Shown piece by piece: positions 1-64,000 of a DNA stretch of 64,000 nucleotides (position 1 is its first letter; each line of letters begins with the position of its first letter). A model generated the notes under the pieces. That model did no database searches. It had not been told where the DNA came from and saw only the letters and a list, made by a program, of their open reading frames with translations. The translations under genes and the position numbers were made by a program. Source of the DNA: Paraburkholderia sp. Tr-20389 (GTDB lineage Bacteria > Pseudomonadota > Gammaproteobacteria > Burkholderiales > Burkholderiaceae); assembly GCF_017104565.1 (NCBI RefSeq), contig NZ_JAAGPD010000001.1, positions 434,001 through 498,000 of the forward strand, written 5' to 3'.

Positions 1-373
1 CTATCACGCGGTGGCGATTGCCGTGATCGACGGCGCGGCGGGCGAAAAGCAGTTCAGCGACGCGAAGGTGCGCGACCCGGTCACCGTTGCCTTGCGCGAA
101 AAGGTGAATCCGATCGTCGATTCCGCGATCAAGCCGGAGCAGGTGGATATGACGATCACGCTCAAGGATGGCCGCAAGCTGCACAAGTTCATCCAGCATG
201 CGATCGGCAGCACCGAGGTGCCGATGACGGATCAGCAACTGGAGAAGAAGTTTTCCGATCTCTCCGACGGCATCCTGTCGCCGGAGAGGACCCGCGCGCT
301 GATCGACAAGTGCTGGCATGTCGAACAGTTGCAGAGCGCGGCTGAGATCGCATTGGCGGCACTGCCGCACTAG
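1..373 (+). CDS. MmgE/PrpD family protein, C-terminal fragment (cut by window edge)
   Basis: The reading frame is open from the first bases of the window to the TAG at 371-373, so only the last ~123 residues are present. The visible part (ALREKVNPIVDS, then VPMTDQQLEKKFSDL and a closing helix) is the typical C-terminal part of MmgE/PrpD proteins, the family of 2-methylcitrate dehydratase and cis-aconitate decarboxylase, which dehydrate or isomerise small polycarboxylates in the cytoplasm. The catalytic part lies outside the window, so substrate cannot be judged. It reads toward the LysR gene at 478 with a ~100-bp gap. It may belong to a neighbouring operon and need not be part of the furan cluster. 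Confidence 0.85.
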   Translation, partial: YHAVAIAVIDGAAGEKQFSDAKVRDPVTVALREKVNPIVDSAIKPEQVDMTITLKDGRKLHKFIQHAIGSTEVPMTDQQLEKKFSDLSDGILSPERTRALIDKCWHVEQLQSAAEIALAALPH

Positions 374-477
374 CGCTCGACTGCACCGCCGCCGTTTCGT
401 CGACGAATCGCCGCGACTTCAAGGTCCGCGGCGTTAAACTTGCAGCGTTCCCGTCACTTCGCCTGAGCCGACGCTGC

Positions 478-1392
478 ATGGACCTCAAGCAAATCCAGTA
501 TTTCATCGCCCTGTTCGAGGACGGCTCCGTGACGCGCGCGGCCAAACGGCTGAACATCGTGCAGCCCGCGCTCAGCATGCAGATTGCGAAGCTCGAAGCG
601 GAACTGGGGCAGACGCTGTTCGAGCGCGGTCCGCACGGCATGACACCTACGGATGCCGCCCGTCTGATGTATCGCCTCTACACGCCGATCATGCGCGACA
701 TCGAGCATGCGCGCGTGCAGTTGAGCCGGCAAGACGTGATCGTCACAGGGCGCGTGTCGCTCGGGATGGTGTCGTCGGAAACGGAGAGCGTGCTGGCAGA
801 ATCGCTGGCGAAGTTCAACGCGCTGTTTCCTCAAGTGGAGGTGTCCGTCGCGGACGGCTTCAGCGCGCAATTGATAGACGGCGTCGAAGCGGGACGGCTC
901 GACGCCGCCATCATCAACAAGCCGCGCGGACGGCTCGCGCTCGACATGCAACCGCTGCTCGTCGAAGAGATGGTGTTTGTGACAGGACTCGCGTGCCGCG
1001 TCGAATTGCCCGAAAGCATCGACCTGTCGAATCCGCCCGCTGTCGAACTCGTGCTGCCGACGCGCCGCAACGGCTTGCGTGGCGCGCTCGATGCCGCGCT
1101 GATGGCCGCGAATATCGTCATCAAGCCGACTTTCGAAATCGATCTGCTGAGCACCATCGTGCAGTTCGTCGAGCAGAGCCCCGTCGCGACGATACTGCCG
1201 CGCGTCGTCGTGCAGCGCAAAGTGGACGAAGGCACGTTGCGCGCGCACAGAATCGGCACGCCGCCCATTCTTCGGCACATCGTTCAGGTCTCGCATCCGA
1301 AGCGGCCCATCGGACCTGCTGCGCAAGCACTGATCGATATCATCGCCGAAGAAATCCGCCGCGTCACGAGAAGCGCGGCGGACGAAGCCTGA
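478..1392 (+). CDS. LysR-family transcriptional regulator (HmfR-like, paralogue of the gene at 13929)
   Basis: A 304-residue LysR regulator. The N-terminal winged helix-turn-helix is at about residues 1-60 (TRAAKRLNIVQPALSMQIAKLE), followed by a LysR substrate-binding domain to the end. The first ~75 residues are almost identical to the regulator at 13929-14870, and the two genes flank the furan operon on opposite sides. Two LysR regulators (HmfR1, HmfR2) are known from the Cupriavidus basilensis HMF/furoate clusters, so I infer that this one senses a furan intermediate or its CoA ester. It converges with the MFS gene (stop 1399), leaving only 6 bp between their ends. Confidence 0.9.
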   Translation: MDLKQIQYFIALFEDGSVTRAAKRLNIVQPALSMQIAKLEAELGQTLFERGPHGMTPTDAARLMYRLYTPIMRDIEHARVQLSRQDVIVTGRVSLGMVSSETESVLAESLAKFNALFPQVEVSVADGFSAQLIDGVEAGRLDAAIINKPRGRLALDMQPLLVEEMVFVTGLACRVELPESIDLSNPPAVELVLPTRRNGLRGALDAALMAANIVIKPTFEIDLLSTIVQFVEQSPVATILPRVVVQRKVDEGTLRAHRIGTPPILRHIVQVSHPKRPIGPAAQALIDIIAEEIRRVTRSAADEA

Positions 1393-1398
1393 CAGGCG

Positions 1399-2787
1399 TC
1401 AACCCGTCACTTCGCGTTGCGGCACGGCCGGCTGATCGAGCTTGCCCCGCGTCTCCGGCACGATGAACGCGCCGATCAGGAAGATCACGCTGATCGCGCC
1501 GACGAAGATCGCGAGCATCAACGGCAGTTCGCTCGTTTCCTTCGCGACCAGCGAAACAACGGTCGGCATCATGCCGCCTATCGCAAAGCCGATGTTCCAT
1601 GACAGCCCCGTTCCTGTCGCGCGGATCGCGGTCGGGAAACGCTCGTTGAGGAAAATCAGGATCGGCGCATAACCGGCACTGCCGAGCGCGCTCAGAATGA
1701 CCGCGTAAATGCCGAGCGTGACGATATCGTTCGCGGTCGGCAGCAACAGATAGATCCCAGGCAATGCAACGAGTCGAATCAGCCCGATCCACACGAACGC
1801 ACGCTTGCGGCCGATGAACGTGCTGAGATGCCCCGCCGCCACCGAAGCGATCACGACCGCGATACTGCACAGCATCAGGATCGCAGCAGCCGCGCCGTTA
1901 GGCGTATGGCTCACCACTTTGAGGAACGTCGGCAGATAGCCCGAGGTGAGGTAATAACCGCTGCCGCCGCCGACCGTCAGCAGCAGATTGACGAACAGGA
2001 TCGAACGGAAGTCGCGCGAGAACAACGTGCGCAGCGGCGAGCGCACGATTTCGACGGGCGCGTTGCGATGCTGCGCGGCGGCCTTCGCGGCCTTGTCCGC
2101 CGCGAGCTTGCGCCACAACGGCGACTCTTCGAGGCTGTTGAACACGAAGAGGCCGAGCACCGAACTGATGATCCCCGTGAAGAACATGCAGCGCCAGCCC
2201 CACACTTCGAACTGATGACCCGGAAACAGCGTGGACATCAACAGGTACGTGAGCGACGCGAGCAGCGCGCCCATTCCCGCGCCGCCGCCGCCGATCAGCC
2301 CTGACACGGCGCCGCGATATTTCGGCGCGACGGATTCCGTGCCGATCGTATGCGTCGACGCCACCACGCCGCCGACGAACACACCCTGGACGAGACGCAG
2401 CAGCAGAAAGACGACGGGCGCGGCCAGACCGATCTGATGCACTGTAGGCAGCGCGCCGAACAACGCCGTCGACACACCGACGCCGACCACGGCGATGATC
2501 ATCGCGCCCTTACGCCCGTGACGGTCGGCGTAAGAGCCGAACAGCGCGGAGCCGAGCGGCCGCATCAGCAACGTCACCGCGAACGACGCATAGACCGCCG
2601 CGAGCGACAGCATCGCATGCTCGGATGGGAAGAACAGGCGCCCGACGACAGGCGCAACGTACAACAGCACGAACAGGTCGAACAGATCGAGTGCCCAGCC
2701 GAGACACGAGGCGAACACTGCGCCCATCACCTGCCGCTGGTCGATAGCCGGCACGGCGGCGCTATTTTGCGCTGCTACGGACATCAT
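1399..2787 (-). CDS. MFS transporter, metabolite:H+ symporter type, probable furan-acid uptake (HmfT-like)
   Basis: A 462-residue, 12-helix major facilitator. TM1 has an acidic motif (LDLFDLF, residues 34-40) and the loop 2-3 signature GSYADRHGRKGA is at 84-95, both usual in aromatic-acid/metabolite:H+ symporters. It is the last gene of the minus-strand furan operon, 95 bp after the GMC oxidoreductase. HMF/furoate clusters of Cupriavidus carry similar carriers (HmfT), so furoate, FDCA or HMF import is the inferred role. The ATG at 2787 is followed directly by another at 2784. The latter is better spaced from the AAGGAG at 2792-2797, so the protein may be 461 residues. An inverted repeat sits just upstream of that ribosome site (see 2800-2815). 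Confidence 0.85.
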   Translation of the reverse strand: MMSVAAQNSAAVPAIDQRQVMGAVFASCLGWALDLFDLFVLLYVAPVVGRLFFPSEHAMLSLAAVYASFAVTLLMRPLGSALFGSYADRHGRKGAMIIAVVGVGVSTALFGALPTVHQIGLAAPVVFLLLRLVQGVFVGGVVASTHTIGTESVAPKYRGAVSGLIGGGGAGMGALLASLTYLLMSTLFPGHQFEVWGWRCMFFTGIISSVLGLFVFNSLEESPLWRKLAADKAAKAAAQHRNAPVEIVRSPLRTLFSRDFRSILFVNLLLTVGGGSGYYLTSGYLPTFLKVVSHTPNGAAAAILMLCSIAVVIASVAAGHLSTFIGRKRAFVWIGLIRLVALPGIYLLLPTANDIVTLGIYAVILSALGSAGYAPILIFLNERFPTAIRATGTGLSWNIGFAIGGMMPTVVSLVAKETSELPLMLAIFVGAISVIFLIGAFIVPETRGKLDQPAVPQREVTG

Positions 2788-2799
2788 TCATCTCCTTGA

Positions 2800-2815
2800 A
2801 TGGTCACCGGACCAT
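2800..2815. promoter_or_regulatory. Perfect inverted repeat ATGGTC-N4-GACCAT in the leader of the MFS gene
   Basis: A 6-bp perfect dyad with a 4-bp spacer lies immediately upstream of the ribosome-binding site of the MFS gene, inside the 95-bp gap after the GMC gene. Its position fits an operator or translational control site acting only on the transporter. The binding protein is unknown. Confidence 0.4.
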
Positions 2816-2882
2816 TTCTCTTTTGAATCCGGTGAAAATGGCACCTTGTATCTGCGTGCTCTGGTTGGCGTTAATGAAATGG

Positions 2883-4613
2883 CTATGGCGTCGGAACAAG
2901 CGGCGCGGTTTGCGTCGCGCCTGCCCTGCTCCGTTGCACGACCATCTCGTCGGCGATTTTCTCGGCGATCATGATGGTCGGAATGTTCGTGTTCGCCGAC
3001 GGCAGCCGTGGCATCAGCGAGGCATCGACCACACGCAGACCGCGTGTGCGATGCACGCGGCCTTGCGTATCGGTGACACTGTCCGCGTTGCGCGCGTCGC
3101 CCATGCGGCATGTGCCGCTCGCGTGCCACACGCCGAATACGTTCGCGCGGATGAAGCCGTCGAGTGTCTGCCTGTCTGCGAGCAGCGCGGCCATACGCTG
3201 GCCGCGCGTGAAGAAACGTTCGATCAATGCGCGCCTGAAAGGCGCAGGCGCGTCGAGCAGCACGCCGAGCATCGAAGTCAGTAACGCATTGCCCGGTCCC
3301 ACTCGGCTAAGTGCTTTCACCCGCGCCGAAAACGCGGCGGGGAAGAAATCGCGTTCGTTGCAGCCCAGTCCTGAGGCCTTCACGACTTGCGCGAGCATTC
3401 GGACGCCGACTGCAAGCCGTTCGAGATCGCGCGGATCATCGAGCAGATTGAGTTCGACGCGAGGTGCGACGAACGCATCCGAAGAAACGAGCTGCACCCG
3501 GCCGCGCGAATAAGGCCGGTTGCACCAGAGAAAGAACAAGCCGAGCCGGTTGCCGAGCGCATGCCACGCAGCGCGCGTCGCACTCGACAGGTAAAGATCG
3601 GACACTTCGCTGCCGTCCACGCCGGAACTCACGCGTGCGGCCATCATGCTCGCGCGCCTGCGCGACAACGGCATGCGGAATTGCGGCGCGAGAAAATGGC
3701 AGAACGTAAGCGACGGATGGTCCTGCAAGTTGCGCCCGACGCCTTGCAGATCGACACGGCATTCGATACCGAGCGCATCCAGTTCGTCGCGCGGTCCGAT
3801 GCCGGCACGCAAAAGCATCGCAGGCGACTGCAAAGCGCCCGCGCACAGAATCACTTCGTTCGCGTCGAACTGCACGCGCTCGCCATTGCGCGCGATGGCG
3901 ACCACACCTTGCGCGACCGCACCCTCCATCACCAGACGCTCGACGCGCAGCTCAGCGAAGATGCGCAGATTGCTGCGCTTGCGCGTCGCTTCATCCAGAT
4001 ACGCGGCGGCCGTCGACACGCGCCGGTCGTCGATATTCGAGAATGCGCCCGGAAAGAAGCCGTCTTCGAACTCGGCATTCTGGTCGCGCAGCATCACGAG
4101 GCCTTGCGCGCGCAGCCCTTTTTCGAAGGCGTGACAGAACGGCGGCCAGTCTTCCGGCATGATGCGGCGAATCGGCACCGGGCCATCGCGGCCGTGCAAC
4201 TCGTCTTCCGGAAAATTCACATCGCGCTCGAGCTTGCGAAAGTACGGCAACACATCGCTCCAGCCCCAGCCCGTTGCGCCATTCGCGGCCCACTCGTCGT
4301 AATCGCGCGGCAGGCCGCGATTGGCCGATTGCACGTTGATGCTCGACCCGCCTCCCATCACCTTGCCCTGCTCATAGACGCGCATGGCCGCACCGCGCGT
4401 CGCTTGGGCCTTCAATTCAGGCCAGATGTAGGTGTCGCCACAGAAGACGGGCATCGGATAGCTGTCGAGAATCTCGCCGGGCACGGCGCCCGGCGGCGTA
4501 TCTCTGCCCGCTTCGATCAGCGCGACGCGCAGCGACGGTTCGGCCGACAACCGGTGCGCCAGCACGCACCCTGCCGATCCTCCGCCGACGATCACATAAT
4601 CGAAGCGTTCCAT
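2883..4613 (-). CDS. hmfH: GMC-family FAD oxidoreductase, HMF/furfural oxidoreductase
   Basis: A 576-residue GMC flavoprotein. The dinucleotide motif VIVGGGSAG is at residues 8-15 with the ribose-binding Glu at 34. The GMC signature GGGSSINVQSANRGLP follows, and the C-terminal active-site block WHASGTCRMG lies near residue 495, followed by SANTNIPTIMIAEK. These are the marks of alcohol/aldehyde oxidoreductases of the choline dehydrogenase type. In Cupriavidus basilensis HmfH is a GMC enzyme that oxidises HMF stepwise to 2,5-furandicarboxylate (FDCA) and furfural to furoate. The setting here, between hmfE and a carrier in a full hmf gene set, supports that assignment. ATG at 4613 has GGAG 8 nt upstream. 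Confidence 0.85.
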   Translation of the reverse strand: MERFDYVIVGGGSAGCVLAHRLSAEPSLRVALIEAGRDTPPGAVPGEILDSYPMPVFCGDTYIWPELKAQATRGAAMRVYEQGKVMGGGSSINVQSANRGLPRDYDEWAANGATGWGWSDVLPYFRKLERDVNFPEDELHGRDGPVPIRRIMPEDWPPFCHAFEKGLRAQGLVMLRDQNAEFEDGFFPGAFSNIDDRRVSTAAAYLDEATRKRSNLRIFAELRVERLVMEGAVAQGVVAIARNGERVQFDANEVILCAGALQSPAMLLRAGIGPRDELDALGIECRVDLQGVGRNLQDHPSLTFCHFLAPQFRMPLSRRRASMMAARVSSGVDGSEVSDLYLSSATRAAWHALGNRLGLFFLWCNRPYSRGRVQLVSSDAFVAPRVELNLLDDPRDLERLAVGVRMLAQVVKASGLGCNERDFFPAAFSARVKALSRVGPGNALLTSMLGVLLDAPAPFRRALIERFFTRGQRMAALLADRQTLDGFIRANVFGVWHASGTCRMGDARNADSVTDTQGRVHRTRGLRVVDASLMPRLPSANTNIPTIMIAEKIADEMVVQRSRAGATQTAPLVPTP

Positions 4614-4661
4614 CAAACTGTCTCCAAACCTGAATTGTTTATTTGCCAGCTACTTGCCGGC

Positions 4662-5468
4662 TTATTTGCCGCGGAACACGGGCTTGCGCTTTCCGTGGAA
4701 TGCCTCGACGCCTTCGCGGAAATCTTCCGACGTGCGCAGACGGCTATAGCAATGTCCTTCCAGTTCGATCGCGATCGACAGCGGCGCGTCTTCCGTATCG
4801 TTGAGCAGCTTTTTCGCCGTACGTTGCGCAAGCGGCGAGAACGCGCGCAGTTCATCGACGAGTGCATCCGTCGCGGCTTCGAGTTCGCTGTCCGCGACGC
4901 ACTCGACGGCGATGCCCCATTCGTACGCCTGCTTGCCGGGAATGCGGCGCGAACGCATCACGATGTCTTTCGTTCGGCCAATGCCGACCATCTGCTGCAG
5001 TCGAGCCGAACCGCCCGAGCCCGGAATCTGGCCGAGCTTCTGTTCCGGCAGCGCGTAAAAGGTGGTCTCCGTGGCGATGCGGAAATCGCACGCAAGCGAC
5101 AGTTCGAAACCCACGCCGAAGCAGAAGCCGCGATTCGCGGCGATCACCGGCTTCGAGCAACGCGCGGGCGCCGCGATATTCCATGCGAGCTTCGATACGT
5201 GTTCCGGCGAGGCTTCGAGAAAGCCCTTGATATCGCCGCCGCTCGAAAAATGCTCGCCCTTCGCGCGAATCACGATCACGCGCACGCGTTCGTCTTCGTC
5301 GAGCGCTTCGAACGCGGCGCGCAACTGGTCGCGGGCATGCATCGAGATCACGTTGAACGGTGGACGGTCCAGGATGATGTCGGCGCGCTCGCGCTGTGCG
5401 TCGATGTCGACCGTAAAGCCGTCCAGTTCCTGAAGCAGCGTCTGGCCGCGGTGGGTCAGGTCAGTCAT
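4662..5468 (-). CDS. hmfE: Crotonase-family hydrolase, 2-oxoglutaroyl-CoA hydrolase
   Basis: A 268-residue enoyl-CoA hydratase/isomerase-fold protein. The oxyanion-hole segment FSSGGDIKGF and the core ANRGFCFGVGFELSLACDF are present, followed by ALPEQKLGQIPGSGGSARL with the usual catalytic Glu position. In the furoyl-CoA pathway the hydroxylated lactone intermediate opens to 2-oxoglutaroyl-CoA, which HmfE hydrolyses to 2-oxoglutarate and CoA. The gene sits 5 bp after the furoyl-CoA synthetase and 48 bp before hmfH, with AAGGAG upstream of its ATG. Sequence alone shows only crotonase membership; the hydrolase role rests on synteny. Confidence 0.85.
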   Translation of the reverse strand: MTDLTHRGQTLLQELDGFTVDIDAQRERADIILDRPPFNVISMHARDQLRAAFEALDEDERVRVIVIRAKGEHFSSGGDIKGFLEASPEHVSKLAWNIAAPARCSKPVIAANRGFCFGVGFELSLACDFRIATETTFYALPEQKLGQIPGSGGSARLQQMVGIGRTKDIVMRSRRIPGKQAYEWGIAVECVADSELEAATDALVDELRAFSPLAQRTAKKLLNDTEDAPLSIAIELEGHCYSRLRTSEDFREGVEAFHGKRKPVFRGK

Positions 5469-5473
5469 GGGTG

Positions 5474-7063
5474 TTACTCCTTCGTGATTTCGATGTGTTG
5501 ATGCGGTTGAATCGAGGTTTCGTTGCGTCCGATCGCGGCGCGCTCGTCGCGCTGGTATTCGCCGGACTGGAGCTTGCGGCGCAAAATCTTGCCGACCGGC
5601 GACTTCGGAATGTCATCGACGAATACGTACTCGCGCGGACGCTTGAAGTTGACGAGATCGGATGCGCGGCACCACGCATCGAGCGTGTCGCAATCGACGT
5701 AATCGCTGCGCTTCACGAATGCGACCACGCGTTGCCCCCAGCGCTCATCCTTCACGCCCGCCACCGCCACTTCGTCGACGCACGGATGCAGCGACAGCAC
5801 CGATTCGATATCGACGGGTGAAATGTTTTCGCCCCCGCTGATGATCATGTCGTCGACGCGGCCCGTGACGTAGAGGTCGCCGTCCGCATCGAAGTAGCCG
5901 GTGTCTCCCGTGAAGTACCAGCCGTCGCGCAGCGATTTTTCGTTCGCATCGGGGCGGTTCCAGTAGCCTTCGAACGCTTCGTCGCCGAGCAGATCCGCGA
6001 CGATCTGGCCTTCCTCGTGCACGGCGGCGACGTCATCCGGCGAACGCGCATCGAGCTTCACGACCCGCAGACGCGTGTTGATGCCCGCGCGCCCCGCACT
6101 GCCCGGCTTGCTCGTCGCGTGCTGATCGATGCTGAAGGTGTAGACCTCGGAAGAGCCGTAGTGGTTGACGAACAGGTCAGGTTCGAACGCCGTGGACAGC
6201 CGCTTGAGCAACCCGTCGCTCATTGGCGCGCCCGCAAATCCGAGCTTCGTCACCGACGACGTATCCGTTTGACTGAACGCCGGGTCCGCGAGCAGATCGT
6301 GATAAAGCGTCGGCACGAGATAGAGGCACGTCAGCTTGTACTGCGCGATCGAATGGAGCGCGAGCCGTGCATTCCAGCGCCGCACGCAGACGAACAGGCC
6401 ATCGACGAGCGCCATCGAAAGCAGCGAGCGCACGCCCATCGTGTGATAGAGCGGCATCACGCCGAGCGTGCGCTCGCCGTGGCGATAGAGATTCTGCGCA
6501 ACGTGCGCCAGCGCTGCGGCGCGTTCATGCCGATGACGGCGCGGCACGCCCTTCGCCTTCCCCGTCGTGCCGGACGTGTACAGGATCAGCGAGCAATCTT
6601 CCGCACTGGCTTGCGTCGTCGCCTTGCTGGATGTGGGCGCCAACAGGGCATCGATCGTCGCGGTGCGTCCTGGCGCATCGTCGAGCCCGACGCGCGGAAC
6701 ATTCTGTGCGGCGGGGCTTTGCATCACCGCCTCCGCGCTGACCGGCTCGTAGACGATTGCCTTCACGCCGGCATTCGTCACGCAGTAATCGAGTTCATCG
6801 GGTTTCGCGCGCCAGTTGAGCGGCACCATCACAATGCCGGCGAACTGACAGGCCCAATGCAACGTCGCCATTTCCCAGCGGTTCTGCAGCACCACCAGCA
6901 AGCGGTCGCCGTGCCCGAGACCCAGTTCGTGCAAGCCCTGAGCGGCATTCAAAATGATGCGGTGCCACTCCGCGTAGGTGACGCGGAGTTCGCCATCGAC
7001 TAGTGCAAGCGCATTCGGGCTGCGCTCCACGCTTTGCAGAAACGTGCGGCCGAGATCAAGCAT
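5474..7063 (-). CDS. hmfD: Acyl-CoA synthetase (ANL superfamily), 2-furoyl-CoA synthetase
   Basis: A 529-residue AMP-forming ligase. The P-loop-like A3 motif LYTSGTTGKAKG, the A5 region NHYGSSE, the A7 motif GWYFTGDTG and the C-terminal hinge and lysine region (VTGRVDDMIISGGENISP, then PKSPVGKILRRKL) are all intact, so the enzyme should be active. It would activate 2-furoate to 2-furoyl-CoA with ATP, supplying the substrate of the molybdenum dehydrogenase encoded just upstream. Its start overlaps the end of hmfC by 8 bp and has GGAGG 6 nt before the ATG. The general annotation would be aromatic acid-CoA ligase; the furoate assignment comes from context. Confidence 0.87.
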   Translation of the reverse strand: MLDLGRTFLQSVERSPNALALVDGELRVTYAEWHRIILNAAQGLHELGLGHGDRLLVVLQNRWEMATLHWACQFAGIVMVPLNWRAKPDELDYCVTNAGVKAIVYEPVSAEAVMQSPAAQNVPRVGLDDAPGRTATIDALLAPTSSKATTQASAEDCSLILYTSGTTGKAKGVPRRHRHERAAALAHVAQNLYRHGERTLGVMPLYHTMGVRSLLSMALVDGLFVCVRRWNARLALHSIAQYKLTCLYLVPTLYHDLLADPAFSQTDTSSVTKLGFAGAPMSDGLLKRLSTAFEPDLFVNHYGSSEVYTFSIDQHATSKPGSAGRAGINTRLRVVKLDARSPDDVAAVHEEGQIVADLLGDEAFEGYWNRPDANEKSLRDGWYFTGDTGYFDADGDLYVTGRVDDMIISGGENISPVDIESVLSLHPCVDEVAVAGVKDERWGQRVVAFVKRSDYVDCDTLDAWCRASDLVNFKRPREYVFVDDIPKSPVGKILRRKLQSGEYQRDERAAIGRNETSIQPHQHIEITKE

Positions 7064-7592
7064 GCCCGGCCTCCGTGCTCTCGCACTGCTGATTGCGCCG
7101 CGCCGCGCAGTCGAGCACGGCGGCCACGATCGGCGTATAGCCCGTACAGCGGCAAATGTGCCCGGAAAGCATGTCGCGCACCTGCTCTTCCGTCGGGTCC
7201 GGCACGCGTTGCAGGAAATCCGCGCACGACATCAGAATGCCCGCCGTGCAGAACCCGCACTGCAACGCGTGATGACGGGAGAACGCCTGTTGCAGGTCGC
7301 CGAGCGTCTGCGCGGGCGCCAGCCCTTCGACGGTATCGATGCGGCGTCCCTCAGCCTGCACCGCAAGCGTCAGGCACGAGCGCACCGCGACACCGTCGAG
7401 ATGGACGGTGCACGCGCCGCACACGCCATGCTCGCAGCCGACATGCGTGCCCGTTGCGCCGAGTTCATGGCGCAGGAAATCCGACAACAGTTCGCGGGTT
7501 TCGCAATAGCCGCTGCGTTCGCGGCCATTGAGCGTCAGCGTGACGGCGCACTGCTCGCCGTGCCGCATCACGTAGGGTGGGGTCTTGCTCAC
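7056..7592 (-). CDS. hmfC: Furoyl-CoA dehydrogenase, [2Fe-2S] subunit
   Basis: The small subunit of a xanthine-dehydrogenase-family complex, 178 residues. Cys53, Cys58, Cys61 and Cys73 form the plant-ferredoxin-type cluster site (CEHGVCGAC). Cys112, Cys115, Cys147 and Cys149 (QCGFC, CRC) form the second cluster site. It passes electrons from the molybdenum centre of HmfA to the FAD of HmfB. I chose the GTG at 7592 as start: it overlaps the hmfB stop as GTGA and has a strong GAGGAGG just upstream. An upstream in-frame start at 7616 would add eight residues. Confidence 0.92.
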   Translation of the reverse strand: MSKTPPYVMRHGEQCAVTLTLNGRERSGYCETRELLSDFLRHELGATGTHVGCEHGVCGACTVHLDGVAVRSCLTLAVQAEGRRIDTVEGLAPAQTLGDLQQAFSRHHALQCGFCTAGILMSCADFLQRVPDPTEEQVRDMLSGHICRCTGYTPIVAAVLDCAARRNQQCESTEAGHA

Positions 7593-8410
7593 TTCGCCTC
7601 CTCGATCACACGCCATCCGAGTTCTCGCACCAGATGACGACGGTACTTCGCGCTGATATGCACATCGTCCTGCGCGCCCAGTTTCCAGCTCAAATCATTC
7701 AATGCGCCGCGCAGGTCATCGCCTCGCAGGCGCGGCCACGTCTCGACCTTGGGACGGTCGGCGACACCGCCGACGGCGATCCGGATTGCGCCGTCCGTCA
7801 CGACGGCTGCGCAGGCGACCATGGCGAAATCGCCATGACGTGCCGAACATTCGGTGAAGCCGAAGCGCTCGCCTCGCTGTTTCAGCGGAAAACGCACGGC
7901 TTCGACGATCTCATCGGGCTCGCGCGCCGTCATCAACATGCCTTGAAAGAAGTCTTCCGCAGGCAGCGTGCGCCGTTTCTTCTTCGAACGGAGCGTGATG
8001 TCGCCACCGAGCGCCGTGAGCACCAGCGGGAGTTCCGCGCTCGGGTCGGCGTGCGCGATGGAGCCGCACACGGTGCCACGATTGCGGATCTGAAAGTGCG
8101 AGATATGCGGAAACGCCATCGCGAGCAACGGTACTTCGTCACACAACGTGGACCGCCATTCGACGCTGCCTTGCGTCGCCGCCGCGCTCACGACGAGACG
8201 TCCCGCTTGCGTGTCCGCATGGACCGCATTCAACTCGTCGGTGCGCGAGATGTCGACCAGCACGCGCGGCTGCGCGAGGCGCATGTTCAGCACGGCCATC
8301 AGCGATTGCCCGCCTGCCAGCACGCGAGCGTCTTCGCCTGTTTCCGCGAGCGTGTCGAGTGCGTCTTGCGTCGTGATCGCGCGGATGTAATCGAACGGTG
8401 CGGGCTTCAT
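7589..8410 (-). CDS. hmfB: Furoyl-CoA dehydrogenase, FAD-binding subunit
   Basis: A 273-residue medium subunit of the CoxM/XDH FAD-binding type. The first FAD loop AGGQSLMAVLNMRL begins at residue 32. The second, RGTVCGSIAHADPSAELP, lies in the middle, and a CO-dehydrogenase-flavoprotein C-terminal domain follows. It accepts electrons from HmfC and hands them to an acceptor. The start overlaps the hmfA stop by 4 bp (ATGA) with GGAGG upstream, indicating translational coupling and a fixed subunit ratio. Confidence 0.92.
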   Translation of the reverse strand: MKPAPFDYIRAITTQDALDTLAETGEDARVLAGGQSLMAVLNMRLAQPRVLVDISRTDELNAVHADTQAGRLVVSAAATQGSVEWRSTLCDEVPLLAMAFPHISHFQIRNRGTVCGSIAHADPSAELPLVLTALGGDITLRSKKKRRTLPAEDFFQGMLMTAREPDEIVEAVRFPLKQRGERFGFTECSARHGDFAMVACAAVVTDGAIRIAVGGVADRPKVETWPRLRGDDLRGALNDLSWKLGAQDDVHISAKYRRHLVRELGWRVIEEAK

Positions 8411-11400
8411 GCCTGCCTCCTGAAGCGTGCAACGAGCCGCCGTAAAAAGCCCGTCAGTGCCGAGCCGCCTGTCGCGCCGGGCTCGTCGCCCGCTGCGACA
8501 CGTCCGAGCGATTCGAACAGTTGCCGCAACACGACCTTCGCCGCGCCTTCGAGCATGCGGCCGCCGACAGCCGCCACCTTGCCCGACACCTGCGCTTCAT
8601 AGTCGTAGGTGAGGCGGGTGCCTGTTTCCGTCGGCATCAGTTCGACGAGACCATTGCCACGCGCGCTGCCGAGCGGCGAAATGCCCGCACCTTCGAGCCG
8701 CAGACGATGCGGCGCGTCGATCTCCGACAACCCGATGCGCGCTTCGAAACGTGCCTTGATCATCCCGACTCCGACCGTCACGTCGGCGCGGTAGCGGTTC
8801 GGCCCCGTCGCTTCGAGTTCGTGACAACCGGGGATGACTTTCGCGAGCAGCGCCGGATCGAGCAGCACGGCGAACACGGCTTCCGGGGTCGCGGGCAAAT
8901 CGACGATGCCTTGCGCGGTGAGCGCACGGCCGCCGCCCGGCGCCGTTTTCTTCTCCGTCGCCGCTTCGCGATACTCAGGCCGCGACGGTTCCGGATCGTC
9001 GATGCCGACCAGCGCCATGACCTTCGAAGGCGTGAGCGGCAAGCGGATATCGTCGATGCCCAATGCGTCGGCAACCGCGTTCGCGACGCACACGGGCGTG
9101 CTCATGTTGTTGCCTTCGCCGAGTCCCTTTGCGCCGAGCGGCGTGAACGGCGACGGCGTTTCCAGATGCACGATCAGCGGATCCGGCACTTCGCACGTAG
9201 TCGGCATCAGATAGTCGGCGAGCGTGCCGGACTGAAAGCTGCCGTCCGCGCCATAGCGGAACTCTTCGAGCAGTGCCGCGCCGAGACCTTGCGCGAACGC
9301 GCCGCGAATCTGACCATCGGCGAGCGCCGGATTCAGCAGCGTGCCGGCATCGTGCGTGGTCACGTAGCGGTCGATACGAACATGGCCCGTCGCGCGATCG
9401 ATTTCCAGCGCGCACATATCGAACGCAAAGCCATACGCCGCCGATGTGTTGATGCGATCGTTCTCGTCCGGTGCATCCATATGAGGCGGCGACCAGAACA
9501 CCGTCTCGCGCAAGCCCGGTTCTTCGCCCTCCGGTAACAGCGCAGGCGCCCAATGCGGCGCGTTGCTCGCTGCACGGCCAAACGGCAGCGCGCGATCTTG
9601 CGCAGCCTTCGGATACACACGCCCGCCTTCGAAGCAGACATCTGCGGGCGCACAGCCGAACTGCTTCGCGACGATGCGCGCGAGCTTGTCGCGCACGCGG
9701 GTCGCGGCGAGATGAACCGTACCCGCGACGGCACCCGCGAAGCGGCTCGAATAGTTGCCGGACGCCACCGACCACGCATCCTTGTGCGTATCGAACTCGA
9801 CGTTCACGACGATGTCTTTCGGATCCAGCCCGAGCACATCCGCTACAACCTGTGCGCAGACGGTCATATGCCCTTGCCCTGCGGGCGTCGATGCGACCGT
9901 CACGACCACGCCGCCGAGCAGATCGACGCTCACGGTCGCGCTGGCAATCGCGCCGTTCTTCGGACCGGCCTTCTTGCGCGCTTCGGCGGGCATCACGGTC
10001 GTGATGTAGCCCATGTTCGACACGGACGGCTCGACGATGGCCGCAAAACCGATGCCGTAGAGGCGCCCTTCGTTGCGTGCCGCGTCACGGCGCCTCACCA
10101 GTTCGTCGTAACCGCCTTGCGCGAGCGCGCGCCGCAACGCCTCCTGATAGTTGCCGGAATCGAGCAACGCGCCCGCCGCCGCGCGATACGGAAATGCATC
10201 GGCGGGCACGAAGTTGCGACGATAGACATCGAGCACATCGAGCTTCAGTTCGATCGCGATGCGCTGAATCAGACGTTCGAGCGCGAAGTACACCTGCGGT
10301 CCGCCGAAGCCGCGCACGAGTCCCGTCGGCGTCTTGTTCGTCAGCACCACGCGATTGCGCACAACGAGATTCGGAATCGCATACGCGCCCGTCAGACAGC
10401 CGTGCATCCGGTAGAACGTGGCGGGCTCCGGCGCGCGCACATAGCCGCCGCAGTCTTCGAGTTGATCGTAGGCGAGCGCCGTGATGCGTCCGTCGGCTTC
10501 GACTGCCGCTTCGATCGTCGACAGGCGAGCGGTTGCCGACGTCGCCGCACTCAGATGCTCCAGCCGGTCCTCGACCCACTTCACGGGCGCGCCCGCCTTG
10601 CGCGACGCGAGGCACATCAACACCACATACGGAAACACCGCCTGCTTCACGCCGAAGCTGCCGCCGGAATCGCGGGGCGCCTTGTGACGCAGCCGGTTAG
10701 CGGGCACATTCAGCGCCATCGCCATTACCGCGTGCAGCGAAAACGGGCCCATGAAGTTCGATGTGACGTCGTAGCCTTCATCGCCGGACAGATACTCGGC
10801 GATCACCACGCCGCATTCGATCGGCGCGCACGTGTTGCGCGGATAATGCGTGACGATCTTCACGCGATGCGGCGCGCTTTCGAATGCGGCTTCCGGCTCG
10901 CCGTAGCGGAAATGACGGTCGCTGATCACATTCGTTCCCACGCGTTCGTGCAGAACGGGCGCATCGGGTTGCATCGACTGTTCGATCGTCGTCACGGGAT
11001 CGAGAATCGTGTATTCGACCTTGATGAGGTCGAGCGCGTCTTCGGCGAGTGCTCGCGATTCCGCCATCACCACAGCCACCGGCTCGCCGACATAACGCAC
11101 GCGGTCCATCGCGAGCGCCCACTGCTCCATCGGCGACTTCACGCCGACGACGAAGGGCCGCGACCACGGGCGCAAGTCGTCGCGCGTCAACACCGCGCGC
11201 ACGCCTCGCAGCTTCGATGCTCCGCTCACGTCGATCGAAACGAGTTCTGCATGCGCATGCGGCGAGCGCAGCACGGCCGCGTGCAACGTGCCGGGCTTGA
11301 CGCCGATGTCGTCGCCGTAGCGACCGCGCCCCGTCAGTATCGCCGGGTCTTCGAGACGCTGCATCGGGCGTCCGACGTGCTTCGCGGACACTTCGTTTGC

Positions 11401-11466
11401 GGGCGCATCCATCGCGGCGGTGCGCGGCGCTTCGGCTTCGGCCAGATTCGTTTCGCGCTGGTTCAT
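8407..11466 (-). CDS. hmfA: Furoyl-CoA dehydrogenase, molybdopterin large subunit fused to a CoxG-like SRPBCC domain
   Basis: The 1019-residue catalytic subunit that hydroxylates the furan ring of 2-furoyl-CoA with water. Residues ~30-800 are the aldehyde oxidase/xanthine dehydrogenase large-subunit fold (GRGRYGDDI, LVRGFGGPQVYF, and the C-terminal GLGEGNN near 782 with the family's catalytic Glu). Large subunits of this family usually end near 770-800 residues. Here residues ~845-995 add a domain that matches CO dehydrogenase subunit G (SRPBCC fold: LPATPEAVFAVLLDPALL, then a C-terminal amphipathic helix). CoxG proteins tether Mo-hydroxylases to the membrane or quinone pool, so the fusion may place this enzyme at the membrane. 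ATG has AAGGAG upstream and overlaps hmfG by 4 bp. Confidence 0.9.
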   Translation of the reverse strand: MNQRETNLAEAEAPRTAAMDAPANEVSAKHVGRPMQRLEDPAILTGRGRYGDDIGVKPGTLHAAVLRSPHAHAELVSIDVSGASKLRGVRAVLTRDDLRPWSRPFVVGVKSPMEQWALAMDRVRYVGEPVAVVMAESRALAEDALDLIKVEYTILDPVTTIEQSMQPDAPVLHERVGTNVISDRHFRYGEPEAAFESAPHRVKIVTHYPRNTCAPIECGVVIAEYLSGDEGYDVTSNFMGPFSLHAVMAMALNVPANRLRHKAPRDSGGSFGVKQAVFPYVVLMCLASRKAGAPVKWVEDRLEHLSAATSATARLSTIEAAVEADGRITALAYDQLEDCGGYVRAPEPATFYRMHGCLTGAYAIPNLVVRNRVVLTNKTPTGLVRGFGGPQVYFALERLIQRIAIELKLDVLDVYRRNFVPADAFPYRAAAGALLDSGNYQEALRRALAQGGYDELVRRRDAARNEGRLYGIGFAAIVEPSVSNMGYITTVMPAEARKKAGPKNGAIASATVSVDLLGGVVVTVASTPAGQGHMTVCAQVVADVLGLDPKDIVVNVEFDTHKDAWSVASGNYSSRFAGAVAGTVHLAATRVRDKLARIVAKQFGCAPADVCFEGGRVYPKAAQDRALPFGRAASNAPHWAPALLPEGEEPGLRETVFWSPPHMDAPDENDRINTSAAYGFAFDMCALEIDRATGHVRIDRYVTTHDAGTLLNPALADGQIRGAFAQGLGAALLEEFRYGADGSFQSGTLADYLMPTTCEVPDPLIVHLETPSPFTPLGAKGLGEGNNMSTPVCVANAVADALGIDDIRLPLTPSKVMALVGIDDPEPSRPEYREAATEKKTAPGGGRALTAQGIVDLPATPEAVFAVLLDPALLAKVIPGCHELEATGPNRYRADVTVGVGMIKARFEARIGLSEIDAPHRLRLEGAGISPLGSARGNGLVELMPTETGTRLTYDYEAQVSGKVAAVGGRMLEGAAKVVLRQLFESLGRVAAGDEPGATGGSALTGFLRRLVARFRRQA

Positions 11467-12095
11467 CGCTGCGCTCCTTCATCGTCGCGACGCATGGCGA
11501 TGGCATCGCCGAGGCCGCTCCAACGCTTCGCAATCTCGCGATGCTCGATGGCGAACAGATCCAGAATGCGTCCAACCGTATGATCGACCACGTCTTCGAT
11601 CGTCTTCGGGTGAGCGTAGAACGCGGGCACGGGCGGCATCACGATCGCGCCCATTTCCGTTGCCAGCGTCATGTTGCGCAGATGCGCGAGGTTGAGCGGC
11701 GTCTCGCGTGCAAGGAGTACCAGGCGGCGGCGTTCCTTCAACATCACGTCGGCGGCACGCGTCAGCAGGTTGTCCGCGAAACCGTTGGCGATCCCCGCCA
11801 GCGTTTTCATCGAGCACGGCGCGATCACCATGCCTTCCGTGAGAAACGAGCCGCTCGCAACGGCCGCGCCGATATCGCGCACGTTGTGCACGACGTCGGC
11901 CATGCCATCGAGATCGCTGCGCGTCACGCCCAGTTCCTGCGCCGCCGTCAATGCGCCCGATTGCGACACGATCAGGTGGGTCTCGTGCTTGTCGAGGCGG
12001 CGCAGTGCGGCGAGCAATCGCACGCCGATCATCGCGCCGCTCGCACCGGAGATGCCGACGACGATGCGCGGCTTGCGCACGGCGTGCTCAGTCAT
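11463..12095 (-). CDS. hmfG: UbiX-type flavin prenyltransferase supplying prenylated FMN to HmfF
   Basis: A ~210-residue flavoprotein with the UbiX N-terminal signature GISGASGAMIGVRLL and the C-terminal MPPVPAFYAHPKTIEDVVDHTVGRILDLF segment. UbiX proteins attach a dimethylallyl group to FMN, making the cofactor for UbiD decarboxylases. Its partner hmfF is directly upstream, and the genes overlap by 8 bp if the ATG at 12095 is used; a GTG at 12104 is an alternative start. It is the only UbiX-type gene in the window, so it may also serve the second UbiD enzyme at 33952. Confidence 0.9.
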   Translation of the reverse strand: MTEHAVRKPRIVVGISGASGAMIGVRLLAALRRLDKHETHLIVSQSGALTAAQELGVTRSDLDGMADVVHNVRDIGAAVASGSFLTEGMVIAPCSMKTLAGIANGFADNLLTRAADVMLKERRRLVLLARETPLNLAHLRNMTLATEMGAIVMPPVPAFYAHPKTIEDVVDHTVGRILDLFAIEHREIAKRWSGLGDAIAMRRDDEGAQR

Positions 12096-13620
12096 GATGC
12101 GCACCGCCTAGCCATGCGTCGAACGCGGTGTTGTCCGATGCGACGAGCGCATCGAGATCGACCTCGTCTTCGCCAGGAATGCGCACGCGCGTGAACACGT
12201 GCGCCGGATACACGACAGGCCGCGTCGCGTCGAGCCCCATCTTCGCGCTGACGCCCTGCAGATGCGGCGGCGCGTCGTCAGGCTGGCCGACCGTCGTCGA
12301 CGGATCGAGCGGCGAGCCTTGCGCGCCTTCGATCACGACCAGATCGCGATCCGCCTGGAAGCGCGTCGCGATCGCCCATTCGATTTCGGCGGGATCGTGC
12401 ACGTCCACATCCATATCGACGACGACCACCTGCTTGATGTCGTAGTGCGCGCCGAATGCGCAGAGAATCACGTTCTTCGCTTCGCCTTCGCGCTTCTTGT
12501 CGAATTGAATCCACAGGTGATAGCGGCACACGCCGCCGACGGACAGATGAACGTCCTTCACGCCGGGATGGCTGCGTTGCAGATGCGCCAGCAACGTCGC
12601 TTCGCGCGGTATCGCGCCGAGCAGCAGGTGCTCCATTTCGGCAGGCACGATCGTATGAAAGATCGGATCGCGCCGATGCGTGACGGCCGTGACTTCGATC
12701 ACCTCACGCGCTTCCCGCGCACTGTAGTACTTCGGGAATTCGCCGAACGGGCCTTCGGGTTCGCGCACGTTCGGAAGAATGCGCCCTTCGATCACGATCT
12801 CCGCGAACGCGGGCACATGCACGCCGTTCGTCACGCACTGCGCGACGGGCAGCGGCGCACCCTGCAACGCACCCGCGATTTCGAGTTCGTCGTTGTCGAT
12901 CGGCGTGATGGCTTGCGACGCGAGCATCGTCAGCGGATCGACGCCGATGGCGATGGCGACGTCGAGCGCATCGCCGGCGGCTTCGGCGGCTTTCTGGAAC
13001 GCGTGCAGATGACGCGGCAACAGCAGGATCGCCATGCGGTCGCGACCATGCACCTGAATGCGGTTGATCGACACGTTCTGCACGCCGGTTCGCGGATTGC
13101 GCGCGATCACGAGGCCCGCCGTGATGTAAGGGCCGTTGTCGTGCTCGCTATGAGTCGGAACGGGCAGCAGCGCGTGCAGGTCGATCCCGTCCGTATGAAC
13201 GACCTGCTGACAGACCGCCGCACCGCTTGCGACGAGTTGCGACGCGACGGGCGCATCGGCGGCATCGCGAAAGCGCGCGAGCAGGTCGGCTTCCTCGACG
13301 CCCATCGCCTCGGCGATCCACGCGCGCTTCGACATGAAGCCGCTCACGACGGGTATCGCGTGAGAGCCGGGCCGTGTGAAGAAGGCGGCCTGCGTGCCAT
13401 CGAGCCGCTTAGCGACAGCGGCGAGTTCGTGTTCGAGCGCGACGGGCTTGTCGATCGTCGCGAGACGACCCGTGCGGGAGAGATGCGCGAGCCAGCCGCG
13501 CAGCGTCAGCGCACCGGAGGGCTCGGCCCATGCGCGGACTGACTGGAAAACGGGATCGGTAGCGGAACCCGAAAAGGAACCGGAAAAGGCACCGCGGGTT
13601 GCGGCGTCGCGAGTATTCAT
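12088..13620 (-). CDS. hmfF: UbiD-family decarboxylase, 2,5-furandicarboxylate decarboxylase
   Basis: A 510-residue UbiD-family enzyme that would convert FDCA to 2-furoate using prenylated FMN. Family features are visible: VSINRIQVHGRDRMAILL in the cofactor region, then VIEGRILPNVREPEGPFGEFPKYYSAR containing the conserved acid-Gly-Pro-Phe-Gly-Glu block, and a C-terminal domain with DATRPVVYP. It is the first gene of the nine-gene furan operon. The ATG at 13620 has GGAG 6 nt upstream and is preferred over the in-frame ATG at 13632. HmfF is the FDCA-specific UbiD homologue of HMF-degrading bacteria; assignment here rests on family plus the complete hmf context. Confidence 0.88.
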   Translation of the reverse strand: MNTRDAATRGAFSGSFSGSATDPVFQSVRAWAEPSGALTLRGWLAHLSRTGRLATIDKPVALEHELAAVAKRLDGTQAAFFTRPGSHAIPVVSGFMSKRAWIAEAMGVEEADLLARFRDAADAPVASQLVASGAAVCQQVVHTDGIDLHALLPVPTHSEHDNGPYITAGLVIARNPRTGVQNVSINRIQVHGRDRMAILLLPRHLHAFQKAAEAAGDALDVAIAIGVDPLTMLASQAITPIDNDELEIAGALQGAPLPVAQCVTNGVHVPAFAEIVIEGRILPNVREPEGPFGEFPKYYSAREAREVIEVTAVTHRRDPIFHTIVPAEMEHLLLGAIPREATLLAHLQRSHPGVKDVHLSVGGVCRYHLWIQFDKKREGEAKNVILCAFGAHYDIKQVVVVDMDVDVHDPAEIEWAIATRFQADRDLVVIEGAQGSPLDPSTTVGQPDDAPPHLQGVSAKMGLDATRPVVYPAHVFTRVRIPGEDEVDLDALVASDNTAFDAWLGGAHHD

Positions 13621-13928
13621 CTGCGTCTCCATCTATGCCGCCTCTTCGACGCCCGCTTATGCGGATCGAGAGGACATGGAGCCAAGCGTAGCCAGATCGC
13701 GGTATAAGTTCTAATACTGATTTTTGATGCTTTGAATCATCGTTACTGATATCCGTGTTAGCCCCGATGACGTTTGCCTTACAGGGCGATATCACTACAC
13801 ACGCTGGCTTCGCCCTTTGCGCAACGCCTGCCGGGCATGCCTTTCGGCCCGGCAGGAACGCGTGAAGTGATGAAACGGAGGCATGCCATTAGCCGCCGTG
13901 ATAACCCGCTTTTTCAGATCGCCGCATC
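13621..13928. promoter_or_regulatory. Divergent control region of the furan operon and the LysR gene at 13929
   Basis: This 308-bp gap separates the hmfF start from the divergent LysR start. It has an AT-rich core at about 13700-13760 in an otherwise GC-rich sequence. Within it TGATT-N12-AATCA (13718-13739) is an interrupted dyad of the size expected for a LysR recognition box. This is the most likely place for the operon promoter and for binding by one or both flanking LysR regulators. No clear -35/-10 pair could be fixed by eye. Confidence 0.5.
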
Positions 13929-14870
13929 ATGGACCTCAAGCAAATCCAGTATTTCATCGCGTTGTTCGAAGACGGTTCGGTGACGCGCGCAGCGAAGCGG
14001 CTCAACATCGTGCAGCCCGCACTCAGCATGCAGATCGCCAAACTGGAAGAGGAACTGCATCAGCAACTGTTCGAGCGCGGCGCGCACGGGATGGCGCCGA
14101 CGGCCGCGGGCCGCCTGATGTACCGGCTGTTTCTGCCCATCATGCGCGACCTCGCGCACGCGCGACAGCAGCTCGTGCAGCGCGACGAAGTGATCACGGG
14201 GCACGTGACGATCGGACTGATCGCATCGGTGACGGAGAGCGTGCTCGCGGATTCGTTATCGCGCTTTCATACGCGCTATCCGCATGTCGAAGTGACGGTG
14301 GCCGACGGTTACAGCGCAACGTTCATCGACTGGGTTGCGGGCGGGCAGCTCGATGCCGCACTGATCAACAAGCCGCGTGCGCGTCTGTCGCTCGATTCCC
14401 AGCCGCTGCACGACGAAGAGATGGTGCTTGCAACGAGCGCGGCACACGGTCCCGACCTGCCTCATTCGATCGAGCTTGCGCAGTTGCCCGAACTCGAACT
14501 GGTGTTGCCCACCAAGCGTCACGGTTTGCGCGGCGTACTCGACACGGCGGCACAGCATGAAGATGTGATGCTCGCGCCGCGCTTCGAGATCGATGTGCTG
14601 TCAACCATCGTCGCGCTCGTCGAAAAGACGCGCTTTGCGACGATCCTGCCGCGCATCGTGGTCGGGCGCGCGGTACGCGAGGGAACCTTGCGTGCGTATC
14701 CGATTCTCGCGCCGCGCATCGTGCGGCACATCGTGCGGGTGAGCCATCCGCGCCGCCCGCTCAGTGCCGCCGCCGAAGCGCTGATCGCGATCATCGCCGA
14801 CGAATTGCGTCAGGTCTCGAATGCCGCGGATATGAGCGTGCCGGAGATGTCGAGGGAATCCGCTGGATAA
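13929..14870 (+). CDS. LysR-family transcriptional regulator of the furan operon (HmfR-like)
   Basis: A 313-residue LysR regulator transcribed divergently from the hmf operon, the standard layout for a LysR activator and its target. The helix-turn-helix (residues ~15-40) is nearly identical to that of the regulator at 478, as is much of the effector domain (for example DAALINKPRARLSLDSQPL against DAAIINKPRGRLALDMQPL). The pair therefore arose by duplication and may recognise the same box with different effectors. The C-terminal tail past residue ~295 differs between the two. Confidence 0.92.
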   Translation: MDLKQIQYFIALFEDGSVTRAAKRLNIVQPALSMQIAKLEEELHQQLFERGAHGMAPTAAGRLMYRLFLPIMRDLAHARQQLVQRDEVITGHVTIGLIASVTESVLADSLSRFHTRYPHVEVTVADGYSATFIDWVAGGQLDAALINKPRARLSLDSQPLHDEEMVLATSAAHGPDLPHSIELAQLPELELVLPTKRHGLRGVLDTAAQHEDVMLAPRFEIDVLSTIVALVEKTRFATILPRIVVGRAVREGTLRAYPILAPRIVRHIVRVSHPRRPLSAAAEALIAIIADELRQVSNAADMSVPEMSRESAG

Positions 14871-14886
14871 GCTTGCGCAGAGAGAA

Positions 14887-15804
14887 TCACACGAGCGGCA
14901 GACACACCGCGTCTCTTTCCAGCTTTTCGACCAGTGCATCGCGCATCAATGCGACGGGCCGCACGAGTCGCCCCGGCAGTGCGCCATGCACGAGCCACAC
15001 GTTCAGCCCGCTTCTGAAATCCGGCACGTCGACGATCTGCAATGCCTCGCGATGCGGATTGCGCGCGAACACTTCGGGCGCGGCGAGCCCGATGCCCAGA
15101 CCGCGCGCCACCAGCGAGAGCTGCAATTCCGAACCGAATGCCTCGACGGCGACGTTGAACGGCAAGCCGGCCGCCGACATCGCGCGGCTCAACGCCGAAC
15201 GCATCCCACAGCCGTCCTGGTTCAGCACCCACGGATGGGCCGCCAGTCCGGCGAGCATCGTCGGTTCATCGGCAAGGCCAAACGAGCGCGGTGCGACGAC
15301 CACGGTGGGCTTGTAGGCGAGAAGCGTCGATGTCATACCTTCGGGCAACGGCACACTTTCGGGCAACAGCACCACGGCGGCATCCGCCTTCGCCCGTTCG
15401 ACGCCTTCCAGCAGGCCCGGCGACCAGCCCGCCGTGACGCGCAGCGTCAACTTCGGAAAGGCGCTGCGCAGACGGTCGATGGGTTCCTCCAGCGCCAGCT
15501 CGGACAGAAACGGCGGCACACCGATCCGGAATTCGCCTGCCGGCTCGCTCTCGGGCGATGCGACGGCCATCAGGTCGTCGACGGCGCGCAGCACCGAACG
15601 CGCAAGCCCGTACACCTCGTTGCCTGCTGCCGTCGGCTTGAGCGGCTTGCTCTGCCGGTCGAGCAGTTCGATGCCGAGCGTCGATTCCAGATTCTGTACA
15701 CGGCGCGTCAGACCCGGCTGCGTCAGAAACAGCCGTTCCGAAGCCCGCACCATCGATCCGCTTTCCACGACCGCCACGAAAGCCTGCAAGTCACGCGTAT
15801 TCAA
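14887..15804 (-). CDS. LysR-family transcriptional regulator, divergent from an MFS exporter
   Basis: A 305-residue LysR protein with helix-turn-helix SMVRASERLFLTQPGLTRRVQNLES (residues ~17-41) and a standard substrate-binding domain. There is no in-frame ATG before a stop codon upstream; translation appears to begin at the TTG at 15802-15804, with GAGG 5-6 nt before it. It diverges from the MFS gene at 15900 across ~95 bp of AT-rich DNA and probably controls that gene. It is not closely related to the two furan LysR regulators. Confidence 0.88.
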   Translation of the reverse strand: MNTRDLQAFVAVVESGSMVRASERLFLTQPGLTRRVQNLESTLGIELLDRQSKPLKPTAAGNEVYGLARSVLRAVDDLMAVASPESEPAGEFRIGVPPFLSELALEEPIDRLRSAFPKLTLRVTAGWSPGLLEGVERAKADAAVVLLPESVPLPEGMTSTLLAYKPTVVVAPRSFGLADEPTMLAGLAAHPWVLNQDGCGMRSALSRAMSAAGLPFNVAVEAFGSELQLSLVARGLGIGLAAPEVFARNPHREALQIVDVPDFRSGLNVWLVHGALPGRLVRPVALMRDALVEKLERDAVCLPLV

Positions 15805-15899
15805 AACAACCTCGCATAAACATTATCAAGATAATTCAATTGTCGCATAACGAGGGCATCCCTACGATAGTCCGGACCATGACCTTCCGGAATCGAACG

Positions 15900-17204
15900 A
15901 TGACCCAGCCCGCCGACACCTGCCCGCGCAATCTCGCCCCGTCCTCTGCGCCGCCGCCGACGCAATCGCCCGTTCCTGTATCGCAGCCTGCGGGCGAAAC
16001 GCTGAGTGCGGCCCTGACGGTCTTTTTTGCCGCCGCGGTCGGCGTGATCGTCGTGAACCTGTCGGCGGCGCAGCCATTGACGGGGCCGGTCAGCCGGGCG
16101 CTGAATCTGCCGCCCGAATTGGCCGGTCTGATCGCGATGCTGCCGCAACTCGGCTACGCGGCCGGCCTGCTGCTGCTCGTGCCACTGTGCGATCTGCTCG
16201 AGAACCGGCGCCTGATCGTCAGGACGCTTGCGTGCTGCGCGGTGTTCCTCGCGCTGTCGTCGCTGGCGCGGTCGGGCTGGGTGTTTCTGGCGTCGGTGTT
16301 CATGGCTGGGGCGACGTCGAGCGTGATCCAGATGCTCGTGCCGATGGCGGCCGCGATGGCGCCCGAAAGTCGGCGTGGCCGCGCAGTCGGCAACGTGATG
16401 AGCGGGCTGATGCTCGGGATCCTGTTGTCGCGTCCGCTCGCGAGTGTGATCGCCGGATCGTTTGGCTGGCGCGTGTTCTACGCCATCGAGGCGGCGGCCG
16501 ACGCACTGCTCGCCATCGTGCTGTGTCTGCGGTTGCCGAGCCACGTGCCGCACGCGACCGCGCGTTACCCGGAATTGTTGCGCTCGCTCTGGACACTGCT
16601 GCGCAGCGAACCCGTCCTTCAACGGCGCGCGACGCTCGCCGCGCTGGCGCTTGGCGCATTCAGCGCGTTCTGGACGGCGATTGCGCTACTGCTCGCGCAG
16701 CCGCCGTTTTCGCTCGGCATGCATGGGATAGCGGCGTTTGCGCTGGCGGGTGCGACGGGCGCGATCGTGACACCGCTCGCAGGTTATCTCGGCGATCGTG
16801 GCGCGGGTCGGGCCACGCAGGTCGTCGCTCATCTGCTGATGATCGCGGCCGTCCTCGTGCTCGCTGCCGCCGGCGCGGGTTGGGGAGGCTTCTCACCAGC
16901 AGCCCATCCCACGCTCGCGCTGGCGCTGCTGGTGACCGGCGCGGCCGCACTCGACGCTGGCGTCATCACCGATCAGACGCTCGGCCGACGCGCGATCAAC
17001 CTCATCAATCCCTCGGCGCGTGGCAGGTTGAACGCGCTGTTTGTCGGCATCTTCTTCGTGGGCGGCGCGATCGGCGCCGCGCTCTCGGGTGCTGCGTGGG
17101 CGTGGGCGGGATGGAGTGGCGTGTGTGTCGTCGAGTTGGGGTTCACGGTTGCGGTGTTTTTGTTCGGCTTCGTCGACCGCGAGGCGCTGACGGGTCGTCA
17201 TTGA
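15900..17204 (+). CDS. MFS transporter, drug/metabolite efflux type
   Basis: A ~434-residue major facilitator with about 12 hydrophobic helices. A Pro/Ser-rich N-terminal stretch precedes TM1 (LTVFFAAAVGVIVVNLSAAQPL), and a conserved loop follows TM4 (MAPESRRGRAVGNVMSGLMLGILLSRPLA). The overall form resembles YnfM/DHA1-like exporters. Starts at 15840 and 15879 are possible; the ATG at 15900 gives an N terminus closest to the family. It is divergently paired with a LysR gene, which suggests inducible export of an organic compound. Substrate is unknown. Confidence 0.8.
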   Translation: MTQPADTCPRNLAPSSAPPPTQSPVPVSQPAGETLSAALTVFFAAAVGVIVVNLSAAQPLTGPVSRALNLPPELAGLIAMLPQLGYAAGLLLLVPLCDLLENRRLIVRTLACCAVFLALSSLARSGWVFLASVFMAGATSSVIQMLVPMAAAMAPESRRGRAVGNVMSGLMLGILLSRPLASVIAGSFGWRVFYAIEAAADALLAIVLCLRLPSHVPHATARYPELLRSLWTLLRSEPVLQRRATLAALALGAFSAFWTAIALLLAQPPFSLGMHGIAAFALAGATGAIVTPLAGYLGDRGAGRATQVVAHLLMIAAVLVLAAAGAGWGGFSPAAHPTLALALLVTGAAALDAGVITDQTLGRRAINLINPSARGRLNALFVGIFFVGGAIGAALSGAAWAWAGWSGVCVVELGFTVAVFLFGFVDREALTGRH

Positions 17205-17510
17205 GGTAGCCGGGATCCATCAAGCGTCGGTTGGCAGGCATACTCCGCCGCTTACGAAGCGCTTATTTGCGCGGCGACCACTGTACGGCGCCTCAGCCGA
17301 TGCCGCAACGCGCGCGATGCTCGTTCCTTCGTTCGTCGGCGCGACGGTGCTCGTGTTGAGCAATCCAATTTCTTTTGGCGCGTTCCTCGGCTAAGGGCGC
17401 CGGCACCGCCGAGGACATACGTGCAGGACGCGACCGCTCGGTGGCATGAGTGTTGGTCATCGCCGATTGCGGACATGCAGCGTATCGGCAAACACAGACC
17501 GAGCCGTCTC
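17205..17510. other. Intergenic region between converging genes
   Basis: About 305 bp between the stop of the MFS gene and the stop of the minus-strand maleylacetate reductase gene. Open frames here overlap one another and have no ribosome site or family resemblance. I see no clear terminator or RNA gene. Confidence 0.4.
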
Positions 17511-18572
17511 TCAAGGCAGTGGACGGCTGCCCTCCCATGCGCGCTGAAGCAACGCACGAAGCGCAGCTTCCTCGACCGGCCGCGGGTTCCAGTAAGGATT
17601 GGACATGGCGACTGCACACGCGTGATCCAGATCGGACTCGTGCAGGCCGATTTCCCCGAGCCCGCGAGGCACGCCGAGTTCCAGACTCAGTTCATACAGC
17701 CCATCAGGCGCGGAGTCGACGCCGAGCGCCCGCGCGATGCGTGACATCGCTTCATCCGCGACGATGCTGTTATAGGCAAGTGCATGAGGAAGCACGATCG
17801 CGTGCGTCTCCGCATGGGGAAGGTTGAATGTCCCGCCGAGCGTGTGACACAGCTTGTGATGAAGCGCCATGCCGACATTGCCGAGAACCATCCCACAGAG
17901 CCACGCGCCATAGAGACATTCGGCGCGCGCATTTCTGTCCTTGCCATTTTTACTGATACCACGAAGACCGTGCGCGAGAGAGCGAATACCCTCCTCTGCC
18001 ATGAGCGACATGACGGGGTTGCCATCCTTCGCATACAACCCCTCCGCTGCGTGTGCGATTGCGTTGAGACCGCTTACCGTGGAGAGACGAACAGGCAGAT
18101 CGACGGAAAGCTCTGGATCGTAGAGAACGGTCTTTGGAAGAACTTTTGCGTCACGGCCTGTTTTCTTCAGCCCCGCCTCGGTGATGCCGAAGATCGGTGT
18201 CATTTCCGAACCTGCATATGTCGTCGGTATGGCGATGATGGGCAGCGCCGATTCCAATGCGATCGCCTTACCGAGCCCAATCGTCGAGCCGCCACCAATC
18301 GCTACCGCGCAGTCCGCATCGACTGACTTCGCGTACTCGCGCGCGCGACGCGCGTTCTCGATCGGCACGTGCATCTGTGCCCCGTCGAATACGCCCGCGC
18401 TTGAAGGCCCGAGCAGTGATGCGACGATTTCGGCCTGGGTTCTCTGCTCGGGTGTGCAGAGAACCAGTGCCCTGCGTGCGCCCAGTGTTTCGACCTCGTG
18501 CTGCACGAGCTTCATACTGCCGGCGCCGAACACCACACGTGACGCGTGCGTCGTATAGGTAAAGTTGTACAT
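17511..18572 (-). CDS. Maleylacetate reductase
   Basis: A 353-residue iron-containing alcohol dehydrogenase-like protein of the maleylacetate reductase group. The N terminus TTHASRVVFGAGS, the nucleotide motif IGGGSTIGLGKAIAL (residues 92-106), the block AIPTTYAGSEMTPIFGIT and the His-rich region MALHHKLCHTLGGTFNLPHAETHAIVLPH are all typical. It reduces maleylacetate to 3-oxoadipate with NAD(P)H. It is the last gene of the operon that begins with the intradiol dioxygenase at 26892. Together they form the classic two-step lower hydroxyquinol pathway. The start at 18572 (MYNFTYTTH) matches family N termini; the frame runs further upstream without a family match. Confidence 0.92.
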   Translation of the reverse strand: MYNFTYTTHASRVVFGAGSMKLVQHEVETLGARRALVLCTPEQRTQAEIVASLLGPSSAGVFDGAQMHVPIENARRAREYAKSVDADCAVAIGGGSTIGLGKAIALESALPIIAIPTTYAGSEMTPIFGITEAGLKKTGRDAKVLPKTVLYDPELSVDLPVRLSTVSGLNAIAHAAEGLYAKDGNPVMSLMAEEGIRSLAHGLRGISKNGKDRNARAECLYGAWLCGMVLGNVGMALHHKLCHTLGGTFNLPHAETHAIVLPHALAYNSIVADEAMSRIARALGVDSAPDGLYELSLELGVPRGLGEIGLHESDLDHACAVAMSNPYWNPRPVEEAALRALLQRAWEGSRPLP

Positions 18573-18612
18573 GGGATCGAAATTCCTCTTCCTTCGAAAC
18601 CGATCGACACGA

Positions 18613-18909
18613 TCAGATGTAGTCGACCTGGTGCCGCGAGATCCGGCAGTCGCCGAGCACCTGCTTGACGCGCAGATGTTCGGGATGAGACGCGTAGGCG
18701 AAAAGCGCTTCCTGATCGGCAAACTCCGTGTAGAGAACGACGTCGCAGGCGTAGTCGACCCCGCTCACGTCCATGCCGACCTCCAGCCTGGTGAGCCCCG
18801 GTATTTTGCCGGCGAGACTTTCGAAAGCGTGCTTCACCAGCTGGGCCGTGTGCCTCTTTTGCTCCGGCGTCTCGCCGCGAACGTCCCACATGACAATGTG
18901 TTTGATCAT
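18613..18909 (-). CDS. Dabb (stress-responsive alpha/beta-barrel) domain protein
   Basis: A 98-residue ferredoxin-like dimeric barrel protein. The N terminus MIKHIVMWDVRGET and the core YACDVVLYTEFADQEALFAYASHPEHLRV are characteristic of the Dabb family. Most members have unknown function, but some relatives act on polyketides or aromatic products as cyclases or tautomerases. It lies between the importer permease (9 bp) and maleylacetate reductase (40 bp), so it is part of the hydroxyquinol operon. A role in dehydration, aromatisation or tautomerisation of an intermediate is my inference. Confidence 0.85.
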   Translation of the reverse strand: MIKHIVMWDVRGETPEQKRHTAQLVKHAFESLAGKIPGLTRLEVGMDVSGVDYACDVVLYTEFADQEALFAYASHPEHLRVKQVLGDCRISRHQVDYI

Positions 18910-18918
18910 GGTGCCGCC

Positions 18919-20127
18919 TTAAGCCTTGTTCTTGTTGTAGACGTCGACAAAGACCGCGGCTAGCAGCACGATGCCCTTGATGACCTGTTGGTAGTCCACA
19001 CCGATACCCATGATCGACATGCCGTTATTCATCACACCCATGATGAAAGCGCCCACGACCGCGCCCACCACCTTACCGACTCCACCCGATGCCGACGCCC
19101 CGCCGATAAAGCATGCCGCGATGACGTCGAGTTCGAAGCCGGTTCCCGCCTTCGGTGTTCCGCTATTCAGACGCGCGGCGAAGATCAGACCTGCGAGCGC
19201 AGCAAGGACACCCATGTTCACGAAGGTCAGAAAGCTCACTGCCGGAACGCTGACACCCGACAAACGCGCGGCCTTCGCATTACCGCCCACTGCGTAGATT
19301 CGACGTCCGATAGTCGTGCGGTTCATGATGAACGTGTAGACGCCGATCAGCACACCCATGATCACGAGCACAGTCGGCAAGCCGCGATACGACGCAAGCA
19401 GGTAACAGAAGAACACGATGAGCGCCGTCAGGACGACGTTCTTCGCCACGAACATTGCGAAGGAAGCACTTTCGACGCCATGCTTCGCTGCGCCTGCGCG
19501 ATGCCGAAGCTCGATCACGAAGAACAACGCACCGACGAACACACCGAGGAGAATCGAAGTGAGATGCAGCGCCTGTCCATGGAAGACGTCGGGGATGAAA
19601 CCCGAACTCACCGCACCGAAGCCGTCGGGAAACGGGCCAATGGATTGCCCCTGAAGCACCAGGTTAGTCATGCCACGGAAGACCAGCATGCCGGCCAACG
19701 TCACGATGAACGAAGGCATCCGCCAGAAGGCAATCCAGTACCCTTGCACAGCGCCGATCAGTGCGCCCGTCGCGATACAGATGATCGTCGCCCAGACGTA
19801 GTTGATGTCGTACTGCACCATCAGCACGGCCGCCAGGGCGCCGACGAGCCCCGCCGTTGAGCCCACGGAGAGATCGATATGACCTGAGACGATCACCATC
19901 AGCATGCCGAGCGCCATGATGACGATGTAGCTGTTCTGCAGCACCAGGTTGGTTAGATTGAGCGGCTGCATCAGCACGCCATTGGTCGAGAGCTGGAAGA
20001 ACACCATAATGATGACGAGCGAAAGCAGCAAACCATATTCGCTGCCGATACGCTTGACCGTACCGAATACCTCGCCCTTCCTGATCACGGCGCCTTCGGC
20101 GGCCACTGGAGAGAGTGCCTTACGCAT
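18919..20127 (-). CDS. gguB: Sugar ABC transporter permease, GguB/MmsB type
   Basis: A 402-residue inner-membrane permease of the ribose/xylose (XylH, MmsB) family with about 10 hydrophobic segments. The conserved [17 protein letters not shown] and the late block [30 protein letters not shown] are present. It forms the channel for sugars delivered by the ChvE-like protein. The ATG at 20127 has GGAGG 8 nt upstream and overlaps the end of the ATPase gene by 8 bp, indicating coupled translation. Confidence 0.92.
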
Positions 20128-21658
20128 TTTCGATGCCTCCATTTCGCATGATCGCTCGCATGATCTTTTCCTGCGAGACGTCTTCTGCGGTGAATTCGCC
20201 GACGAACCGGCCTTCGTTCATGACATAAACGCGGTCACACATGCCAAGAAGTTCAGGCATTTCCGAGGAAATCATGACCACACACTTGCCCGCTGCAACC
20301 GCCTGATTGATGATGTTGTAGATCTCGTACTTCGCCCCCACGTCGATGCCTCGCGTAGGCTCGTCGAGAATCAGCACCTCGGGTTCGGAGAACAGCCATT
20401 TGCTGAGCACGACCTTTTGCTGGTTGCCGCCCGACAGGTTTCCAACAACGTGCGTGACGCCTTGCGCGCGGATGCGTAGCTTCTTGAGGAAATCGCTCGC
20501 AACCGTGATTTCCGCGTGCTCGTCGACGACGCCATACTTCGACACACCCGCAAGGTTTGCCAGCGTGATGTTTCGCTTGATATTGTCGTCGAGCAGCAGC
20601 CCGTTGCCTTTACGGTCTTCGGTCACGTACGCAATGCCCGCCTTGATGGCTTTCTGGACCGATGAGGTGTCCACCTGCTTTCCATGCATCAGCACCTGAC
20701 CGGTGATGTCCTGGCCATACGTGCCGCCGAACACGCTCATCGCCAGTTCGGTGCGGCCGGAACCCATCAGCCCGGCGATGCCGACGATCTCCCCCTTGCG
20801 TGCCTTCAGATCGACGCCTTTGATGACGGCACGGTCGCGCTGCGTAGGGTGCTGGACTCGCCAATCCCTGACTTCGAAGATCACTTCGCCGATGTCCGGC
20901 GTACGCGGCGGATAGCGATCGGACATCTCGCGGCCGACCATCGCCTTGATGATGCGGTCTTCGCTCACGCTGTCGGTCTGGCAGTCGAGCACGTCGACAG
21001 TCGAGCCATCGCGAATGACGGTGATGCCATCCGCGACCCGTGAAATCTCATTGAGCTTGTGCGAAATGATGATCGACGTCACGCCGCGCGACTTCAACTC
21101 GAGAAGGAGATCGAGCAACGTGTCGCTATCTTTTTCATTCAGACTCGCGGTGGGTTCGTCGAGAATCAACAGGCGAACTTCTTTCGACAGTGCCTTCGCA
21201 ATCTCGACAAGCTGCTGCTTGCCAATGCCGAGCGTGCCGACGGGCGCGTCCGGAGAATCCGTCAGCCCCACCTTCGTCAACAGGTCCTTCGCCTTCGAGC
21301 GCGATATCTGCCAATCGATCACGCCGCGCTTCGACTGCTCGTTACCGAGAAAAATGTTCTCGGTGATCGACAGCATGGGCACGAGGGCGAGTTCCTGATG
21401 GATGATGATGATGCCGACCGCTTCGCTGTCGGAGATGTCGGCGAATGCACGCTCCTGACCGTCGTAGAGCACATCGCCTGCATAACTGCCGTGCGGATAG
21501 ACGCCACTGAGGATTTTCATCAGGGTCGACTTGCCTGCGCCGTTTTCTCCACATATGGCGTGAATCTCGCCTTTACCGACTCTCAGATTCACGTTATTCA
21601 GGGCTTTGACTGCGCCAAAGCTTTTCTGAATTCCGCGCATCTCCAGAATGGTATTCAT
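20120..21658 (-). CDS. gguA: Sugar ABC transporter ATP-binding protein, GguA type
   Basis: A 512-residue tandem ATPase as found in monosaccharide importers. The first domain has Walker [10 protein letters not shown] and Walker [12 protein letters not shown]. The second has a degenerate Walker A ([10 protein letters not shown]), signature [15 protein letters not shown] and Walker [21 protein letters not shown]. This asymmetric layout is normal for XylG/RbsA/GguA proteins. GGAGG lies about 9 nt before the ATG at 21658. It follows the binding-protein gene by 76 bp and precedes the permease in the same operon. Confidence 0.94.
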
Positions 21659-21734
21659 GGTCGCTTCCCTCCGATTTGCCACGCGCGAAGCAGGGCTTCA
21701 CTGGACCGTCCCGCTTCGCTCGCGTACTGATGTC

Positions 21735-22805
21735 TTACTTGAGCTGTGCCTGCGTGTAATACCCGCTCGTGACGAGTTCCGACTGGTAATTGCCCTTGTC
21801 GACCAGCACGGGTTTCACGAGGTAGGTCGGAACGATCCTGGCGCCATTGTTGTAGCTCTTCGTGTCGTTGATGGGCACCTGCTTGCCCGTCAACGCATCG
21901 TCGACCATGTCGGCTGCGACGCTCGCAAGCTTGCGCGTGTCCTTGAATACGGTCGACGTCTGCTCGCCGCGCACGATGTTCTTCACGTTCTGAATGTCGG
22001 CGTCCTGACCTGTGATGATCGGCATGGTTTGCTGACCCGAACCGTATCCCACGCCCTTGAGCGACGAGATGATGCCGATCGCCAGTGCGTCATTCGGCGC
22101 CCAGACCGCATCGAGGTGATCCTTGCCATAAAAGGCGCTCAACAGGTTGTCCATCCGGGCTTGCGCGGTCGCGCCATCCCAGTTGCGGGTCGCGACTTTC
22201 TCGAAAGCAATCTGCTTACTCCGGATCACGAATTTGCCGCTGTCGATGTATGGCTTGAGCACCGACATGCCGCCCGCGTAGACCATGTGGGCATTGTTGT
22301 CGTCAGAGGAACCGCCGAACACTTCGATATTGAACGGCGTCTTGCTGCCCGCTTTCTGCCACGCGCTGACGATGCTCTGCGCTTGCAGAACGCCGACGCC
22401 GTAGTTGTCGAAGGTCGCGTAGTAATCGACGTCCTTGGTCTGGCTGATCAGGCGGTCATACGAAATGACCTTGATGCCCTTCTTCTGCGCGAGCGCCAGC
22501 GCATCTGAGAACGTCTTGCCGTCGATAGGCGCGATGACCAGCGCCTTGACACCTTTCGCGAGCATGTTCTCAACCTGGTTCACCTGCGTCGGAACGTCGT
22601 AGTTCGCGTACTGCAGATCGGACGCGTAGCCCTTCGCTTTCAATGCGTCGACCATGCTTTTGCCGTCGGTGATCCAACGCGATTCGGTCTTGTCCGGCAG
22701 CGATATGCCAACGACGCCCTTGTCCTGGGCGAAAGCGGCGCCGGACGTGGCTGAGAAAGCCGCCGAGGCGGCCAGCATGACAGCGACACTCTTCAAAATC
22801 TTCAT
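21735..22805 (-). CDS. chvE: ChvE-like periplasmic sugar-binding protein
   Basis: A 356-residue periplasmic protein with a clear signal peptide (Lys-rich start, hydrophobic core, cleavage near AFAQ-DKG at residue 26-27). The mature sequence follows ChvE/MmsE of Agrobacterium closely in many blocks: KGVKALVIAPIDGKT, ISYDRLI, YYATFDNYGVGVLQAQSI, NIEVFGGSSDDNNAHM, ARMDNLLSAFY, GIISSLKGVGYG and FKDTRKLA. ChvE proteins bind aldoses, galacturonate and related polyhydroxy rings. Here, between oxidoreductase and ATPase genes, it is the recognition component for whatever polyol or glycoside the operon degrades. Confidence 0.93.
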   Translation of the reverse strand: MKILKSVAVMLAASAAFSATSGAAFAQDKGVVGISLPDKTESRWITDGKSMVDALKAKGYASDLQYANYDVPTQVNQVENMLAKGVKALVIAPIDGKTFSDALALAQKKGIKVISYDRLISQTKDVDYYATFDNYGVGVLQAQSIVSAWQKAGSKTPFNIEVFGGSSDDNNAHMVYAGGMSVLKPYIDSGKFVIRSKQIAFEKVATRNWDGATAQARMDNLLSAFYGKDHLDAVWAPNDALAIGIISSLKGVGYGSGQQTMPIITGQDADIQNVKNIVRGEQTSTVFKDTRKLASVAADMVDDALTGKQVPINDTKSYNNGARIVPTYLVKPVLVDKGNYQSELVTSGYYTQAQLK

Positions 22806-22829
22806 GACATCGTCTCCTGTTTAGGAATG

Positions 22830-22845
22830 CGTATTTACATATACG
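22830..22845. promoter_or_regulatory. AT-rich dyad in the leader of the ChvE-like gene
   Basis: CGTAT-N6-ATACG, a perfect interrupted dyad, lies 25-40 bp upstream of the ChvE-like start in the largest gap (97 bp) inside the operon. It contains TACATAT (ATATGTA on the other strand), which recurs at 25927, 25942 and 30481 upstream of other genes of this regulon. It may be an operator for the LacI regulator at 28171. Confidence 0.35.
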
Positions 22846-22902
22846 TTTTATGAGGTACGGCGTTATCGGGCTGACGCGCGGAGGCGTCAGCCATATAAAC
22901 CC

Positions 22903-23991
22903 TTAACCGATAAAGACCTCTGCTCCAGCTTCTTTGGATGAGGCGAACATCGCCTCGATGACGCGGCTGATGTTGTATGCCTGCGTCGCGGGAACGACCG
23001 ACGGCGTGCCATTGCGCAGTGCGCCGAAGAACGCGTTGGACTCGCGGTCGAAGTACACCGGATTGCCGATCTCGGCGATGTCGGGCGAATACTCGGTCTT
23101 TTTCGTCGCCCAGATTTCCGGAAAGCTGGTCTCCTGCCACTCGGTCCAGCCTTCAGGATGATCGCCTTTGCCCGCGTCATAAATCTTGTAGCTGGCAGGC
23201 AGCGAGCGCGACGACATGATGCCCTCTGTCCCGTAGGCGGTGATGTCCCAGCTCTCGGTCCAGGGCAGAACGTCCCATGACATGAAGTCGACGGTGACGA
23301 TCTTGTCTTCGTAGTTGAGCACGGCACCCGCCGCATCTTCACGCGATTCATCGCCATGGAAGTTCGGAAACTTCGTGATGCGGGCGTTCACGGAGCGTGG
23401 CAGACCGAAGTGCAGAAGAATGCGATCGATCAAATGGCAGCCGATCACGAACACGGCACCGCCGATGTCGCCGGGTTGCGTCATGTGCGGCGTTCCGGCC
23501 TCGTCGTGCGAACAACCGGCGTGAGCGCGCACCTGAACCACTTTGCCGAGACGGTCGCTCTTCAGCGCGGCCTGCATCGCATCCACCGAAGGAGCAAAGC
23601 GCCAGCAATAGCCGACTTGAAAGAGACCGCCGGTCCGCTCGACTGCATCGGCGATACGCTTTGCATCCGCGGAACTGCGGCCGGCCGGTTTCTCGCACAA
23701 CACCGCCTTGCCGGCTTCGAGTGCTTCGATGGTCAGGTCGGCCATTTTTTCACTCTTGGAGTGAACGAGCACGACATGAACGTTCTCGTCCGCGAGAATG
23801 TCTTCCTTCGTGCGTGCTTCGAGTCCGAGCGCATCGACGAACGGCGTGAGCAGCGGGCTCGTATCCCAGGCACCGAGCATCTTCGCGTCGGTACGGCGCT
23901 GGATCGCCTTGACTCGCCCGGAAGTGTGCGGGTGAGTAATGCCAAGACAGGCGACACCAAGCGTCTGGTCCGGATCAATCTTTCGCGTCAT
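22903..23991 (-). CDS. Gfo/Idh/MocA-family oxidoreductase with atypical dinucleotide loop
   Basis: A 362-residue Gfo/Idh/MocA protein. The LCEKPAG motif with the family lysine is at residues 98-104, and the C-terminal domain has GGAVFVIGCHLIDRILLHFG in place of the usual GG-D-G-H-D block. The N-terminal Rossmann loop reads GVACLGITHPHTSGR instead of the common G-x-G-x-x-G, so cofactor binding may differ. Such enzymes oxidise a ring hydroxyl of sugars or cyclitols with NAD(P). It is 24 bp after the second oxidoreductase gene, and GGAGGAG lies before its ATG. The exact reaction is unknown. Confidence 0.88.
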   Translation of the reverse strand: MTRKIDPDQTLGVACLGITHPHTSGRVKAIQRRTDAKMLGAWDTSPLLTPFVDALGLEARTKEDILADENVHVVLVHSKSEKMADLTIEALEAGKAVLCEKPAGRSSADAKRIADAVERTGGLFQVGYCWRFAPSVDAMQAALKSDRLGKVVQVRAHAGCSHDEAGTPHMTQPGDIGGAVFVIGCHLIDRILLHFGLPRSVNARITKFPNFHGDESREDAAGAVLNYEDKIVTVDFMSWDVLPWTESWDITAYGTEGIMSSRSLPASYKIYDAGKGDHPEGWTEWQETSFPEIWATKKTEYSPDIAEIGNPVYFDRESNAFFGALRNGTPSVVPATQAYNISRVIEAMFASSKEAGAEVFIG

Positions 23992-24015
23992 GACGTATCT
24001 CCTCCGGATTCCTGG

Positions 24016-25008
24016 TTACACCTTGACGGCTTTGCCCGTCAGCGCGGATTCGAGTGCGGCATCGGCGAGGCGCAATGCCTTGAGCCCGTCCTGCACCGAA
24101 GTCGGCAGTGGCGAATTCGTGTTCAGTGCTGCGACGAAAGCTTCGAGTTCGGCCTTGTACGCCGCCTCGTAGCGTTCAAGGAAGAAGTTGAGCAGCGGCT
24201 CGCGCACGTCGGTCGCCTGCTTCGACCAGCGACGAATCGTCGACGGACGTAGGTTCTCTTGCAGGAGCATGCCTTTCGAACCGGACACTTCCATGCGCTG
24301 GTCGTAGCCATAGACAGCTTCGCGGCAGCAGTTGATGTGGCATTGCTTGCCCGATGCCGTGCGCAACTGCACCATCACCGTATCGAAGTCGGTCAGTTCT
24401 TCAAGCGATGCGTCGATGAGGCGGCTAGCCATCGCCATGACTTCGACAGGCTCTTCGCCCAGCAGCCAGCGCGCCATGTCGAGATCGTGAATCACCATGT
24501 CGCGGAAGATGCCGCCCGAGTGCTCGACATAGTCACGCGGAGGCATGCCAGGATCGCGGCTCGAAATGATGACCTGTCGCACCTCGCCAACGTCACCCGC
24601 ATCGATCGCCTTGCGGAAAGCCTGCGACGTCGGATCGAAACGGCGATTGAAGGCGAGCATGACGCGACCGCCCTGACGTTCGACCTCGTTCGCTGCGGCC
24701 AGCGATTTGTCCATGTCAAGATCGATGGGCTTTTCGCATAGAACAGCCTTGCCGCGCCTGACCGCTTCGAGCATGAACGTGATGTGCGTGTCCGTCGGCG
24801 TGCCGATCACCACGGCGTCGATATCCTTGCGTTCGAGCACGCCTGCCGGATCCGTGGATGCTTCGCAGCCGAGTCGACTGGCCAGCGAGTTCGCTGCGCT
24901 TTCAACCGGGTCCGCCACCACGACCAGTTTTGCGTTCGTGCTCGCGGCCACATTGGTTGCGTGAATGCGGCCAATGCGGCCCGCACCGAGTACGGCGATT
25001 CGAATCAT
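24016..25008 (-). CDS. Gfo/Idh/MocA-family dehydrogenase, IolG (inositol 2-dehydrogenase)-like
   Basis: A 330-residue NAD-dependent dehydrogenase. The Rossmann motif GAGRIGRIHATN is at residues 8-19. The catalytic lysine is Lys93 in CEKP. The block SGGIFRDMVIHDLDMARWL supplies Asp170 and His174 with the same D-x-x-x-H spacing as the Lys-Asp-His set of Bacillus IolG. It is therefore expected to oxidise a ring hydroxyl of inositol or a related polyol to a ketone (inosose). It is 41 bp after the TIM-barrel gene in the hydroxyquinol operon. ATG at 25008 has AGGAG upstream. Related levoglucosan or glycoside 3-dehydrogenases share this form, so the substrate is open. Confidence 0.9.
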   Translation of the reverse strand: MIRIAVLGAGRIGRIHATNVAASTNAKLVVVADPVESAANSLASRLGCEASTDPAGVLERKDIDAVVIGTPTDTHITFMLEAVRRGKAVLCEKPIDLDMDKSLAAANEVERQGGRVMLAFNRRFDPTSQAFRKAIDAGDVGEVRQVIISSRDPGMPPRDYVEHSGGIFRDMVIHDLDMARWLLGEEPVEVMAMASRLIDASLEELTDFDTVMVQLRTASGKQCHINCCREAVYGYDQRMEVSGSKGMLLQENLRPSTIRRWSKQATDVREPLLNFFLERYEAAYKAELEAFVAALNTNSPLPTSVQDGLKALRLADAALESALTGKAVKV

Positions 25009-25049
25009 GTGAGTCTCCTGAGATACCTTGTCGTTTGAGGTGGAGGGCT

Positions 25050-25928
25050 TCAGACGGAAGCTGCGCTTTTGGCCGAGAACTGTGCGACTGTCGAGTCGTA
25101 TGCACGCTTTGCCATTTCGTCGAGCGGGAATTTCCGGTGCACCTCGGAGATGAGCTCCACGCCGAAGTACGGCAGCGTGCAGCCCGCCTGCTCCAGAGCA
25201 TCGACGAAAGCACGGCAGTCGCCTGCACCTTCGCCGCAAAGCTGGCGGTTAAAGGTCGAGTCGTCGAACAGAGACCCTTTGACCTGCGCGCCGATGTCGT
25301 CCATTTCTACGCCCTTGATGAAACGTGCCGGGATCTGTGCGACCTCGCTGTACGGCGTGCCGGCGCGCGCAACGTGCCAGTGGTCGACCATCAGACCACC
25401 GTTCGGCTGATCGGCGCCTTCCGCAATCTTCAACGCTTCAGCGACGTTCCGGATGGGAGAAAACGGCATGAATTCGATTGCAACCGTAGCGCCAACCGTT
25501 CCGACGTCCTGGCAAAGCGTTGCGAATTCGTCGGTCATGCGGGCGAAGTCGGCCGGATTCCTGTCGAATGGATTTGCACCGATCTTCAGATTGCGCATGC
25601 CCAGTTCGCTGCCCAGTTCGATGAAACGGCGTCGGGAGTGGTCCGATTTCGCGCGTGCTTCACCGTCGCAATACCAGTCCATGAGGATTTCGAGTTCGAA
25701 GTACTTCATGCCCGTGTCGTCCAGCAACGCCTTGACGCCTGACAGGCCGTACTTCCCGATGCTGTATTCGAGGTCGTCGAGAATGAGTCCGATGCCGCTC
25801 CATCCGGCCCGCGACGCCGCTTCACAGCGGTCGCGCAGCGGGAACGGGCTGACTTCGTTCGGTGCACAGGGATAGACATCGCCGGCGAGGGTCCAGTACG
25901 CTGCCAGCAATTCCTTATTCGGTTTCAT
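25050..25928 (-). CDS. Xylose-isomerase-like TIM-barrel protein (IolE / 3-dehydroshikimate dehydratase superfamily)
   Basis: A 292-residue TIM-barrel of the sugar-phosphate isomerase/AP-endonuclease-2 superfamily. Likely metal ligands are Glu152 (VAIEFMPF), Asp182 with His183 (GLMVDHWH), the acidic VEMDD at 208-211, and Glu258 (GVELISE). Enzymes of this fold include IolE, which dehydrates 2-keto-inositol, and 3-dehydroshikimate dehydratases, which dehydrate a keto-cyclohexane to an aromatic ring. Lying between the ring-cleaving dioxygenase and an IolG-like dehydrogenase, it is the best candidate for the dehydration step that leads to hydroxyquinol. An epimerase or glycoside-lyase role is also possible. 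Confidence 0.85.
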   Translation of the reverse strand: MKPNKELLAAYWTLAGDVYPCAPNEVSPFPLRDRCEAASRAGWSGIGLILDDLEYSIGKYGLSGVKALLDDTGMKYFELEILMDWYCDGEARAKSDHSRRRFIELGSELGMRNLKIGANPFDRNPADFARMTDEFATLCQDVGTVGATVAIEFMPFSPIRNVAEALKIAEGADQPNGGLMVDHWHVARAGTPYSEVAQIPARFIKGVEMDDIGAQVKGSLFDDSTFNRQLCGEGAGDCRAFVDALEQAGCTLPYFGVELISEVHRKFPLDEMAKRAYDSTVAQFSAKSAASV

Positions 25929-25948
25929 ATGTAGTATTCCTATATGTA
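25927..25948. promoter_or_regulatory. Pair of ATATGTA sites before the TIM-barrel gene
   Basis: Two copies of ATATGTA start 15 bp apart (25927 and 25942) within an AT-rich patch immediately before the TIM-barrel start; the first overlaps the start codon. The motif also occurs before the ChvE-like gene and before the porin. Possible operator half-sites for the LacI regulator. Confidence 0.3.
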
Positions 25949-25992
25949 TTACCGTGATCGGTCTCTTTGATACATAGATGCTTACCAGACGG

Positions 25993-26892
25993 TTACGGGA
26001 TTGCTTGTTCGGCCTTGCTTGAATTGGCTAGCGTAAAGTCCCATGACACCGACCAGAACGGCGACGAGAACCCTGCACGCTTCGCGGCGCGAGCGTCGTC
26101 GACTTTGTTGAAATCAGCGATCAGTTCACGCTTGACGCCGAATACGGCGTCTTCCGTCAGATACGGGCAGTCAGGGGTGAAGATGTGAGTGATGACCGGC
26201 TCGAAGCCCGGCGCCGTCACGATGAAGTGCAGGTGAGCAGCACGATTGGGGTGCCGGCCCATCGCAGCGAGCAGCTTTCCGACCGGGCCGTCTGCGGGAA
26301 TCGGATAGTGACGCGGCTTGACGGACTTGAAGCAGTAACGGCCTTCGGCATCCGATGTGAAGACGCCACGCAGGTTTGAGTCAGGCTGAATGCCCTTCTG
26401 CTGCACGTCATAGAATCCATCGTCGTTGGTCTGCCAGACTTCGAGCTTTGCGTTCGGAATCGGATTGCCCTCGATGTCCGTCACGCAGCCTTCGACCATC
26501 ATGGGCTCACCCTTTCCATCCAGGCAGATGTTCTCGCCGTTCGAATACTCGGGCGCGTTAGCCACGTAGAAGGGACCCAGAATGGTGTTCGGCGTTGCGC
26601 CACTCGGTCGACGATGATTGATTGCATCGACGAGCATGGAGACGCCGAGAATGTCGGACAGCAGGATGTACTCTTGCCGCCAGTCGGTACACATCTGGCC
26701 TGTCTCGGTCAGGAAGCGAATGGCCGTGAACCACTCTTCATGCGTCGGCTCGATTTCCTTGACGGCAGCATGCAGATGTTTGACCAGAACCGACATGACC
26801 TGCCGGAGGCGAGCGTCCGCATCGTCGCTCATGCGGGCATTGACGACATCCGCCGAGCTTGCTTCATCGAAGTACTGCGCTGCGCGTTCCAT
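25993..26892 (-). CDS. Intradiol ring-cleavage dioxygenase, hydroxyquinol 1,2-dioxygenase type
   Basis: A 299-residue Fe(III) intradiol dioxygenase. The N-terminal helical dimerisation domain includes TGQMCTDWRQEYILLSDILG, and the segment TILGPFYV precedes the beta-sandwich. Predicted iron ligands are Tyr161 (DGFYDV), Tyr196 (KPRHYPIP), His220 and His222 (RAAHLHF). The stretch IPADGPVGKLLAAMGRHP resembles hydroxyquinol dioxygenases more than catechol dioxygenases. The reaction would open 1,2,4-trihydroxybenzene to maleylacetate, matching the maleylacetate reductase at the far end of the same operon. The ATG at 26892 has GGAG about 9 nt upstream; an ATG at 26907 lacks a good ribosome site. It is the first gene after the promoter element at 26936. 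Confidence 0.92.
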   Translation of the reverse strand: MERAAQYFDEASSADVVNARMSDDADARLRQVMSVLVKHLHAAVKEIEPTHEEWFTAIRFLTETGQMCTDWRQEYILLSDILGVSMLVDAINHRRPSGATPNTILGPFYVANAPEYSNGENICLDGKGEPMMVEGCVTDIEGNPIPNAKLEVWQTNDDGFYDVQQKGIQPDSNLRGVFTSDAEGRYCFKSVKPRHYPIPADGPVGKLLAAMGRHPNRAAHLHFIVTAPGFEPVITHIFTPDCPYLTEDAVFGVKRELIADFNKVDDARAAKRAGFSSPFWSVSWDFTLANSSKAEQAIP

Positions 26893-26935
26893 AGTGCCTG
26901 TCTCCATCTGTCTTGTCGTTCAGCTTTGAATCGAG

Positions 26936-27000
26936 TTTATATTCCCCAAAGCCGGCAAAACAGAGCTGAAAAGGGAAAGTCATTCGCGCCACGTGGGAAA
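26936..27000 (-). promoter_or_regulatory. Promoter and operator element of the hydroxyquinol operon (copy 1)
   Basis: Read on the minus strand this stretch carries two TTTCCC boxes 22 bp apart (plus-strand 26995-27000 and 26973-26978), a candidate -35 CTGTTT (26958-26963), a 16-bp spacer and a -10 TATAAA (26936-26941). Transcription would start near 26929, about 37 nt before the dioxygenase ATG. Nearly the same arrangement and sequence recurs at 30593-30657 upstream of the porin. The two-turn spacing of direct repeats just upstream of the -35 suits an activator such as the adjacent LysR. Confidence 0.6.
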
Positions 27001-27025
27001 CTGCAAGGCCCGCACACACATGGCG

Positions 27026-27940
27026 TCATGCGGTCCAGCGCCGTTCATATTCGTTTTGCTGAAAGCGTTCAACGAGTGCATCGATGAACAAACGAACCTT
27101 GACAGGCATATGGGATCGGGTCTGGAAAGCGAGATTCATCGTGAGCCTTGGCAGATCCCAATCGTCGAGCACAGGGACGAGACGGCCTGCCATCAGGTCG
27201 TCGTACACGATGTATTTCGGCTGCACGAGAATGCCCATGCCGTCTAGCGCCGCTGCCCGAAGTATCTGGCCGTCGTTGGACTCGACCAGCGGCTTGATCT
27301 TCACGACAACCGACTCGCCGTTGCGCTGAAACGCCAGTTCGCGTGGATTGTCGGCAAGGCCGTAGTTCAGCAGCCGGTGTCTGACCAGTTCTGCCGGAAA
27401 GCGCGGCGAACCATTTGCATCGATATAGGAAGGCGCGGCCGCCAGAATCCGTCGGGTCGAAGCCAGCCGTCGGACCGTGATGTTGCTGTCCGCTTCGAGA
27501 ACCTTGGTACGAACGGCGACATCGATGCCGTTCTCGATGATGTCGTAGTAGCGATTGGCTGCCACGACGTCGACGGAAATGTCGGGATAGCGTGCCGTGA
27601 AGTCAGGCAGCATCGGCGCGATATGCAGCAGGCAGAATGAGAGAGACGCGGTGACGCGAAGGACACCGCTCGGTCGTACCGTAGCGTCCTTGATGACCGA
27701 CTCAGCTTCTCCAAGGTCGGCAAGAATGGGTTTGCAGCGACGATGAAACTCCGCGCCGGCTTCAGTGAGGTAGAGATTCCTTGTCGTCCGCCGAACCAGC
27801 TGAACGCCTAGCCGGGTCTCCAGTGAGATCAGGTAACGGCTTGCCGCGGAGATCGAAAGGTCGACGGCCTCCGCAGCCCGACTGATGCTGCCCGTTTCCG
27901 CAACCTCAACGAACAGTTGTAGTTCCTTGAACTGGTCCAT
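27026..27940 (-). CDS. LysR-family transcriptional regulator of the hydroxyquinol operon
   Basis: A 304-residue LysR protein of the single-residue-rich QLQLFVEVAETG type: N terminus MDQFKELQLFVEVAETGSISRAAEAVDLSISAASRYLISLE, then an effector domain ending near 290. It is encoded directly upstream of the dioxygenase in the same direction, with the duplicated promoter element lying in the 130-bp gap between them. It diverges from the LacI gene at 28171. It is the likeliest activator for the TTTCCC repeats, sensing hydroxyquinol or a downstream intermediate; this is inference. Confidence 0.9.
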   Translation of the reverse strand: MDQFKELQLFVEVAETGSISRAAEAVDLSISAASRYLISLETRLGVQLVRRTTRNLYLTEAGAEFHRRCKPILADLGEAESVIKDATVRPSGVLRVTASLSFCLLHIAPMLPDFTARYPDISVDVVAANRYYDIIENGIDVAVRTKVLEADSNITVRRLASTRRILAAAPSYIDANGSPRFPAELVRHRLLNYGLADNPRELAFQRNGESVVVKIKPLVESNDGQILRAAALDGMGILVQPKYIVYDDLMAGRLVPVLDDWDLPRLTMNLAFQTRSHMPVKVRLFIDALVERFQQNEYERRWTA

Positions 27941-28170
27941 CTTGCTACACCATCCCGGTTCTCAAACTTGCACAGTAGCGACGCGACCCGGCGTGCCAAT
28001 CGAGTGGGAAATACATCAAATTCAAATCATGTCGAGGGATTACCCTGATCGTCCCGTCCTTTCGTTATCGCGGCACGTCGGCCGTAGTGGCATGCACGAA
28101 GAATAGCCGCTCATGTCGACATTGGACTATCATAAAACCATCAAAAAACCATCAAACGAGAGGCATCGAA

Positions 28171-29211
28171 ATGGCTCATCGTTTTCTGATCAAGGAAATC
28201 GCGCTTCAGGCTGGGTTGGGCGTCGCGACAGTCGACCGCGTCCTCAATGGACGCGCGCACGTTCGAGAGCACACCCGCAAGCGCGTCGAGCAGGCCATCA
28301 AGGAACTCGAAAAGCAGGAACTGCAACTGGCGACGGCCGGACGAAAACTTGTCGTCGATGTCGTCGTAGAAGCGCCCGCACGCTTTGCCGATGAAATCAA
28401 GAGCGCCCTCGAAGCTGAATTGCCGATACTGCATCCCGCCGTGTTTCGACCGCGTTTCCTGATGCGCGAAACGATGACCACCGAAGAAGTCGTCGACACG
28501 CTTGAATCGATAGGACGCAGAGGAAGCCACGGGGTGTTTCTCAAGGCGCGCGACGTGCCGGAGATTGCCAAAGCGATTGGCGAACTGCAGCATCGCGGGA
28601 TTCCGGTCATTACGACCTTCACCGATATTCCTCTGTCAGGACGCATCGCGTACACCGGCCTGGATAATCGCGTTGCCGGCGCAACGGCCGCATACCTGAT
28701 TACCCAATGGCTTGGCTCGCGACCCGGCAATGTCCTCATCACCATGAGCGACGAACGCTTCCGTGGCGAAGAAGAACGTGAAATCAGTTTTCGACGCGCT
28801 CTTAGAGCCCGGCATCCGCAACTCACTTTGATCGACGCGAGTGGCGGCCATGGACTCGATACGCCGACCGAAGAGCGAGTGCGCAACGTCCTTGCAACGC
28901 ATGATCAGATCGCCGCGGTGTACTCGATGGGCGGCGGAAACATTGCGATTCTCCGCGCCCTCGACAAGCAGCAGAGCGCCCCCGTGCTCTTCATCGCACA
29001 TGATCTCGACAGGGACAACATTCGTCTGCTGCGCGAAGGCAAAGTACAGGCCATTCTTCATCATGAACTTCGTCAGGACATGCGCTCTGCCTGTCATCAC
29101 GTGATGCACTATCACAAGCTCCTTCCTGCGTCGGCGGTGTCGCCCTCTTCATCGGTCGTCGTCGTGACGCCGGAGAACATTCCCGAGCACATAGCAAGCC
29201 GGTTTCGTTGA
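28171..29211 (+). CDS. LacI-family transcriptional regulator with sugar-binding domain
   Basis: A 346-residue LacI regulator. The helix-turn-helix is at the N terminus (LIKEIALQAGLGVATVDRVLNGRAHVREHTRKRV) and a periplasmic-binding-protein-like effector domain follows (YTGLDNRVAGATAAYLITQWLG, then VYSMGGGNIAILRAL). I chose the ATG at 28171 because the helix-turn-helix begins directly after it and GAGAGG precedes it. Placed next to a ChvE-type importer and polyol dehydrogenases, it most likely senses the imported sugar or cyclitol, while the LysR senses the aromatic stage. The 230-bp gap to the LysR gene holds both promoters. Confidence 0.9.
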   Translation: MAHRFLIKEIALQAGLGVATVDRVLNGRAHVREHTRKRVEQAIKELEKQELQLATAGRKLVVDVVVEAPARFADEIKSALEAELPILHPAVFRPRFLMRETMTTEEVVDTLESIGRRGSHGVFLKARDVPEIAKAIGELQHRGIPVITTFTDIPLSGRIAYTGLDNRVAGATAAYLITQWLGSRPGNVLITMSDERFRGEEEREISFRRALRARHPQLTLIDASGGHGLDTPTEERVRNVLATHDQIAAVYSMGGGNIAILRALDKQQSAPVLFIAHDLDRDNIRLLREGKVQAILHHELRQDMRSACHHVMHYHKLLPASAVSPSSSVVVVTPENIPEHIASRFR

Positions 29212-29278
29212 TCGCGATGTGTGACTTGATCACCGGGGCTCGGGATACGCCCATCTCCCGAACCCCATCGCCTAGCTG

Positions 29279-30466
29279 TCAGAACCGGGTAGCCAGGCCC
29301 GCTATAACACCGAACTGACTTTTGCCATAGTTCGGATTCGTGCTGGTCGGACTGCCACTGACCGGGTCGTTGTTGCTATTCGGACCATAGAGCCCACTGT
29401 CGAGCCCGAGATTCGATGTCGAACTGTTATGCAGGTAAGCCAGTTCGCTATACAGGAGCGTTCGCTTGGACAGCGAGTAGTTCGCGCCGAGCGTATACAT
29501 CGTCCCATTGCCGTTGCCGTGGTTGGCGTTCGCGTGATAGACCGCCCCCGTCACAGCCAGCGACGGCGTCGTCTGCCAGATCGCGCCTAGCCATTCGTGA
29601 TTGACGGCAGTCGGCAAACTCGTTCCCGCCGGCAGAGCGGGCGCCGTCGCGCTACCAAAGTAACCGGTGTTCGACGCGTCAGGCGCACTGAGGTGCTGAT
29701 AACCGAGAAAAACGAGCACGGAGCCGATCGCATAGGTAGCGCCTGTCAGGATGGAACGGGAAGCCAGATAGACGTTGCTGAACTGCCCGTTTGGATCACG
29801 CACCTCGTCGTACGTGGCCTGCCAGTAGAGGCTACCTACCTGGTACGACAGCTTGATGCCGTCGGAACGCCCCTGCGCGCTGCCAAGACCGGTCGATGTG
29901 CCAAGCTGGCTCGGTGCGCTACCCGGATTGCCGGCGTTCCACTTCGGCGAATTGGTGAGATCGTATTGGCCCTGGAGCGTGAAGCCCGCGATCTTCGGCG
30001 ACAGATATTCGATGCCGTTGCCGGCCTGCGAGAAGATGCGGCCGCGCACAAGCGTGCCAATCGCGTACTTCTTGGTTTCCTGGGGATCGACGTCGCCCGA
30101 ATACTGGCTGATTTCAGCGGAGCCCATGTTGCCCGCCTTCAATTGGCCCCACGTTTCGTTGTGCACGCCGACCGTCGCCTGGCCCGCAAAGAACGTACCG
30201 TTTGCAAAGGTCCCGTTTTGCGTGTTCAGACGCGATTCGAGCTGAAAAATCGCCTGCGTACCGCCGCCAAGGTCCTCTGCTCCCTTGAGGCCGAACCGGG
30301 ACTCAGCCCATCCGCCGCTTTGCGCACCGAAGACGTTTCCCTTTGGGAGTCCCGTCTCGTATTGCAGTCCGTTATCGACGATTCCATACAACGTCACATT
30401 GCTGCTTTGTGCACTTGCCGACGCTGCGGCAGTTGCGGCCACCAATCCACACAGTACCTTCTTCAT
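29279..30466 (-). CDS. Gram-negative porin (Burkholderia OmpC-like)
   Basis: A 395-residue outer-membrane porin. The signal peptide MKKVLCGLVAATAAASASA is followed by QSSNVTLYGIVDNGLQYETG, the usual first strand of burkholderial porins, and the chain ends in the outer-membrane sorting signal VIAGLATRF. Alternating strand patterns (for example SRFGLKGAEDLGGGTQAIFQLESRL) run through the protein. GGAGGAG lies 7 nt before the ATG. A near copy of the dioxygenase promoter element lies 127-192 bp upstream, so this channel is probably co-induced with the hydroxyquinol operon to admit its substrate. Confidence 0.93.
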   Translation of the reverse strand: MKKVLCGLVAATAAASASAQSSNVTLYGIVDNGLQYETGLPKGNVFGAQSGGWAESRFGLKGAEDLGGGTQAIFQLESRLNTQNGTFANGTFFAGQATVGVHNETWGQLKAGNMGSAEISQYSGDVDPQETKKYAIGTLVRGRIFSQAGNGIEYLSPKIAGFTLQGQYDLTNSPKWNAGNPGSAPSQLGTSTGLGSAQGRSDGIKLSYQVGSLYWQATYDEVRDPNGQFSNVYLASRSILTGATYAIGSVLVFLGYQHLSAPDASNTGYFGSATAPALPAGTSLPTAVNHEWLGAIWQTTPSLAVTGAVYHANANHGNGNGTMYTLGANYSLSKRTLLYSELAYLHNSSTSNLGLDSGLYGPNSNNDPVSGSPTSTNPNYGKSQFGVIAGLATRF

Positions 30467-30480
30467 GCGCTCTCTCCTCC

Positions 30481-30487
30481 ATATGTA
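30481..30487. promoter_or_regulatory. ATATGTA site before the porin gene
   Basis: One copy of the ATATGTA heptamer seen at 22836 (reverse), 25927 and 25942 lies 15 bp upstream of the porin start, next to its ribosome-binding site. Possible LacI-family operator half-site shared by the regulon. Confidence 0.25.
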
Positions 30488-30592
30488 GCATCACTAATCT
30501 TTTTGTGTTTTCCATGAGCGTATAGACCCGGTTCTCGTGAGGCGTTGATCGCCCGCTAGAGGTCGGCTCGCATCATGTAACTGGAGAGGGAG

Positions 30593-30657
30593 TGTATATT
30601 TCCGAAACTTTGCAAAACAGAGCGCAAAAGGGAAACTCTTTCGCGACCAGCGGGAAT
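30593..30657 (-). promoter_or_regulatory. Promoter and operator element of the porin gene (copy 2)
   Basis: Read on the minus strand: ATTCCC (30652-30657) and TTTCCC (30630-30635) 22 bp apart, -35 CTGTTT (30615-30620), 16-bp spacer, -10 TATACA (30593-30598). The spacings are identical to copy 1 at 26936-27000, and long runs between the boxes are identical. The leader to the porin ATG would be about 120 nt. Confidence 0.6.
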
Positions 30658-30990
30658 CTCGCGGCCGACATTCAATTGTCATTTGTGACGAGACACCCGT
30701 CGAATACATGCACGAATTGCACGTGCTTTACGGCGTCAAGCGGCCCTTCACTGCTTTCCAAGCAAACCTCCGCCAGAACTTTCGCCAAATCTCGCCATAG
30801 AAAATATCTCGTAAGGAGTCTGACGTTTGGCGTTCATACGTCGATGCTCTAATGACTTCGCCTTCGCGGAGCCACTGCCGCGTGGCCTTCCCGCTCTGAA
30901 CGGCGCCAGCATCGAGATGGGTACCTGAAGTGCCTGCTCCTGCGCGTCGCGCTCATCCCCGCAAGATGAATCCAAAAACAGGAGCCAGAT

Positions 30991-32664
30991 ATGCAATGGC
31001 GTCAGATAGCACTTGGTTCGCTCACGGTTGCTGCATTTGCGTCGACACTCGCATGGAGTGCCGGCGACGAGCACGACCGGAACCACCCGCGAGACAACCA
31101 TACGGCGACACCGATCAAGCACCTGGTGGTGATCTATGGCGAGAACGTTTCGTTCGACCACTACTTTGCGACCTACCCGCATGCCACCAACCCGTCCGGC
31201 GAGCCCGCGTTCCGCGCGCTGGCCGGCACGCCCGAGGTAAACGGCCTGTCGGGCAGGCTGCTCGACAAGAATCCCAACGCCACGAATCCGGCCAATGGAA
31301 CGAGCGCGGCCAATCCGTTCCGACTCGACCGAACCCAGGCCGCCACCGCCGACCAGAATCACGCGTACACGGCCGAACAGCAGGCGTATGACAACGGCGC
31401 GGCCGATCTCTTCCCCAACTACACAGGCAAGGGCACGACGGGCGGCGCAGGCGCATTCGGCACGGCGGGTCAGGTAATGGGCTATTACGACGGCAATACC
31501 GTCACCGCGTTGTGGAATTACGCGCAACGGTTCGCGATGAGCGACAACGCCTATACATCGACTTACGGTCCGTCGACGCCGGGCGCGCTCGAAGTGGTCT
31601 CCGGCCAGACCAACGGCATGAAGGTTGTACTGACCACGAAGCAGCCTTCCGCTGCGGGTTCGTACTACGTGAATGACGGACAAGGCGGATTCACGATGAT
31701 CAATGACGTCGACCCGGCCAATGACACCTGCTCCAGCACCACCGATACCGCGCTGATGACGGGCAAGAATATCGGCGACCTGCTGAACGCACGCGACATT
31801 TCGTGGGGCGGCTTCATGGGCGGCTTCAACCTCGCCACGACGAACAGCAACGGCACGACGGGTTGCAAACGCAGCACGCAATCGGCCGTGGTCGGTTCTG
31901 CAACGGCCGACTATATTCCGCACCACAACTGGTTCCAGTACTACGCGTCGACGGCGAATCCGAAACATCTGCGCCCGAGCTCGCTCCGCGCGATCGGACA
32001 CAGCACGGCAAAGGACGGCAGGACGCCCGATCCCGCCAATCACCAATACGATACGGATGACTTCTTCGACGCAGTGAAGGCCGGCAATTTCCCGGCGGTG
32101 AGTTTCCTGAAGGCGCCGGCCTTCCAGGACGGCCATGCCGGCTATTCGGATCCGCTCGACGAGCAGGCGTTCGTTACGAAGGTCGTCAATTTCCTGCAGC
32201 AGCAGAAGGAATGGGACGATACGGCCGTCATCGTTGCCTGGGACGACTCCGATGGCTGGTACGACCACGCGTATGCGATGCCGACGAGCGCCTCGTATGA
32301 TTCAGTCGCCGATCAGCTGAACGCACCGGGTATCTGCGGCACGGGCTCGGCACACGATGGCGTTGCCGGCAAACCCGTGAACGGCCGCTGCGGTCCGGGT
32401 ACGCGAATTCCCTTTGTCGTGATCTCGCCGTGGGCCAAGGACAATCACGTCGACCATACGTTGATCGATCAGTCGTCGGTGGTGCGCTTCATCGAAGACA
32501 ACTGGCTCGATGGCGAGCGTATCGGCGGCGGATCGTTCGATGCGCATGCCGGCAGCATCATGGGCATGTTCGACTTCAATCGTCGCGGTGACGGCCGTTA
32601 CGAGCGCAAACTCTTTCTCGATCCCGAGACGGGTCTGCCCGTCGACACGCCGCCGAAGAGCTGA
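30991..32664 (+). CDS. Secreted phosphoesterase (phospholipase C / acid phosphatase AcpA family)
   Basis: A 557-residue exported protein. A signal peptide (LGSLTVAAFASTLAWSAG) is followed by HLVVIYGENVSFDHYFATYPHATNP, the N-terminal signature of the bacterial phosphoesterase family that includes phospholipases C and AcpA phosphatases. Further family blocks are SDNAYTSTYGPSTPGALEVVSGQT, PAVSFLKAPAFQDGHAGYSDPLDEQ and VIVAWDDSDGWYDHAY, which include likely metal-binding Asp and His residues. The enzyme would release phosphate from phospholipids or phosphoesters in the periplasm or outside. AGGAG lies before the ATG, and a hairpin terminator follows 37 bp after the stop. Confidence 0.9.
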   Translation: MQWRQIALGSLTVAAFASTLAWSAGDEHDRNHPRDNHTATPIKHLVVIYGENVSFDHYFATYPHATNPSGEPAFRALAGTPEVNGLSGRLLDKNPNATNPANGTSAANPFRLDRTQAATADQNHAYTAEQQAYDNGAADLFPNYTGKGTTGGAGAFGTAGQVMGYYDGNTVTALWNYAQRFAMSDNAYTSTYGPSTPGALEVVSGQTNGMKVVLTTKQPSAAGSYYVNDGQGGFTMINDVDPANDTCSSTTDTALMTGKNIGDLLNARDISWGGFMGGFNLATTNSNGTTGCKRSTQSAVVGSATADYIPHHNWFQYYASTANPKHLRPSSLRAIGHSTAKDGRTPDPANHQYDTDDFFDAVKAGNFPAVSFLKAPAFQDGHAGYSDPLDEQAFVTKVVNFLQQQKEWDDTAVIVAWDDSDGWYDHAYAMPTSASYDSVADQLNAPGICGTGSAHDGVAGKPVNGRCGPGTRIPFVVISPWAKDNHVDHTLIDQSSVVRFIEDNWLDGERIGGGSFDAHAGSIMGMFDFNRRGDGRYERKLFLDPETGLPVDTPPKS

Positions 32665-32701
32665 CGCCACAGCGGAACCGTCAGTCGATTCATGACGCCA
32701 G

Positions 32702-32735
32702 GCGCCCTTACCTGCCGACCTCGCAGGAAGGGCGC
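32702..32735 (+). terminator. Hairpin terminator after the phosphoesterase gene
   Basis: GCGCCCTT (32702-32709) pairs with AAGGGCGC (32728-32735), and the inner CCTGC (32711-32715) pairs with GCAGG (32723-32727), giving a 13-bp stem with one bulged A and a 7-nt loop. It is followed by ACTTT, only a short T-run, so termination may be partial. Confidence 0.6.
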
Positions 32736-32985
32736 ACTTTCCATCGGCATCTTTGTACGACCCGGCGCCCAGACCGGGTTAAGCTCCCGCTTCCGCATTG
32801 ACTGCACGTCATCAGCCTGCACCGGATTCATTCACCGGCAGGCGTTTCGGTCTCATCGTGCACGGTGTGGCCTCGCGCAACGCCCCTCTATCGACTTCCC
32901 AATTCACCACTCAGCGCTTTTCCAGGAACATCGACTTCCTGGCGCGGTCTCTGCTTAGTGCACGATTCTGAATGTCATCTCCGAT
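32736..32985. other. Intergenic region before the BON gene
   Basis: The rest of the 321-bp gap after the phosphoesterase gene. It should contain the promoter of the BON lipoprotein gene, but no clear -35/-10 pair or other gene stands out. Confidence 0.4.
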
Positions 32986-33330
32986 ATGCGAAACGCGTTA
33001 TACATCAAGAGCCGGTTGTTGATCGTCGCGGCGTTCGCGTTGCCCGCGGTCGTGTTCATCGACGGCTGCAAGTCGACGGCGACGCCATCCTCGAATGCAC
33101 AGGGTGCGATGGTCCCTGACGACGCTGCGCTCGCCGCCCGGGTGAAGCAGTCGCTGGCGGCGGACCCCGAGCTGAAAGCGTTGCCGATGAGCGTCGCGAC
33201 ATATCGAGGTGTCGTCCAGTTGTCCGGATATGTGGATTCGGAACTGCAGATGCAAAAAGCGCTTGCCGTCACGCGTGGCGTGCCGGGGGTGCTGTCGGTC
33301 AGCAACGATCTGCATCTCAGGCCACATTGA
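32986..33330 (+). CDS. Small BON-domain envelope protein
   Basis: A 114-residue protein. The N terminus is a signal sequence ending FIDGC at residue ~28; this is an imperfect lipobox (Asp at -2), so it may or may not be lipidated. Residues ~45-112 form one BON domain (VKQSLAADPELKALPMSVATYRGVVQLSGYVDSE, ending GVPGVLSVSNDLHL). BON domains bind phospholipid membranes and are common in osmotic or envelope-stress proteins. The C-terminal half resembles the BON protein at 59333. The ribosome-binding site is weak. Confidence 0.82.
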   Translation: MRNALYIKSRLLIVAAFALPAVVFIDGCKSTATPSSNAQGAMVPDDAALAARVKQSLAADPELKALPMSVATYRGVVQLSGYVDSELQMQKALAVTRGVPGVLSVSNDLHLRPH

Positions 33331-33447
33331 CGCGTTGCCGTGTAAAAAGTGCATGCTCACGGCCGATCATTGATTCACGCCGTCATTAGCGATACCTTTC
33401 ATTTGTCCTGGTCGTCGAAATCTGATCAACGAGAGGAGAACCGTTTC

Positions 33448-33906
33448 GTGAAAAGCGCGTGGGCTGTCTGTTGTATCGTCGCGTTCAGCGCGACACTCGG
33501 CGGATGCGGCAAGCAGGGATCGCAAAACGGCACCACCGAGGCATCGGGGGCATCCGCGAGCGAGGCGGCATCTCAACCGGCGCAGGTTGCGAGCAGCCCA
33601 GTTGCCGCATCGGGCCTGCTGGGCACGGTAACCAAAGCACAGTTGCCGGGCGAAGCAGCCGACACACTACGGCTGATCAAGGCGGGCGGCCCCTACCCAT
33701 TTAGCGAGGACGGCGTGCTGTTCCGCAACAGTGCGCAGCTGCTGCCGCAGCATCCGCGCGGCTACTACCACGCGTACACAGTTCGCACGCCAGGCTCGAC
33801 GGATCGCGGGCAGCGCCGGGTCGTATGTGGTGGACCGCGCAAACAGATCGGCGACTGCTATTACACCGACGATTACTACGTCAGTTTCAGACGCATTGCC
33901 GAATAA
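33448..33906 (+). CDS. Ribonuclease-Sa-like lipoprotein lacking catalytic residues
   Basis: A 152-residue lipoprotein (lipobox LGGC, Cys20) with an Ala/Ser/Gln-rich linker to residue ~57. Residues 58-150 align closely along their whole length with guanyl-specific ribonuclease Sa (N1/T1/barnase family): GTV-LP-EA-DTL-LI, then DGV-F-N, GYYH-YTV-TPG, RG-RR-V and YYT-D-Y. The key residues are changed: the position of Glu54 (general base) is Ala109, that of His85 (general acid) is Tyr143, and that of the guanine-binding Glu41 is Ala96. The arginines (Arg120, Arg124) remain. It is probably inactive as an RNase and may act in binding. GTG start with GAGAGGAG upstream. Confidence 0.85.
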   Translation: MKSAWAVCCIVAFSATLGGCGKQGSQNGTTEASGASASEAASQPAQVASSPVAASGLLGTVTKAQLPGEAADTLRLIKAGGPYPFSEDGVLFRNSAQLLPQHPRGYYHAYTVRTPGSTDRGQRRVVCGGPRKQIGDCYYTDDYYVSFRRIAE

Positions 33907-33951
33907 GGACTTCCCCGAATCCCGCCACACGATACATAGGTGACCAGGCAG

Positions 33952-35445
33952 TCACGCAGGAAATCCGTAGGTGGTCCATTTCGCGAGTACCGAACGCCTG
34001 AGTTCTTCAGGAAACGAGGTATTGAACGAAGCAACCGTTGCACGCATCTCGCCGCGAAACTGCTCCGGGAACAGACAGTTGATAATCGCTTTGCCGCCCT
34101 TGCCCGAGGCCTTTTCTTCCGGACTCAGATACGGGACGAGGGGAATGCCCGTTGCGTCAGGAAACGCGAAGTGATCTTTCGCGGGATGATGCCGCGTTGC
34201 GAGTGCCCAAACCACTGCGTCGATGTCCGTGATGTCGATGTCGTTGCTGACCAGAATCACCTTGGGTACCAGCCAGCCCGCGTGCGACGAGAAGAGAATC
34301 CCGGCAATCAGATTGGCAAAATTCGGCGCATCGGTTTGCATCGTACGCAACCTGGCTGTGTCGATTGAAAGCACGATCCAGCACGTGGCGGCTTCATACG
34401 AACACCACGCCATGTCCACCGGCATATTGGCGCGACGCAAGAGATCGAGCACCTGAGCCGAGATCATGGTTCCCCAGATGGTGTGATTCTCTTCAGGCGG
34501 AAGCCCCGCAGCGCATATCGGCAAGACAGGATCGTTTCTGAACGTCACGGCTTCAACGTGAAAGAGCGGTTGCTCGCGTCCGACCGGAAAAGAATAACCG
34601 TGGTACTCGCCCATCGGGCCTTCCATCGCTTTCTCCGAGAGACTGATCGTTCCCTCCAGAACGATTTCGGCATTAGCCGGCACGAGAAGATCGTTCGTTT
34701 CGGCTTTGACGACTTCAACGGGATCGCCGACCATTGCGCCGACGTACCCACTCTCACTCACCCACTCGGGCAGCGGCATTCCGGCGACCGCGAGCGCTGC
34801 AGGCGGAGCGCCAAGCGCCATCGCCCAGGGTGTGGGTTCTCCGCGCAGCTTCCACATTTCGCGAATCATCCCTAGGTGCTGCTGTGGCATGGCCGGCCCC
34901 ACCAGCGTGTTTCTGTCGTGCAGCATGGAGCGCGCGACAGACCAGCTGTCCCACTTGCCGTCGGGGCTTTGAACCACGTGAAATCCGTATGTGCCGAAGT
35001 ACCGACCACCATCTGCCGCATGAAGCAAGGGAACAGGGAATCTGGTCAGATCCACTTGCGAGCCACGCCAGATGTTTTCCTTGCAAGGACCCGTCTCCAC
35101 GATGCGCGGATCGACGGGCGATGAATGCGAAGCGGCGATGATGCGTTCGACGATGTCCCGCGGACTCGCGGACTTCGGCAAACCAAAGTGAAGCGCAAGC
35201 CGACCATACTCTTCTCCTGCATGTCGATTGAGTCCCGCTGGCGCACCCAATACACGGAACCCCGTTTGCGCGCCCTCGATCGATGCGAAGAGCGGCGCAG
35301 GCGCCCGGTCTTCATAGACCTTTCGCGTAATGGCTCCGATCTCCAGGTCGGCATCGACCGTTTGCCGGATGTCGACCAGATCGTTTCTCCGCCGCAGTTC
35401 ATCGATGAACGATCTGAAGTTCAAGCATGGAGAAAGATTCGACAT
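33952..35445 (-). CDS. UbiD-family decarboxylase (second copy, substrate unknown)
   Basis: A 497-residue UbiD-family protein distinct from HmfF. Visible family blocks include NLSPCLNFRSFIDELRRRNDLVDI, the cofactor-region DGGRYFGTYGFHVVQSPDGKWDS, and VLEGTISLSEKAMEGPMGEYHGYSFPVGREQPLF with the conserved acid-Gly-Pro-Met-Gly-Glu motif. UbiD enzymes reversibly decarboxylate aromatic or alpha,beta-unsaturated acids with prenylated FMN. ATG at 35445 has GGAGG 5 nt upstream. It diverges from an acyl-CoA ligase gene at 35720, suggesting an aromatic or unsaturated acid pathway. No UbiX gene is adjacent; the one at 11463 could supply cofactor. Confidence 0.9.
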   Translation of the reverse strand: MSNLSPCLNFRSFIDELRRRNDLVDIRQTVDADLEIGAITRKVYEDRAPAPLFASIEGAQTGFRVLGAPAGLNRHAGEEYGRLALHFGLPKSASPRDIVERIIAASHSSPVDPRIVETGPCKENIWRGSQVDLTRFPVPLLHAADGGRYFGTYGFHVVQSPDGKWDSWSVARSMLHDRNTLVGPAMPQQHLGMIREMWKLRGEPTPWAMALGAPPAALAVAGMPLPEWVSESGYVGAMVGDPVEVVKAETNDLLVPANAEIVLEGTISLSEKAMEGPMGEYHGYSFPVGREQPLFHVEAVTFRNDPVLPICAAGLPPEENHTIWGTMISAQVLDLLRRANMPVDMAWCSYEAATCWIVLSIDTARLRTMQTDAPNFANLIAGILFSSHAGWLVPKVILVSNDIDITDIDAVVWALATRHHPAKDHFAFPDATGIPLVPYLSPEEKASGKGGKAIINCLFPEQFRGEMRATVASFNTSFPEELRRSVLAKWTTYGFPA

Positions 35446-35719
35446 CGTCGCCTCCAGTATTGAAACCACCAATCAGCGATCGTACTCGCGTGCGCTTCGA
35501 TCCGGCGCGCTTTCGATAGCACGACATTAAGGTAATAGGCTACTTAAGCCGCGTTGCCGTGCAGGTCGATGGATATGTCGTACGCCATATTCCCAGACGC
35601 ACTGTGCCGACCCACACTCATCGAAATGCGATGTCTTTTGTACTAACACGTGAAGGTAACCTCTCGCTCCCATCCGTTCTATAACAGACGGAGCACATGA
35701 TCACATTCCGGAGGGCAGC

Positions 35720-37396
35720 GTGACACTCTCACCGTTTTGGCCCGCGAGGCTCTCCCAGCACGTTGAGGCGCCACGCACGTCTCTTTACTACAATCTCGAA
35801 GTCTCCGCGACGCGCTATCCCGACAAGACAGCCATCCACTACTACGGCACCGCGATCAGCTATGCGCAGCTGCGACGCGACGTCGATGCACTCGCAGGCT
35901 TCCTGCAACACCGCTGCGGCGTAAAGCGCGGCGATCGCGTCGCGCTTTACATGCAGAACAGCCCGCAATTCATTGCTGCGTACTACGCCATCCTTCGAGC
36001 AGATGCCGCCGTCGTGCCCATCAATCCGATGAGCCTTCAGTCGGAACTCAGACATATCGTCGAGGACTGCGGCACACGGGTCATGCTTCTCGCCGACGAG
36101 TTGTACGAGAACGCCTCGCCCCTGTTCGGCGAGCTGCTGCATCACGTCGTCGTTGCGCGCTATGCCGAGCACCTGCACGACACAGCTGATCTGCCCTTGC
36201 CCGCAGTGTTGTCCGAGCCGCGGCACTGTCATCTCGAACCTGGATCATCCGCACAAGCGAACGGGTGCGATGTCATCCTGTGGCGCGACGCACTCGATAC
36301 GAACGAGCCGGCATCGACACATCAGGCAACACCCTCCGATCTGGCGATCGTCCCTTATTCCTCCGGCACCACGGCTGCGCCCAAGGGATGCATGCACACG
36401 CATCGCTCCGCCATGCATGTGATTGCCGCCTCCATACAGTGGTGTCAGCTATCGCAAGACGCGATCGTGCTCTGCACCGCGCCGCTCTTCCACGTGACGG
36501 GCATGCAGCAATGCATGAACACCGCTGTGCTGAGCGGCGCGACGATGGTCGTCACGACACGCTGGGATCCTCGCTGCGCGGCATTGCTGATCGAGCGGCA
36601 TCGCGTGAGCGTATGGATCGCCATCGCAACGATGATGGTCGACTTCATGAGTCAACCCGACCTGGATCGCTACGATCTGCATTCGCTGAAGTGCCTCGCG
36701 GGCGGCGGCGCGGCCATGCCCGAAGCGCTCGCGCAACGAATCCAGAGTCGGCTCGGTATTCCCTATATGGAAGGCTATGGTCTGAGCGAGACCATTGCGG
36801 CGACCCATATCAATCCGCCCGATCGCTGCAAGCGGCAATGCCTCGGCATACCGCTCCAGGACACGGAATCGCGGGTCATCGATCCGCACACGCTGCAACC
36901 CGTCGAAACCGGTACGCCGGGAGAAATCGTAACCTGCGGTCCACAGGTGTTCGAAGGCTACTGGGGACGCCCGGAGGCCACGCGTGACGCGTTCATCGAA
37001 CTGGACGGCCGGCGCTACCTGCGCACCGGCGATCTCGGTTATATCGACGAAGACGGCTATTTCTTCATGATCGACCGCTTGAAAAGGATCATCAACGTCT
37101 CTGGTTACAAGGTCTCTCCAGCGGAAGTGGAGACCATGCTCTTCGAGCATCCCGCCGTCCAGGAAGCCTGCGTGATCGCCGTACGCGATCCGCGGCGCGG
37201 CGAGTCCGTCAAGGCATGCGTGGTGCTGCGTGCGGGATGTCACGCTGACGCGCAGCAGATCATCGAGTGGGCCCGGACGCGCATGGCGGCGTACAAGGTG
37301 CCGCAGTCCATCGAGTTTCTGGAGAGCCTGCCGCGCACAGCCAGCGGCAAGGTTCAATGGCGCGAGTTGCAGCAGCGGGAATTATCGTCGGCGTGA
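35720..37396 (+). CDS. AMP-dependent acyl-CoA synthetase (fatty-acid/aromatic-acid CoA ligase)
   Basis: A 558-residue ANL-superfamily ligase. Motif A3 VPYSSGTTAAPKGCMHTH, the A5-like EGYGLSE, motif A7 YLRTGDLGYIDEDGYFF and the hinge plus catalytic lysine region (DRLKRIINVSGYKVSP, then PRTASGKVQW) are intact. It would make a CoA thioester from an unidentified carboxylic acid with ATP. It diverges from the UbiD gene across a 274-bp gap that contains AT-rich stretches. It may start with GTG at 35720, preceded by GGAGG. The acid handled by the UbiD enzyme, or its product, is a plausible substrate. Confidence 0.88.
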   Translation: MTLSPFWPARLSQHVEAPRTSLYYNLEVSATRYPDKTAIHYYGTAISYAQLRRDVDALAGFLQHRCGVKRGDRVALYMQNSPQFIAAYYAILRADAAVVPINPMSLQSELRHIVEDCGTRVMLLADELYENASPLFGELLHHVVVARYAEHLHDTADLPLPAVLSEPRHCHLEPGSSAQANGCDVILWRDALDTNEPASTHQATPSDLAIVPYSSGTTAAPKGCMHTHRSAMHVIAASIQWCQLSQDAIVLCTAPLFHVTGMQQCMNTAVLSGATMVVTTRWDPRCAALLIERHRVSVWIAIATMMVDFMSQPDLDRYDLHSLKCLAGGGAAMPEALAQRIQSRLGIPYMEGYGLSETIAATHINPPDRCKRQCLGIPLQDTESRVIDPHTLQPVETGTPGEIVTCGPQVFEGYWGRPEATRDAFIELDGRRYLRTGDLGYIDEDGYFFMIDRLKRIINVSGYKVSPAEVETMLFEHPAVQEACVIAVRDPRRGESVKACVVLRAGCHADAQQIIEWARTRMAAYKVPQSIEFLESLPRTASGKVQWRELQQRELSSA

Positions 37397-37428
37397 ATCG
37401 CGGGCATGAAACGCCGACATGAATGAGA

Positions 37429-37479
37429 TGCACGTTTGTGCACGTTTACGTTCTTGTTGTTGCACGGTATCATGTGCAC
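37429..37479. promoter_or_regulatory. Tandem TGCAC repeats before the DeoR-family gene (probable autoregulatory operator)
   Basis: TGCACGTTT occurs twice exactly 10 bp apart (37429 and 37439), followed by TGCACG at 37461 and GTGCAC at 37474, the last abutting the start codon. Helical-phase repeats of this kind upstream of a DeoR/GlpR regulator suggest its own operator, controlling both the regulator and the overlapping transporter gene. Confidence 0.5.
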
Positions 37480-38262
37480 ATGAACGACGATATCCCACTC
37501 GCCCGCCGCGACGAGATCGCCAACCGGCTTGCCCAGGGTCAGCCGGTCGTGGCTGCCGCCCTCGCCGCCGAATTCAATATCTCCGAAGACGCGATCCGCC
37601 GCGATCTGCGCGCGCTGGCCGCCGAGGGCCGCTGCCGTCGGGTCTACGGCGGGGCGTTGCCCGTCACGCCCGCTTCCGTACCGATGGCGAGCCGCATCGA
37701 CAAGGCGCAGGAACGCAAGTCGGCCCTGGCTCGCGCGGCCCTGCCGTTGATTCAGCCCGGTGAACTGCTGTTCCTCGATAGCGGCAGCACCAACCTCGCG
37801 CTCGTCGACCTGTTGCCCGAAGAGGCCGACATCACCGTGGCGACCAACTCGGTCGATATCGGCGCTGCCGTGCTGCGGCGGTCCGACATTCAACTTATCG
37901 TGATCGGCGGGGCGGTCGATGCGGCCGTCGGCGGATGCGTCGATGCGAACGCCGTGCAGACGGTCGCGCAAATGAATATCGATCGATGCTTCATCGGCAC
38001 CTGCGCGATTTCGCCGAAGAGCGGCATCAGCGCATACGACCTCGCCGACGCGACTTTCAAACGGGCTGTGCTGGCGTCGAGCGAACACAGCGTGGTGCTG
38101 GCACTCACCGAGAAGTTCGATACCCGCGCCCCTTACAAGGCGGCGACGATCGGCGAACTGGAATGCGTCGTCGTCGAACATGATCTGCCACGTGCAGAAC
38201 GTCAGGCCTTGTCGAAAGCCGGCATATCGGTCGTCGTGACCGAGGAGTCAGTCAGTCCATGA
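37480..38262 (+). CDS. DeoR/GlpR-family transcriptional regulator
   Basis: A 260-residue DeoR-type repressor. The N-terminal helix-turn-helix (LARRDEIANRLAQGQPVVAAALAAEFNISEDAIRRDLRAL, RVYGGALP) is followed by the sugar-phosphate-sensing domain of ribose-5-phosphate isomerase type (LFLDSGSTNLALVDLL, ATNSVDIGAAVL, VIGGAVDAAVGG). I chose the ATG at 37480 since the helix-turn-helix follows at once. The stop overlaps the next ATG by 4 bp, so it is translated together with the MFS gene. Effector is probably a phosphorylated sugar or similar small metabolite. Confidence 0.9.
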   Translation: MNDDIPLARRDEIANRLAQGQPVVAAALAAEFNISEDAIRRDLRALAAEGRCRRVYGGALPVTPASVPMASRIDKAQERKSALARAALPLIQPGELLFLDSGSTNLALVDLLPEEADITVATNSVDIGAAVLRRSDIQLIVIGGAVDAAVGGCVDANAVQTVAQMNIDRCFIGTCAISPKSGISAYDLADATFKRAVLASSEHSVVLALTEKFDTRAPYKAATIGELECVVVEHDLPRAERQALSKAGISVVVTEESVSP

Positions 38263-39428
38263 ACACGCGATCGACTTCCTCGGAGCAAGAAGCCATGGCC
38301 GCCTGCGTGCCGGCGGCCCGGCTTGCAACGCGTCTCGCATTCCTCGTGGCGGGATTCGGCGTCGCCTGCTGGGCGCCGCTCGTTCCGTTCGCCAAGCAAC
38401 GGCTCGGCGTCGATGACGGCACGCTCGGGCTCCTGCTGCTATGCATCGGCCTCGGTTCGGTCATGGCGATGGTGGCAACGGGAGCGCTGAGTGCGCGCTA
38501 CGGCAGCAAGCCGATCATCGTCGCCGGCGGCGTGGGGCTGGCCGTCGTTCTGCCGCTGCTCAGCGTCGTCGATACGCCGCTTACGCTCGGTGTGGCGTTG
38601 CTCGCGTTCGGCGCGTTCCTCGGCTCGCTCGATGTCGCGATGAACATTCACGCGGTCGATGTCGAGCGCGCGGAAGGCCGGCCGTTGATGTCGGGCTTTC
38701 ACGCGCTGTTCAGCGTCGGCGGATTCGCTGGTGCAACGCTGATGACGTTTCTGCTTTCGTGGCGCATTGGGACGCTCACGAGCACACTGCTGTGCGCCGT
38801 TTCGATGGTTGCCGCGATCGCGCTGGCGCGCCCCCGTCTGCTCGTGACGGCACAGGCGAGCGACGGCCCGCTGTTTGCGTTGCCACGCGGCATTGTGCTG
38901 GTCATTGCCGGGCTGGCCGCGATCACCTTTCTGGTCGAAGGCGCGCTGCTCGACTGGAGTGCTTTGCTCATCACCGGCACGGGACTCGTTGCTGCCCCGC
39001 AAGGCGGACTCGGCTACATATTCTTCTCAATTGCGATGACGGCCGGCCGTTTCGGCGGCGACGCGCTTACCGCGCGCATCGGCGACCGCGCGACGATGTT
39101 CTGGGGCGGACTGCTCGCCACCCTCGGCTTCGTCGTGTTGCTGACGGCACCGGTCGCAGTCGTCGCGATGGCCGGCTTCGTGCTGATCGGCCTGGGCGCA
39201 TCGAACGTGGTGCCCGTGCTGTTCCGGCGCGCGGGCTCGCAGCGCGCGATGCCATCCACGCTCGCGGTGGCTGCGATCACGACGACAGGTTACGCGGGGC
39301 ATCTCGCCGGACCGGCCGGCGTGGGCTTCATCTCCAAAGCAGCCGGGTTGCCGGGCGCCTTCTGGGTGTTGGCCGCGCTGCTGTGTCTCGTTCCGGTATG
39401 CGCGCGCCCCGTCACGCGTGAATCGTGA
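38259..39428 (+). CDS. MFS transporter, sugar-efflux/uptake-like, coupled to the DeoR regulator
   Basis: A 389-residue major facilitator with about 12 helices. The conserved N-domain features are LAFLVAGFGVACWAPLVPFAKQRLG and SARYGSKPIIVAGG, and AMNIHAVDVERAEGRPLMSGFHALFSVGG resembles the YbjJ/inner-membrane MFS group. Its ATG overlaps the DeoR stop (ATGA). The regulator-transporter pair is a common burkholderial unit; the substrate is not evident. It converges with the LysR gene at 39447. Confidence 0.83.
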   Translation: MNTRSTSSEQEAMAACVPAARLATRLAFLVAGFGVACWAPLVPFAKQRLGVDDGTLGLLLLCIGLGSVMAMVATGALSARYGSKPIIVAGGVGLAVVLPLLSVVDTPLTLGVALLAFGAFLGSLDVAMNIHAVDVERAEGRPLMSGFHALFSVGGFAGATLMTFLLSWRIGTLTSTLLCAVSMVAAIALARPRLLVTAQASDGPLFALPRGIVLVIAGLAAITFLVEGALLDWSALLITGTGLVAAPQGGLGYIFFSIAMTAGRFGGDALTARIGDRATMFWGGLLATLGFVVLLTAPVAVVAMAGFVLIGLGASNVVPVLFRRAGSQRAMPSTLAVAAITTTGYAGHLAGPAGVGFISKAAGLPGAFWVLAALLCLVPVCARPVTRES

Positions 39429-39446
39429 AGCGGTCGTCCAAGTCCA

Positions 39447-40334
39447 TCAACCCATCCCCTCGCGCTCCAGCCACGTACGGAACAGCACGACCAGCTCATC
39501 GCCGAACTTCTCATCCGGAACGTAACTGCAATAGCTGCGCGACGGCAAACGCGGACCGCTGAACGGTGCGACAAGGCGGCCGGCGGCGAGATCGTCGGAT
39601 ACGAGCGCAGTCGGGCCCATCGCGATGCCGATTCCATCGATGGCAGCCTGCAAGGTCAGATAGAAGTGGTCGAAGGTCAAGGTGGCCGCCGGCCTCATCG
39701 CGGGAATCTGCGCGCTCGCCAGCCAGTCAGGCCAAAGCCTGGGAAGACTCGAGGTGTGCAGCAACGTGTGCAGCCGCAAGTCGGCCGGCGATCGAAGCGG
39801 CACTCGCTGCAACAGCGCCGGACTGGCGACGGGAAGCCGCTCCTCGGACAGGAACGGCCGCATCGAGTAGCCATAGAACGTGTCCGGACCACCCCGGATC
39901 ACGATGTCGTAGTTTTCTTTGAGACTCTCCAGCGGCCCGTTCGAAGTCTCCACCTTGACCTCGACGTCAGGATGCCCGGCACGGAATCGCGCGAGCCTCG
40001 GCACCAGCCAGCGCAACGTGAAGGTCGCGGGTGCGTTCACCGACAGTGTCCGAGCGAGCGTTTCGGGCACAGCGTATCGCGCGGTCGCCTGAGAAAGCTG
40101 TTCGAACAACGGACCGACTTCCTTCAGATATGCCTGCGCCGCCGGCGTCAGCGTCACGCGCCGGTTGTGCCGTTCGAACAGCGATGCGCCAAGCCATTCC
40201 TCGAGCAGGCGCACCTGCTGGCTCACCGCGCCGTGAGTCACATGCAACTCCGCGGCGGCTTCCTTGAAGCTGCCGAGCCGGCCCGCGGCCTCGAAGGCCC
40301 GCAAGGCATTGAGCGGCGGTAAGACCCGTTTCAT
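39447..40334 (-). CDS. LysR-family regulator, GcvA-like
   Basis: A ~295-residue LysR protein of the GcvA/TrpI type (MKRVLPPLNALRAFEAAGRLGSFKEAAAELHVTHGAVSQQVRLLEEWLG). The ATG giving MKRVLPPL matches family N termini; a TTG two codons upstream is possible. It diverges from the EamA-family exporter gene at 40441 and probably regulates it. The effector domain is complete (FTLRWLVPRLARFRAGHPDVEV, AIDGIGIAMGPTALV). Confidence 0.9.
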   Translation of the reverse strand: MKRVLPPLNALRAFEAAGRLGSFKEAAAELHVTHGAVSQQVRLLEEWLGASLFERHNRRVTLTPAAQAYLKEVGPLFEQLSQATARYAVPETLARTLSVNAPATFTLRWLVPRLARFRAGHPDVEVKVETSNGPLESLKENYDIVIRGGPDTFYGYSMRPFLSEERLPVASPALLQRVPLRSPADLRLHTLLHTSSLPRLWPDWLASAQIPAMRPAATLTFDHFYLTLQAAIDGIGIAMGPTALVSDDLAAGRLVAPFSGPRLPSRSYCSYVPDEKFGDELVVLFRTWLEREGMG

Positions 40335-40440
40335 TTGCAATAGTTTTTCTAACGTGACGCGTCAATTTATCTGGATTGTGGCCCCTCTACAAGATAGATA
40401 TCCTGCTTATCTTCGCTCACCTTTCCGGCCCGACACCCAC

Positions 40441-41283
40441 ATGCTCAGTTATACCGGCGGCATCGTGCTGTTTGCCGCCCTGCTCCACGCGAGCTGGAAC
40501 GCGATCCTGCACGGCAACCGCGATCGTTTTCTGTCGATGACATGGATGAGCATCGCCATCGCGGCTGTCGCCACGCTCGTCGTCCTGTTCAATCCGTTGC
40601 CGGCCAGCGCCTCATGGCCCTGCATCGCAGCCTCGGGGCTTGTGCATATCTTCTACAACGTGAGCCTCGTGCGGTCGTATCGCCGCAGCGATCTCGCGGT
40701 CGCCTATACGATCGCGCGCGGCTCATCGCCGCTGCTCGTCACGCTCGGCGCAGCATTCTTCGCGCACGAAGCGATCGGCCCCTCGCATGCGCTCGGGGTC
40801 GCGATGATATCGGGCGGCATCATCGCGATCGCCTTGCAGGGGCAACACGTGTCGCGCGCTGGTGCACTGGCCGCGCTGACGACGGGTGCGACGATTGCGC
40901 TTTACACCGTGATCGACGGCATCGGCGTGCGGTTGTCCGACGGACAGTCGCTTGCCTATACCGCGTGGATGTTCCTGTTCTACTGGCTGATGCCGGTGCT
41001 GTTCGTCGCGGCGCGTGGGCTCGCCGCGCTATGGACACCCGTGCGTGCGCAGCCGCTGTCGATCGGCTCGTCGCTCGTCGGCGGGCTGGTGTCGATCGCG
41101 GCCTATGGCATCGTGATCTGGGCGCTGCAGTCGGGCGCGATGGGTGCGGTATCGGCGTTGCGCGAGACCAGCGTGGTGTTCGCGGTGCTGATCGGGCAAG
41201 TGTTTCTGCGGCAGACGGTCAGCGGTACACGCTGGCTCGCCTGCCTGGTCGTCGCGGCCGGAGCGGTGTGTCTGGGCCGTTGA
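40441..41283 (+). CDS. EamA/DMT-family transporter
   Basis: A 280-residue membrane protein with about ten hydrophobic helices in two EamA repeats. Family features are LLHASWNAILHG in TM1, VRSYRRSDLAVAYTIARGSSPLLVTLGA in the middle and a second repeat with ALRETSVVFAVLIGQVFLRQTV. Such proteins export amino acids or other metabolites. It is divergent from the GcvA-like LysR gene and is followed 76 bp later by an SDR gene on the same strand. The substrate is unknown. Confidence 0.88.
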   Translation: MLSYTGGIVLFAALLHASWNAILHGNRDRFLSMTWMSIAIAAVATLVVLFNPLPASASWPCIAASGLVHIFYNVSLVRSYRRSDLAVAYTIARGSSPLLVTLGAAFFAHEAIGPSHALGVAMISGGIIAIALQGQHVSRAGALAALTTGATIALYTVIDGIGVRLSDGQSLAYTAWMFLFYWLMPVLFVAARGLAALWTPVRAQPLSIGSSLVGGLVSIAAYGIVIWALQSGAMGAVSALRETSVVFAVLIGQVFLRQTVSGTRWLACLVVAAGAVCLGR

Positions 41284-41359
41284 GAGGCGCGGAAAGCACA
41301 TCGCACTCGGCGAGTCTTCGTCCGAGGCTTTTATCCCACCATCACATGAAGGTTCGTCA

Positions 41360-42121
41360 ATGAATACCGTCCCGCAAGCGCCGCTCATTCTGATAACGGG
41401 TGGAGGTCGCGGCGTAGGCGCGGCGACCGCGCGTCTTGCTGCCGCACAAGGCTATGATGTCGCGATCAGTTTCGTCTCCAACGAATCCGCCGCCCTTACG
41501 GTAGCGGCCGATGTCGAAGCGCTCGGGCGCCGGGCTCTAGCGGTGCGCGCGGATAGCGCGGATCCAGCGCAGGTTGCCCAGCTATTCGCCGCGATCGACC
41601 GCGAGTTCGGCCGGATCGATGTGCTGGTGAACAACGCCGCGATCATCGCGCAGCAGTCCCGGCTGGAGGATCTCGCATTCGAGCGGATGCAGCGTATTTT
41701 CGCGGTCAACGCGATCGGCCCTATCCTCTGCGCGCAGCAAGCGGCGAAGCGGATGTCCCGGCTTCACAACGGGCGCGGCGGGTCCGTGATCAACATCTCG
41801 TCGGCATCGGCGCGGCTCGGCAGCCCGAACGAATATGTCGACTATGCGGCGTCGAAGGGCGCCGTCGAAACATTCACGACCGGCTTTGCAAAAGAAGTCG
41901 CGCGGGACGGAATACGCGTCAATTGCATTCGACCCGGGCACATCTACACCGAAATGCATGCCAGCGGCGGCGAGCCTGGACGGGTGGATCGCGTGAAGGA
42001 TTCAATCCCGATGGGAAGAGGCGGTCAGCCCGAAGAGGTGGCGCGGGCAATCCTGTGGCTGGCAAGCGCCGAGGCATCCTTCATCACCGGCACGTTTCTC
42101 GACGTCACGGGCGGCAAGTGA
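41360..42121 (+). CDS. SDR-family NAD(P)-dependent oxidoreductase
   Basis: A 253-residue classical short-chain dehydrogenase. The cofactor motif TGGGRGVG is at residues 13-20 and NNAA at 91-94, the catalytic Ser is near 148 and Tyr162/Lys166 are in YAASK. The closing segment GRGGQPEEVARAILWLASAEASFITGTFLDVTGG is typical of 3-ketoacyl-ACP-reductase-like SDRs and glucose dehydrogenases. It stands alone after the EamA gene, and a substrate cannot be inferred. Confidence 0.9.
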   Translation: MNTVPQAPLILITGGGRGVGAATARLAAAQGYDVAISFVSNESAALTVAADVEALGRRALAVRADSADPAQVAQLFAAIDREFGRIDVLVNNAAIIAQQSRLEDLAFERMQRIFAVNAIGPILCAQQAAKRMSRLHNGRGGSVINISSASARLGSPNEYVDYAASKGAVETFTTGFAKEVARDGIRVNCIRPGHIYTEMHASGGEPGRVDRVKDSIPMGRGGQPEEVARAILWLASAEASFITGTFLDVTGGK

Positions 42122-42220
42122 GCAACAGGATGCGGCCTTGTACATGTCGCCCGCGCGAGGCGGCCCGACATGTGCGCACGGATGTCTGACGGTCGTCAGT
42201 TCGGTGTGCCGCTCTGATCC

Positions 42221-42248
42221 AAAAAAGCCGCGGCCGCTCTGGGCCGCG
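42221..42248 (-). terminator. Rho-independent terminator for the flagellin gene
   Basis: On the minus strand, CGCGGCC (42248-42242) and GGCCGCG (42235-42229) form a 7-bp GC stem with a 6-nt loop. A run of six T (42226-42221) follows two bases after it. It lies about 150 bp beyond the flagellin stop. A second dyad, GAGCCCC/GGGGCTC (42326-42332 and 42354-42360), lies between the stop and this terminator. Confidence 0.75.
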
Positions 42249-42400
42249 ACCAGGACGAACCGTCCCGACGCCAACGCTTACGAGGACGCTAGAGGATCGC
42301 CGGAAACGGTGTGCACAGTGCTGCTGAGCCCCTTCGCTCACGTACATCGCGACGGGGCTCCGGTTTGCGGCGCCATACTGCGCGCCGCCCGTCGTTACGT

Positions 42401-43219
42401 TTACTGGAGGAGCTTCAGAACCTGCTGCGGCATCGAGTTCGCTTGCGCCAGAACCGAGATACCCGCTTGCTGCAGAACCTGAGCCTTCGACAGGTTCGCC
42501 GTTTCCGTCGCGAAGTCCGCGTCGGTGATCTGCGAACGGGCTGCGCTCATGTTCGTCGCTTGCGTGTTCGTCGTCGAGATGGCAGCCTGGAACGTGTTCT
42601 GCGTTGCACCCAGCGTTGCCTGGAACGTGTTCACGCTCGTCAGAACGCTGTCGATCGTGCTCATTGCTGCTTGAGCGCCCGAAGCCGTCGAAACGGACAG
42701 GCCGCTGACGCCGAGGCTGCCCGCGTCCCACTTCTGCGAACCGAAGTTGGCCGTAATCTGCTGGCCGTTGAACGCGCCGATCTGGAAGTTGACCGAACCG
42801 ATACCGTTCAGCACCTGCGCACCGTTGAACGTCGTTTGTTGCGCGACACGCGTGATTTCGTTGAGGCGTGTCGACACTTCCGACTGGAGGTTCGCCAGTG
42901 CGTTCGAGTCGAGCGAGCCGTCGCCTGCTTCCACGGCCAGCTGGCGGATACGTTGCAGGTTGTCGACCACCGACTGCAGCGCGCCGTTCGTGGTTTGCAC
43001 CATCGAGATGCCGTTGTTGGCGTTGGACGAACCTTGCGTCAGCGCGTTGATCGACGCCGTTTGCGTCGTCGAAATCGCGAGACCTGCCGCGTCGTCGGCA
43101 GCGGTGTTCACACGCTTGCCCGACGACAAACGATTGATTGCCTGCGAGAGTGCGCTTTGCGAACCCGACAGGTTGTTCTGTGCGGTCAGCGAAGCGATGT
43201 TGGTGTTGATGTTCAGCAT
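42401..43219 (-). CDS. fliC: Flagellin (short form)
   Basis: A 272-residue flagellin. The conserved N-terminal D0/D1 region (MLNINTNIASLTAQNNLSGSQS, LSSGKRVNTAADDAAGLAIS) and C-terminal region (VNTFQATLGATQNTFQAAI, ending AQANSMPQQVLKLLQ) are intact. The central variable domain is very short, so the filament would be thin-surfaced. No other flagellar gene is nearby. The gene has its own sigma-28 promoter and terminator. The ATG at 43219 begins the canonical MLNINTN start; the open frame runs 14 codons further upstream without family support. Confidence 0.95.
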   Translation of the reverse strand: MLNINTNIASLTAQNNLSGSQSALSQAINRLSSGKRVNTAADDAAGLAISTTQTASINALTQGSSNANNGISMVQTTNGALQSVVDNLQRIRQLAVEAGDGSLDSNALANLQSEVSTRLNEITRVAQQTTFNGAQVLNGIGSVNFQIGAFNGQQITANFGSQKWDAGSLGVSGLSVSTASGAQAAMSTIDSVLTSVNTFQATLGATQNTFQAAISTTNTQATNMSAARSQITDADFATETANLSKAQVLQQAGISVLAQANSMPQQVLKLLQ

Positions 43220-43299
43220 TTCTTTCCCCAATTCAAATTGCCGTTCTGTTGACGGCGACAAGCTTTGCCATCCAAAGGCTCATCAAGCTTGTTTCAAGG

Positions 43300-43326
43300 A
43301 TTACGGCCGGAAATGCCGCAGCTTTA
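43300..43326 (-). promoter_or_regulatory. Sigma-28 (FliA) promoter of the flagellin gene
   Basis: On the minus strand TAAAGCTG (43326-43319), an 11-bp spacer and GCCGTAAT (43307-43300) closely match the FliA consensus TAAAGTTT-N11-GCCGATAA with the correct spacing. It lies about 80 bp upstream of the flagellin ATG. Confidence 0.75.
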
Positions 43327-43858
43327 CCGATGCATGACGACTTTTTTTTCATCGGATTGAAGCGTAACGAGGGTCGGAAGGCGCAGCGTTTTTCAACCCC
43401 GCAGCCAACTCCGGACGGCATGATCTTGCCCACCGATCGCGCCCGTATCGGTCAGCGCCTTTTTCGTTCGGCCTGGGCGATTTCCGGCCGCACGGGACGG
43501 ATTGAAGTAACGTCCGTCACCACCGATCCGGCCGCTGCACCGCACGCCCGGGAGTATTTGTCCCGATTGCCTGGATCGGTCGGGCTGTGCCGAAATGCGC
43601 ATTGGAATCGTCGCCAGCGGTCAAGACCAAACGATATTGGCTTCCTATAGTCGCTTCTGGCGACCGCTGCGGCGCTTCTGATCCGGAGCAGTTCGACCGA
43701 TACCGCGCCTACCAGAGAGGAGCCTCACACGCAGTTGATGCGGACAAGAGCCGTGCACCGGCCGCCGCCGCGCTCGCGCAGCACGCGCGCAGGCGGTGAG
43801 CAATGCCGGCATGCACGACCTGGCAGTGACCTCATGCTTGACGACAAAGGGAAATAAC
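43327..43858. other. Long intergenic region upstream of the LivK-like gene
   Basis: About 530 bp between the flagellin promoter and the LivK-like start. Open frames here lack ribosome sites and recognisable domains. A dyad CAGCGGTC/GACCGCTG (near 43615 and 43665) encloses AT-richer DNA and may be part of a promoter or small RNA; I cannot support a gene. Confidence 0.35.
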
Positions 43859-45007
43859 ATGCGTTTCACGAAAAGTCTCTCCCCTATCGCAGTTGTAGTC
43901 GGTTCACTTCTCGCTGTTGCACCGCTCGCCTCGCACGCGGACACCGTCGTAAAAGTCGGGTTTGCCGCGCCGCTCACCGGACCGAACGCCAACTACGGCA
44001 AAGATCTGGAGAACGGCGTCAAAATGGCGCTCGACGACGCGAAAGCGCAAGGCATCAAGATCAATGGCCAGCCCGTCACGTTCCAGCTCGTCGCGGAAGA
44101 CGACCAGGCCGACCCGCGCGTCGGTGTGCAAGTCGCGCAAAAGCTCATTGACGAAGGCGTGTCGGTCGTTGTCGGCCACTTCAACTCCGGTACGACCATC
44201 CCCGCTTCGAATCTCTATGAGAAAGCGGGCCTGCCCGACATCGATCCCGCCGCCACGAACCCGACCATCAGCAGTCGAGGCTTCAAGAACATGTTCATGG
44301 TGATCTCGAGCGACGCGCAAAACGCGGGCACCGCGGGCGCCTATGCGGTCGAGACGACGAAGGCCAAGCGCATCGCCGTGATCGACGACCGTACGGCGTT
44401 CGGCCAGGGCGAAGCCGACGAGTTCGTGAAGGCGGTCAAGGCGCACGGCGGTGACATCATCGATCGCGAGTACACGACGAACCAGGCAACGGACTTCAAG
44501 ACCCAGCTCACGAACCTCAAGGCCAAGAACCCCGATCTGATTTTCGTCGGAGCCCTCAATCCGCAGGCGGCCGGCATCATGAAGCAGATGAATCAGCTCG
44601 GCATCAAGGCGCAGTACGTGGGCGGCGGCGGCGTGAAGGACATCGACTTCATCAAGCTCGCGGGCGACGTGTCCGAAGGCGCGATGGCATGGGAATACGG
44701 CCGTCCGCTCGACAGCACGCCCGTGGGCGCGAAGTTCGCCGAACGCTTCAAGCAGAAGTTCGGCGAAGACGTGCTCTCGTACGCGCCGTTCGGTTATGAC
44801 GCGGCGTGGGCGGCCATCAAGGCCATGCAGGCAGCCAATTCGACGAAGCCCGACGACTATCGCGCGAAGCTGCAGAGCATCAGCTTCGAAGGCATTACAG
44901 GCCATATCGAGTTCAACGCGAACGGCTCGCTGAAGAACGGTTCGTCCACGGTCTACCAGGTGAAGAACGGCCAGTGGGTGACGGTCAAGACCGTAAGCGG
45001 CCTCTGA
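43859..45007 (+). CDS. Branched-chain amino-acid-type ABC transporter substrate-binding protein (LivK-like), orphan
   Basis: A 382-residue periplasmic binding protein. Its signal peptide (LSPIAVVVGSLLAVAPLASHA) is followed by DTVVKVGFAAPLTGPNANYGKDLENGVKMALDDA, the usual LivJ/LivK opening. Further family blocks are AEDDQADPRVGVQVAQKLIDEGV, VVGHFNSGTTIPASNLYEKAG and YAPFGYDAAWAAIKAM. AAGGG precedes the ATG. No permease or ATPase gene is adjacent, so it must work with a transporter encoded elsewhere. Two strong hairpins follow the stop. Confidence 0.92.
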   Translation: MRFTKSLSPIAVVVGSLLAVAPLASHADTVVKVGFAAPLTGPNANYGKDLENGVKMALDDAKAQGIKINGQPVTFQLVAEDDQADPRVGVQVAQKLIDEGVSVVVGHFNSGTTIPASNLYEKAGLPDIDPAATNPTISSRGFKNMFMVISSDAQNAGTAGAYAVETTKAKRIAVIDDRTAFGQGEADEFVKAVKAHGGDIIDREYTTNQATDFKTQLTNLKAKNPDLIFVGALNPQAAGIMKQMNQLGIKAQYVGGGGVKDIDFIKLAGDVSEGAMAWEYGRPLDSTPVGAKFAERFKQKFGEDVLSYAPFGYDAAWAAIKAMQAANSTKPDDYRAKLQSISFEGITGHIEFNANGSLKNGSSTVYQVKNGQWVTVKTVSGL

Positions 45008-45020
45008 TGGTTCATGCAAG

Positions 45021-45074
45021 GCCTGCCGCTTCCGGGCAGGCTGTCGTCGCGGCGCCTTGCGGGGCGCCGCGACG
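45021..45074 (+). terminator. Double hairpin after the LivK-like gene
   Basis: The first hairpin is GCCTGCC (45021-45027) with GGCAGGC (45035-45041). The second is a perfect 12-bp GC stem, CGTCGCGGCGCC (45045-45056) with GGCGCCGCGACG (45063-45074), and a 6-nt loop. There is no T-run, so they may act in rho-dependent termination or mRNA 3' protection. Confidence 0.55.
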
Positions 45075-45469
45075 CGTTGCATCCGCCGGCGGAGTCGACC
45101 GGTCTGAATTCTGAAAGAAACGAGAAAGACAATGTTCAACCGCGCGATGCATTTCCCGCATGACATTCGTGCAGGGACGGGCCGCCTGCAATAAAAATCC
45201 GAGTTGCATTTGCTTACATCACTCGCGGCACATACCATCAGTAGACCCGCTTCCCTCTCCCTTCTCTTTGCGCATCCCATTCCCCTTCCCTGGTCTCATC
45301 GCGCTCATGGCCGGGATAGGTTGAATCGCGCTGACGAGCGCATCCGCCAGCCCCTGTTTTGAACGTCAACATGTCTCAGCACCGCGTGCTTCGCCCGCGG
45401 TGCGTCTGCCGGAACCACGCGGCGGGGCAGCACATGAGGGCCCGTCGCGAGCAAGCCAAAGGAGCGACC
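45075..45469. other. Intergenic region before the CBS-BON gene
   Basis: About 395 bp with a strongly pyrimidine-rich stretch at 45249-45296. The region probably holds the CBS gene promoter. No RNA gene or convincing small gene is visible. Confidence 0.35.
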
Positions 45470-46162
45470 ATGCGCGCACTCGACATCATGACGACGTCCG
45501 TCGTCACGGCCACACCTGACATGACGATCCACGACGCCGCAAGACTGTTCGTCGACAACCGGATCAGCGGCATGCCTGTCGTCGACGGGGAAGGACAGGT
45601 CGTGGGTATCGTCAGCCAGGGCGATCTGCTGCATCGCGTGGAGAACGGGACGGGACACGGCAAGCGCCGATGGTGGCTCGAGTTTCTGCTGTCCTCGCCT
45701 CGCGAACAGGCCGCGCGATACGTCAAGGAGCACGGACACGTGGTTGGCGATGTGATGTGCGAGCGCGTGATCTCGATCACCGAAGACATGCCGCTCGACA
45801 AGATCGCAGACTTGATGGAGCGCCGGCATTTGAAGCGCGTACCCGTGCTAAAGGACGGCAAGCTGGTCGGGATCGTGAGCCGCTCGAATCTGATCCGCGC
45901 ACTCGCGAGCGTCGCCCCGCCCATGGACGCTGCCGCGCATGACGATGTCAGTGTGCGCGACGCGATCGTGCTGGAGATGCACGGACAGCGCTGGGGCCTG
46001 TCGAAACAGGGCGTGCTCGTCAAGGACGGGGTCGTGCATCTTTGGGGCGTCGTCGAGTCGGAAGAGGAAAAGCGCGCCATCTGCATTGCCGCCGAAGGCG
46101 TGCCGGGCGTCAAACGCGTGGAGCATCATCTCGAACTTCCGAGTGTGATACCGACACTGTAG
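45470..46162 (+). CDS. CBS-domain pair protein with C-terminal BON domain
   Basis: A 230-residue cytosolic protein. CBS domain 1 covers about residues 7-60 (MTTSVVTATPDMTIHDAARLFVDNRISGMPVVD), CBS domain 2 about 93-146 (VMCERVISITEDMPLDKIADLMERRHLKRVPVL) and a BON-like domain about 155-225 (VVHLWGVVESEEEKRAICIAAEGVPGVKRVEHHLEL). Between the CBS domains, KRRWWLEFLLSSPREQAARYVKEHG is the usual linker of this family. CBS pairs bind adenine nucleotides and so report energy state. ATG at 45470 has AAAGGAG upstream. Function is regulatory and unspecified. Confidence 0.9.
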   Translation: MRALDIMTTSVVTATPDMTIHDAARLFVDNRISGMPVVDGEGQVVGIVSQGDLLHRVENGTGHGKRRWWLEFLLSSPREQAARYVKEHGHVVGDVMCERVISITEDMPLDKIADLMERRHLKRVPVLKDGKLVGIVSRSNLIRALASVAPPMDAAAHDDVSVRDAIVLEMHGQRWGLSKQGVLVKDGVVHLWGVVESEEEKRAICIAAEGVPGVKRVEHHLELPSVIPTL

Positions 46163-46389
46163 TCAGCGCGGCGAGTACCTGAATCGAAGGGGCGCGCGAT
46201 GCGTACGCATCGCGCGATCACGATATCGTCACCATCCCATCGAGTGGCGTGTTCATTTCGAGAATCCGAAAGATCGCGATGGAGGTGCCGCGGCCCGAGC
46301 GCCGCGATCAACAGCGCGGTCGACGTCGAGCCCGCTGCTTCCGGCAGACGAGGTTAGCGACTTCCATCCGACAATCAGCGTTTTCCAGC

Positions 46390-46653
46390 CTAACGCGGGA
46401 AGCCTGTTTTTATTGCGTCTCTCGCGCGCTGTTCACCATCGCGCATCGCCGATTGGGAGTCGATAAAGGTATCGCCGTCGTAGATGTGGTAGATCGGACA
46501 GGTTTCATAGACTGACGACCCGTCGAGTCTGGTGATCATGGCTTGCGCCACGTAGTTTGTCGTCTTGCCCGGTAATCCGGGCGGAGCCACTGTCCGGACG
46601 CTAACGATCACTCGATAAGGCGGCGCGTCCACCTCCATTTGCAATGAAGACAT
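46390..46653 (-). CDS. Small conserved-looking hypothetical protein
   Basis: An 87-residue protein (MSSLQMEVDAPPYRVIVSV, ending RARDAIKTGFPR) with GGGAG before the ATG at 46653. It has alternating hydrophobic beta-strand patterns and no signal peptide or membrane helix. I do not recognise the family. The frame runs upstream to 46914, but that extension has poor composition and no ribosome site. Confidence 0.55.
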   Translation of the reverse strand: MSSLQMEVDAPPYRVIVSVRTVAPPGLPGKTTNYVAQAMITRLDGSSVYETCPIYHIYDGDTFIDSQSAMRDGEQRARDAIKTGFPR

Positions 46654-46995
46654 GTTGCTCTCCCGCCCGGATCGATAATCAAGTATGAATCTCGCAAGTA
46701 CTAACGCCAACTGCAATCGAGCATGGATTCGTTCTATGCGGTCGCTCTGACGCTCGTTGAAAGCGGCCGATGGATGACTGCATTTTCCAATGATGATTGA
46801 GCGCAATGCGCTGACCATCCAGTGCATCGGGGAAAGTCGAGTGATCACGACGGGAATCTGGACACGGTGCAAGTTGCACAAGGAAAGCCCGTCTGCGTGG
46901 AAGACCCGCCACACGCAGCAGTTAGCGGCTTACGTGAGAGTTCGTGTCTTTCGTGGTTAATGCTTCTTTATATATGAAGCCCGATTCCGTGTGGA
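46654..46995. other. Intergenic region between two small minus-strand genes
   Basis: About 340 bp of locally AT-richer DNA (for example the stretch 46960-46985). No gene with a ribosome site or recognisable product is seen; it probably holds the promoter of the 87-residue gene. Confidence 0.35.
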
Positions 46996-47187
46996 TCAGT
47001 CCGGGCACGTCAATTCAGGCATCAACGAATTCGGCGAAAAGTCCACGACGATCGACTGTTCGCCAAGCGCCAGCCAGCCATTCCACGCAGGGTTCTTCTC
47101 GCGCGCCATGAAAAGCACCAGCATCACGGCAACGACAACATGAAACCAGAAGGCTGCCTGCTCCAGATCCGCGAAGTCATGTCTCAT
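46996..47187 (-). CDS. Small single-pass membrane hypothetical protein
   Basis: A 63-residue protein with one hydrophobic helix near the N terminus (AAFWFHVVVAVMLVLFMA) and a polar C terminus. GGGAG lies 6 nt before the ATG at 47187. No family is recognised. It could be a small inner-membrane accessory protein. Confidence 0.45.
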   Translation of the reverse strand: MRHDFADLEQAAFWFHVVVAVMLVLFMAREKNPAWNGWLALGEQSIVVDFSPNSLMPELTCPD

Positions 47188-47346
47188 GTGCTGCTCCCGC
47201 TGAAGTCTCCAATCGTTTCCGATCCAGCCGGAAATAGCCCGGCACGACACAGCGTGTGGCGCCTTATTACATAAACGAATCCCGGCAGTCCAATCTCAAA
47301 CACCGAATTGAAGAGCCGGGACTCGTCGGCTTGAAGGAATCGTACG

Positions 47347-49473
47347 TCAATGCGGCACGTTCACGATCCCATCATGGACGCCGATCGCATTGCTGCCCGG
47401 ATTCGCAACGATGGCCGGCAAGTTTGCCACGCCCAGCGCCGGAGCCTTGCCCGGATCGCCGCCTCTCGGTATGGTGCGGATAACCTGCGACGGCGGCAGC
47501 GGCGTGCCATTCTTCAGATGACTCCACATCAGATTGAGCGCCTGAAGGTTGTAGTAATGGACGGGCACGAATCGCGTATCGAAGCCTGCTACACCGAGAA
47601 AGGCGTCGAAGTGCTGCCCGTTCGTGACTTCATAGAACGACAACTGGCTGCGTGAGCCTTCCCTTTCGCTGTTCGCCGCAAGGTACGCGCGCGTAGCATG
47701 ATTGATGGGCACCAGCGCATCGCTACGTCCCTGGACGATGATTGCAGGCTTGCCATGCAGGTTTGCATTCACGCTGATCGCTTCGACACTGCGACGCATG
47801 CGCGGATCGTTACCCGTCCACAGCGCCCGCAGGCAAGCGGCCCCGTTGAAGCTCGCATCGGACGTCGCCAGCCGATGATCCGCGCCGCCTTGCGACGTGC
47901 CGTTATAGACGAGACTGATGCCGTTGGTGGGCGGCACGCCGTTACCCAGACCAAACACAGTCGGCATCGGCGAAACGGCGGGCGCAACGCCCGCTGCGCC
48001 CGTCGACGCATTCGTCGTGCCGAAGCTGAAACCACACAGATTGTCGATCACGCTCGACCTCGTATAGGCGTCGGCATACGTGACGGCGACAGCGGGTACT
48101 GCCTGCGAGTCCCACATCGGCGCATGCAGAACGTCGGAATCCGCTTCATAGCCGGCCTTGTGCAGCAGCGTAAGCGCGTCGTTCGCCTGGGTTTGCGCAT
48201 CGCTGCCCTTCACGTACCCCGCAGCAGCGAGTGACGCGCATCGCGCTGTGCGGATGGCGTTCGTCGTCGCGACGGGCAGCGCCGTCAGATAGGGTGCGTT
48301 GGCGGCCGCATCCGCGAGCGCGGCGCAAGGCTGGAGCAGGTTGGCCAGCGTCATATAGTCGGCCAGCGGTTTGCCCGCCGCCGCGATACGCTGGCCGCCT
48401 TCCTTGACCTGCGCATGGCCGGGCAAGCGAACGTTGATCTGCGGCTCGCCCACCACGACTGCCGTGATCCAGCCTCGCGTGTCCTGCTCGGCGGCTGCCA
48501 GCGACGCACCGCCGCCATTGCTCACGGAAGCCGCGATCGTCGTGATCTCGCCGGGCTCGTAACGCACGCCGGTACCCGACGCGCCGATGTGCGGCCCGAA
48601 CTGCTGGTTGAGCGCCCAGTACGCAAACTGGATCGCAGCCAGCGTATCCCTGCCCCAGTCCGCTTCCGGGTTCTGCTGCGAGTGCGCGTGCTTGAATGCG
48701 TAGCGGTACGGGTACTTCTGGTTATAGGCGGCAAGCGAATCCGCAGGCACATTCGCCGTGAACAGACTGCTGCGTCCTGCAGTGGCGGCATCGGCGACGC
48801 GGCCATCGATCAGCGTGATGAGACCAGTCATCAGTTCATCCGCACCGTTGCCTGAACCCTTGTCGGTATAAGCGACCGCGCAGCCTCGCTTCAGCCCCCA
48901 CTCCCCGGCCGCCGAAATAGCGCCGTACACGCCGCGCGAACCCGACGACGTTGCCGTCACGATGCAGGGGCTTTTCGGGTTGAAGGTGGTCGGCACCTGG
49001 ACGAGCAGGCTGATGTTACGACGGCCCGTGCCGTCGTCGGCATACGCGAGATATTCGGTGCCTGCGATTTTTCCTTCACCCAGGGTGTCGCTACCCGAAA
49101 GATCGACATTCGGCCCCCAGAAACGACCGTAGCCGCCGTTCGGGGTCATGTCGACGAGCGCACGATAGTTCGACCAGATCGCCAGCCTGCGCAGTTCCGC
49201 TGCCGTCGGGGTGGCGGGATTTGCAATAGCGGGCGCCGCGCCCGCCAGCCCGGTTTTTCCGAGTCCGGCTGTCAGCAGATCGTCGCTGACGCCGTCATAG
49301 ACGGTTGTTTGCAGGCTGGCTGCAACGACGAACGGCGGCAGTCTGTTGAGCTTCCCGCGACCGGAATCCTGGTCGCCCGCGTACACGCCTTGCACGACCG
49401 CCAAGCCGGTTATCGCCAGCGCGACATTGCGCAATACCCTTCTGCCACCGACCGCCAACGGTAAACCCATCAT
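47347..49473 (-). CDS. D-(-)-3-hydroxybutyrate oligomer hydrolase
   Basis: A 708-residue protein of the 3HB-oligomer hydrolase family, which cleaves oligomers released from polyhydroxybutyrate. A signal-like N terminus (VLRNVALAITGLAVVQGVYA) suggests export. Family blocks seen are RDTLAAIQFAYWALNQQFG, then ITTIAASVSNGGGASLAAAEQD near residue 314, where the Ser in SVSNGG is the expected nucleophile. Later blocks are KPAIIVQGRSDALVPINHATRAYL and NGQHFDAFLGV, supplying Asp and His. AAGGAG lies 6 nt before the ATG at 49473. It is a monocistronic unit. Confidence 0.9.
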   Translation of the reverse strand: MMGLPLAVGGRRVLRNVALAITGLAVVQGVYAGDQDSGRGKLNRLPPFVVAASLQTTVYDGVSDDLLTAGLGKTGLAGAAPAIANPATPTAAELRRLAIWSNYRALVDMTPNGGYGRFWGPNVDLSGSDTLGEGKIAGTEYLAYADDGTGRRNISLLVQVPTTFNPKSPCIVTATSSGSRGVYGAISAAGEWGLKRGCAVAYTDKGSGNGADELMTGLITLIDGRVADAATAGRSSLFTANVPADSLAAYNQKYPYRYAFKHAHSQQNPEADWGRDTLAAIQFAYWALNQQFGPHIGASGTGVRYEPGEITTIAASVSNGGGASLAAAEQDTRGWITAVVVGEPQINVRLPGHAQVKEGGQRIAAAGKPLADYMTLANLLQPCAALADAAANAPYLTALPVATTNAIRTARCASLAAAGYVKGSDAQTQANDALTLLHKAGYEADSDVLHAPMWDSQAVPAVAVTYADAYTRSSVIDNLCGFSFGTTNASTGAAGVAPAVSPMPTVFGLGNGVPPTNGISLVYNGTSQGGADHRLATSDASFNGAACLRALWTGNDPRMRRSVEAISVNANLHGKPAIIVQGRSDALVPINHATRAYLAANSEREGSRSQLSFYEVTNGQHFDAFLGVAGFDTRFVPVHYYNLQALNLMWSHLKNGTPLPPSQVIRTIPRGGDPGKAPALGVANLPAIVANPGSNAIGVHDGIVNVPH

Positions 49474-49814
49474 TGCTGTCTCCTTGATTTTGATTGGACA
49501 ACACGCACTGCCACTGGACAAGCTTCAGGCGCCGGATCACGGCATCGTTAGACAGTAGAACATTCCGTGCGTCGATTCCAGCCAGAACCGCGCGTATCCG
49601 GGACGTGACATTGCGCGCATTGTTGCTCACGCAACATTGCGGAAGGATCGACTTTCGAAAGATGCTCGAAGGCGCGGACGCAACCGTTGGGATCTGGAGG
49701 CCGGGCGCGAAGCGACGTTCAATGTCGGCGGGCTCCGTGCCGATCTCACTGTCTCGCGCCTCCGGCTAGCGCCTGAGCGGACGCATTCTTGAATGACCAG
49801 GCGCGGGCAGAGCG
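49474..49814. other. Intergenic region upstream of the oligomer hydrolase
   Basis: About 340 bp between two minus-strand genes. It contains a near-perfect inverted repeat at 49616-49641 (11-bp arms with one mismatch, 4-bp loop), which might be an operator or hairpin. No gene is supported here. Confidence 0.4.
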
Positions 49815-50744
49815 TTACTGAACATCGGCATCAGGCACCTTGCTCCAGCCCGGCCCCGGGTCAAACGACTTCGTCGCCTGCGCTTTGGCGGCACTGTCCG
49901 CTCCGAGGTCTCGCTGATAGACCTGTCCCGCATGACTCACCATGAAACTCTTGATCCCCGTGTCTCCGTATTTCACCGGCCACGCGATGACGGCAAATCC
50001 GCCAAAGAGCTTTCCATGCACGACGTAGTCATACGCACCGCCCGGCGCGTGCGGCCCTTGCGATTCGAGCAGCTTGTAGTGGTACCCGTAGTAGCCGGCA
50101 TTCTTCGCATTGCGCGAACTCGCATCGACGAATGCATCGCCGAGCGGACTCGGCGTGTCATCCGGCCCGGTCGGCCAGTACAGACCGTCGTGCTTTCCGG
50201 ACGAACTCACCATCCGCGATGCATAGGCAAGCACGCCTTCACCGTCGTGCGTGGTTTGCGCGTACTCGCGCTGCGCATCGTAGATCGCGAGCATCGTCTG
50301 AATGACGGCGAGTTCGTTACGGCCGATCCGACGCAAGCGCATCTCTTCCGCGCCGGCGCGCGTGTCGAAGTGCCATCCCTGCCCGGTCTTGACGAGCGGC
50401 ACGGGAAACGTCCAGCCATTGTCGCCGACGACGATGTGAGTGCGTCCATTTTCCACGGGCTCGATGGTATGGGACTTCGCCCACTCGGCGACGAATGTGT
50501 CCCGCAACGCCGCGCCAGCAGCTGGAATCAGTTTGCGAAAGTCATTGCCGAAGATTGTGCGCAACGCGTCTTCGCGGTCTTTCACCACGGCATCGCCGAA
50601 CGCGTTCATCGCGGCTTCCGGCGTGCTGAAGTTCTTTTGCGCATACGCCGCGGTTGTCGTTGCGACTGACAGCGCCGCGACGGCCGCAAGGGTTGCGAGT
50701 TTGAGCGTCAGCCGTTGCGGGGCGACGTGTGAATGGATATTCAT
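49815..50744 (-). CDS. DUF2950-family exported protein
   Basis: A 309-residue protein with a clear signal peptide (LKLATLAAVAALSVATTTAAYA, cleavage before QKNFSTPEAA). The remainder matches the DUF2950 family: FGDAVVKDREDALRTIFGNDF, RTHIVVGDNGWTFPVPLVKTGQGWHFDTRAG and GYYGYHYKLLESQGPHAPGGAYDYVV. Function is unknown; the family is periplasmic or envelope-associated. It follows the DUF3300 gene by 10 bp, and AAGGAG precedes its ATG, so the two form a transcription unit and probably work together. Confidence 0.88.
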   Translation of the reverse strand: MNIHSHVAPQRLTLKLATLAAVAALSVATTTAAYAQKNFSTPEAAMNAFGDAVVKDREDALRTIFGNDFRKLIPAAGAALRDTFVAEWAKSHTIEPVENGRTHIVVGDNGWTFPVPLVKTGQGWHFDTRAGAEEMRLRRIGRNELAVIQTMLAIYDAQREYAQTTHDGEGVLAYASRMVSSSGKHDGLYWPTGPDDTPSPLGDAFVDASSRNAKNAGYYGYHYKLLESQGPHAPGGAYDYVVHGKLFGGFAVIAWPVKYGDTGIKSFMVSHAGQVYQRDLGADSAAKAQATKSFDPGPGWSKVPDADVQ

Positions 50745-50754
50745 GATTCGCTCC

Positions 50755-52149
50755 TTAACGCCTGCCGCGGAACCCGCCGCCACCACCGCGCATGCCACCG
50801 CCTCCGGATGGCCGGTTGAAGCCCGACCCCTGCATGCTCGATCTGCCTCTATCGAAGTTGCGCTGCGCGCTACGGCCGCTCGTGTCCACGCCATTGAACG
50901 CGCTGTCGCGTCCGCCGCCGATACCGCCGGCGCGGTCGCCGCTGCTGACGCGATTCACGTCACCGCCTGCCCGATTCGTCCCACCCCGGTTCGCACCGGC
51001 GGAACGGTCCGCCGTCGCTGGCCGATTGCCTGCCGCCGCCCGATCACTCGTTCCGGGGCGAGCACCCGTGTTCGCGCGGCCGCGATACTGGTCACGCGTG
51101 CCGGCACGCGGCGACTGACCGCCGAATTTATCGCGCGTGGCATTGTCCCGGTACGCGACGCCCTGGCGATGACTCGCATCGTGTTGCCATCGGCCGCCCT
51201 GCGCCTGCACCTTGTTGCGATCGAAATTGCGATTGATGTTCGCGGCCCTGTCGACGTTGATGTTGACGTCGCCCCCACCCCAACACGAGTTGCAGTTACT
51301 GAAGATCGCACCGGCGGCGGCGAGACCGATGCCCCACGCGAAGCCCGTCGCAAGCGCGGCACCGGGGTAATAGCCAGGGTAATAAGCCGGGTACGGCGGC
51401 CAGTAGTAAGGCGGATACGCCGGATAGCTCCACGCGCCGTAGACGACCGTCGGGTTGTACGCCGGCACGTAGATCACCTGCGGATTCGCCGGCTCGATCC
51501 TCACGATCGTCGACGTGCCAGCCTGGCTGCCCGCCGGCGCGGGCTCGACGATCACGTTCTGCTGCTCGTTCGATTTCAGGTTGCCCGACTCCTGCGCACG
51601 CGCCCGCAGTCGTTGCACGGCGTCGAACACCTCTTTCTGCTGGGCGAGGAAGGCATCGCCCAGTCTCTGCGTCCAGTCGAGCTTGTCACTCATCGGCTCG
51701 AGGATTTGCGGGAACGCCACCATCGATTTCACGCTGGTGTCCCAAGGCTGATCCGCCACCGCCTTCACGGCAGCGTCACCCTTCACATCCGGATGCGCCT
51801 TCACCCAGCGCGCCGCGTGCACGATTTCCAGCGGATACGTCGACGCCATCAACACCTGGGCCAGCACGGAGTCCGGGTACAGCGCGATGGGCGCGACCAG
51901 CGCCTCGATCTCTTCCGGCTTGAATGGCGCGGGGCCCAATGACTCGGCGCCAGACGGCGCAGGAGCCATGGACGCCTGACCCGCTGGTGCAGGCGTCGTC
52001 GACGCCGTGGCGGATGGCGGGGGTGCCGACGAAACGGAACCTGATGGCGCGGGCCCCGCCGCACCGTGTTCCGCACAGGATGAAATTGCCGCCAGCACGA
52101 GCGGGCATAGAAACAGGGCGCTCGCCGATCGGGCTTTCCAGTTGCTCAT
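50755..52149 (-). CDS. DUF3300-family lipoprotein with Arg/Gly-rich C terminus
   Basis: A 464-residue lipoprotein (lipobox ISSC near residue 25) with a Pro/Ala/Ser-rich linker, followed by the DUF3300 domain: IEALVAPIALYPDSVLAQVLMASTYPLEIVHAARW, then QPWDTSVKSMVAFPQIL. A Tyr/Pro-rich stretch (YPAYPPYYWPPYPAYYPGYYPG) comes next. The last ~120 residues are Arg/Asn/Gly-rich and end in a run of RGG-like repeats. This suggests a surface or periplasmic protein with a sticky, disordered tail that could bind polyanions. It is the first gene of the pair with DUF2950; AAGGAG lies before the ATG at 52149. Confidence 0.88.
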   Translation of the reverse strand: MSNWKARSASALFLCPLVLAAISSCAEHGAAGPAPSGSVSSAPPPSATASTTPAPAGQASMAPAPSGAESLGPAPFKPEEIEALVAPIALYPDSVLAQVLMASTYPLEIVHAARWVKAHPDVKGDAAVKAVADQPWDTSVKSMVAFPQILEPMSDKLDWTQRLGDAFLAQQKEVFDAVQRLRARAQESGNLKSNEQQNVIVEPAPAGSQAGTSTIVRIEPANPQVIYVPAYNPTVVYGAWSYPAYPPYYWPPYPAYYPGYYPGAALATGFAWGIGLAAAGAIFSNCNSCWGGGDVNINVDRAANINRNFDRNKVQAQGGRWQHDASHRQGVAYRDNATRDKFGGQSPRAGTRDQYRGRANTGARPGTSDRAAAGNRPATADRSAGANRGGTNRAGGDVNRVSSGDRAGGIGGGRDSAFNGVDTSGRSAQRNFDRGRSSMQGSGFNRPSGGGGMRGGGGGFRGRR

Positions 52150-52626
52150 AGCCACTCCTTCCGGCCGCATGTTGACTCGGACAACGATATGGCGCGCTAA
52201 CTCCGAAGTACCCCGTGAGCTCGACTTCAGAAACAACGAAGCAATCGGGGAATCCGGTTCACTGACTTACACCGTGGCGGGCAACTGCGACCGCGGCGCC
52301 GCGGCTCTGTTCCGCTTCCGCAGTCTCGTAGTCACCGACCTTGCTTGCAGCCGCGACTTCGCAGTCGTACTCCCGATCCGCTGCAGCATCGCGCCGGTAA
52401 ACCCGCGCGTTGAAGTCCGGATCGACAGGTATAAAACTGGATGCTTCCAGCCTATACGCGTCGAAACGAATCTTGTATTGGACTTTGGTCCAATGGGCCG
52501 GTGCAGCACCACGATGCGCGATGAAATCCATTGAAAAATAAGTACCAGACGTTATTCTTGACGCTGACATCGTGGCCCCAGGCGTTGGCACGCGGCTGTG
52601 AACCTCTCCCCCTGGAGGCATGTGGG
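52150..52626. promoter_or_regulatory. Divergent control region of DUF3300 and EAL genes
   Basis: A 477-bp gap between divergent genes. It contains copy 1 of the TATTGGAC palindrome (52476-52495). I see no further gene; the open frames are short and lack ribosome sites. Confidence 0.45.
52476..52495. repeat. Palindromic operator-like repeat, copy 1
   Basis: TATTGGAC-TT-TGGTCCAATG differs from the perfect palindrome at 56722-56741 at two positions and keeps the ATTGGAC/GGTCCAAT arms. It lies about 130 bp upstream of the EAL-protein gene. Confidence 0.55.
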
Positions 52627-54207
52627 ATGATCGGGCGGCTGACACGCATTTCCGCTTCTGTCGCACTGGGTTGCCTGGTGACAGTCGCGCCGGTATTGAC
52701 CAGCATCTATATCGCGCACGAAGACGCCGACCGTCGCGAACAGGCCGATTTGCAGCAATTTGCCGCGAAAGCTGTGATGCGCGCAGACCTCGTCACGTAT
52801 CAGGCCATTGCCGCCCTCGCCGATATGCAGGCAGCGCTCGGCGCACCCTGTTCGCCTGCCCGTATCGCGCAGCTTGCCCGCGTCATTTTCAATTACCGGT
52901 ATGTACAGGACGCAGGTGAATACAGTGGCAGCCAGTACCTGTGCTCGCCGCTTTTGGGCGACGTCCGGACGCGGCATCTGACGATGCCGCCGCCAAGCTG
53001 GCACAGCAGCGACGGCTACCTGATCTGGCTCAGGCAAAAGAACCCGCTGAGCAACGTGCGTCAGGATATTCAGATCGGCCGTGACGGAAACTATGTGTCG
53101 ATTGACGCGCAGTCCTACGTCGACGTGATCGATCCTGCCCAGCGGCCCATCGCGGCGATCCAGAGCGAATCTGGGCTGGTCATCGCGCTGTCACCTGGCG
53201 CCGACGGCGACGATATGCTTCGCGCATGGAAGCTGGGCGGACACATGGACAGCACGCAATGGCACTACGCCGTCGACCGTTCGTCGAGCCGCCCTCTTGC
53301 TGTGGTCGTCAAGTCGCCACGCAGCAGCCTGTTCGAGAACTGGAGCGGATTGCTCGCGATGTGGCTTGCGGTTGGCATCCTGATCGGCGGGCTGCTCGGC
53401 TGGATCGCGTTCCGGCTGATCTCACAACAGATCTCCTTCCCGGCGACACTCAAATGGGCTATCGCTCGCAAGAAGATCGACGTGGTGTACCAGCCCATCG
53501 TCCGCCTCGCGAGCGGCGAATGCGTCGGCGTCGAAGCACTGGTCCGATGGAAGTTCGATGGGCGGGACATATCGCCGGAAATCTTCGTTGCGGTTGCCGA
53601 GCAAAACGGTCTCATCCAGCCACTCACCGATCTCGTGCTGAACCGGACCATCGACAGCATGGCGAAGTACCTGCGCTCGCATCCATCGTTCTACGTTTCG
53701 ATCAATGTCAGCAGCGAAGATCTGCGTACGCGCCGCTTCCTGGATGTGATCGCCGCGCAGACTGAGGGATTGGGCATCCGGCCCGGACAGATCAGGATCG
53801 AAGCGACCGAGCGAAGCTTCATGGACGCCGACGCGACGAGAGAAACCATCACGGCGTTCCGGAATGCCGGTCATCCGGTCTACATCGACGACTTCGGAAC
53901 GGGATATTCCAGCCTTTCCTATCTGCAATCCTTCACCATCGACGTTCTCAAAATCGACAAATCATTCATCGACACCATCGGTCAGGACGCGGCATCGAGC
54001 ATCGTCGCGCCGCACATCATCGAGATCGCGCACGATCTGGGTGTGGAAATAGTCGCGGAGGGTATCGAGCGGGAAGTCCAGGTCGAATATCTGATGCAGC
54101 GCGGCGTGCAGTATGGGCAAGGCTGGTTTTTCGCCAGGGCCATGCGCGTTGGCGATCTCTTCGACTGGCTGGAAGGAGTTGGCTCGACGCTTGAAGCGGC
54201 AAAGTAG
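52627..54207 (+). CDS. CSS-motif EAL-domain c-di-GMP phosphodiesterase
   Basis: A 526-residue inner-membrane phosphodiesterase. TM1 is at about residues 5-27 and TM2 near 240-265. Between them lies a periplasmic CSS-type sensor with Cys75 (APCSP) and Cys106 (LCSP), as in the PdeC class, where the cysteines are redox-sensitive. The cytoplasmic EAL domain has all catalytic motifs: EALVRW, NVSSEDL, EATERS, DDFGTGYSS, KIDKSFI, EGIE and QGWFF. It should hydrolyse c-di-GMP and favour motility over biofilm. ATG at 52627 has GGAGG 8 nt upstream. Confidence 0.92.
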   Translation: MIGRLTRISASVALGCLVTVAPVLTSIYIAHEDADRREQADLQQFAAKAVMRADLVTYQAIAALADMQAALGAPCSPARIAQLARVIFNYRYVQDAGEYSGSQYLCSPLLGDVRTRHLTMPPPSWHSSDGYLIWLRQKNPLSNVRQDIQIGRDGNYVSIDAQSYVDVIDPAQRPIAAIQSESGLVIALSPGADGDDMLRAWKLGGHMDSTQWHYAVDRSSSRPLAVVVKSPRSSLFENWSGLLAMWLAVGILIGGLLGWIAFRLISQQISFPATLKWAIARKKIDVVYQPIVRLASGECVGVEALVRWKFDGRDISPEIFVAVAEQNGLIQPLTDLVLNRTIDSMAKYLRSHPSFYVSINVSSEDLRTRRFLDVIAAQTEGLGIRPGQIRIEATERSFMDADATRETITAFRNAGHPVYIDDFGTGYSSLSYLQSFTIDVLKIDKSFIDTIGQDAASSIVAPHIIEIAHDLGVEIVAEGIEREVQVEYLMQRGVQYGQGWFFARAMRVGDLFDWLEGVGSTLEAAK

Positions 54208-54288
54208 TAAAGGCAGCTACGAAAGCTCAATCTCCCGGCAATCAAGTCGATGCAAATCGCGACTGCCGAAACCAAAGAGAGGTCCGAT

Positions 54289-55092
54289 ATGTACCCTCTT
54301 CCTGCTGCGTTGATCGTATTGGCACTCCTGCTGGCGGGTGCCCTGATCGGCGTCGTTATTCGACCGCTATTGCCGGAAGAGCACAAGGCTCATCAGACGG
54401 TGCAACTCGTGCACCTGATCGACGGCATGCTTGTCACGTTCGCAGCACTCGTGCTTGGACTGATGACCGCGTCGGCGAAGACCACATTCGACAATGCATC
54501 CGATGACTTCCGCGTGCTCGCTTCAGACCTGGTCCAGTTCGACGACACTGCACGCCAGTATGGTCAGGAGGCCGACAGCGTGCGGCGACTCATGCAGACC
54601 TATGTCGCAGCGACGATCGCGAGCACCTGGCGCCACGAACCGCCGCCACCGGGAAGCTACTACCCAACGAGCCTCGCCCCGAAGGATGTCACTGAAAATC
54701 TGGACGATCCGCAACTCGACCGGATGCTTAACTCGGTAGGCCGTGAATGGCGTCGCCTTGTTGCACACGATCGCAGCCATCAGGATCTTCTCGATGACGG
54801 TCGCGAGCAGTTTTCGCGGGTCGTGCAGGCGCACTGGAAATTGATCCAGGAGGTCCACAGCTCGATTTCCCTGCCGTTTTTCATGACACTCGCGTTCTGG
54901 CTGTTTGTCATCTTCCTCAGTTTTGGGTTGGCGGCGCCCCGCAACATGCTGGTTCTCGTCACGATCATCCTGGGCGCGACCTCGATCGCGTCGGTCGCCT
55001 ATGTCATCGTCGACCTGGATACCCTGTTTCGCGGAATTATCGTGGTTTCGAGCCAGCCATTGCGTGACGCGCTTAACGCGTTGGTCCGCTAG
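54289..55092 (+). CDS. DUF4239-like membrane protein
   Basis: A 267-residue protein with two N-terminal helices (LIVLALLLAGALIGVVI; LIDGMLVTFAALVLGLMTASAK), a long polar middle domain and two C-terminal helices (FFMTLAFWLFVIFLSFGL; MLVLVTIILGATSIASVAYVIV). This layout matches the DUF4239 group, which has a bestrophin-like outline and unknown function. GAGAGG precedes the ATG at 54289. It follows the EAL gene by 81 bp on the same strand and could be co-transcribed. Confidence 0.78.
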   Translation: MYPLPAALIVLALLLAGALIGVVIRPLLPEEHKAHQTVQLVHLIDGMLVTFAALVLGLMTASAKTTFDNASDDFRVLASDLVQFDDTARQYGQEADSVRRLMQTYVAATIASTWRHEPPPPGSYYPTSLAPKDVTENLDDPQLDRMLNSVGREWRRLVAHDRSHQDLLDDGREQFSRVVQAHWKLIQEVHSSISLPFFMTLAFWLFVIFLSFGLAAPRNMLVLVTIILGATSIASVAYVIVDLDTLFRGIIVVSSQPLRDALNALVR

Positions 55093-55146
55093 CGTGTCGT
55101 CGCCGCTTCACAGAACGCATCGACCGGCACCGCTACCGCATGCGAC

Positions 55147-55878
55147 TCACGTCGCGCGCGGCGGCACGTCATTGTCGATACGGTTAGCATGCTGTCGCCG
55201 TCGTTTCAGCATGTAGCCGGTCAGAATGACGAATATCGCGCCGGCGATCTGCATGCCGTAGATCGCAACCGGAGAGTCGAGCAACGGCCAATGGTTTCCG
55301 GCAGGATCATTGACGATCAGGCCACCCGCAATCCAGCCGAGCAGCCCCGCGCCTAGCGTGACGATGATTGGGAAGCGGTCGAGCAGTTTCAACATGATCT
55401 GGCTGCACCACACGATGAGCGGGATGCTGACCAGCAGCCCGAAGATCACGAGTGGAATGCGGTGTCCGGGGTCGGCCTGTTCCGCCGCGCCGGCGATGGC
55501 GATCACGTTGTCGAGACTCATCACGACATCGGCCAGGATGATGGTCTTGATCGCGCCCATCATCTCGCCCGCCGACTTCACGTTCGCGTGCGGATCGTGC
55601 GCGGGCGCCATCAGGCGTACGCCGATCCACAGCAGCAGCACGCCGCCGGCCAGCTTCAGAAACGGCAGGTTCAGCAGCGCGACCACGAACGCGATCAGCA
55701 CCACACGCAGCAGTATCGCGCCGCCCGTACCCCACAGAACACAGAGCCGGCGTTGCCGTTCAGGCAGATCGCGACAGGCGAGCGCGATCACCACCGCGTT
55801 ATCGCCGCCCAGCAGCACGTCGATAACCAGTATCTCGACAACAGCGGTCCAATCGAGCGTGGCGAAAAATTGGAGCAT
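55147..55878 (-). CDS. TerC-family integral membrane protein
   Basis: A 243-residue protein with seven hydrophobic helices. The TerC signature VEILVIDVLLGGDNAVVIALACRDLP near the N terminus and a second LADVVMSLDNVIAIAGAAEQ in the middle are both present; their acidic residues form the conserved polar core. TerC proteins are linked to metal (manganese) efflux and tellurite resistance. It converges with the DUF4239 gene. Confidence 0.92.
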   Translation of the reverse strand: MLQFFATLDWTAVVEILVIDVLLGGDNAVVIALACRDLPERQRRLCVLWGTGGAILLRVVLIAFVVALLNLPFLKLAGGVLLLWIGVRLMAPAHDPHANVKSAGEMMGAIKTIILADVVMSLDNVIAIAGAAEQADPGHRIPLVIFGLLVSIPLIVWCSQIMLKLLDRFPIIVTLGAGLLGWIAGGLIVNDPAGNHWPLLDSPVAIYGMQIAGAIFVILTGYMLKRRRQHANRIDNDVPPRAT

Positions 55879-55917
55879 GGCAGTCGGTGCTATGAAGTCG
55901 TGCGACTGGCGACAGCG

Positions 55918-56547
55918 TCACCGGGGCCGTGCGATCGCGTTGAAAGCATCCGCAATGACGGGATCGGCTTGCGGCCACGGTGCATGAAGGCCAGAGGTAC
56001 CGCCCTGCGACGCGGTTGCGCCAGCGCGCACGAACACGCGCGCTCCGCGCCCGCCGCGGCTCGAAGCGATATATCGGGCAACCTGCAACGTACCTTCAGC
56101 GAGCATCTCGCGCGCGGCGATGAGTATTTCGTTGCGGCTCGTGCCCAGCCGCTCCGCCAGTTCAACCGCGGTGCACTCGCTGCCATCCGCCAATAGCGTC
56201 TCGATCCTGCTGGCGAGGCGCTCCGTCCGGCGTTTGTGCCCATTCAAAGCCGCTGGTTTCGTCGGCATCGCCATTGGTGAGGCTCGATGCCTGATCGCGT
56301 CCAGATCGCTTTGCACGTCTCTCGCGACCTTCCCTGGATTGCGAGCACGATAGCAACGCTGGTCGATATCGAGTCGGCAAAGCGGGTTCTCGAAGATCAC
56401 TGCCAGCTGGTCGACGCCGAAGCGAGCGCGCAGCGCACGCCACACGTCCTGCCAAGCGTCGCAGAGACCGCTGCGAGCGAGGTCGTAAGCGCTTTGTCTG
56501 ATCGATTCGCGCGTCTCGATGAGGTCCCAATTGATAGAACGCTTCAT
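55918..56547 (-). CDS. Hypothetical protein with probable winged-helix domain
   Basis: A 209-residue protein. The N-terminal ~75 residues are helical (WDLIETRESIRQSAYDLARSGLCDAWQDVWRALRARFG). Residues ~105-170 look like a winged helix (RLASRIETLLADGSECTAVELAERLGTSRNEILIAAREMLAEG). I do not recognise the family. It is 40 bp upstream of the TerC gene on the same strand and could be cotranscribed with it. A DNA-binding role is inferred only from the helix pattern. Confidence 0.65.
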   Translation of the reverse strand: MKRSINWDLIETRESIRQSAYDLARSGLCDAWQDVWRALRARFGVDQLAVIFENPLCRLDIDQRCYRARNPGKVARDVQSDLDAIRHRASPMAMPTKPAALNGHKRRTERLASRIETLLADGSECTAVELAERLGTSRNEILIAAREMLAEGTLQVARYIASSRGGRGARVFVRAGATASQGGTSGLHAPWPQADPVIADAFNAIARPR

Positions 56548-56920
56548 GACCGGGCGAAATCGTAGGGTGATACGGGACGGCGGGGCTGACGGGTCGTCCG
56601 ACGCATGGATCGGTCAACCACGCCGACGGCGGCAAGAAACCGGCGCGTTGTCATTCGCATTGCAATCCCCGAGCAGGAAAATGCGTCGAGTCAAGAATAT
56701 GCCTGACGCCCTGCGCGTGATATTGGACCTTGGTCCAATAGGGATGAGGAGCAGTCTGGGACACGCAAACACCACTTGAACTGGACCTACTTTCAGCTAC
56801 AACGTATCTAACGCTGGCGCCAGATCGACGTGGACGGCAAACCCTCGCGCGCCTCGTCAGTTCCAATCTCGAACGCGATGGCGGCATGCCGTGAACTCGA
56901 ACCTTCAGCCCGAGGAACCG
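56548..56920. promoter_or_regulatory. Divergent control region of the winged-helix gene and the amino-acid-binding-protein gene
   Basis: A 373-bp gap between divergent genes, with the perfect palindrome at 56722-56741 near its middle. No further gene is supported. Confidence 0.45.
56722..56741. repeat. Palindromic operator-like repeat, copy 2 (perfect)
   Basis: TATTGGACC-TT-GGTCCAATA is a perfect 20-bp palindrome. A two-mismatch copy lies at 52476-52495. It is about 180 bp upstream of both the winged-helix gene and the binding-protein gene. Confidence 0.6.
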
Positions 56921-57958
56921 ATGAAAACGCCGGCGTGGAGCTTCGTCGCAGCCGTCTGTGCTGCCCTGCTCGCGGCGCTGCTGGCTGTTCCGGCAATCAC
57001 CCTTGCCGCCGGATCGGAGACGCTGGCGCAGATCAAGGCGAGAGGTACGCTGCGATGCGGCGTCAGCGAAGGCATCGCCGGTTTTTCTGTGCAGGACGCG
57101 TCGGGCCGCTTTTCGGGCCTCGATGCCGATTTCTGCCGCGCGGTCGCCGCCGCTGCGCTAGGCGATTCCAACAAGGTGACCTTCGTCCCGCTCAAGACTT
57201 CGGCGCGCTTTCCCGCGCTCAGAACGGGCCGCATCGACCTGCTCGCGCGCAACACGACATGGACCCTGCTCAGGGAAGGAACGCTCGGCATCCAGTTCGC
57301 GGGCGTGCTCTTCTATGACGCGCAGGCGTTCATCGTGTCGACGAAGAACGGGGCTGCGCCCGCCTCCCTCAGGGGCGCAACCGTCTGCGTGCAGCAGGAC
57401 ACGACGAGCGAAGGCAATCTGATCGGCTATGCCAGCGCTAACTCGCTGGACGTGAAGCCGCTCGTCGTCGGCTCGGTCACGGAACTGGCGCAAGCCTTCT
57501 TTTCCGGCCGATGCAGCGCGGCCACCGCGGACGCATCGCTGCTCAGCGCGCTGAGGAGCCGCGCGCCCGGTGGCGCATCGACTGTCGAGATATTGCCCGA
57601 GCGCCTGTCGAAGCAGCCGCTCGGACCGGCCGTTCGCGGCGACGATGACGCATGGCTCGTGGTCGTGCGCTGGGTGCTTTTCACGCTGATTACAGCCGAG
57701 GAACTCGGCGTGACCCGCGAGAACTATCTGACGCGCATCCGCGATCCGCTCGTGGCGCGCGCGCTCGTGCCGGACGCCACCGTCACGGCGACACTCGGCA
57801 TCGAACCCGGCTGGACGCTCAGGGCGCTGCAGAGCGCGGGCAACTACGGCGAAATGTTCGAACGCAACCTCGGCGCGGGAAGTCCGCTTCGACTGGAGCG
57901 CGGACTCAACGATCTCTGGACGCACGGCGGTCTGATGTATGCACCGCCGATGCAATAG
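56921..57958 (+). CDS. General L-amino-acid ABC transporter binding protein (AapJ/BztA-like), orphan
   Basis: A 345-residue exported binding protein. The signal peptide (FVAAVCAALLAALLAVPAITLA) is followed by ETLAQIKARGTLRCGVSEGIAGFSVQDASGRFSGLDADFCRAVAAAALGD, the classic family-3 solute-binding opening of AapJ. ARNTTWTLLREGTLGIQFAGVLFYDAQAFIV and the C-terminal NYGEMFERNLG support AapJ/BztA membership. GAGG precedes the ATG at 56921. No aapQMP permease or ATPase gene is present; an ion-type carrier follows 18 bp downstream, an unusual partner. Confidence 0.9.
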   Translation: MKTPAWSFVAAVCAALLAALLAVPAITLAAGSETLAQIKARGTLRCGVSEGIAGFSVQDASGRFSGLDADFCRAVAAAALGDSNKVTFVPLKTSARFPALRTGRIDLLARNTTWTLLREGTLGIQFAGVLFYDAQAFIVSTKNGAAPASLRGATVCVQQDTTSEGNLIGYASANSLDVKPLVVGSVTELAQAFFSGRCSAATADASLLSALRSRAPGGASTVEILPERLSKQPLGPAVRGDDDAWLVVVRWVLFTLITAEELGVTRENYLTRIRDPLVARALVPDATVTATLGIEPGWTLRALQSAGNYGEMFERNLGAGSPLRLERGLNDLWTHGGLMYAPPMQ

Positions 57959-57976
57959 CGACGGCATGGACGGATC

Positions 57977-59317
57977 ATGAGCGACTGGCAAATCTATCTC
58001 GTGGTCGGAGTGTTCTCGGTGGTCATCCTCGTGATCGCCTTCGACCTGATCGACATGGCCGTGGCCGCGCTCGTCGGTGCGAGCGTCCTGATCGCACTGG
58101 GCATTCTCGAGGAGAAAGATCTGCTGGCCACGGCGCGCACGTCGGCGGGGCCCATCAGCCTGCTGTTCGGCGGCATGATCGTCGCGCGGATCCTCTCGAC
58201 CACGGGCCTGTTCGATCTGGTCGGCGACTTCTATCTCCGCGCGACGGCGGGCAGCGGCAAGCGCTTCCTGCTTCTGCTGATCCTGATCGTCGCGCCCTTG
58301 TGCGCCCTGCTTCCCAACGCCACCACGGTGATCCTGCTTGCGCCCATCATCGTTCGCGTGGCGCGGGCACTGGACATCGACATCGTCCCGCCGCTGATCC
58401 TTACCGCCATCCTCAGCAATGCCGCCGGCCTGCTGACGCTGGTCGGCGATCCCGCGACGTTCCTCGTGGGCAGTTCCATCGGCATGACCTTCGGCGAATA
58501 TCTGAGGCGGGCGAGTCTCGGTGGCGTGCTTGCGATTTTCGTGGTGATCCCGTTGCTGCCCGTGCTGATGCCCGGCATCTGGCGGATGACGAGACCCTTG
58601 CCGCCCCGCACCCCGCACGCGCAATTGAAGAGGCCCGTCTATGCCGTGTTCGCACTGGTGGTCCTCGTGCTCATGATGGTGCTGTTCGTGATGGGTGAAG
58701 AACTGCCGACCCGCATCGTCCCGCCCGTGGTCGCCGTCATCGCCAGTGCGCTCGCATTACTGGTGGCCTTCGCCTTCAAGGTCGAGCCGACCGAAAACGT
58801 GCTGCGCGACGTCGACTGGAAAACACTCCTGTTCCTGTCATGCATTTTCTGTCTCGTGCAAGGCATGGCCAAGACAGGCCTGCTGCAGGTCATGTCGGTC
58901 AAACTCTATGAAGTGTTCGGGACGCGCACGACGCTCGTTGCGCTCGCGATGATCGCCGGCATCGGCCTGCTGTCTTCCGTGCTCGCGAACGTGCCCGTCG
59001 CGGCCGCTTCGATCGTGATGGTCAAGGGTTATCTGGTCACGGCCGAATTCGTTCCCGACGCGGCGTTATCGGATCAGTTCACGCAGTGGCCGCCCGCGGT
59101 GATCCCCGTGTTCGTCGGAATGATGTACGGCGCGACGCTGGGCGGCAACGCGACGCTCGTCGGCTCGGCGGCCAATATCGTGGCTGCCGGGATATGTGCG
59201 CGAGAAGGCACGCCCGTCAGCTTCGGCCGGTTCCTGCGTTATGGATTACCGTTCACCGCGTGTCAGCTCGCGGTCGCGGCAGGTTATGTGATCGTGCTGA
59301 CAAAAGTGCTGCGTTGA
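57977..59317 (+). CDS. SLC13/ArsB-type anion transporter
   Basis: A 446-residue membrane protein with about 11 helices. The repeat hairpins LLPNATTVILLAPIIVRVAR and GLLTLVGDPATFLVGSS in the first half, and VLANVPVAAASIVMVKGYL and GATLGGNATLVGSAANIVAAGI in the second, are typical of the ion-transporter superfamily that includes SLC13 carriers, ArsB and NhaD. Substrate could be a dicarboxylate, arsenite or another anion. It lies between the orphan AapJ-like gene and a BON gene on the same strand, so all three may be cotranscribed. Confidence 0.88.
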   Translation: MSDWQIYLVVGVFSVVILVIAFDLIDMAVAALVGASVLIALGILEEKDLLATARTSAGPISLLFGGMIVARILSTTGLFDLVGDFYLRATAGSGKRFLLLLILIVAPLCALLPNATTVILLAPIIVRVARALDIDIVPPLILTAILSNAAGLLTLVGDPATFLVGSSIGMTFGEYLRRASLGGVLAIFVVIPLLPVLMPGIWRMTRPLPPRTPHAQLKRPVYAVFALVVLVLMMVLFVMGEELPTRIVPPVVAVIASALALLVAFAFKVEPTENVLRDVDWKTLLFLSCIFCLVQGMAKTGLLQVMSVKLYEVFGTRTTLVALAMIAGIGLLSSVLANVPVAAASIVMVKGYLVTAEFVPDAALSDQFTQWPPAVIPVFVGMMYGATLGGNATLVGSAANIVAAGICAREGTPVSFGRFLRYGLPFTACQLAVAAGYVIVLTKVLR

Positions 59318-59332
59318 ACCAGAGAGGCAATC

Positions 59333-59686
59333 ATGAAAGCATCTAACGTCGCAAGTTTGCTCGTCTTCATGGGATACGCGATGCTGACGCCGAACGTCCA
59401 TGCGCAGGCGTCCAACACCATGCCGATGGCGTCGAGTCCCGCTGCCGGTTCAGCGAAGGCGGCGCCATCCGACAAGCAGTTGGCTCGCGATGTGCGCAAG
59501 GCGTTGTCGAAAGCGCCCCACTTCAACGTGTCGAACGTGTTCGTCAAGGCGCGCGGCGGTGTCGTGACCTTATCCGGCAGCGTGTCCGACGGCGCCCAGA
59601 TCCAGCAGGCCACGGAAGTTACGATGGGCGTGCCGGGCGTAACGTCGGTCAGTAACCATCTGGTGATGTACACGAAAGGGTATTAG
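59333..59686 (+). CDS. Periplasmic BON-domain protein
   Basis: A 117-residue protein with a signal peptide (VASLLVFMGYAMLTPNVHA-QAS). A low-complexity Ala/Ser/Met linker leads to a BON domain at residues ~45-115 (LARDVRKALSKAPHFNVSNVFVKARGGVVTLSGSVSDG, ending GVPGVTSVSNHL). It is 15 bp after the SLC13-type gene. The domain resembles that of the protein at 32986. Envelope-stress or phospholipid binding is the general family role. Confidence 0.85.
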   Translation: MKASNVASLLVFMGYAMLTPNVHAQASNTMPMASSPAAGSAKAAPSDKQLARDVRKALSKAPHFNVSNVFVKARGGVVTLSGSVSDGAQIQQATEVTMGVPGVTSVSNHLVMYTKGY

Positions 59687-59764
59687 CGAAACAGCCCACC
59701 GCACGGCGGGCTGAATCCATGTCACGTGGCAGCCGGTGTCGTTCCCGGGAACACGCAGCGTCCC

Positions 59765-60766
59765 TTATGCCAGCCACTTCTTGATGTTGCCGGCCATCAC
59801 GTTCGTGGAAATGCCATAGCGATCGTGCAGCGTCGGCAGCGCACCCGCATCGAGGAACGCGTCGGGCAGCGCGATCTGCCTGTATGCGCAAGAAACGCCG
59901 GCGCTCAACAAGGTCGTCGCCACTGCTTCGCCGAGGCCGCCGATGACCGTATGATTCTCGGCGACGACGACCATCCGCCCCGATCGCTTCGCTTCGCGAA
60001 TGATGGTCGCGGTGTCCAGCGGCTTGATGGTCGGCACGTGCAGCACAGCGACATCCACGTTGTCCGCTTCGAGCGCCTTCGCGGTTTCGAGTGCGCGCAT
60101 CGTCATAATCCCCGACGAAATGATCAGCACATCCGCGCCGTCACGCAGCATCTTCGCCTTGCCGAGTTCGAACCGATAGTCGTACTCGTCCAGCACGGCA
60201 GGTACATTGCCGCGCAACAGGCGCGCATACACGGGCCCCTTGTGAGCCGCGATGGCGGGCACCATCTGCTCGATATCCAGCGCATCGCAGGGATCGATGA
60301 CGGTCATGTTCGGCATCGCGCGCATCAGCGCAAGATCTTCCGCGGCCTGGTGACTCGGACCATAACCCGTGGTCAAACCCGGCAGAGCGCAGACGATCTT
60401 CACATCCAGGTCGTCTTCGGCGATGGTCTGGTGAATAAAGTCGTACGCGCGCCGCGTCGCGAATACCGCGTACGTGGTGACGAACGGTTGTGCGCCTTCG
60501 TGAGCGAAGCCGGCCGCTGCGCCCATCAGCAACTGTTCGGCCATGCCCATCTGGTAGTAGCGCTCCGGAAACGCCTTCGCGAAGATGTGAAGGTCGGTGT
60601 ACTTGCCGAGATCGGCCGTCATGCCGATCACATTGGTTTTCGTACGCGCCAGCTCGGCAAGTGCGTGCCCGAACGGTGCCGAGCGCGTGAGCTGCCCTTC
60701 ACCTGCAATCGACGCGATCATCGCCGAGGTCTTCAGACGAGGCTTTTTATCGACGATCGAATTCAT
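59765..60766 (-). CDS. Transketolase, C-terminal subunit
   Basis: A 333-residue protein covering the pyrimidine-binding and C-terminal domains of a transketolase. The catalytic Glu is Glu77 in YYQMGMAEQLLMGAAAGFA. GYGPSHQAAEDLALMRAMPNMTVIDPCD and the C-terminal domain with VVVAENHTVIGGLGEAVATTLL are typical. It works only with the N-terminal subunit encoded just upstream; the two genes overlap by 4 bp (ATGA), ensuring equal translation. Split transketolases of this type serve specialised sugar or polyol pathways. Confidence 0.93.
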   Translation of the reverse strand: MNSIVDKKPRLKTSAMIASIAGEGQLTRSAPFGHALAELARTKTNVIGMTADLGKYTDLHIFAKAFPERYYQMGMAEQLLMGAAAGFAHEGAQPFVTTYAVFATRRAYDFIHQTIAEDDLDVKIVCALPGLTTGYGPSHQAAEDLALMRAMPNMTVIDPCDALDIEQMVPAIAAHKGPVYARLLRGNVPAVLDEYDYRFELGKAKMLRDGADVLIISSGIMTMRALETAKALEADNVDVAVLHVPTIKPLDTATIIREAKRSGRMVVVAENHTVIGGLGEAVATTLLSAGVSCAYRQIALPDAFLDAGALPTLHDRYGISTNVMAGNIKKWLA

Positions 60767-61614
60767 GCTTTTCTCCCTGCGAATGTTTCGTCAAGTGCTT
60801 CGAGCGCCAGCTTCCATTCGTGTGGATCGACGCGGATGAAATGATTCTTCTCGCGCTGTTCGAGGAACGGCACGCCGCAGCCCATCTTCGTGTCGCAGAC
60901 GATGATGCGCGGTTTGGCTTCCTTCAGGTTTCGCGCATTGTCGAATGCCTCTTTTACCGCGTCGATATCGTTGCCGTTCACACGCTGCACATACCAGCCG
61001 AAGGCTTCGAGCTTCGGCACGAGCGGCTCGAACGCCATGATCTGCGTCGATGGACCATCCGCTTGCTGATTGTTCACGTCGATCATCGCAATCAGGTTGT
61101 CGAGCTTCCAGTGTGCCGCCGACATCAGCCCTTCCCAGACCGCCCCCTCGTCGAGTTCGCCATCGGAGAAGAGCGTATAGACGAACGACTTCGAGCCCTT
61201 GCGCCGCAGGCCCAGGCAGCGGCCCACCGCGATCGTCAAACCTTGTCCCAAAGAGCCGCCGGACATCTCCATGCCGGGCGTGTAGCTAGCCATGCCGGAC
61301 ATCGGAAGACGGCTGTCGTCGCTGCCGTAGGTCTCGAGTTCTTCCTGAGGAAGAATCCCCGCTTCGAACAACGCCGCGTACAGCGCAATCGCGTAGTGAC
61401 CGTTCGACAGCAGGAAGCGGTCGCGCTCTTCCCAGTCGGGATCGTCGGAACGGTAGTTCATTGCGCCGAAGTACGAGACGGCCAGCACGTCAGCGATATC
61501 GAGTGCCTGCCCGATATAGCCTTGACCTTGTACTTCGCCCATCAAAAGGGCATTGCGTCGGATGCGATAGGCGCGCTCGGCGAGCGTCACATCCTCGATG
61601 ACGGGAGTACTCAT
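60763..61614 (-). CDS. Transketolase, N-terminal (TPP-binding) subunit
   Basis: A 283-residue protein carrying the diphosphate-binding domain. The TPP motif begins with SDGELDEG (residues 150-157) and ends with Asn181-Asn182. HYAIALYAALFEAGILP and MEMSGGSLGQGL, usual in transketolase N domains, are present. With the downstream subunit it forms a thiamine-dependent ketol transferase. The ATG at 61614 is better spaced from GGAG (8 nt) than that at 61620. It follows the MFS carrier by ~30 bp in an operon with no visible sugar kinase. Confidence 0.92.
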   Translation of the reverse strand: MSTPVIEDVTLAERAYRIRRNALLMGEVQGQGYIGQALDIADVLAVSYFGAMNYRSDDPDWEERDRFLLSNGHYAIALYAALFEAGILPQEELETYGSDDSRLPMSGMASYTPGMEMSGGSLGQGLTIAVGRCLGLRRKGSKSFVYTLFSDGELDEGAVWEGLMSAAHWKLDNLIAMIDVNNQQADGPSTQIMAFEPLVPKLEAFGWYVQRVNGNDIDAVKEAFDNARNLKEAKPRIIVCDTKMGCGVPFLEQREKNHFIRVDPHEWKLALEALDETFAGRKA

Positions 61615-61643
61615 TTGCATGTCTCCAGATAAAAAGTTTCGAT

Positions 61644-62972
61644 TCAGCGATTGACGGTTTTCGCGGGAACGAAAAACACCATGACCGCGCCAAGCACCAC
61701 CGCCGATGAGATAAAGATCAGGCCCGCAGTGGACTTGCCTGTGAGGTCGTTCAGCCAGCCCACGATGGCCGGCGAGAAGAAGCCGGCCAGATTGGCGACG
61801 CAGTTGACGGCGGCGATCCCCGCGGCTGCCGACATGCCGCCAAGCACCGCCGTAGGAAGCGCCCAGAACAGCGACGACGAGGCGAGAATGCCTGCCGCTG
61901 CAACGCTCACGCAGACGATCGACGCGCCCACGCTGCCGAGCATCGGCAAGCTGGCGAAGCCGGCTGCGGAGACGAGCATGGGAATCGCCAGATGCAGACG
62001 GCGCTCACGCCGTTTGTCCGCACTGCTGCCAAGCAGGGGCAGCGCGATGATGGCGCAGAGGTATGGGATCGCAGTCAGAATGCCCACCCACAGCGGGTCG
62101 GCAACGCCCGTGCGCCGGACGATAGTCGGCAACCAGAACGTGAGTCCGTACTGGCCAAGCACGACACAGAAGTAGATGGCGGCCATCAGCCACAGGCGCC
62201 GGTCTGCGATGAACGCACGAATCGACATATGCTCGGTGGTCTCAGTGCGGTCCTTGTCGACGTTGCGCTTGAGCAAAGCCTTTTCGTCATCCGTCAGCCA
62301 CTTCGCACCGGCGATGCCGTTGTCGAGATAAAGGATGATCGCAAAGCCAAGCACAAGCGACGGGACCGCTTCGAGCATGAACAGCCACTTCCATCCGGCG
62401 AGGCCGTGCAGACCCTGAAACGAATGCATGATCCAGCCCGACAGCGGCCCGCCCACGATGCCTGCGAGCGGTATCGCCATGAAGAACATCGAGAGCGCCT
62501 TCGCGCGCCGTGCCGCAGGAAACCAGTACGTGAGGTACAGAATCACGCCGGGCGCAAAGCCCGCCTCGGCGACGCCAAGCAGGAAGCGCAAGACGTAGAA
62601 CGCGGTCGGCGATTTGACGAACACGAAGCTCGCTGAAATGAGTGCCCAGGTGAGCATGATCCGCGCGAGCCAGTTGCGCGCGCCGACCTTGTGGAGAATC
62701 ACATTGCTGGGCACTTCGAAGAGAAAATAGCCGAGAAAGAAGATGCCGGCGCCGATGCCGTACACCGTTTCGGAGAAGCGCAGATCATTGAGCATCTGAA
62801 GCTTCGCAAAACCGACGTTGACGCGATCGAGGTACGCGCCCAGGTAGCACAGCATCAAAAAGGGAATCAGACGGCGCGCCACCTTGGCATACGTTCTCGC
62901 TTCGAAGCTGACGACGTCGACAGACGCGGAAAGCTCTGCGTCGATCATGGGCGAGGCCATTTTGGATTTCAT
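61644..62972 (-). CDS. MFS transporter, anion:cation symporter (ACS) family
   Basis: A 442-residue, 12-helix carrier. LIPFLMLCYLGAYLDRVNVGFAKLQM at TM1 (with the YLDR-N motif) and FLLGVAEAGFAPGVILYLTYWFPAARRAKALSMFFMAIPL are hallmarks of the ACS family, whose members take up sugar acids, hydroxy acids and aromatic acids such as 4-hydroxyphenylacetate or tartrate. ATG at 62972 has AGGAG 7 nt upstream; the open frame extends to 63110 without support. It lies between the SDR and transketolase genes and should import the operon's substrate. Confidence 0.9.
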   Translation of the reverse strand: MKSKMASPMIDAELSASVDVVSFEARTYAKVARRLIPFLMLCYLGAYLDRVNVGFAKLQMLNDLRFSETVYGIGAGIFFLGYFLFEVPSNVILHKVGARNWLARIMLTWALISASFVFVKSPTAFYVLRFLLGVAEAGFAPGVILYLTYWFPAARRAKALSMFFMAIPLAGIVGGPLSGWIMHSFQGLHGLAGWKWLFMLEAVPSLVLGFAIILYLDNGIAGAKWLTDDEKALLKRNVDKDRTETTEHMSIRAFIADRRLWLMAAIYFCVVLGQYGLTFWLPTIVRRTGVADPLWVGILTAIPYLCAIIALPLLGSSADKRRERRLHLAIPMLVSAAGFASLPMLGSVGASIVCVSVAAAGILASSSLFWALPTAVLGGMSAAAGIAAVNCVANLAGFFSPAIVGWLNDLTGKSTAGLIFISSAVVLGAVMVFFVPAKTVNR

Positions 62973-63112
62973 CGGTTGTCTCCTGTTGGCCAGACGCATG
63001 CCGTCCATGCGTCTGACCGCAAGCTTGTGAGCCGTTTCAGCGGCGCGACACCCCGTGTGTCCGGGTGCGTCGTGAACGTGCGCATCGTTGCGAGGCGCAC
63101 GCGGGTTCATGG

Positions 63113-63862
63113 TCAGTGAATCAGCATGCCGCCGTTGACATCGAGCGTGATGCCCGTCAAATAGGTCGACAAACCGCTTGCCAGGAACAGGCAGGCGTTG
63201 GCGATATCGTTCGCGTCACCGAGACGTCCGAGTGGAATGCCCTTGATGATGTCGGCACGCATTTCCGGCGTCAGCTTGTCGCCTGTGATATCCGTCTGAA
63301 TGAGGCCCGGCGTGATCGAATTCACGCGGATGCGATCGACGCCGAACTCGCGCGCCATTGCCTTGGCGAGTCCGAGCACGCCCGCTTTTGCCGCACTGTA
63401 GTGCGGGCCGCCGAAGATGCCGCCGCCGCGTTGCGCGGAGACGGATGACATGCACACGATGCTGCCGCTTTGCTGCCTCTTCATCTGCGGAATGACCGCT
63501 TGCGACATGTACAGTGTGCCGAGCAGGCTGACGCCGATCACCGCGTCGAAGTTTTCGCGCGCAATTTCCAGCGTCTTGATGGGCTGCGTGATGCCCGCGT
63601 TGTTCACCAGCGCATCGATGCGGCCATATGTCTGGACGACGGCGTTGGCGGCGCTGACGCATGCCGCCTTGTCGGTGACGTCGCACGCCAGACCCAGGTG
63701 GCCGTCCCCCAGGTCGCGCGCTGCGCTTTCGGCGTCGGCCTGTTTGAGGTCGAGGATCGCGACGCGGGCGCCTTGCGCGGCCATCGCTTTTGCCGTCGCC
63801 TTGCCGATACCGCGCGCCGATGCCGCGCCCGTGATGATGACCACTTGATTCTCAAGCAACAT
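63113..63862 (-). CDS. SDR-family oxidoreductase, first gene of the transketolase operon
   Basis: A 249-residue classical SDR. TGAASARGIG is at residues 11-20, NNAG at 87-90, the catalytic Ser at 140 and Tyr155/Lys159 in YSAAK. The ending NDIANACLFLASGLSTYLTGITLDVNGGMLIH is typical. It would oxidise a hydroxyl of the imported compound, giving a ketose-like substrate for the two-subunit transketolase. GGAG precedes the ATG at 63862. The operon's promoter should lie in 63863-64000, close to the window edge. Confidence 0.92.
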   Translation of the reverse strand: MLLENQVVIITGAASARGIGKATAKAMAAQGARVAILDLKQADAESAARDLGDGHLGLACDVTDKAACVSAANAVVQTYGRIDALVNNAGITQPIKTLEIARENFDAVIGVSLLGTLYMSQAVIPQMKRQQSGSIVCMSSVSAQRGGGIFGGPHYSAAKAGVLGLAKAMAREFGVDRIRVNSITPGLIQTDITGDKLTPEMRADIIKGIPLGRLGDANDIANACLFLASGLSTYLTGITLDVNGGMLIH

Positions 63863-64000
63863 GTCAATGTCTCCGTTGGTGAACTAGGTGTAGGCGAAGT
63901 TTCTCCGCCTGCGACCTGACCATCAACGCAGTTTTGCTCAATCGATGCTGAGAAAATTTCAGCTGCGGGATTTCCCTGACGGGCCGGGACCGCCGCGCTC

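Follow-up and report, generated by a model that had tools for sequence, protein, structure and literature searches.

A conserved operon of Paraburkholderia sp. Tr-20389 that may degrade a cyclitol to 3-oxoadipate by way of hydroxyquinol

The window analysed here, a stretch of 64,000 nucleotides from Paraburkholderia sp. Tr-20389, carries nine co-directional genes on its minus strand (17511-26907), downstream of a LysR gene. From first to last they encode a predicted intradiol hydroxyquinol 1,2-dioxygenase (25993..26907; Pfam and PDB relatives); a xylose-isomerase-like TIM barrel, proposed to be a cyclitol-ketone (inosose) dehydratase/aromatase (25050..25928; Pfam, structural model and fold relatives); a predicted IolG-like inositol dehydrogenase (24016..25008; TIGR04380), whose reading frame opens at 25239; a second Gfo/Idh/MocA protein, hereafter Gfo2 (22903..23991; Pfam and alignment); a ChvE-type periplasmic sugar-binding protein (21735..22805; NF040907, 478 bits against a cut-off of 460); a GguA-type ABC ATPase (20120..21682; NF040905, 857.7 against 810 bits); a GguB-type ABC permease (18919..20142; NF040906, 563.5 against 450 bits); a Dabb protein (stress-responsive A/B barrel, 18613..18909; PF07876); and a predicted maleylacetate reductase (MAR; 17511..18572; iron-containing alcohol dehydrogenase Pfam family), whose frame opens at 18722. 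The starts at about 25008 (IolG-like), 21658 (GguA) and 18572 (MAR) are probable ones, judged by eye; with these, the spacing from dioxygenase to MAR amounts to about 64, 41, 24, 97 and 76 bases, then an overlap of 23 bases, then 9 and 40 bases. The preliminary description, made from the sequence, had read here nine closely spaced genes with the dioxygenase first and MAR last, enclosing two Gfo/Idh/MocA enzymes, a ChvE-GguA-GguB importer and a Dabb protein, and all of this was borne out. Three further genes, assigned by Pfam, are conserved neighbours of the nine: the LysR-type regulator (27026..27940, minus strand), with relatives at 68 of 90 loci (E <= 1e-30); a divergent LacI-family regulator (28087..29211, plus strand; true start probably downstream of 28087), whose sensor domain resembles a sugar-binding protein and whose relatives occur at 26 of the 90, the SDR-type clusters L049, L052 and L053 among them; and a Gram-negative porin (Porin_4; 29279..30466, minus strand), with relatives about 80-84% identical at 20 of the 90 other loci searched. 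The porin is part of the unit in Burkholderiaceae. A UbiD decarboxylase is encoded at 33952-35472, about 3.5 kb beyond the porin.

The two enzymes at the ends of the operon define its lower part. The best PDB relative of the dioxygenase is 6-chlorohydroxyquinol 1,2-dioxygenase (317.6 bits), followed by PnpC (258.5 bits) and hydroxyquinol 1,2-dioxygenase (252.2 bits), whereas catechol dioxygenases reach at most 137.6 bits and the protocatechuate 3,4-dioxygenase models stay below their cut-offs (TIGR02422, 55.1 against 296.4 bits; TIGR02423, 32.3 against 126.25 bits); by these comparisons it is of the hydroxyquinol type. MAR finds its top PDB match in 3jzd (500 bits), named merely an iron-containing alcohol dehydrogenase, and matches the solved maleylacetate reductases 3w5s and 3hl0 with 398 and 377 bits, so that the last gene can be assigned to this function on similarity. 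Hydroxyquinol lower pathways with this same pair of enzymes are known from the resorcinol, nitrophenol and chlorophenol routes, where hydroxylases feed them; the present operon differs in that its partners are an importer, dehydrogenases and a TIM barrel, and no aromatic hydroxylase able to supply hydroxyquinol is found among its Pfam domains, as had been claimed earlier.

The pair might nevertheless belong to an ordinary lower pathway for aromatics that happens to adjoin an unrelated operon for sugar or inositol, with hydroxyquinol coming from an aromatic through a hydroxylase elsewhere in the genome. Related aromatic chemistry does occur elsewhere, as a second dioxygenase-MAR pair in the same genome adjoins a hydroquinone 1,2-dioxygenase-type subunit and an aldehyde dehydrogenase; the UbiD gene points in the same direction, as do luciferase-type flavin enzymes near the barrel at five Pseudomonas loci (two of which share a contig and a layout) and on one Agrobacterium plasmid. 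Against this stands the gene-neighbourhood search for co-occurrence of these families that the preliminary description had proposed. One genome per species was scanned with the barrel (P0005), and the best 80 of 121 confirmed loci, by likeness to P0005, were kept; these are not 80 genomes, because L072 and L075 share one contig and layout. A dioxygenase and/or MAR lies within about 10 kb of the barrel at 63 of these best 80 loci (a dioxygenase at 60), and all 63 carry polyol-type dehydrogenases, with sugar ABC genes at 59 and a Dabb relative at 54; SDRs stand in the place of Gfo2 in other clusters. The pairing of sugar-type and hydroxyquinol genes is kept across differing gene orders, architectures and dioxygenase lineages, and within the genus the two sets are gained or lost jointly. 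A random 20-kb stretch would, by a rough estimate, meet such a dioxygenase about 0.5-1% of the time, since the 9-Mb genome has two dioxygenases of at least 50% identity and four intradiol matches altogether. That the sugar and aromatic genes adjoin by chance was rejected on the linkage, the varied architectures and the joint gain and loss. UbiD was likewise rejected as a source of the aromatic, because it was found (E <= 1e-30) at none of the 90 other loci, some of these being shorter than the 10-kb flank within which, at the spacing of the window, the gene would just fit. An FAD-monooxygenase motif, a heuristic whose scan leaves two-component hydroxylases outside, occurs at a single one of the 63 linked loci (L037), outside the operon. 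Taken with this evidence, an unrelated aromatic pathway is unlikely; the gene identities, the operon, its conservation and the linkage are solid.

Labels of reading frames in this survey came from a reference set built on annotated plasmid regions (stops written X), in which the entries P450, MCP and AMIDO are cut features, perhaps out of frame; 63 reading frames in or near the clusters were unlabelled, and Pfam identified a few of them. Trees were drawn from chosen subsets with close copies dropped (59 rows for the barrel, 50 and 39 for the others). Seventeen of the 80 loci, some of them short, have neither dioxygenase nor MAR, and the barrel must thus have other uses or partners; in the barrel tree, eight belong to a distinct set of distant barrels and seven to the large clade of the linked ones, and two were not among its rows. 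The dioxygenase is absent from three plasmid regions, of Sphingobium, Halobaculum and Curtobacterium. The same genome also has a second barrel (L124, on contig C32), around which 19 kb of sequence contain no such dioxygenase.

The closest relatives of the confidently modelled barrel (pLDDT 95.6), by PDB profile and fold comparisons, are Lmo2234, IolI and 5hmq/QuiC1; the accompanying structure alignment (A3) comprised 38 of the 51 non-redundant barrels. The preliminary description had seen an IolE/dehydroshikimate-dehydratase-fold protein, of which the TIM-barrel fold and the relation to QuiC stand, but the reading as IolE was replaced, IolI and QuiC being the nearer relatives. The barrel is a fold relative of QuiC only, scoring 31.9 bits on the two-domain QuiC model NF042435, whose cut-off is 1200. 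The IolG-like protein scores 395.4 bits on the NCBI model for inositol 2-dehydrogenase (TIGR04380, cut-off 355), and its Lys93, Asp170 and His174, already noticed in the preliminary description, are each at least 95% conserved among 49 aligned members, the window included. Its PDB relatives (as P0006) are 4hkt and 3euw (OxiD), the latter being the second-best. Fourteen IolG-family matches occur in the genome, of which the two in the operon are the only ones with an intradiol match no more than 40 kb away; a separate iol-type cluster is also present, which might mean two systems for ordinary myo-inositol. Gfo2 is strongly conserved, reads GITHPHTSGR where a GxGxxG loop is expected, and finds its best PDB match in DgpA, weakly (E 6.1e-15, best stretch about 130 residues); because its model is of low confidence (pLDDT 70.1), fold matches were left unused.

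DgpA, which presumably acts in C-glycoside cleavage, brings in the alternative that the operon handles an aryl O- or C-glycoside: the Gfo/Idh enzymes would oxidise the sugar 3-hydroxyl, the barrel would eliminate the aglycone, and the freed polyphenol (hydroxyquinol) would be cleaved. Besides that weak match of Gfo2, the sugar-type importer would suit this, and TIM barrels of this superfamily do perform such eliminations. The barrel itself, however, matches IolI and 5hmq/QuiC1, with no C-deglycosidase among the 17 PDB matches of its profile (E <= 1e-4) and no deglycosidase subunit among the 50 fold-comparison matches listed, names alone being compared in both cases, which is not proof. The small partner of DgpB/CarB type that is a feature of C-glycoside deglycosylation systems is missing among the operon Pfam domains, and the IolG-like protein lies above the inositol dehydrogenase cut-off. 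Glycosides with hydroxyquinol itself as aglycone are rare, so that this route, too, would usually need a hydroxylase. The aryl-glycoside explanation is accordingly the weaker one, and rather unlikely.

The best reading by analogy is a cyclitol counterpart of the quinate/shikimate pathway, in which oxidation of an alicyclic polyol is followed by dehydration to an aromatic by a TIM barrel (the QuiC/AsbF-type 3-dehydroshikimate dehydratase), and an intradiol enzyme then cleaves the ring on the way to 3-oxoadipate. The logic of steps is the same and the xylose-isomerase-like barrel fold is related, but the aromatic there is protocatechuate and the operon instead has inositol-type dehydrogenases, with hydroxyquinol dioxygenase and MAR for cleavage. 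With moderate probability, then, the operon serves the catabolism of a cyclitol from plants or soil, either one of the inositol isomers or a deoxyinositol (for instance a quercitol), which is degraded via hydroxyquinol to 3-oxoadipate. Porin and ChvE-GguAB importer would take up the cyclitol; the IolG-like enzyme would turn one ring hydroxyl into a ketone; the IolI/QuiC-like barrel would remove water beta to it; and additional dehydration, perhaps assisted by the Dabb protein, would aromatise the ring to hydroxyquinol (1,2,4-trihydroxybenzene), which dioxygenase and MAR would convert to 3-oxoadipate. Gfo2, or the SDRs of other clusters, may make a second redox adjustment. What we infer here is the kind of substrate, every one of the upstream reactions, and what Gfo2 and Dabb do. 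The first step and a ketone-dependent dehydration would be shared with the canonical iol pathway (IolG, IolE, IolD, IolB, IolC, IolJ), but there the ring is hydrolysed whereas aromatisation is proposed here, and Pfam and NCBIfam scans of the operon proteins found no iolD, iolB or iolC.

As to the substrate, the preliminary description had balanced a deoxyinositol against hydroxyquinol, which fits with one oxidation; it is not the sole balance, as inositol minus three waters also works (C6H12O6 - 3 H2O = C6H6O3), with two dehydrogenases and no net redox change. As a lead only, D-vibo-quercitol 1-dehydrogenases have reportedly been found in Burkholderia terrae and a Pseudomonas sp. Since two or more dehydrogenases are usually present, a redox-neutral route from ordinary inositol fits as well: the dione formed by the first dehydration would be reduced by Gfo2 to a 2-deoxy-inosose, with a net loss of three waters. 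More tentatively, this may be a widespread strategy, in which IolG-like oxidation, dehydration, reduction by Gfo2 or an SDR and two more dehydrations make a benzene ring of ordinary inositol, which then enters aromatic degradation. An enumeration of products shows that inososes can give tetrahydroxybenzenes with no reduction (inositol, one oxidation, two dehydrations), and some deoxyinososes pyrogallol alongside hydroxyquinol; the dioxygenase might cleave one of these instead. It groups, however, with hydroxyquinol enzymes, and MAR suits hydroxyquinol cleavage; nor is a tetrahydroxybenzene named for Corynebacterium glutamicum in the parts consulted of PMC7764795 and PMC9603128. Such a product is very unlikely.

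What those parts describe for C. glutamicum (iol2/iolT2-rhcM2D2/ihtR) is a close parallel: one region holds an inositol transporter in an operon with hydroxyquinol genes (MAR and a catechol-type dioxygenase), beside inositol dehydrogenases and a putative sugar phosphate isomerase, cg3390. The repressor IhtR is released by 1,2,4-trihydroxybenzene; inositol did not release it, a point against the cyclitol proposal, and why inositol genes go together with hydroxyquinol genes is left unexplained there (PMC7764795, PMC9603128). OxiC is described as having neither the catalytic Asp nor a complete GxGxxG, and by eye Gfo2 shows the same peculiarities; the systems differ in the transporter (gene iolT2 there, an ABC system here) and in a regulator with an IclR-type domain (same sources, in part). 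The parallel draws on this literature and on the strong match of the IolG-like protein to OxiD. The core claim of the preliminary description, that the encoded enzymes build an aromatic ring out of a polyol taken up by the cell, has strong support, though not proof, from gene neighbourhoods conserved across architectures and across several bacterial families, from the near absence of FAD-type hydroxylases and from this published regulation; its IolE-like barrel is revised to an IolI/QuiC-like one, and its deoxyinositol balance does not stand alone.

A search of the open-access literature found no description of a cyclitol-to-hydroxyquinol pathway among the titles and abstract openings listed, and no reports there joining hydroxyquinol with inosose and inositol, or quercitol with a Burkholderia dehydrogenase or 2-deoxy-scyllo-inosose. 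Degrading an alicyclic polyol by first turning it into an aromatic ring is known from the quinate/shikimate route. Many host species of the cluster are, by their names and sources, soil- or plant-associated. If the proposal is true, it would give functions to the TIM barrel, Gfo2 and Dabb proteins that accompany hydroxyquinol genes in dozens of species, show one way in which cyclitols are catabolised, and provide enzymes that yield trihydroxybenzene from carbohydrate without oxygen; it would also explain why an inositol importer is under 1,2,4-trihydroxybenzene control in C. glutamicum, where OxiC and Cg3390 would gain a function.

Nine closely packed genes of the window run in one direction (17511-26907, minus strand) and, from our reading of its ORFs with Pfam and NCBIfam models, encode in order a hydroxyquinol-type intradiol dioxygenase, a TIM barrel protein, an IolG-like dehydrogenase, a second Gfo/Idh/MocA protein (Gfo2), ChvE, GguA, GguB, a Dabb protein, and maleylacetate reductase. 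A LysR gene lies ahead of them, and the rest of the span (17511-30466) that the preliminary description had marked is taken up by a porin and a LacI-type gene of divergent orientation. At E ≤ 1e-30, relatives of the LysR gene recur in 68 of 90 other loci, those of the LacI-type gene in 26, and those of the porin in 20; the UbiD-family decarboxylase further out (33952-35472, minus strand) has none in these 90 loci, though it is near the operon in the window. The conserved unit therefore corresponds roughly to the span as first drawn. The decarboxylase itself scores above the cut-off of the TIGR00148 subfamily, and its 417 bits on the BagN/FevL model are under the cut-off of that model.

The operon is a genuine, recurring metabolic unit. 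A scan of genome contigs with the TIM barrel alignment confirmed 121 relatives; the gene content around the best 80 of these was taken from automatic ORF labelling. Among these best 80 of 121, the dioxygenase is present in 60 loci, the reductase in 57, either in 63 (hereafter linked loci), and both in 54; leaving aside the 20 loci of close Burkholderiaceae (at least 78% identity), 43 of 60 are linked. A dehydrogenase of IolG, Gfo2 or SDR type is present in all 63 linked loci, sugar ABC genes in 59, and Dabb or YciI in 58. Contiguous with the barrel are at least two dehydrogenase genes in 55 linked loci, one in three, and none in five (L049-L053), whose divergent arm holds an SDR gene together with one of Gfo type; in this Burkholderiaceae architecture an FMN reductase and an amidohydrolase separate dioxygenase from barrel. 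A more distant barrel (30%) in another Burkholderiaceae locus, L123, immediately follows reductase and dioxygenase. Neither enzyme is found in 17 of the 80 loci, some of them short contigs. Their sources are sphingomonads, metagenome bins of gammaproteobacteria and other proteobacteria, Bacteroidota, and small numbers of Rhizobiales, Pseudomonas, and Acetobacteraceae.

The barrel tree has 59 rows; the clade that includes the window (96% SH-aLRT) consists of 28 of them, all linked to dioxygenase or reductase, and over the whole tree the linked/unlinked label requires at least eight changes. Eight unlinked barrels form a separate group, seven fall within the large linked clade, and the other two are outside the tree sample. 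The dioxygenase tree places the Aureimonas-Jannaschia type with the SDR-type rhizobial enzymes, away from the Burkholderiaceae-Pseudomonas-Azospirillum type. The pairing of barrel and dioxygenase persists through gene replacement. Within the genus of the window, Gfo2, a close dioxygenase (at least 82%), and a close barrel share the same 18 of 118 genomes, that of the window included, and are co-located there; 17 of these barrels are at least 78% identical and one is an 88% fragment. Two additional barrel types (52%; 42-43%) have a dioxygenase within about 9 kb in all three regions examined (L127-L129), and six more genomes of the genus carry them. The barrel of L127 and L128 is divergent from a Gfo/sugar-ABC set, with the dioxygenase further along. 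One assembly, G318, marked as 10% contaminated, holds an apparent operon remnant (contig C71, 5637-7945): a close dioxygenase with incomplete, overlapping barrel and Gfo2 matches and no IolG gene between them.

Plasmids carry the unit as well. Among ten named regions out of 153 matching records, seven contain the dioxygenase: Azospirillum oryzae has all nine genes of the set; Aureimonas an IolG plus Gfo2 cluster with the dioxygenase at the opposite end; and Rhizobium, Agrobacterium, Sinorhizobium, Shinella, and the actinobacterium Rhodococcus opacus SDR-based clusters. The dioxygenase was not found in the regions of Sphingobium, Halobaculum, and Curtobacterium; the barrel homologue of the last (L026, 8982-13749) sits between iolG and iolB-iolD and is perhaps an inosose dehydratase. 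Distant sphingomonad barrels (L020, L096, L099, L100, L104) have no hydroxyquinol genes within the locus; L020 adjoins annotated choline-dehydrogenase/FAD-binding proteins and L099 and L100, by eye, CoA-transferase-like genes, and the family may have a different use there. In some Pseudomonas loci (L057, L059, L071, and similar), divergent arms separated by a LysR gene and porin or porter genes carry a pair of hydroxyquinol-type dioxygenases that belong to different lineages.

The lower-pathway enzymes have relatives among the solved structures of the PDB. The nearest ones of the dioxygenase are hydroxyquinol-type (6-chlorohydroxyquinol 1,2-dioxygenase, 317.6 bits; PnpC, 258.5; hydroxyquinol 1,2-dioxygenase, 252.2); no catechol enzyme scores above 137.6 bits. 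The last gene matches maleylacetate reductases with 398 and 377 bits, its top match (500 bits) being an Fe-ADH not bearing that name. Nine of the 63 linked loci contain 3-oxoadipate genes as well, as do the Aureimonas and Agrobacterium plasmid clusters. Hydroxyquinol could instead be supplied by a hydroxylase elsewhere in these genomes. Of the 63 linked loci, L037 alone has an FAD-monooxygenase motif, which lies on the far side of the porin; luciferase-type flavin enzymes, found in five Pseudomonas loci, of which two share a contig, and in an Agrobacterium plasmid, weigh mildly against a cyclitol origin. The other dioxygenase-reductase pair of the same genome (L121, contig C23, 8755-13852) adjoins a hydroquinone 1,2-dioxygenase-type large subunit and an aldehyde dehydrogenase, and looks like a separate hydroquinone-type pathway. 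This genome also has an iol-type cluster (L122, contig C21, 9076-17897) with two IolG-family genes, one over the cut-off at 422 bits. Visual inspection adds an RpiR-like regulator, sugar ABC genes, and a kinase-like ORF; at the start of the permease ORF an 18-residue repeat recurs in tandem, which suggests a DNA repeat there.

The operon resembles the quinate pathway in its working, yet is not a member, since its barrel falls outside the QuiC model and its dioxygenase outside the protocatechuate dioxygenase models of NCBIfam. In C. glutamicum, an inositol transporter gene is reported to share an operon with hydroxyquinol genes (iolT2-rhcM2D2), under a repressor, IhtR, that 1,2,4-trihydroxybenzene releases and inositol does not (PMC7764795). 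The genes that follow by number, cg3389-cg3392, are oxiC-cg3390-oxiD-oxiE; OxiD and OxiE act as inositol dehydrogenases, and Cg3390 is a putative sugar phosphate isomerase (PMC9603128). Control of a polyol importer by an aromatic compound there would make sense if the polyol turns into that aromatic, a connection that we infer and that the passages seen of these papers do not draw.

We enumerated by ring position the outcomes of oxidation, dehydration, and reduction for deoxyinositols and inositols. A deoxyinositol oxidised beside its CH2 and dehydrated twice gives hydroxyquinol, while other positions can also yield pyrogallol; an inositol after one oxidation and two dehydrations gives tetrahydroxybenzenes only. 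An inositol that is oxidised, dehydrated, reduced, and then dehydrated two further times gives hydroxyquinol, possibly with some pyrogallol, at zero net redox. Such a redox-neutral inositol-to-arene route would account for the second of the two dehydrogenases usual per cluster, and we regard it as the boldest reading, a tentative and rather doubtful proposal. Chemically, myo-inositol has been turned into 1,2,4-substituted benzenes through a threefold elimination (PMC11467972). The likeliest reading of the operon, with moderate confidence, is that it would convert a cyclitol to hydroxyquinol and then to 3-oxoadipate.
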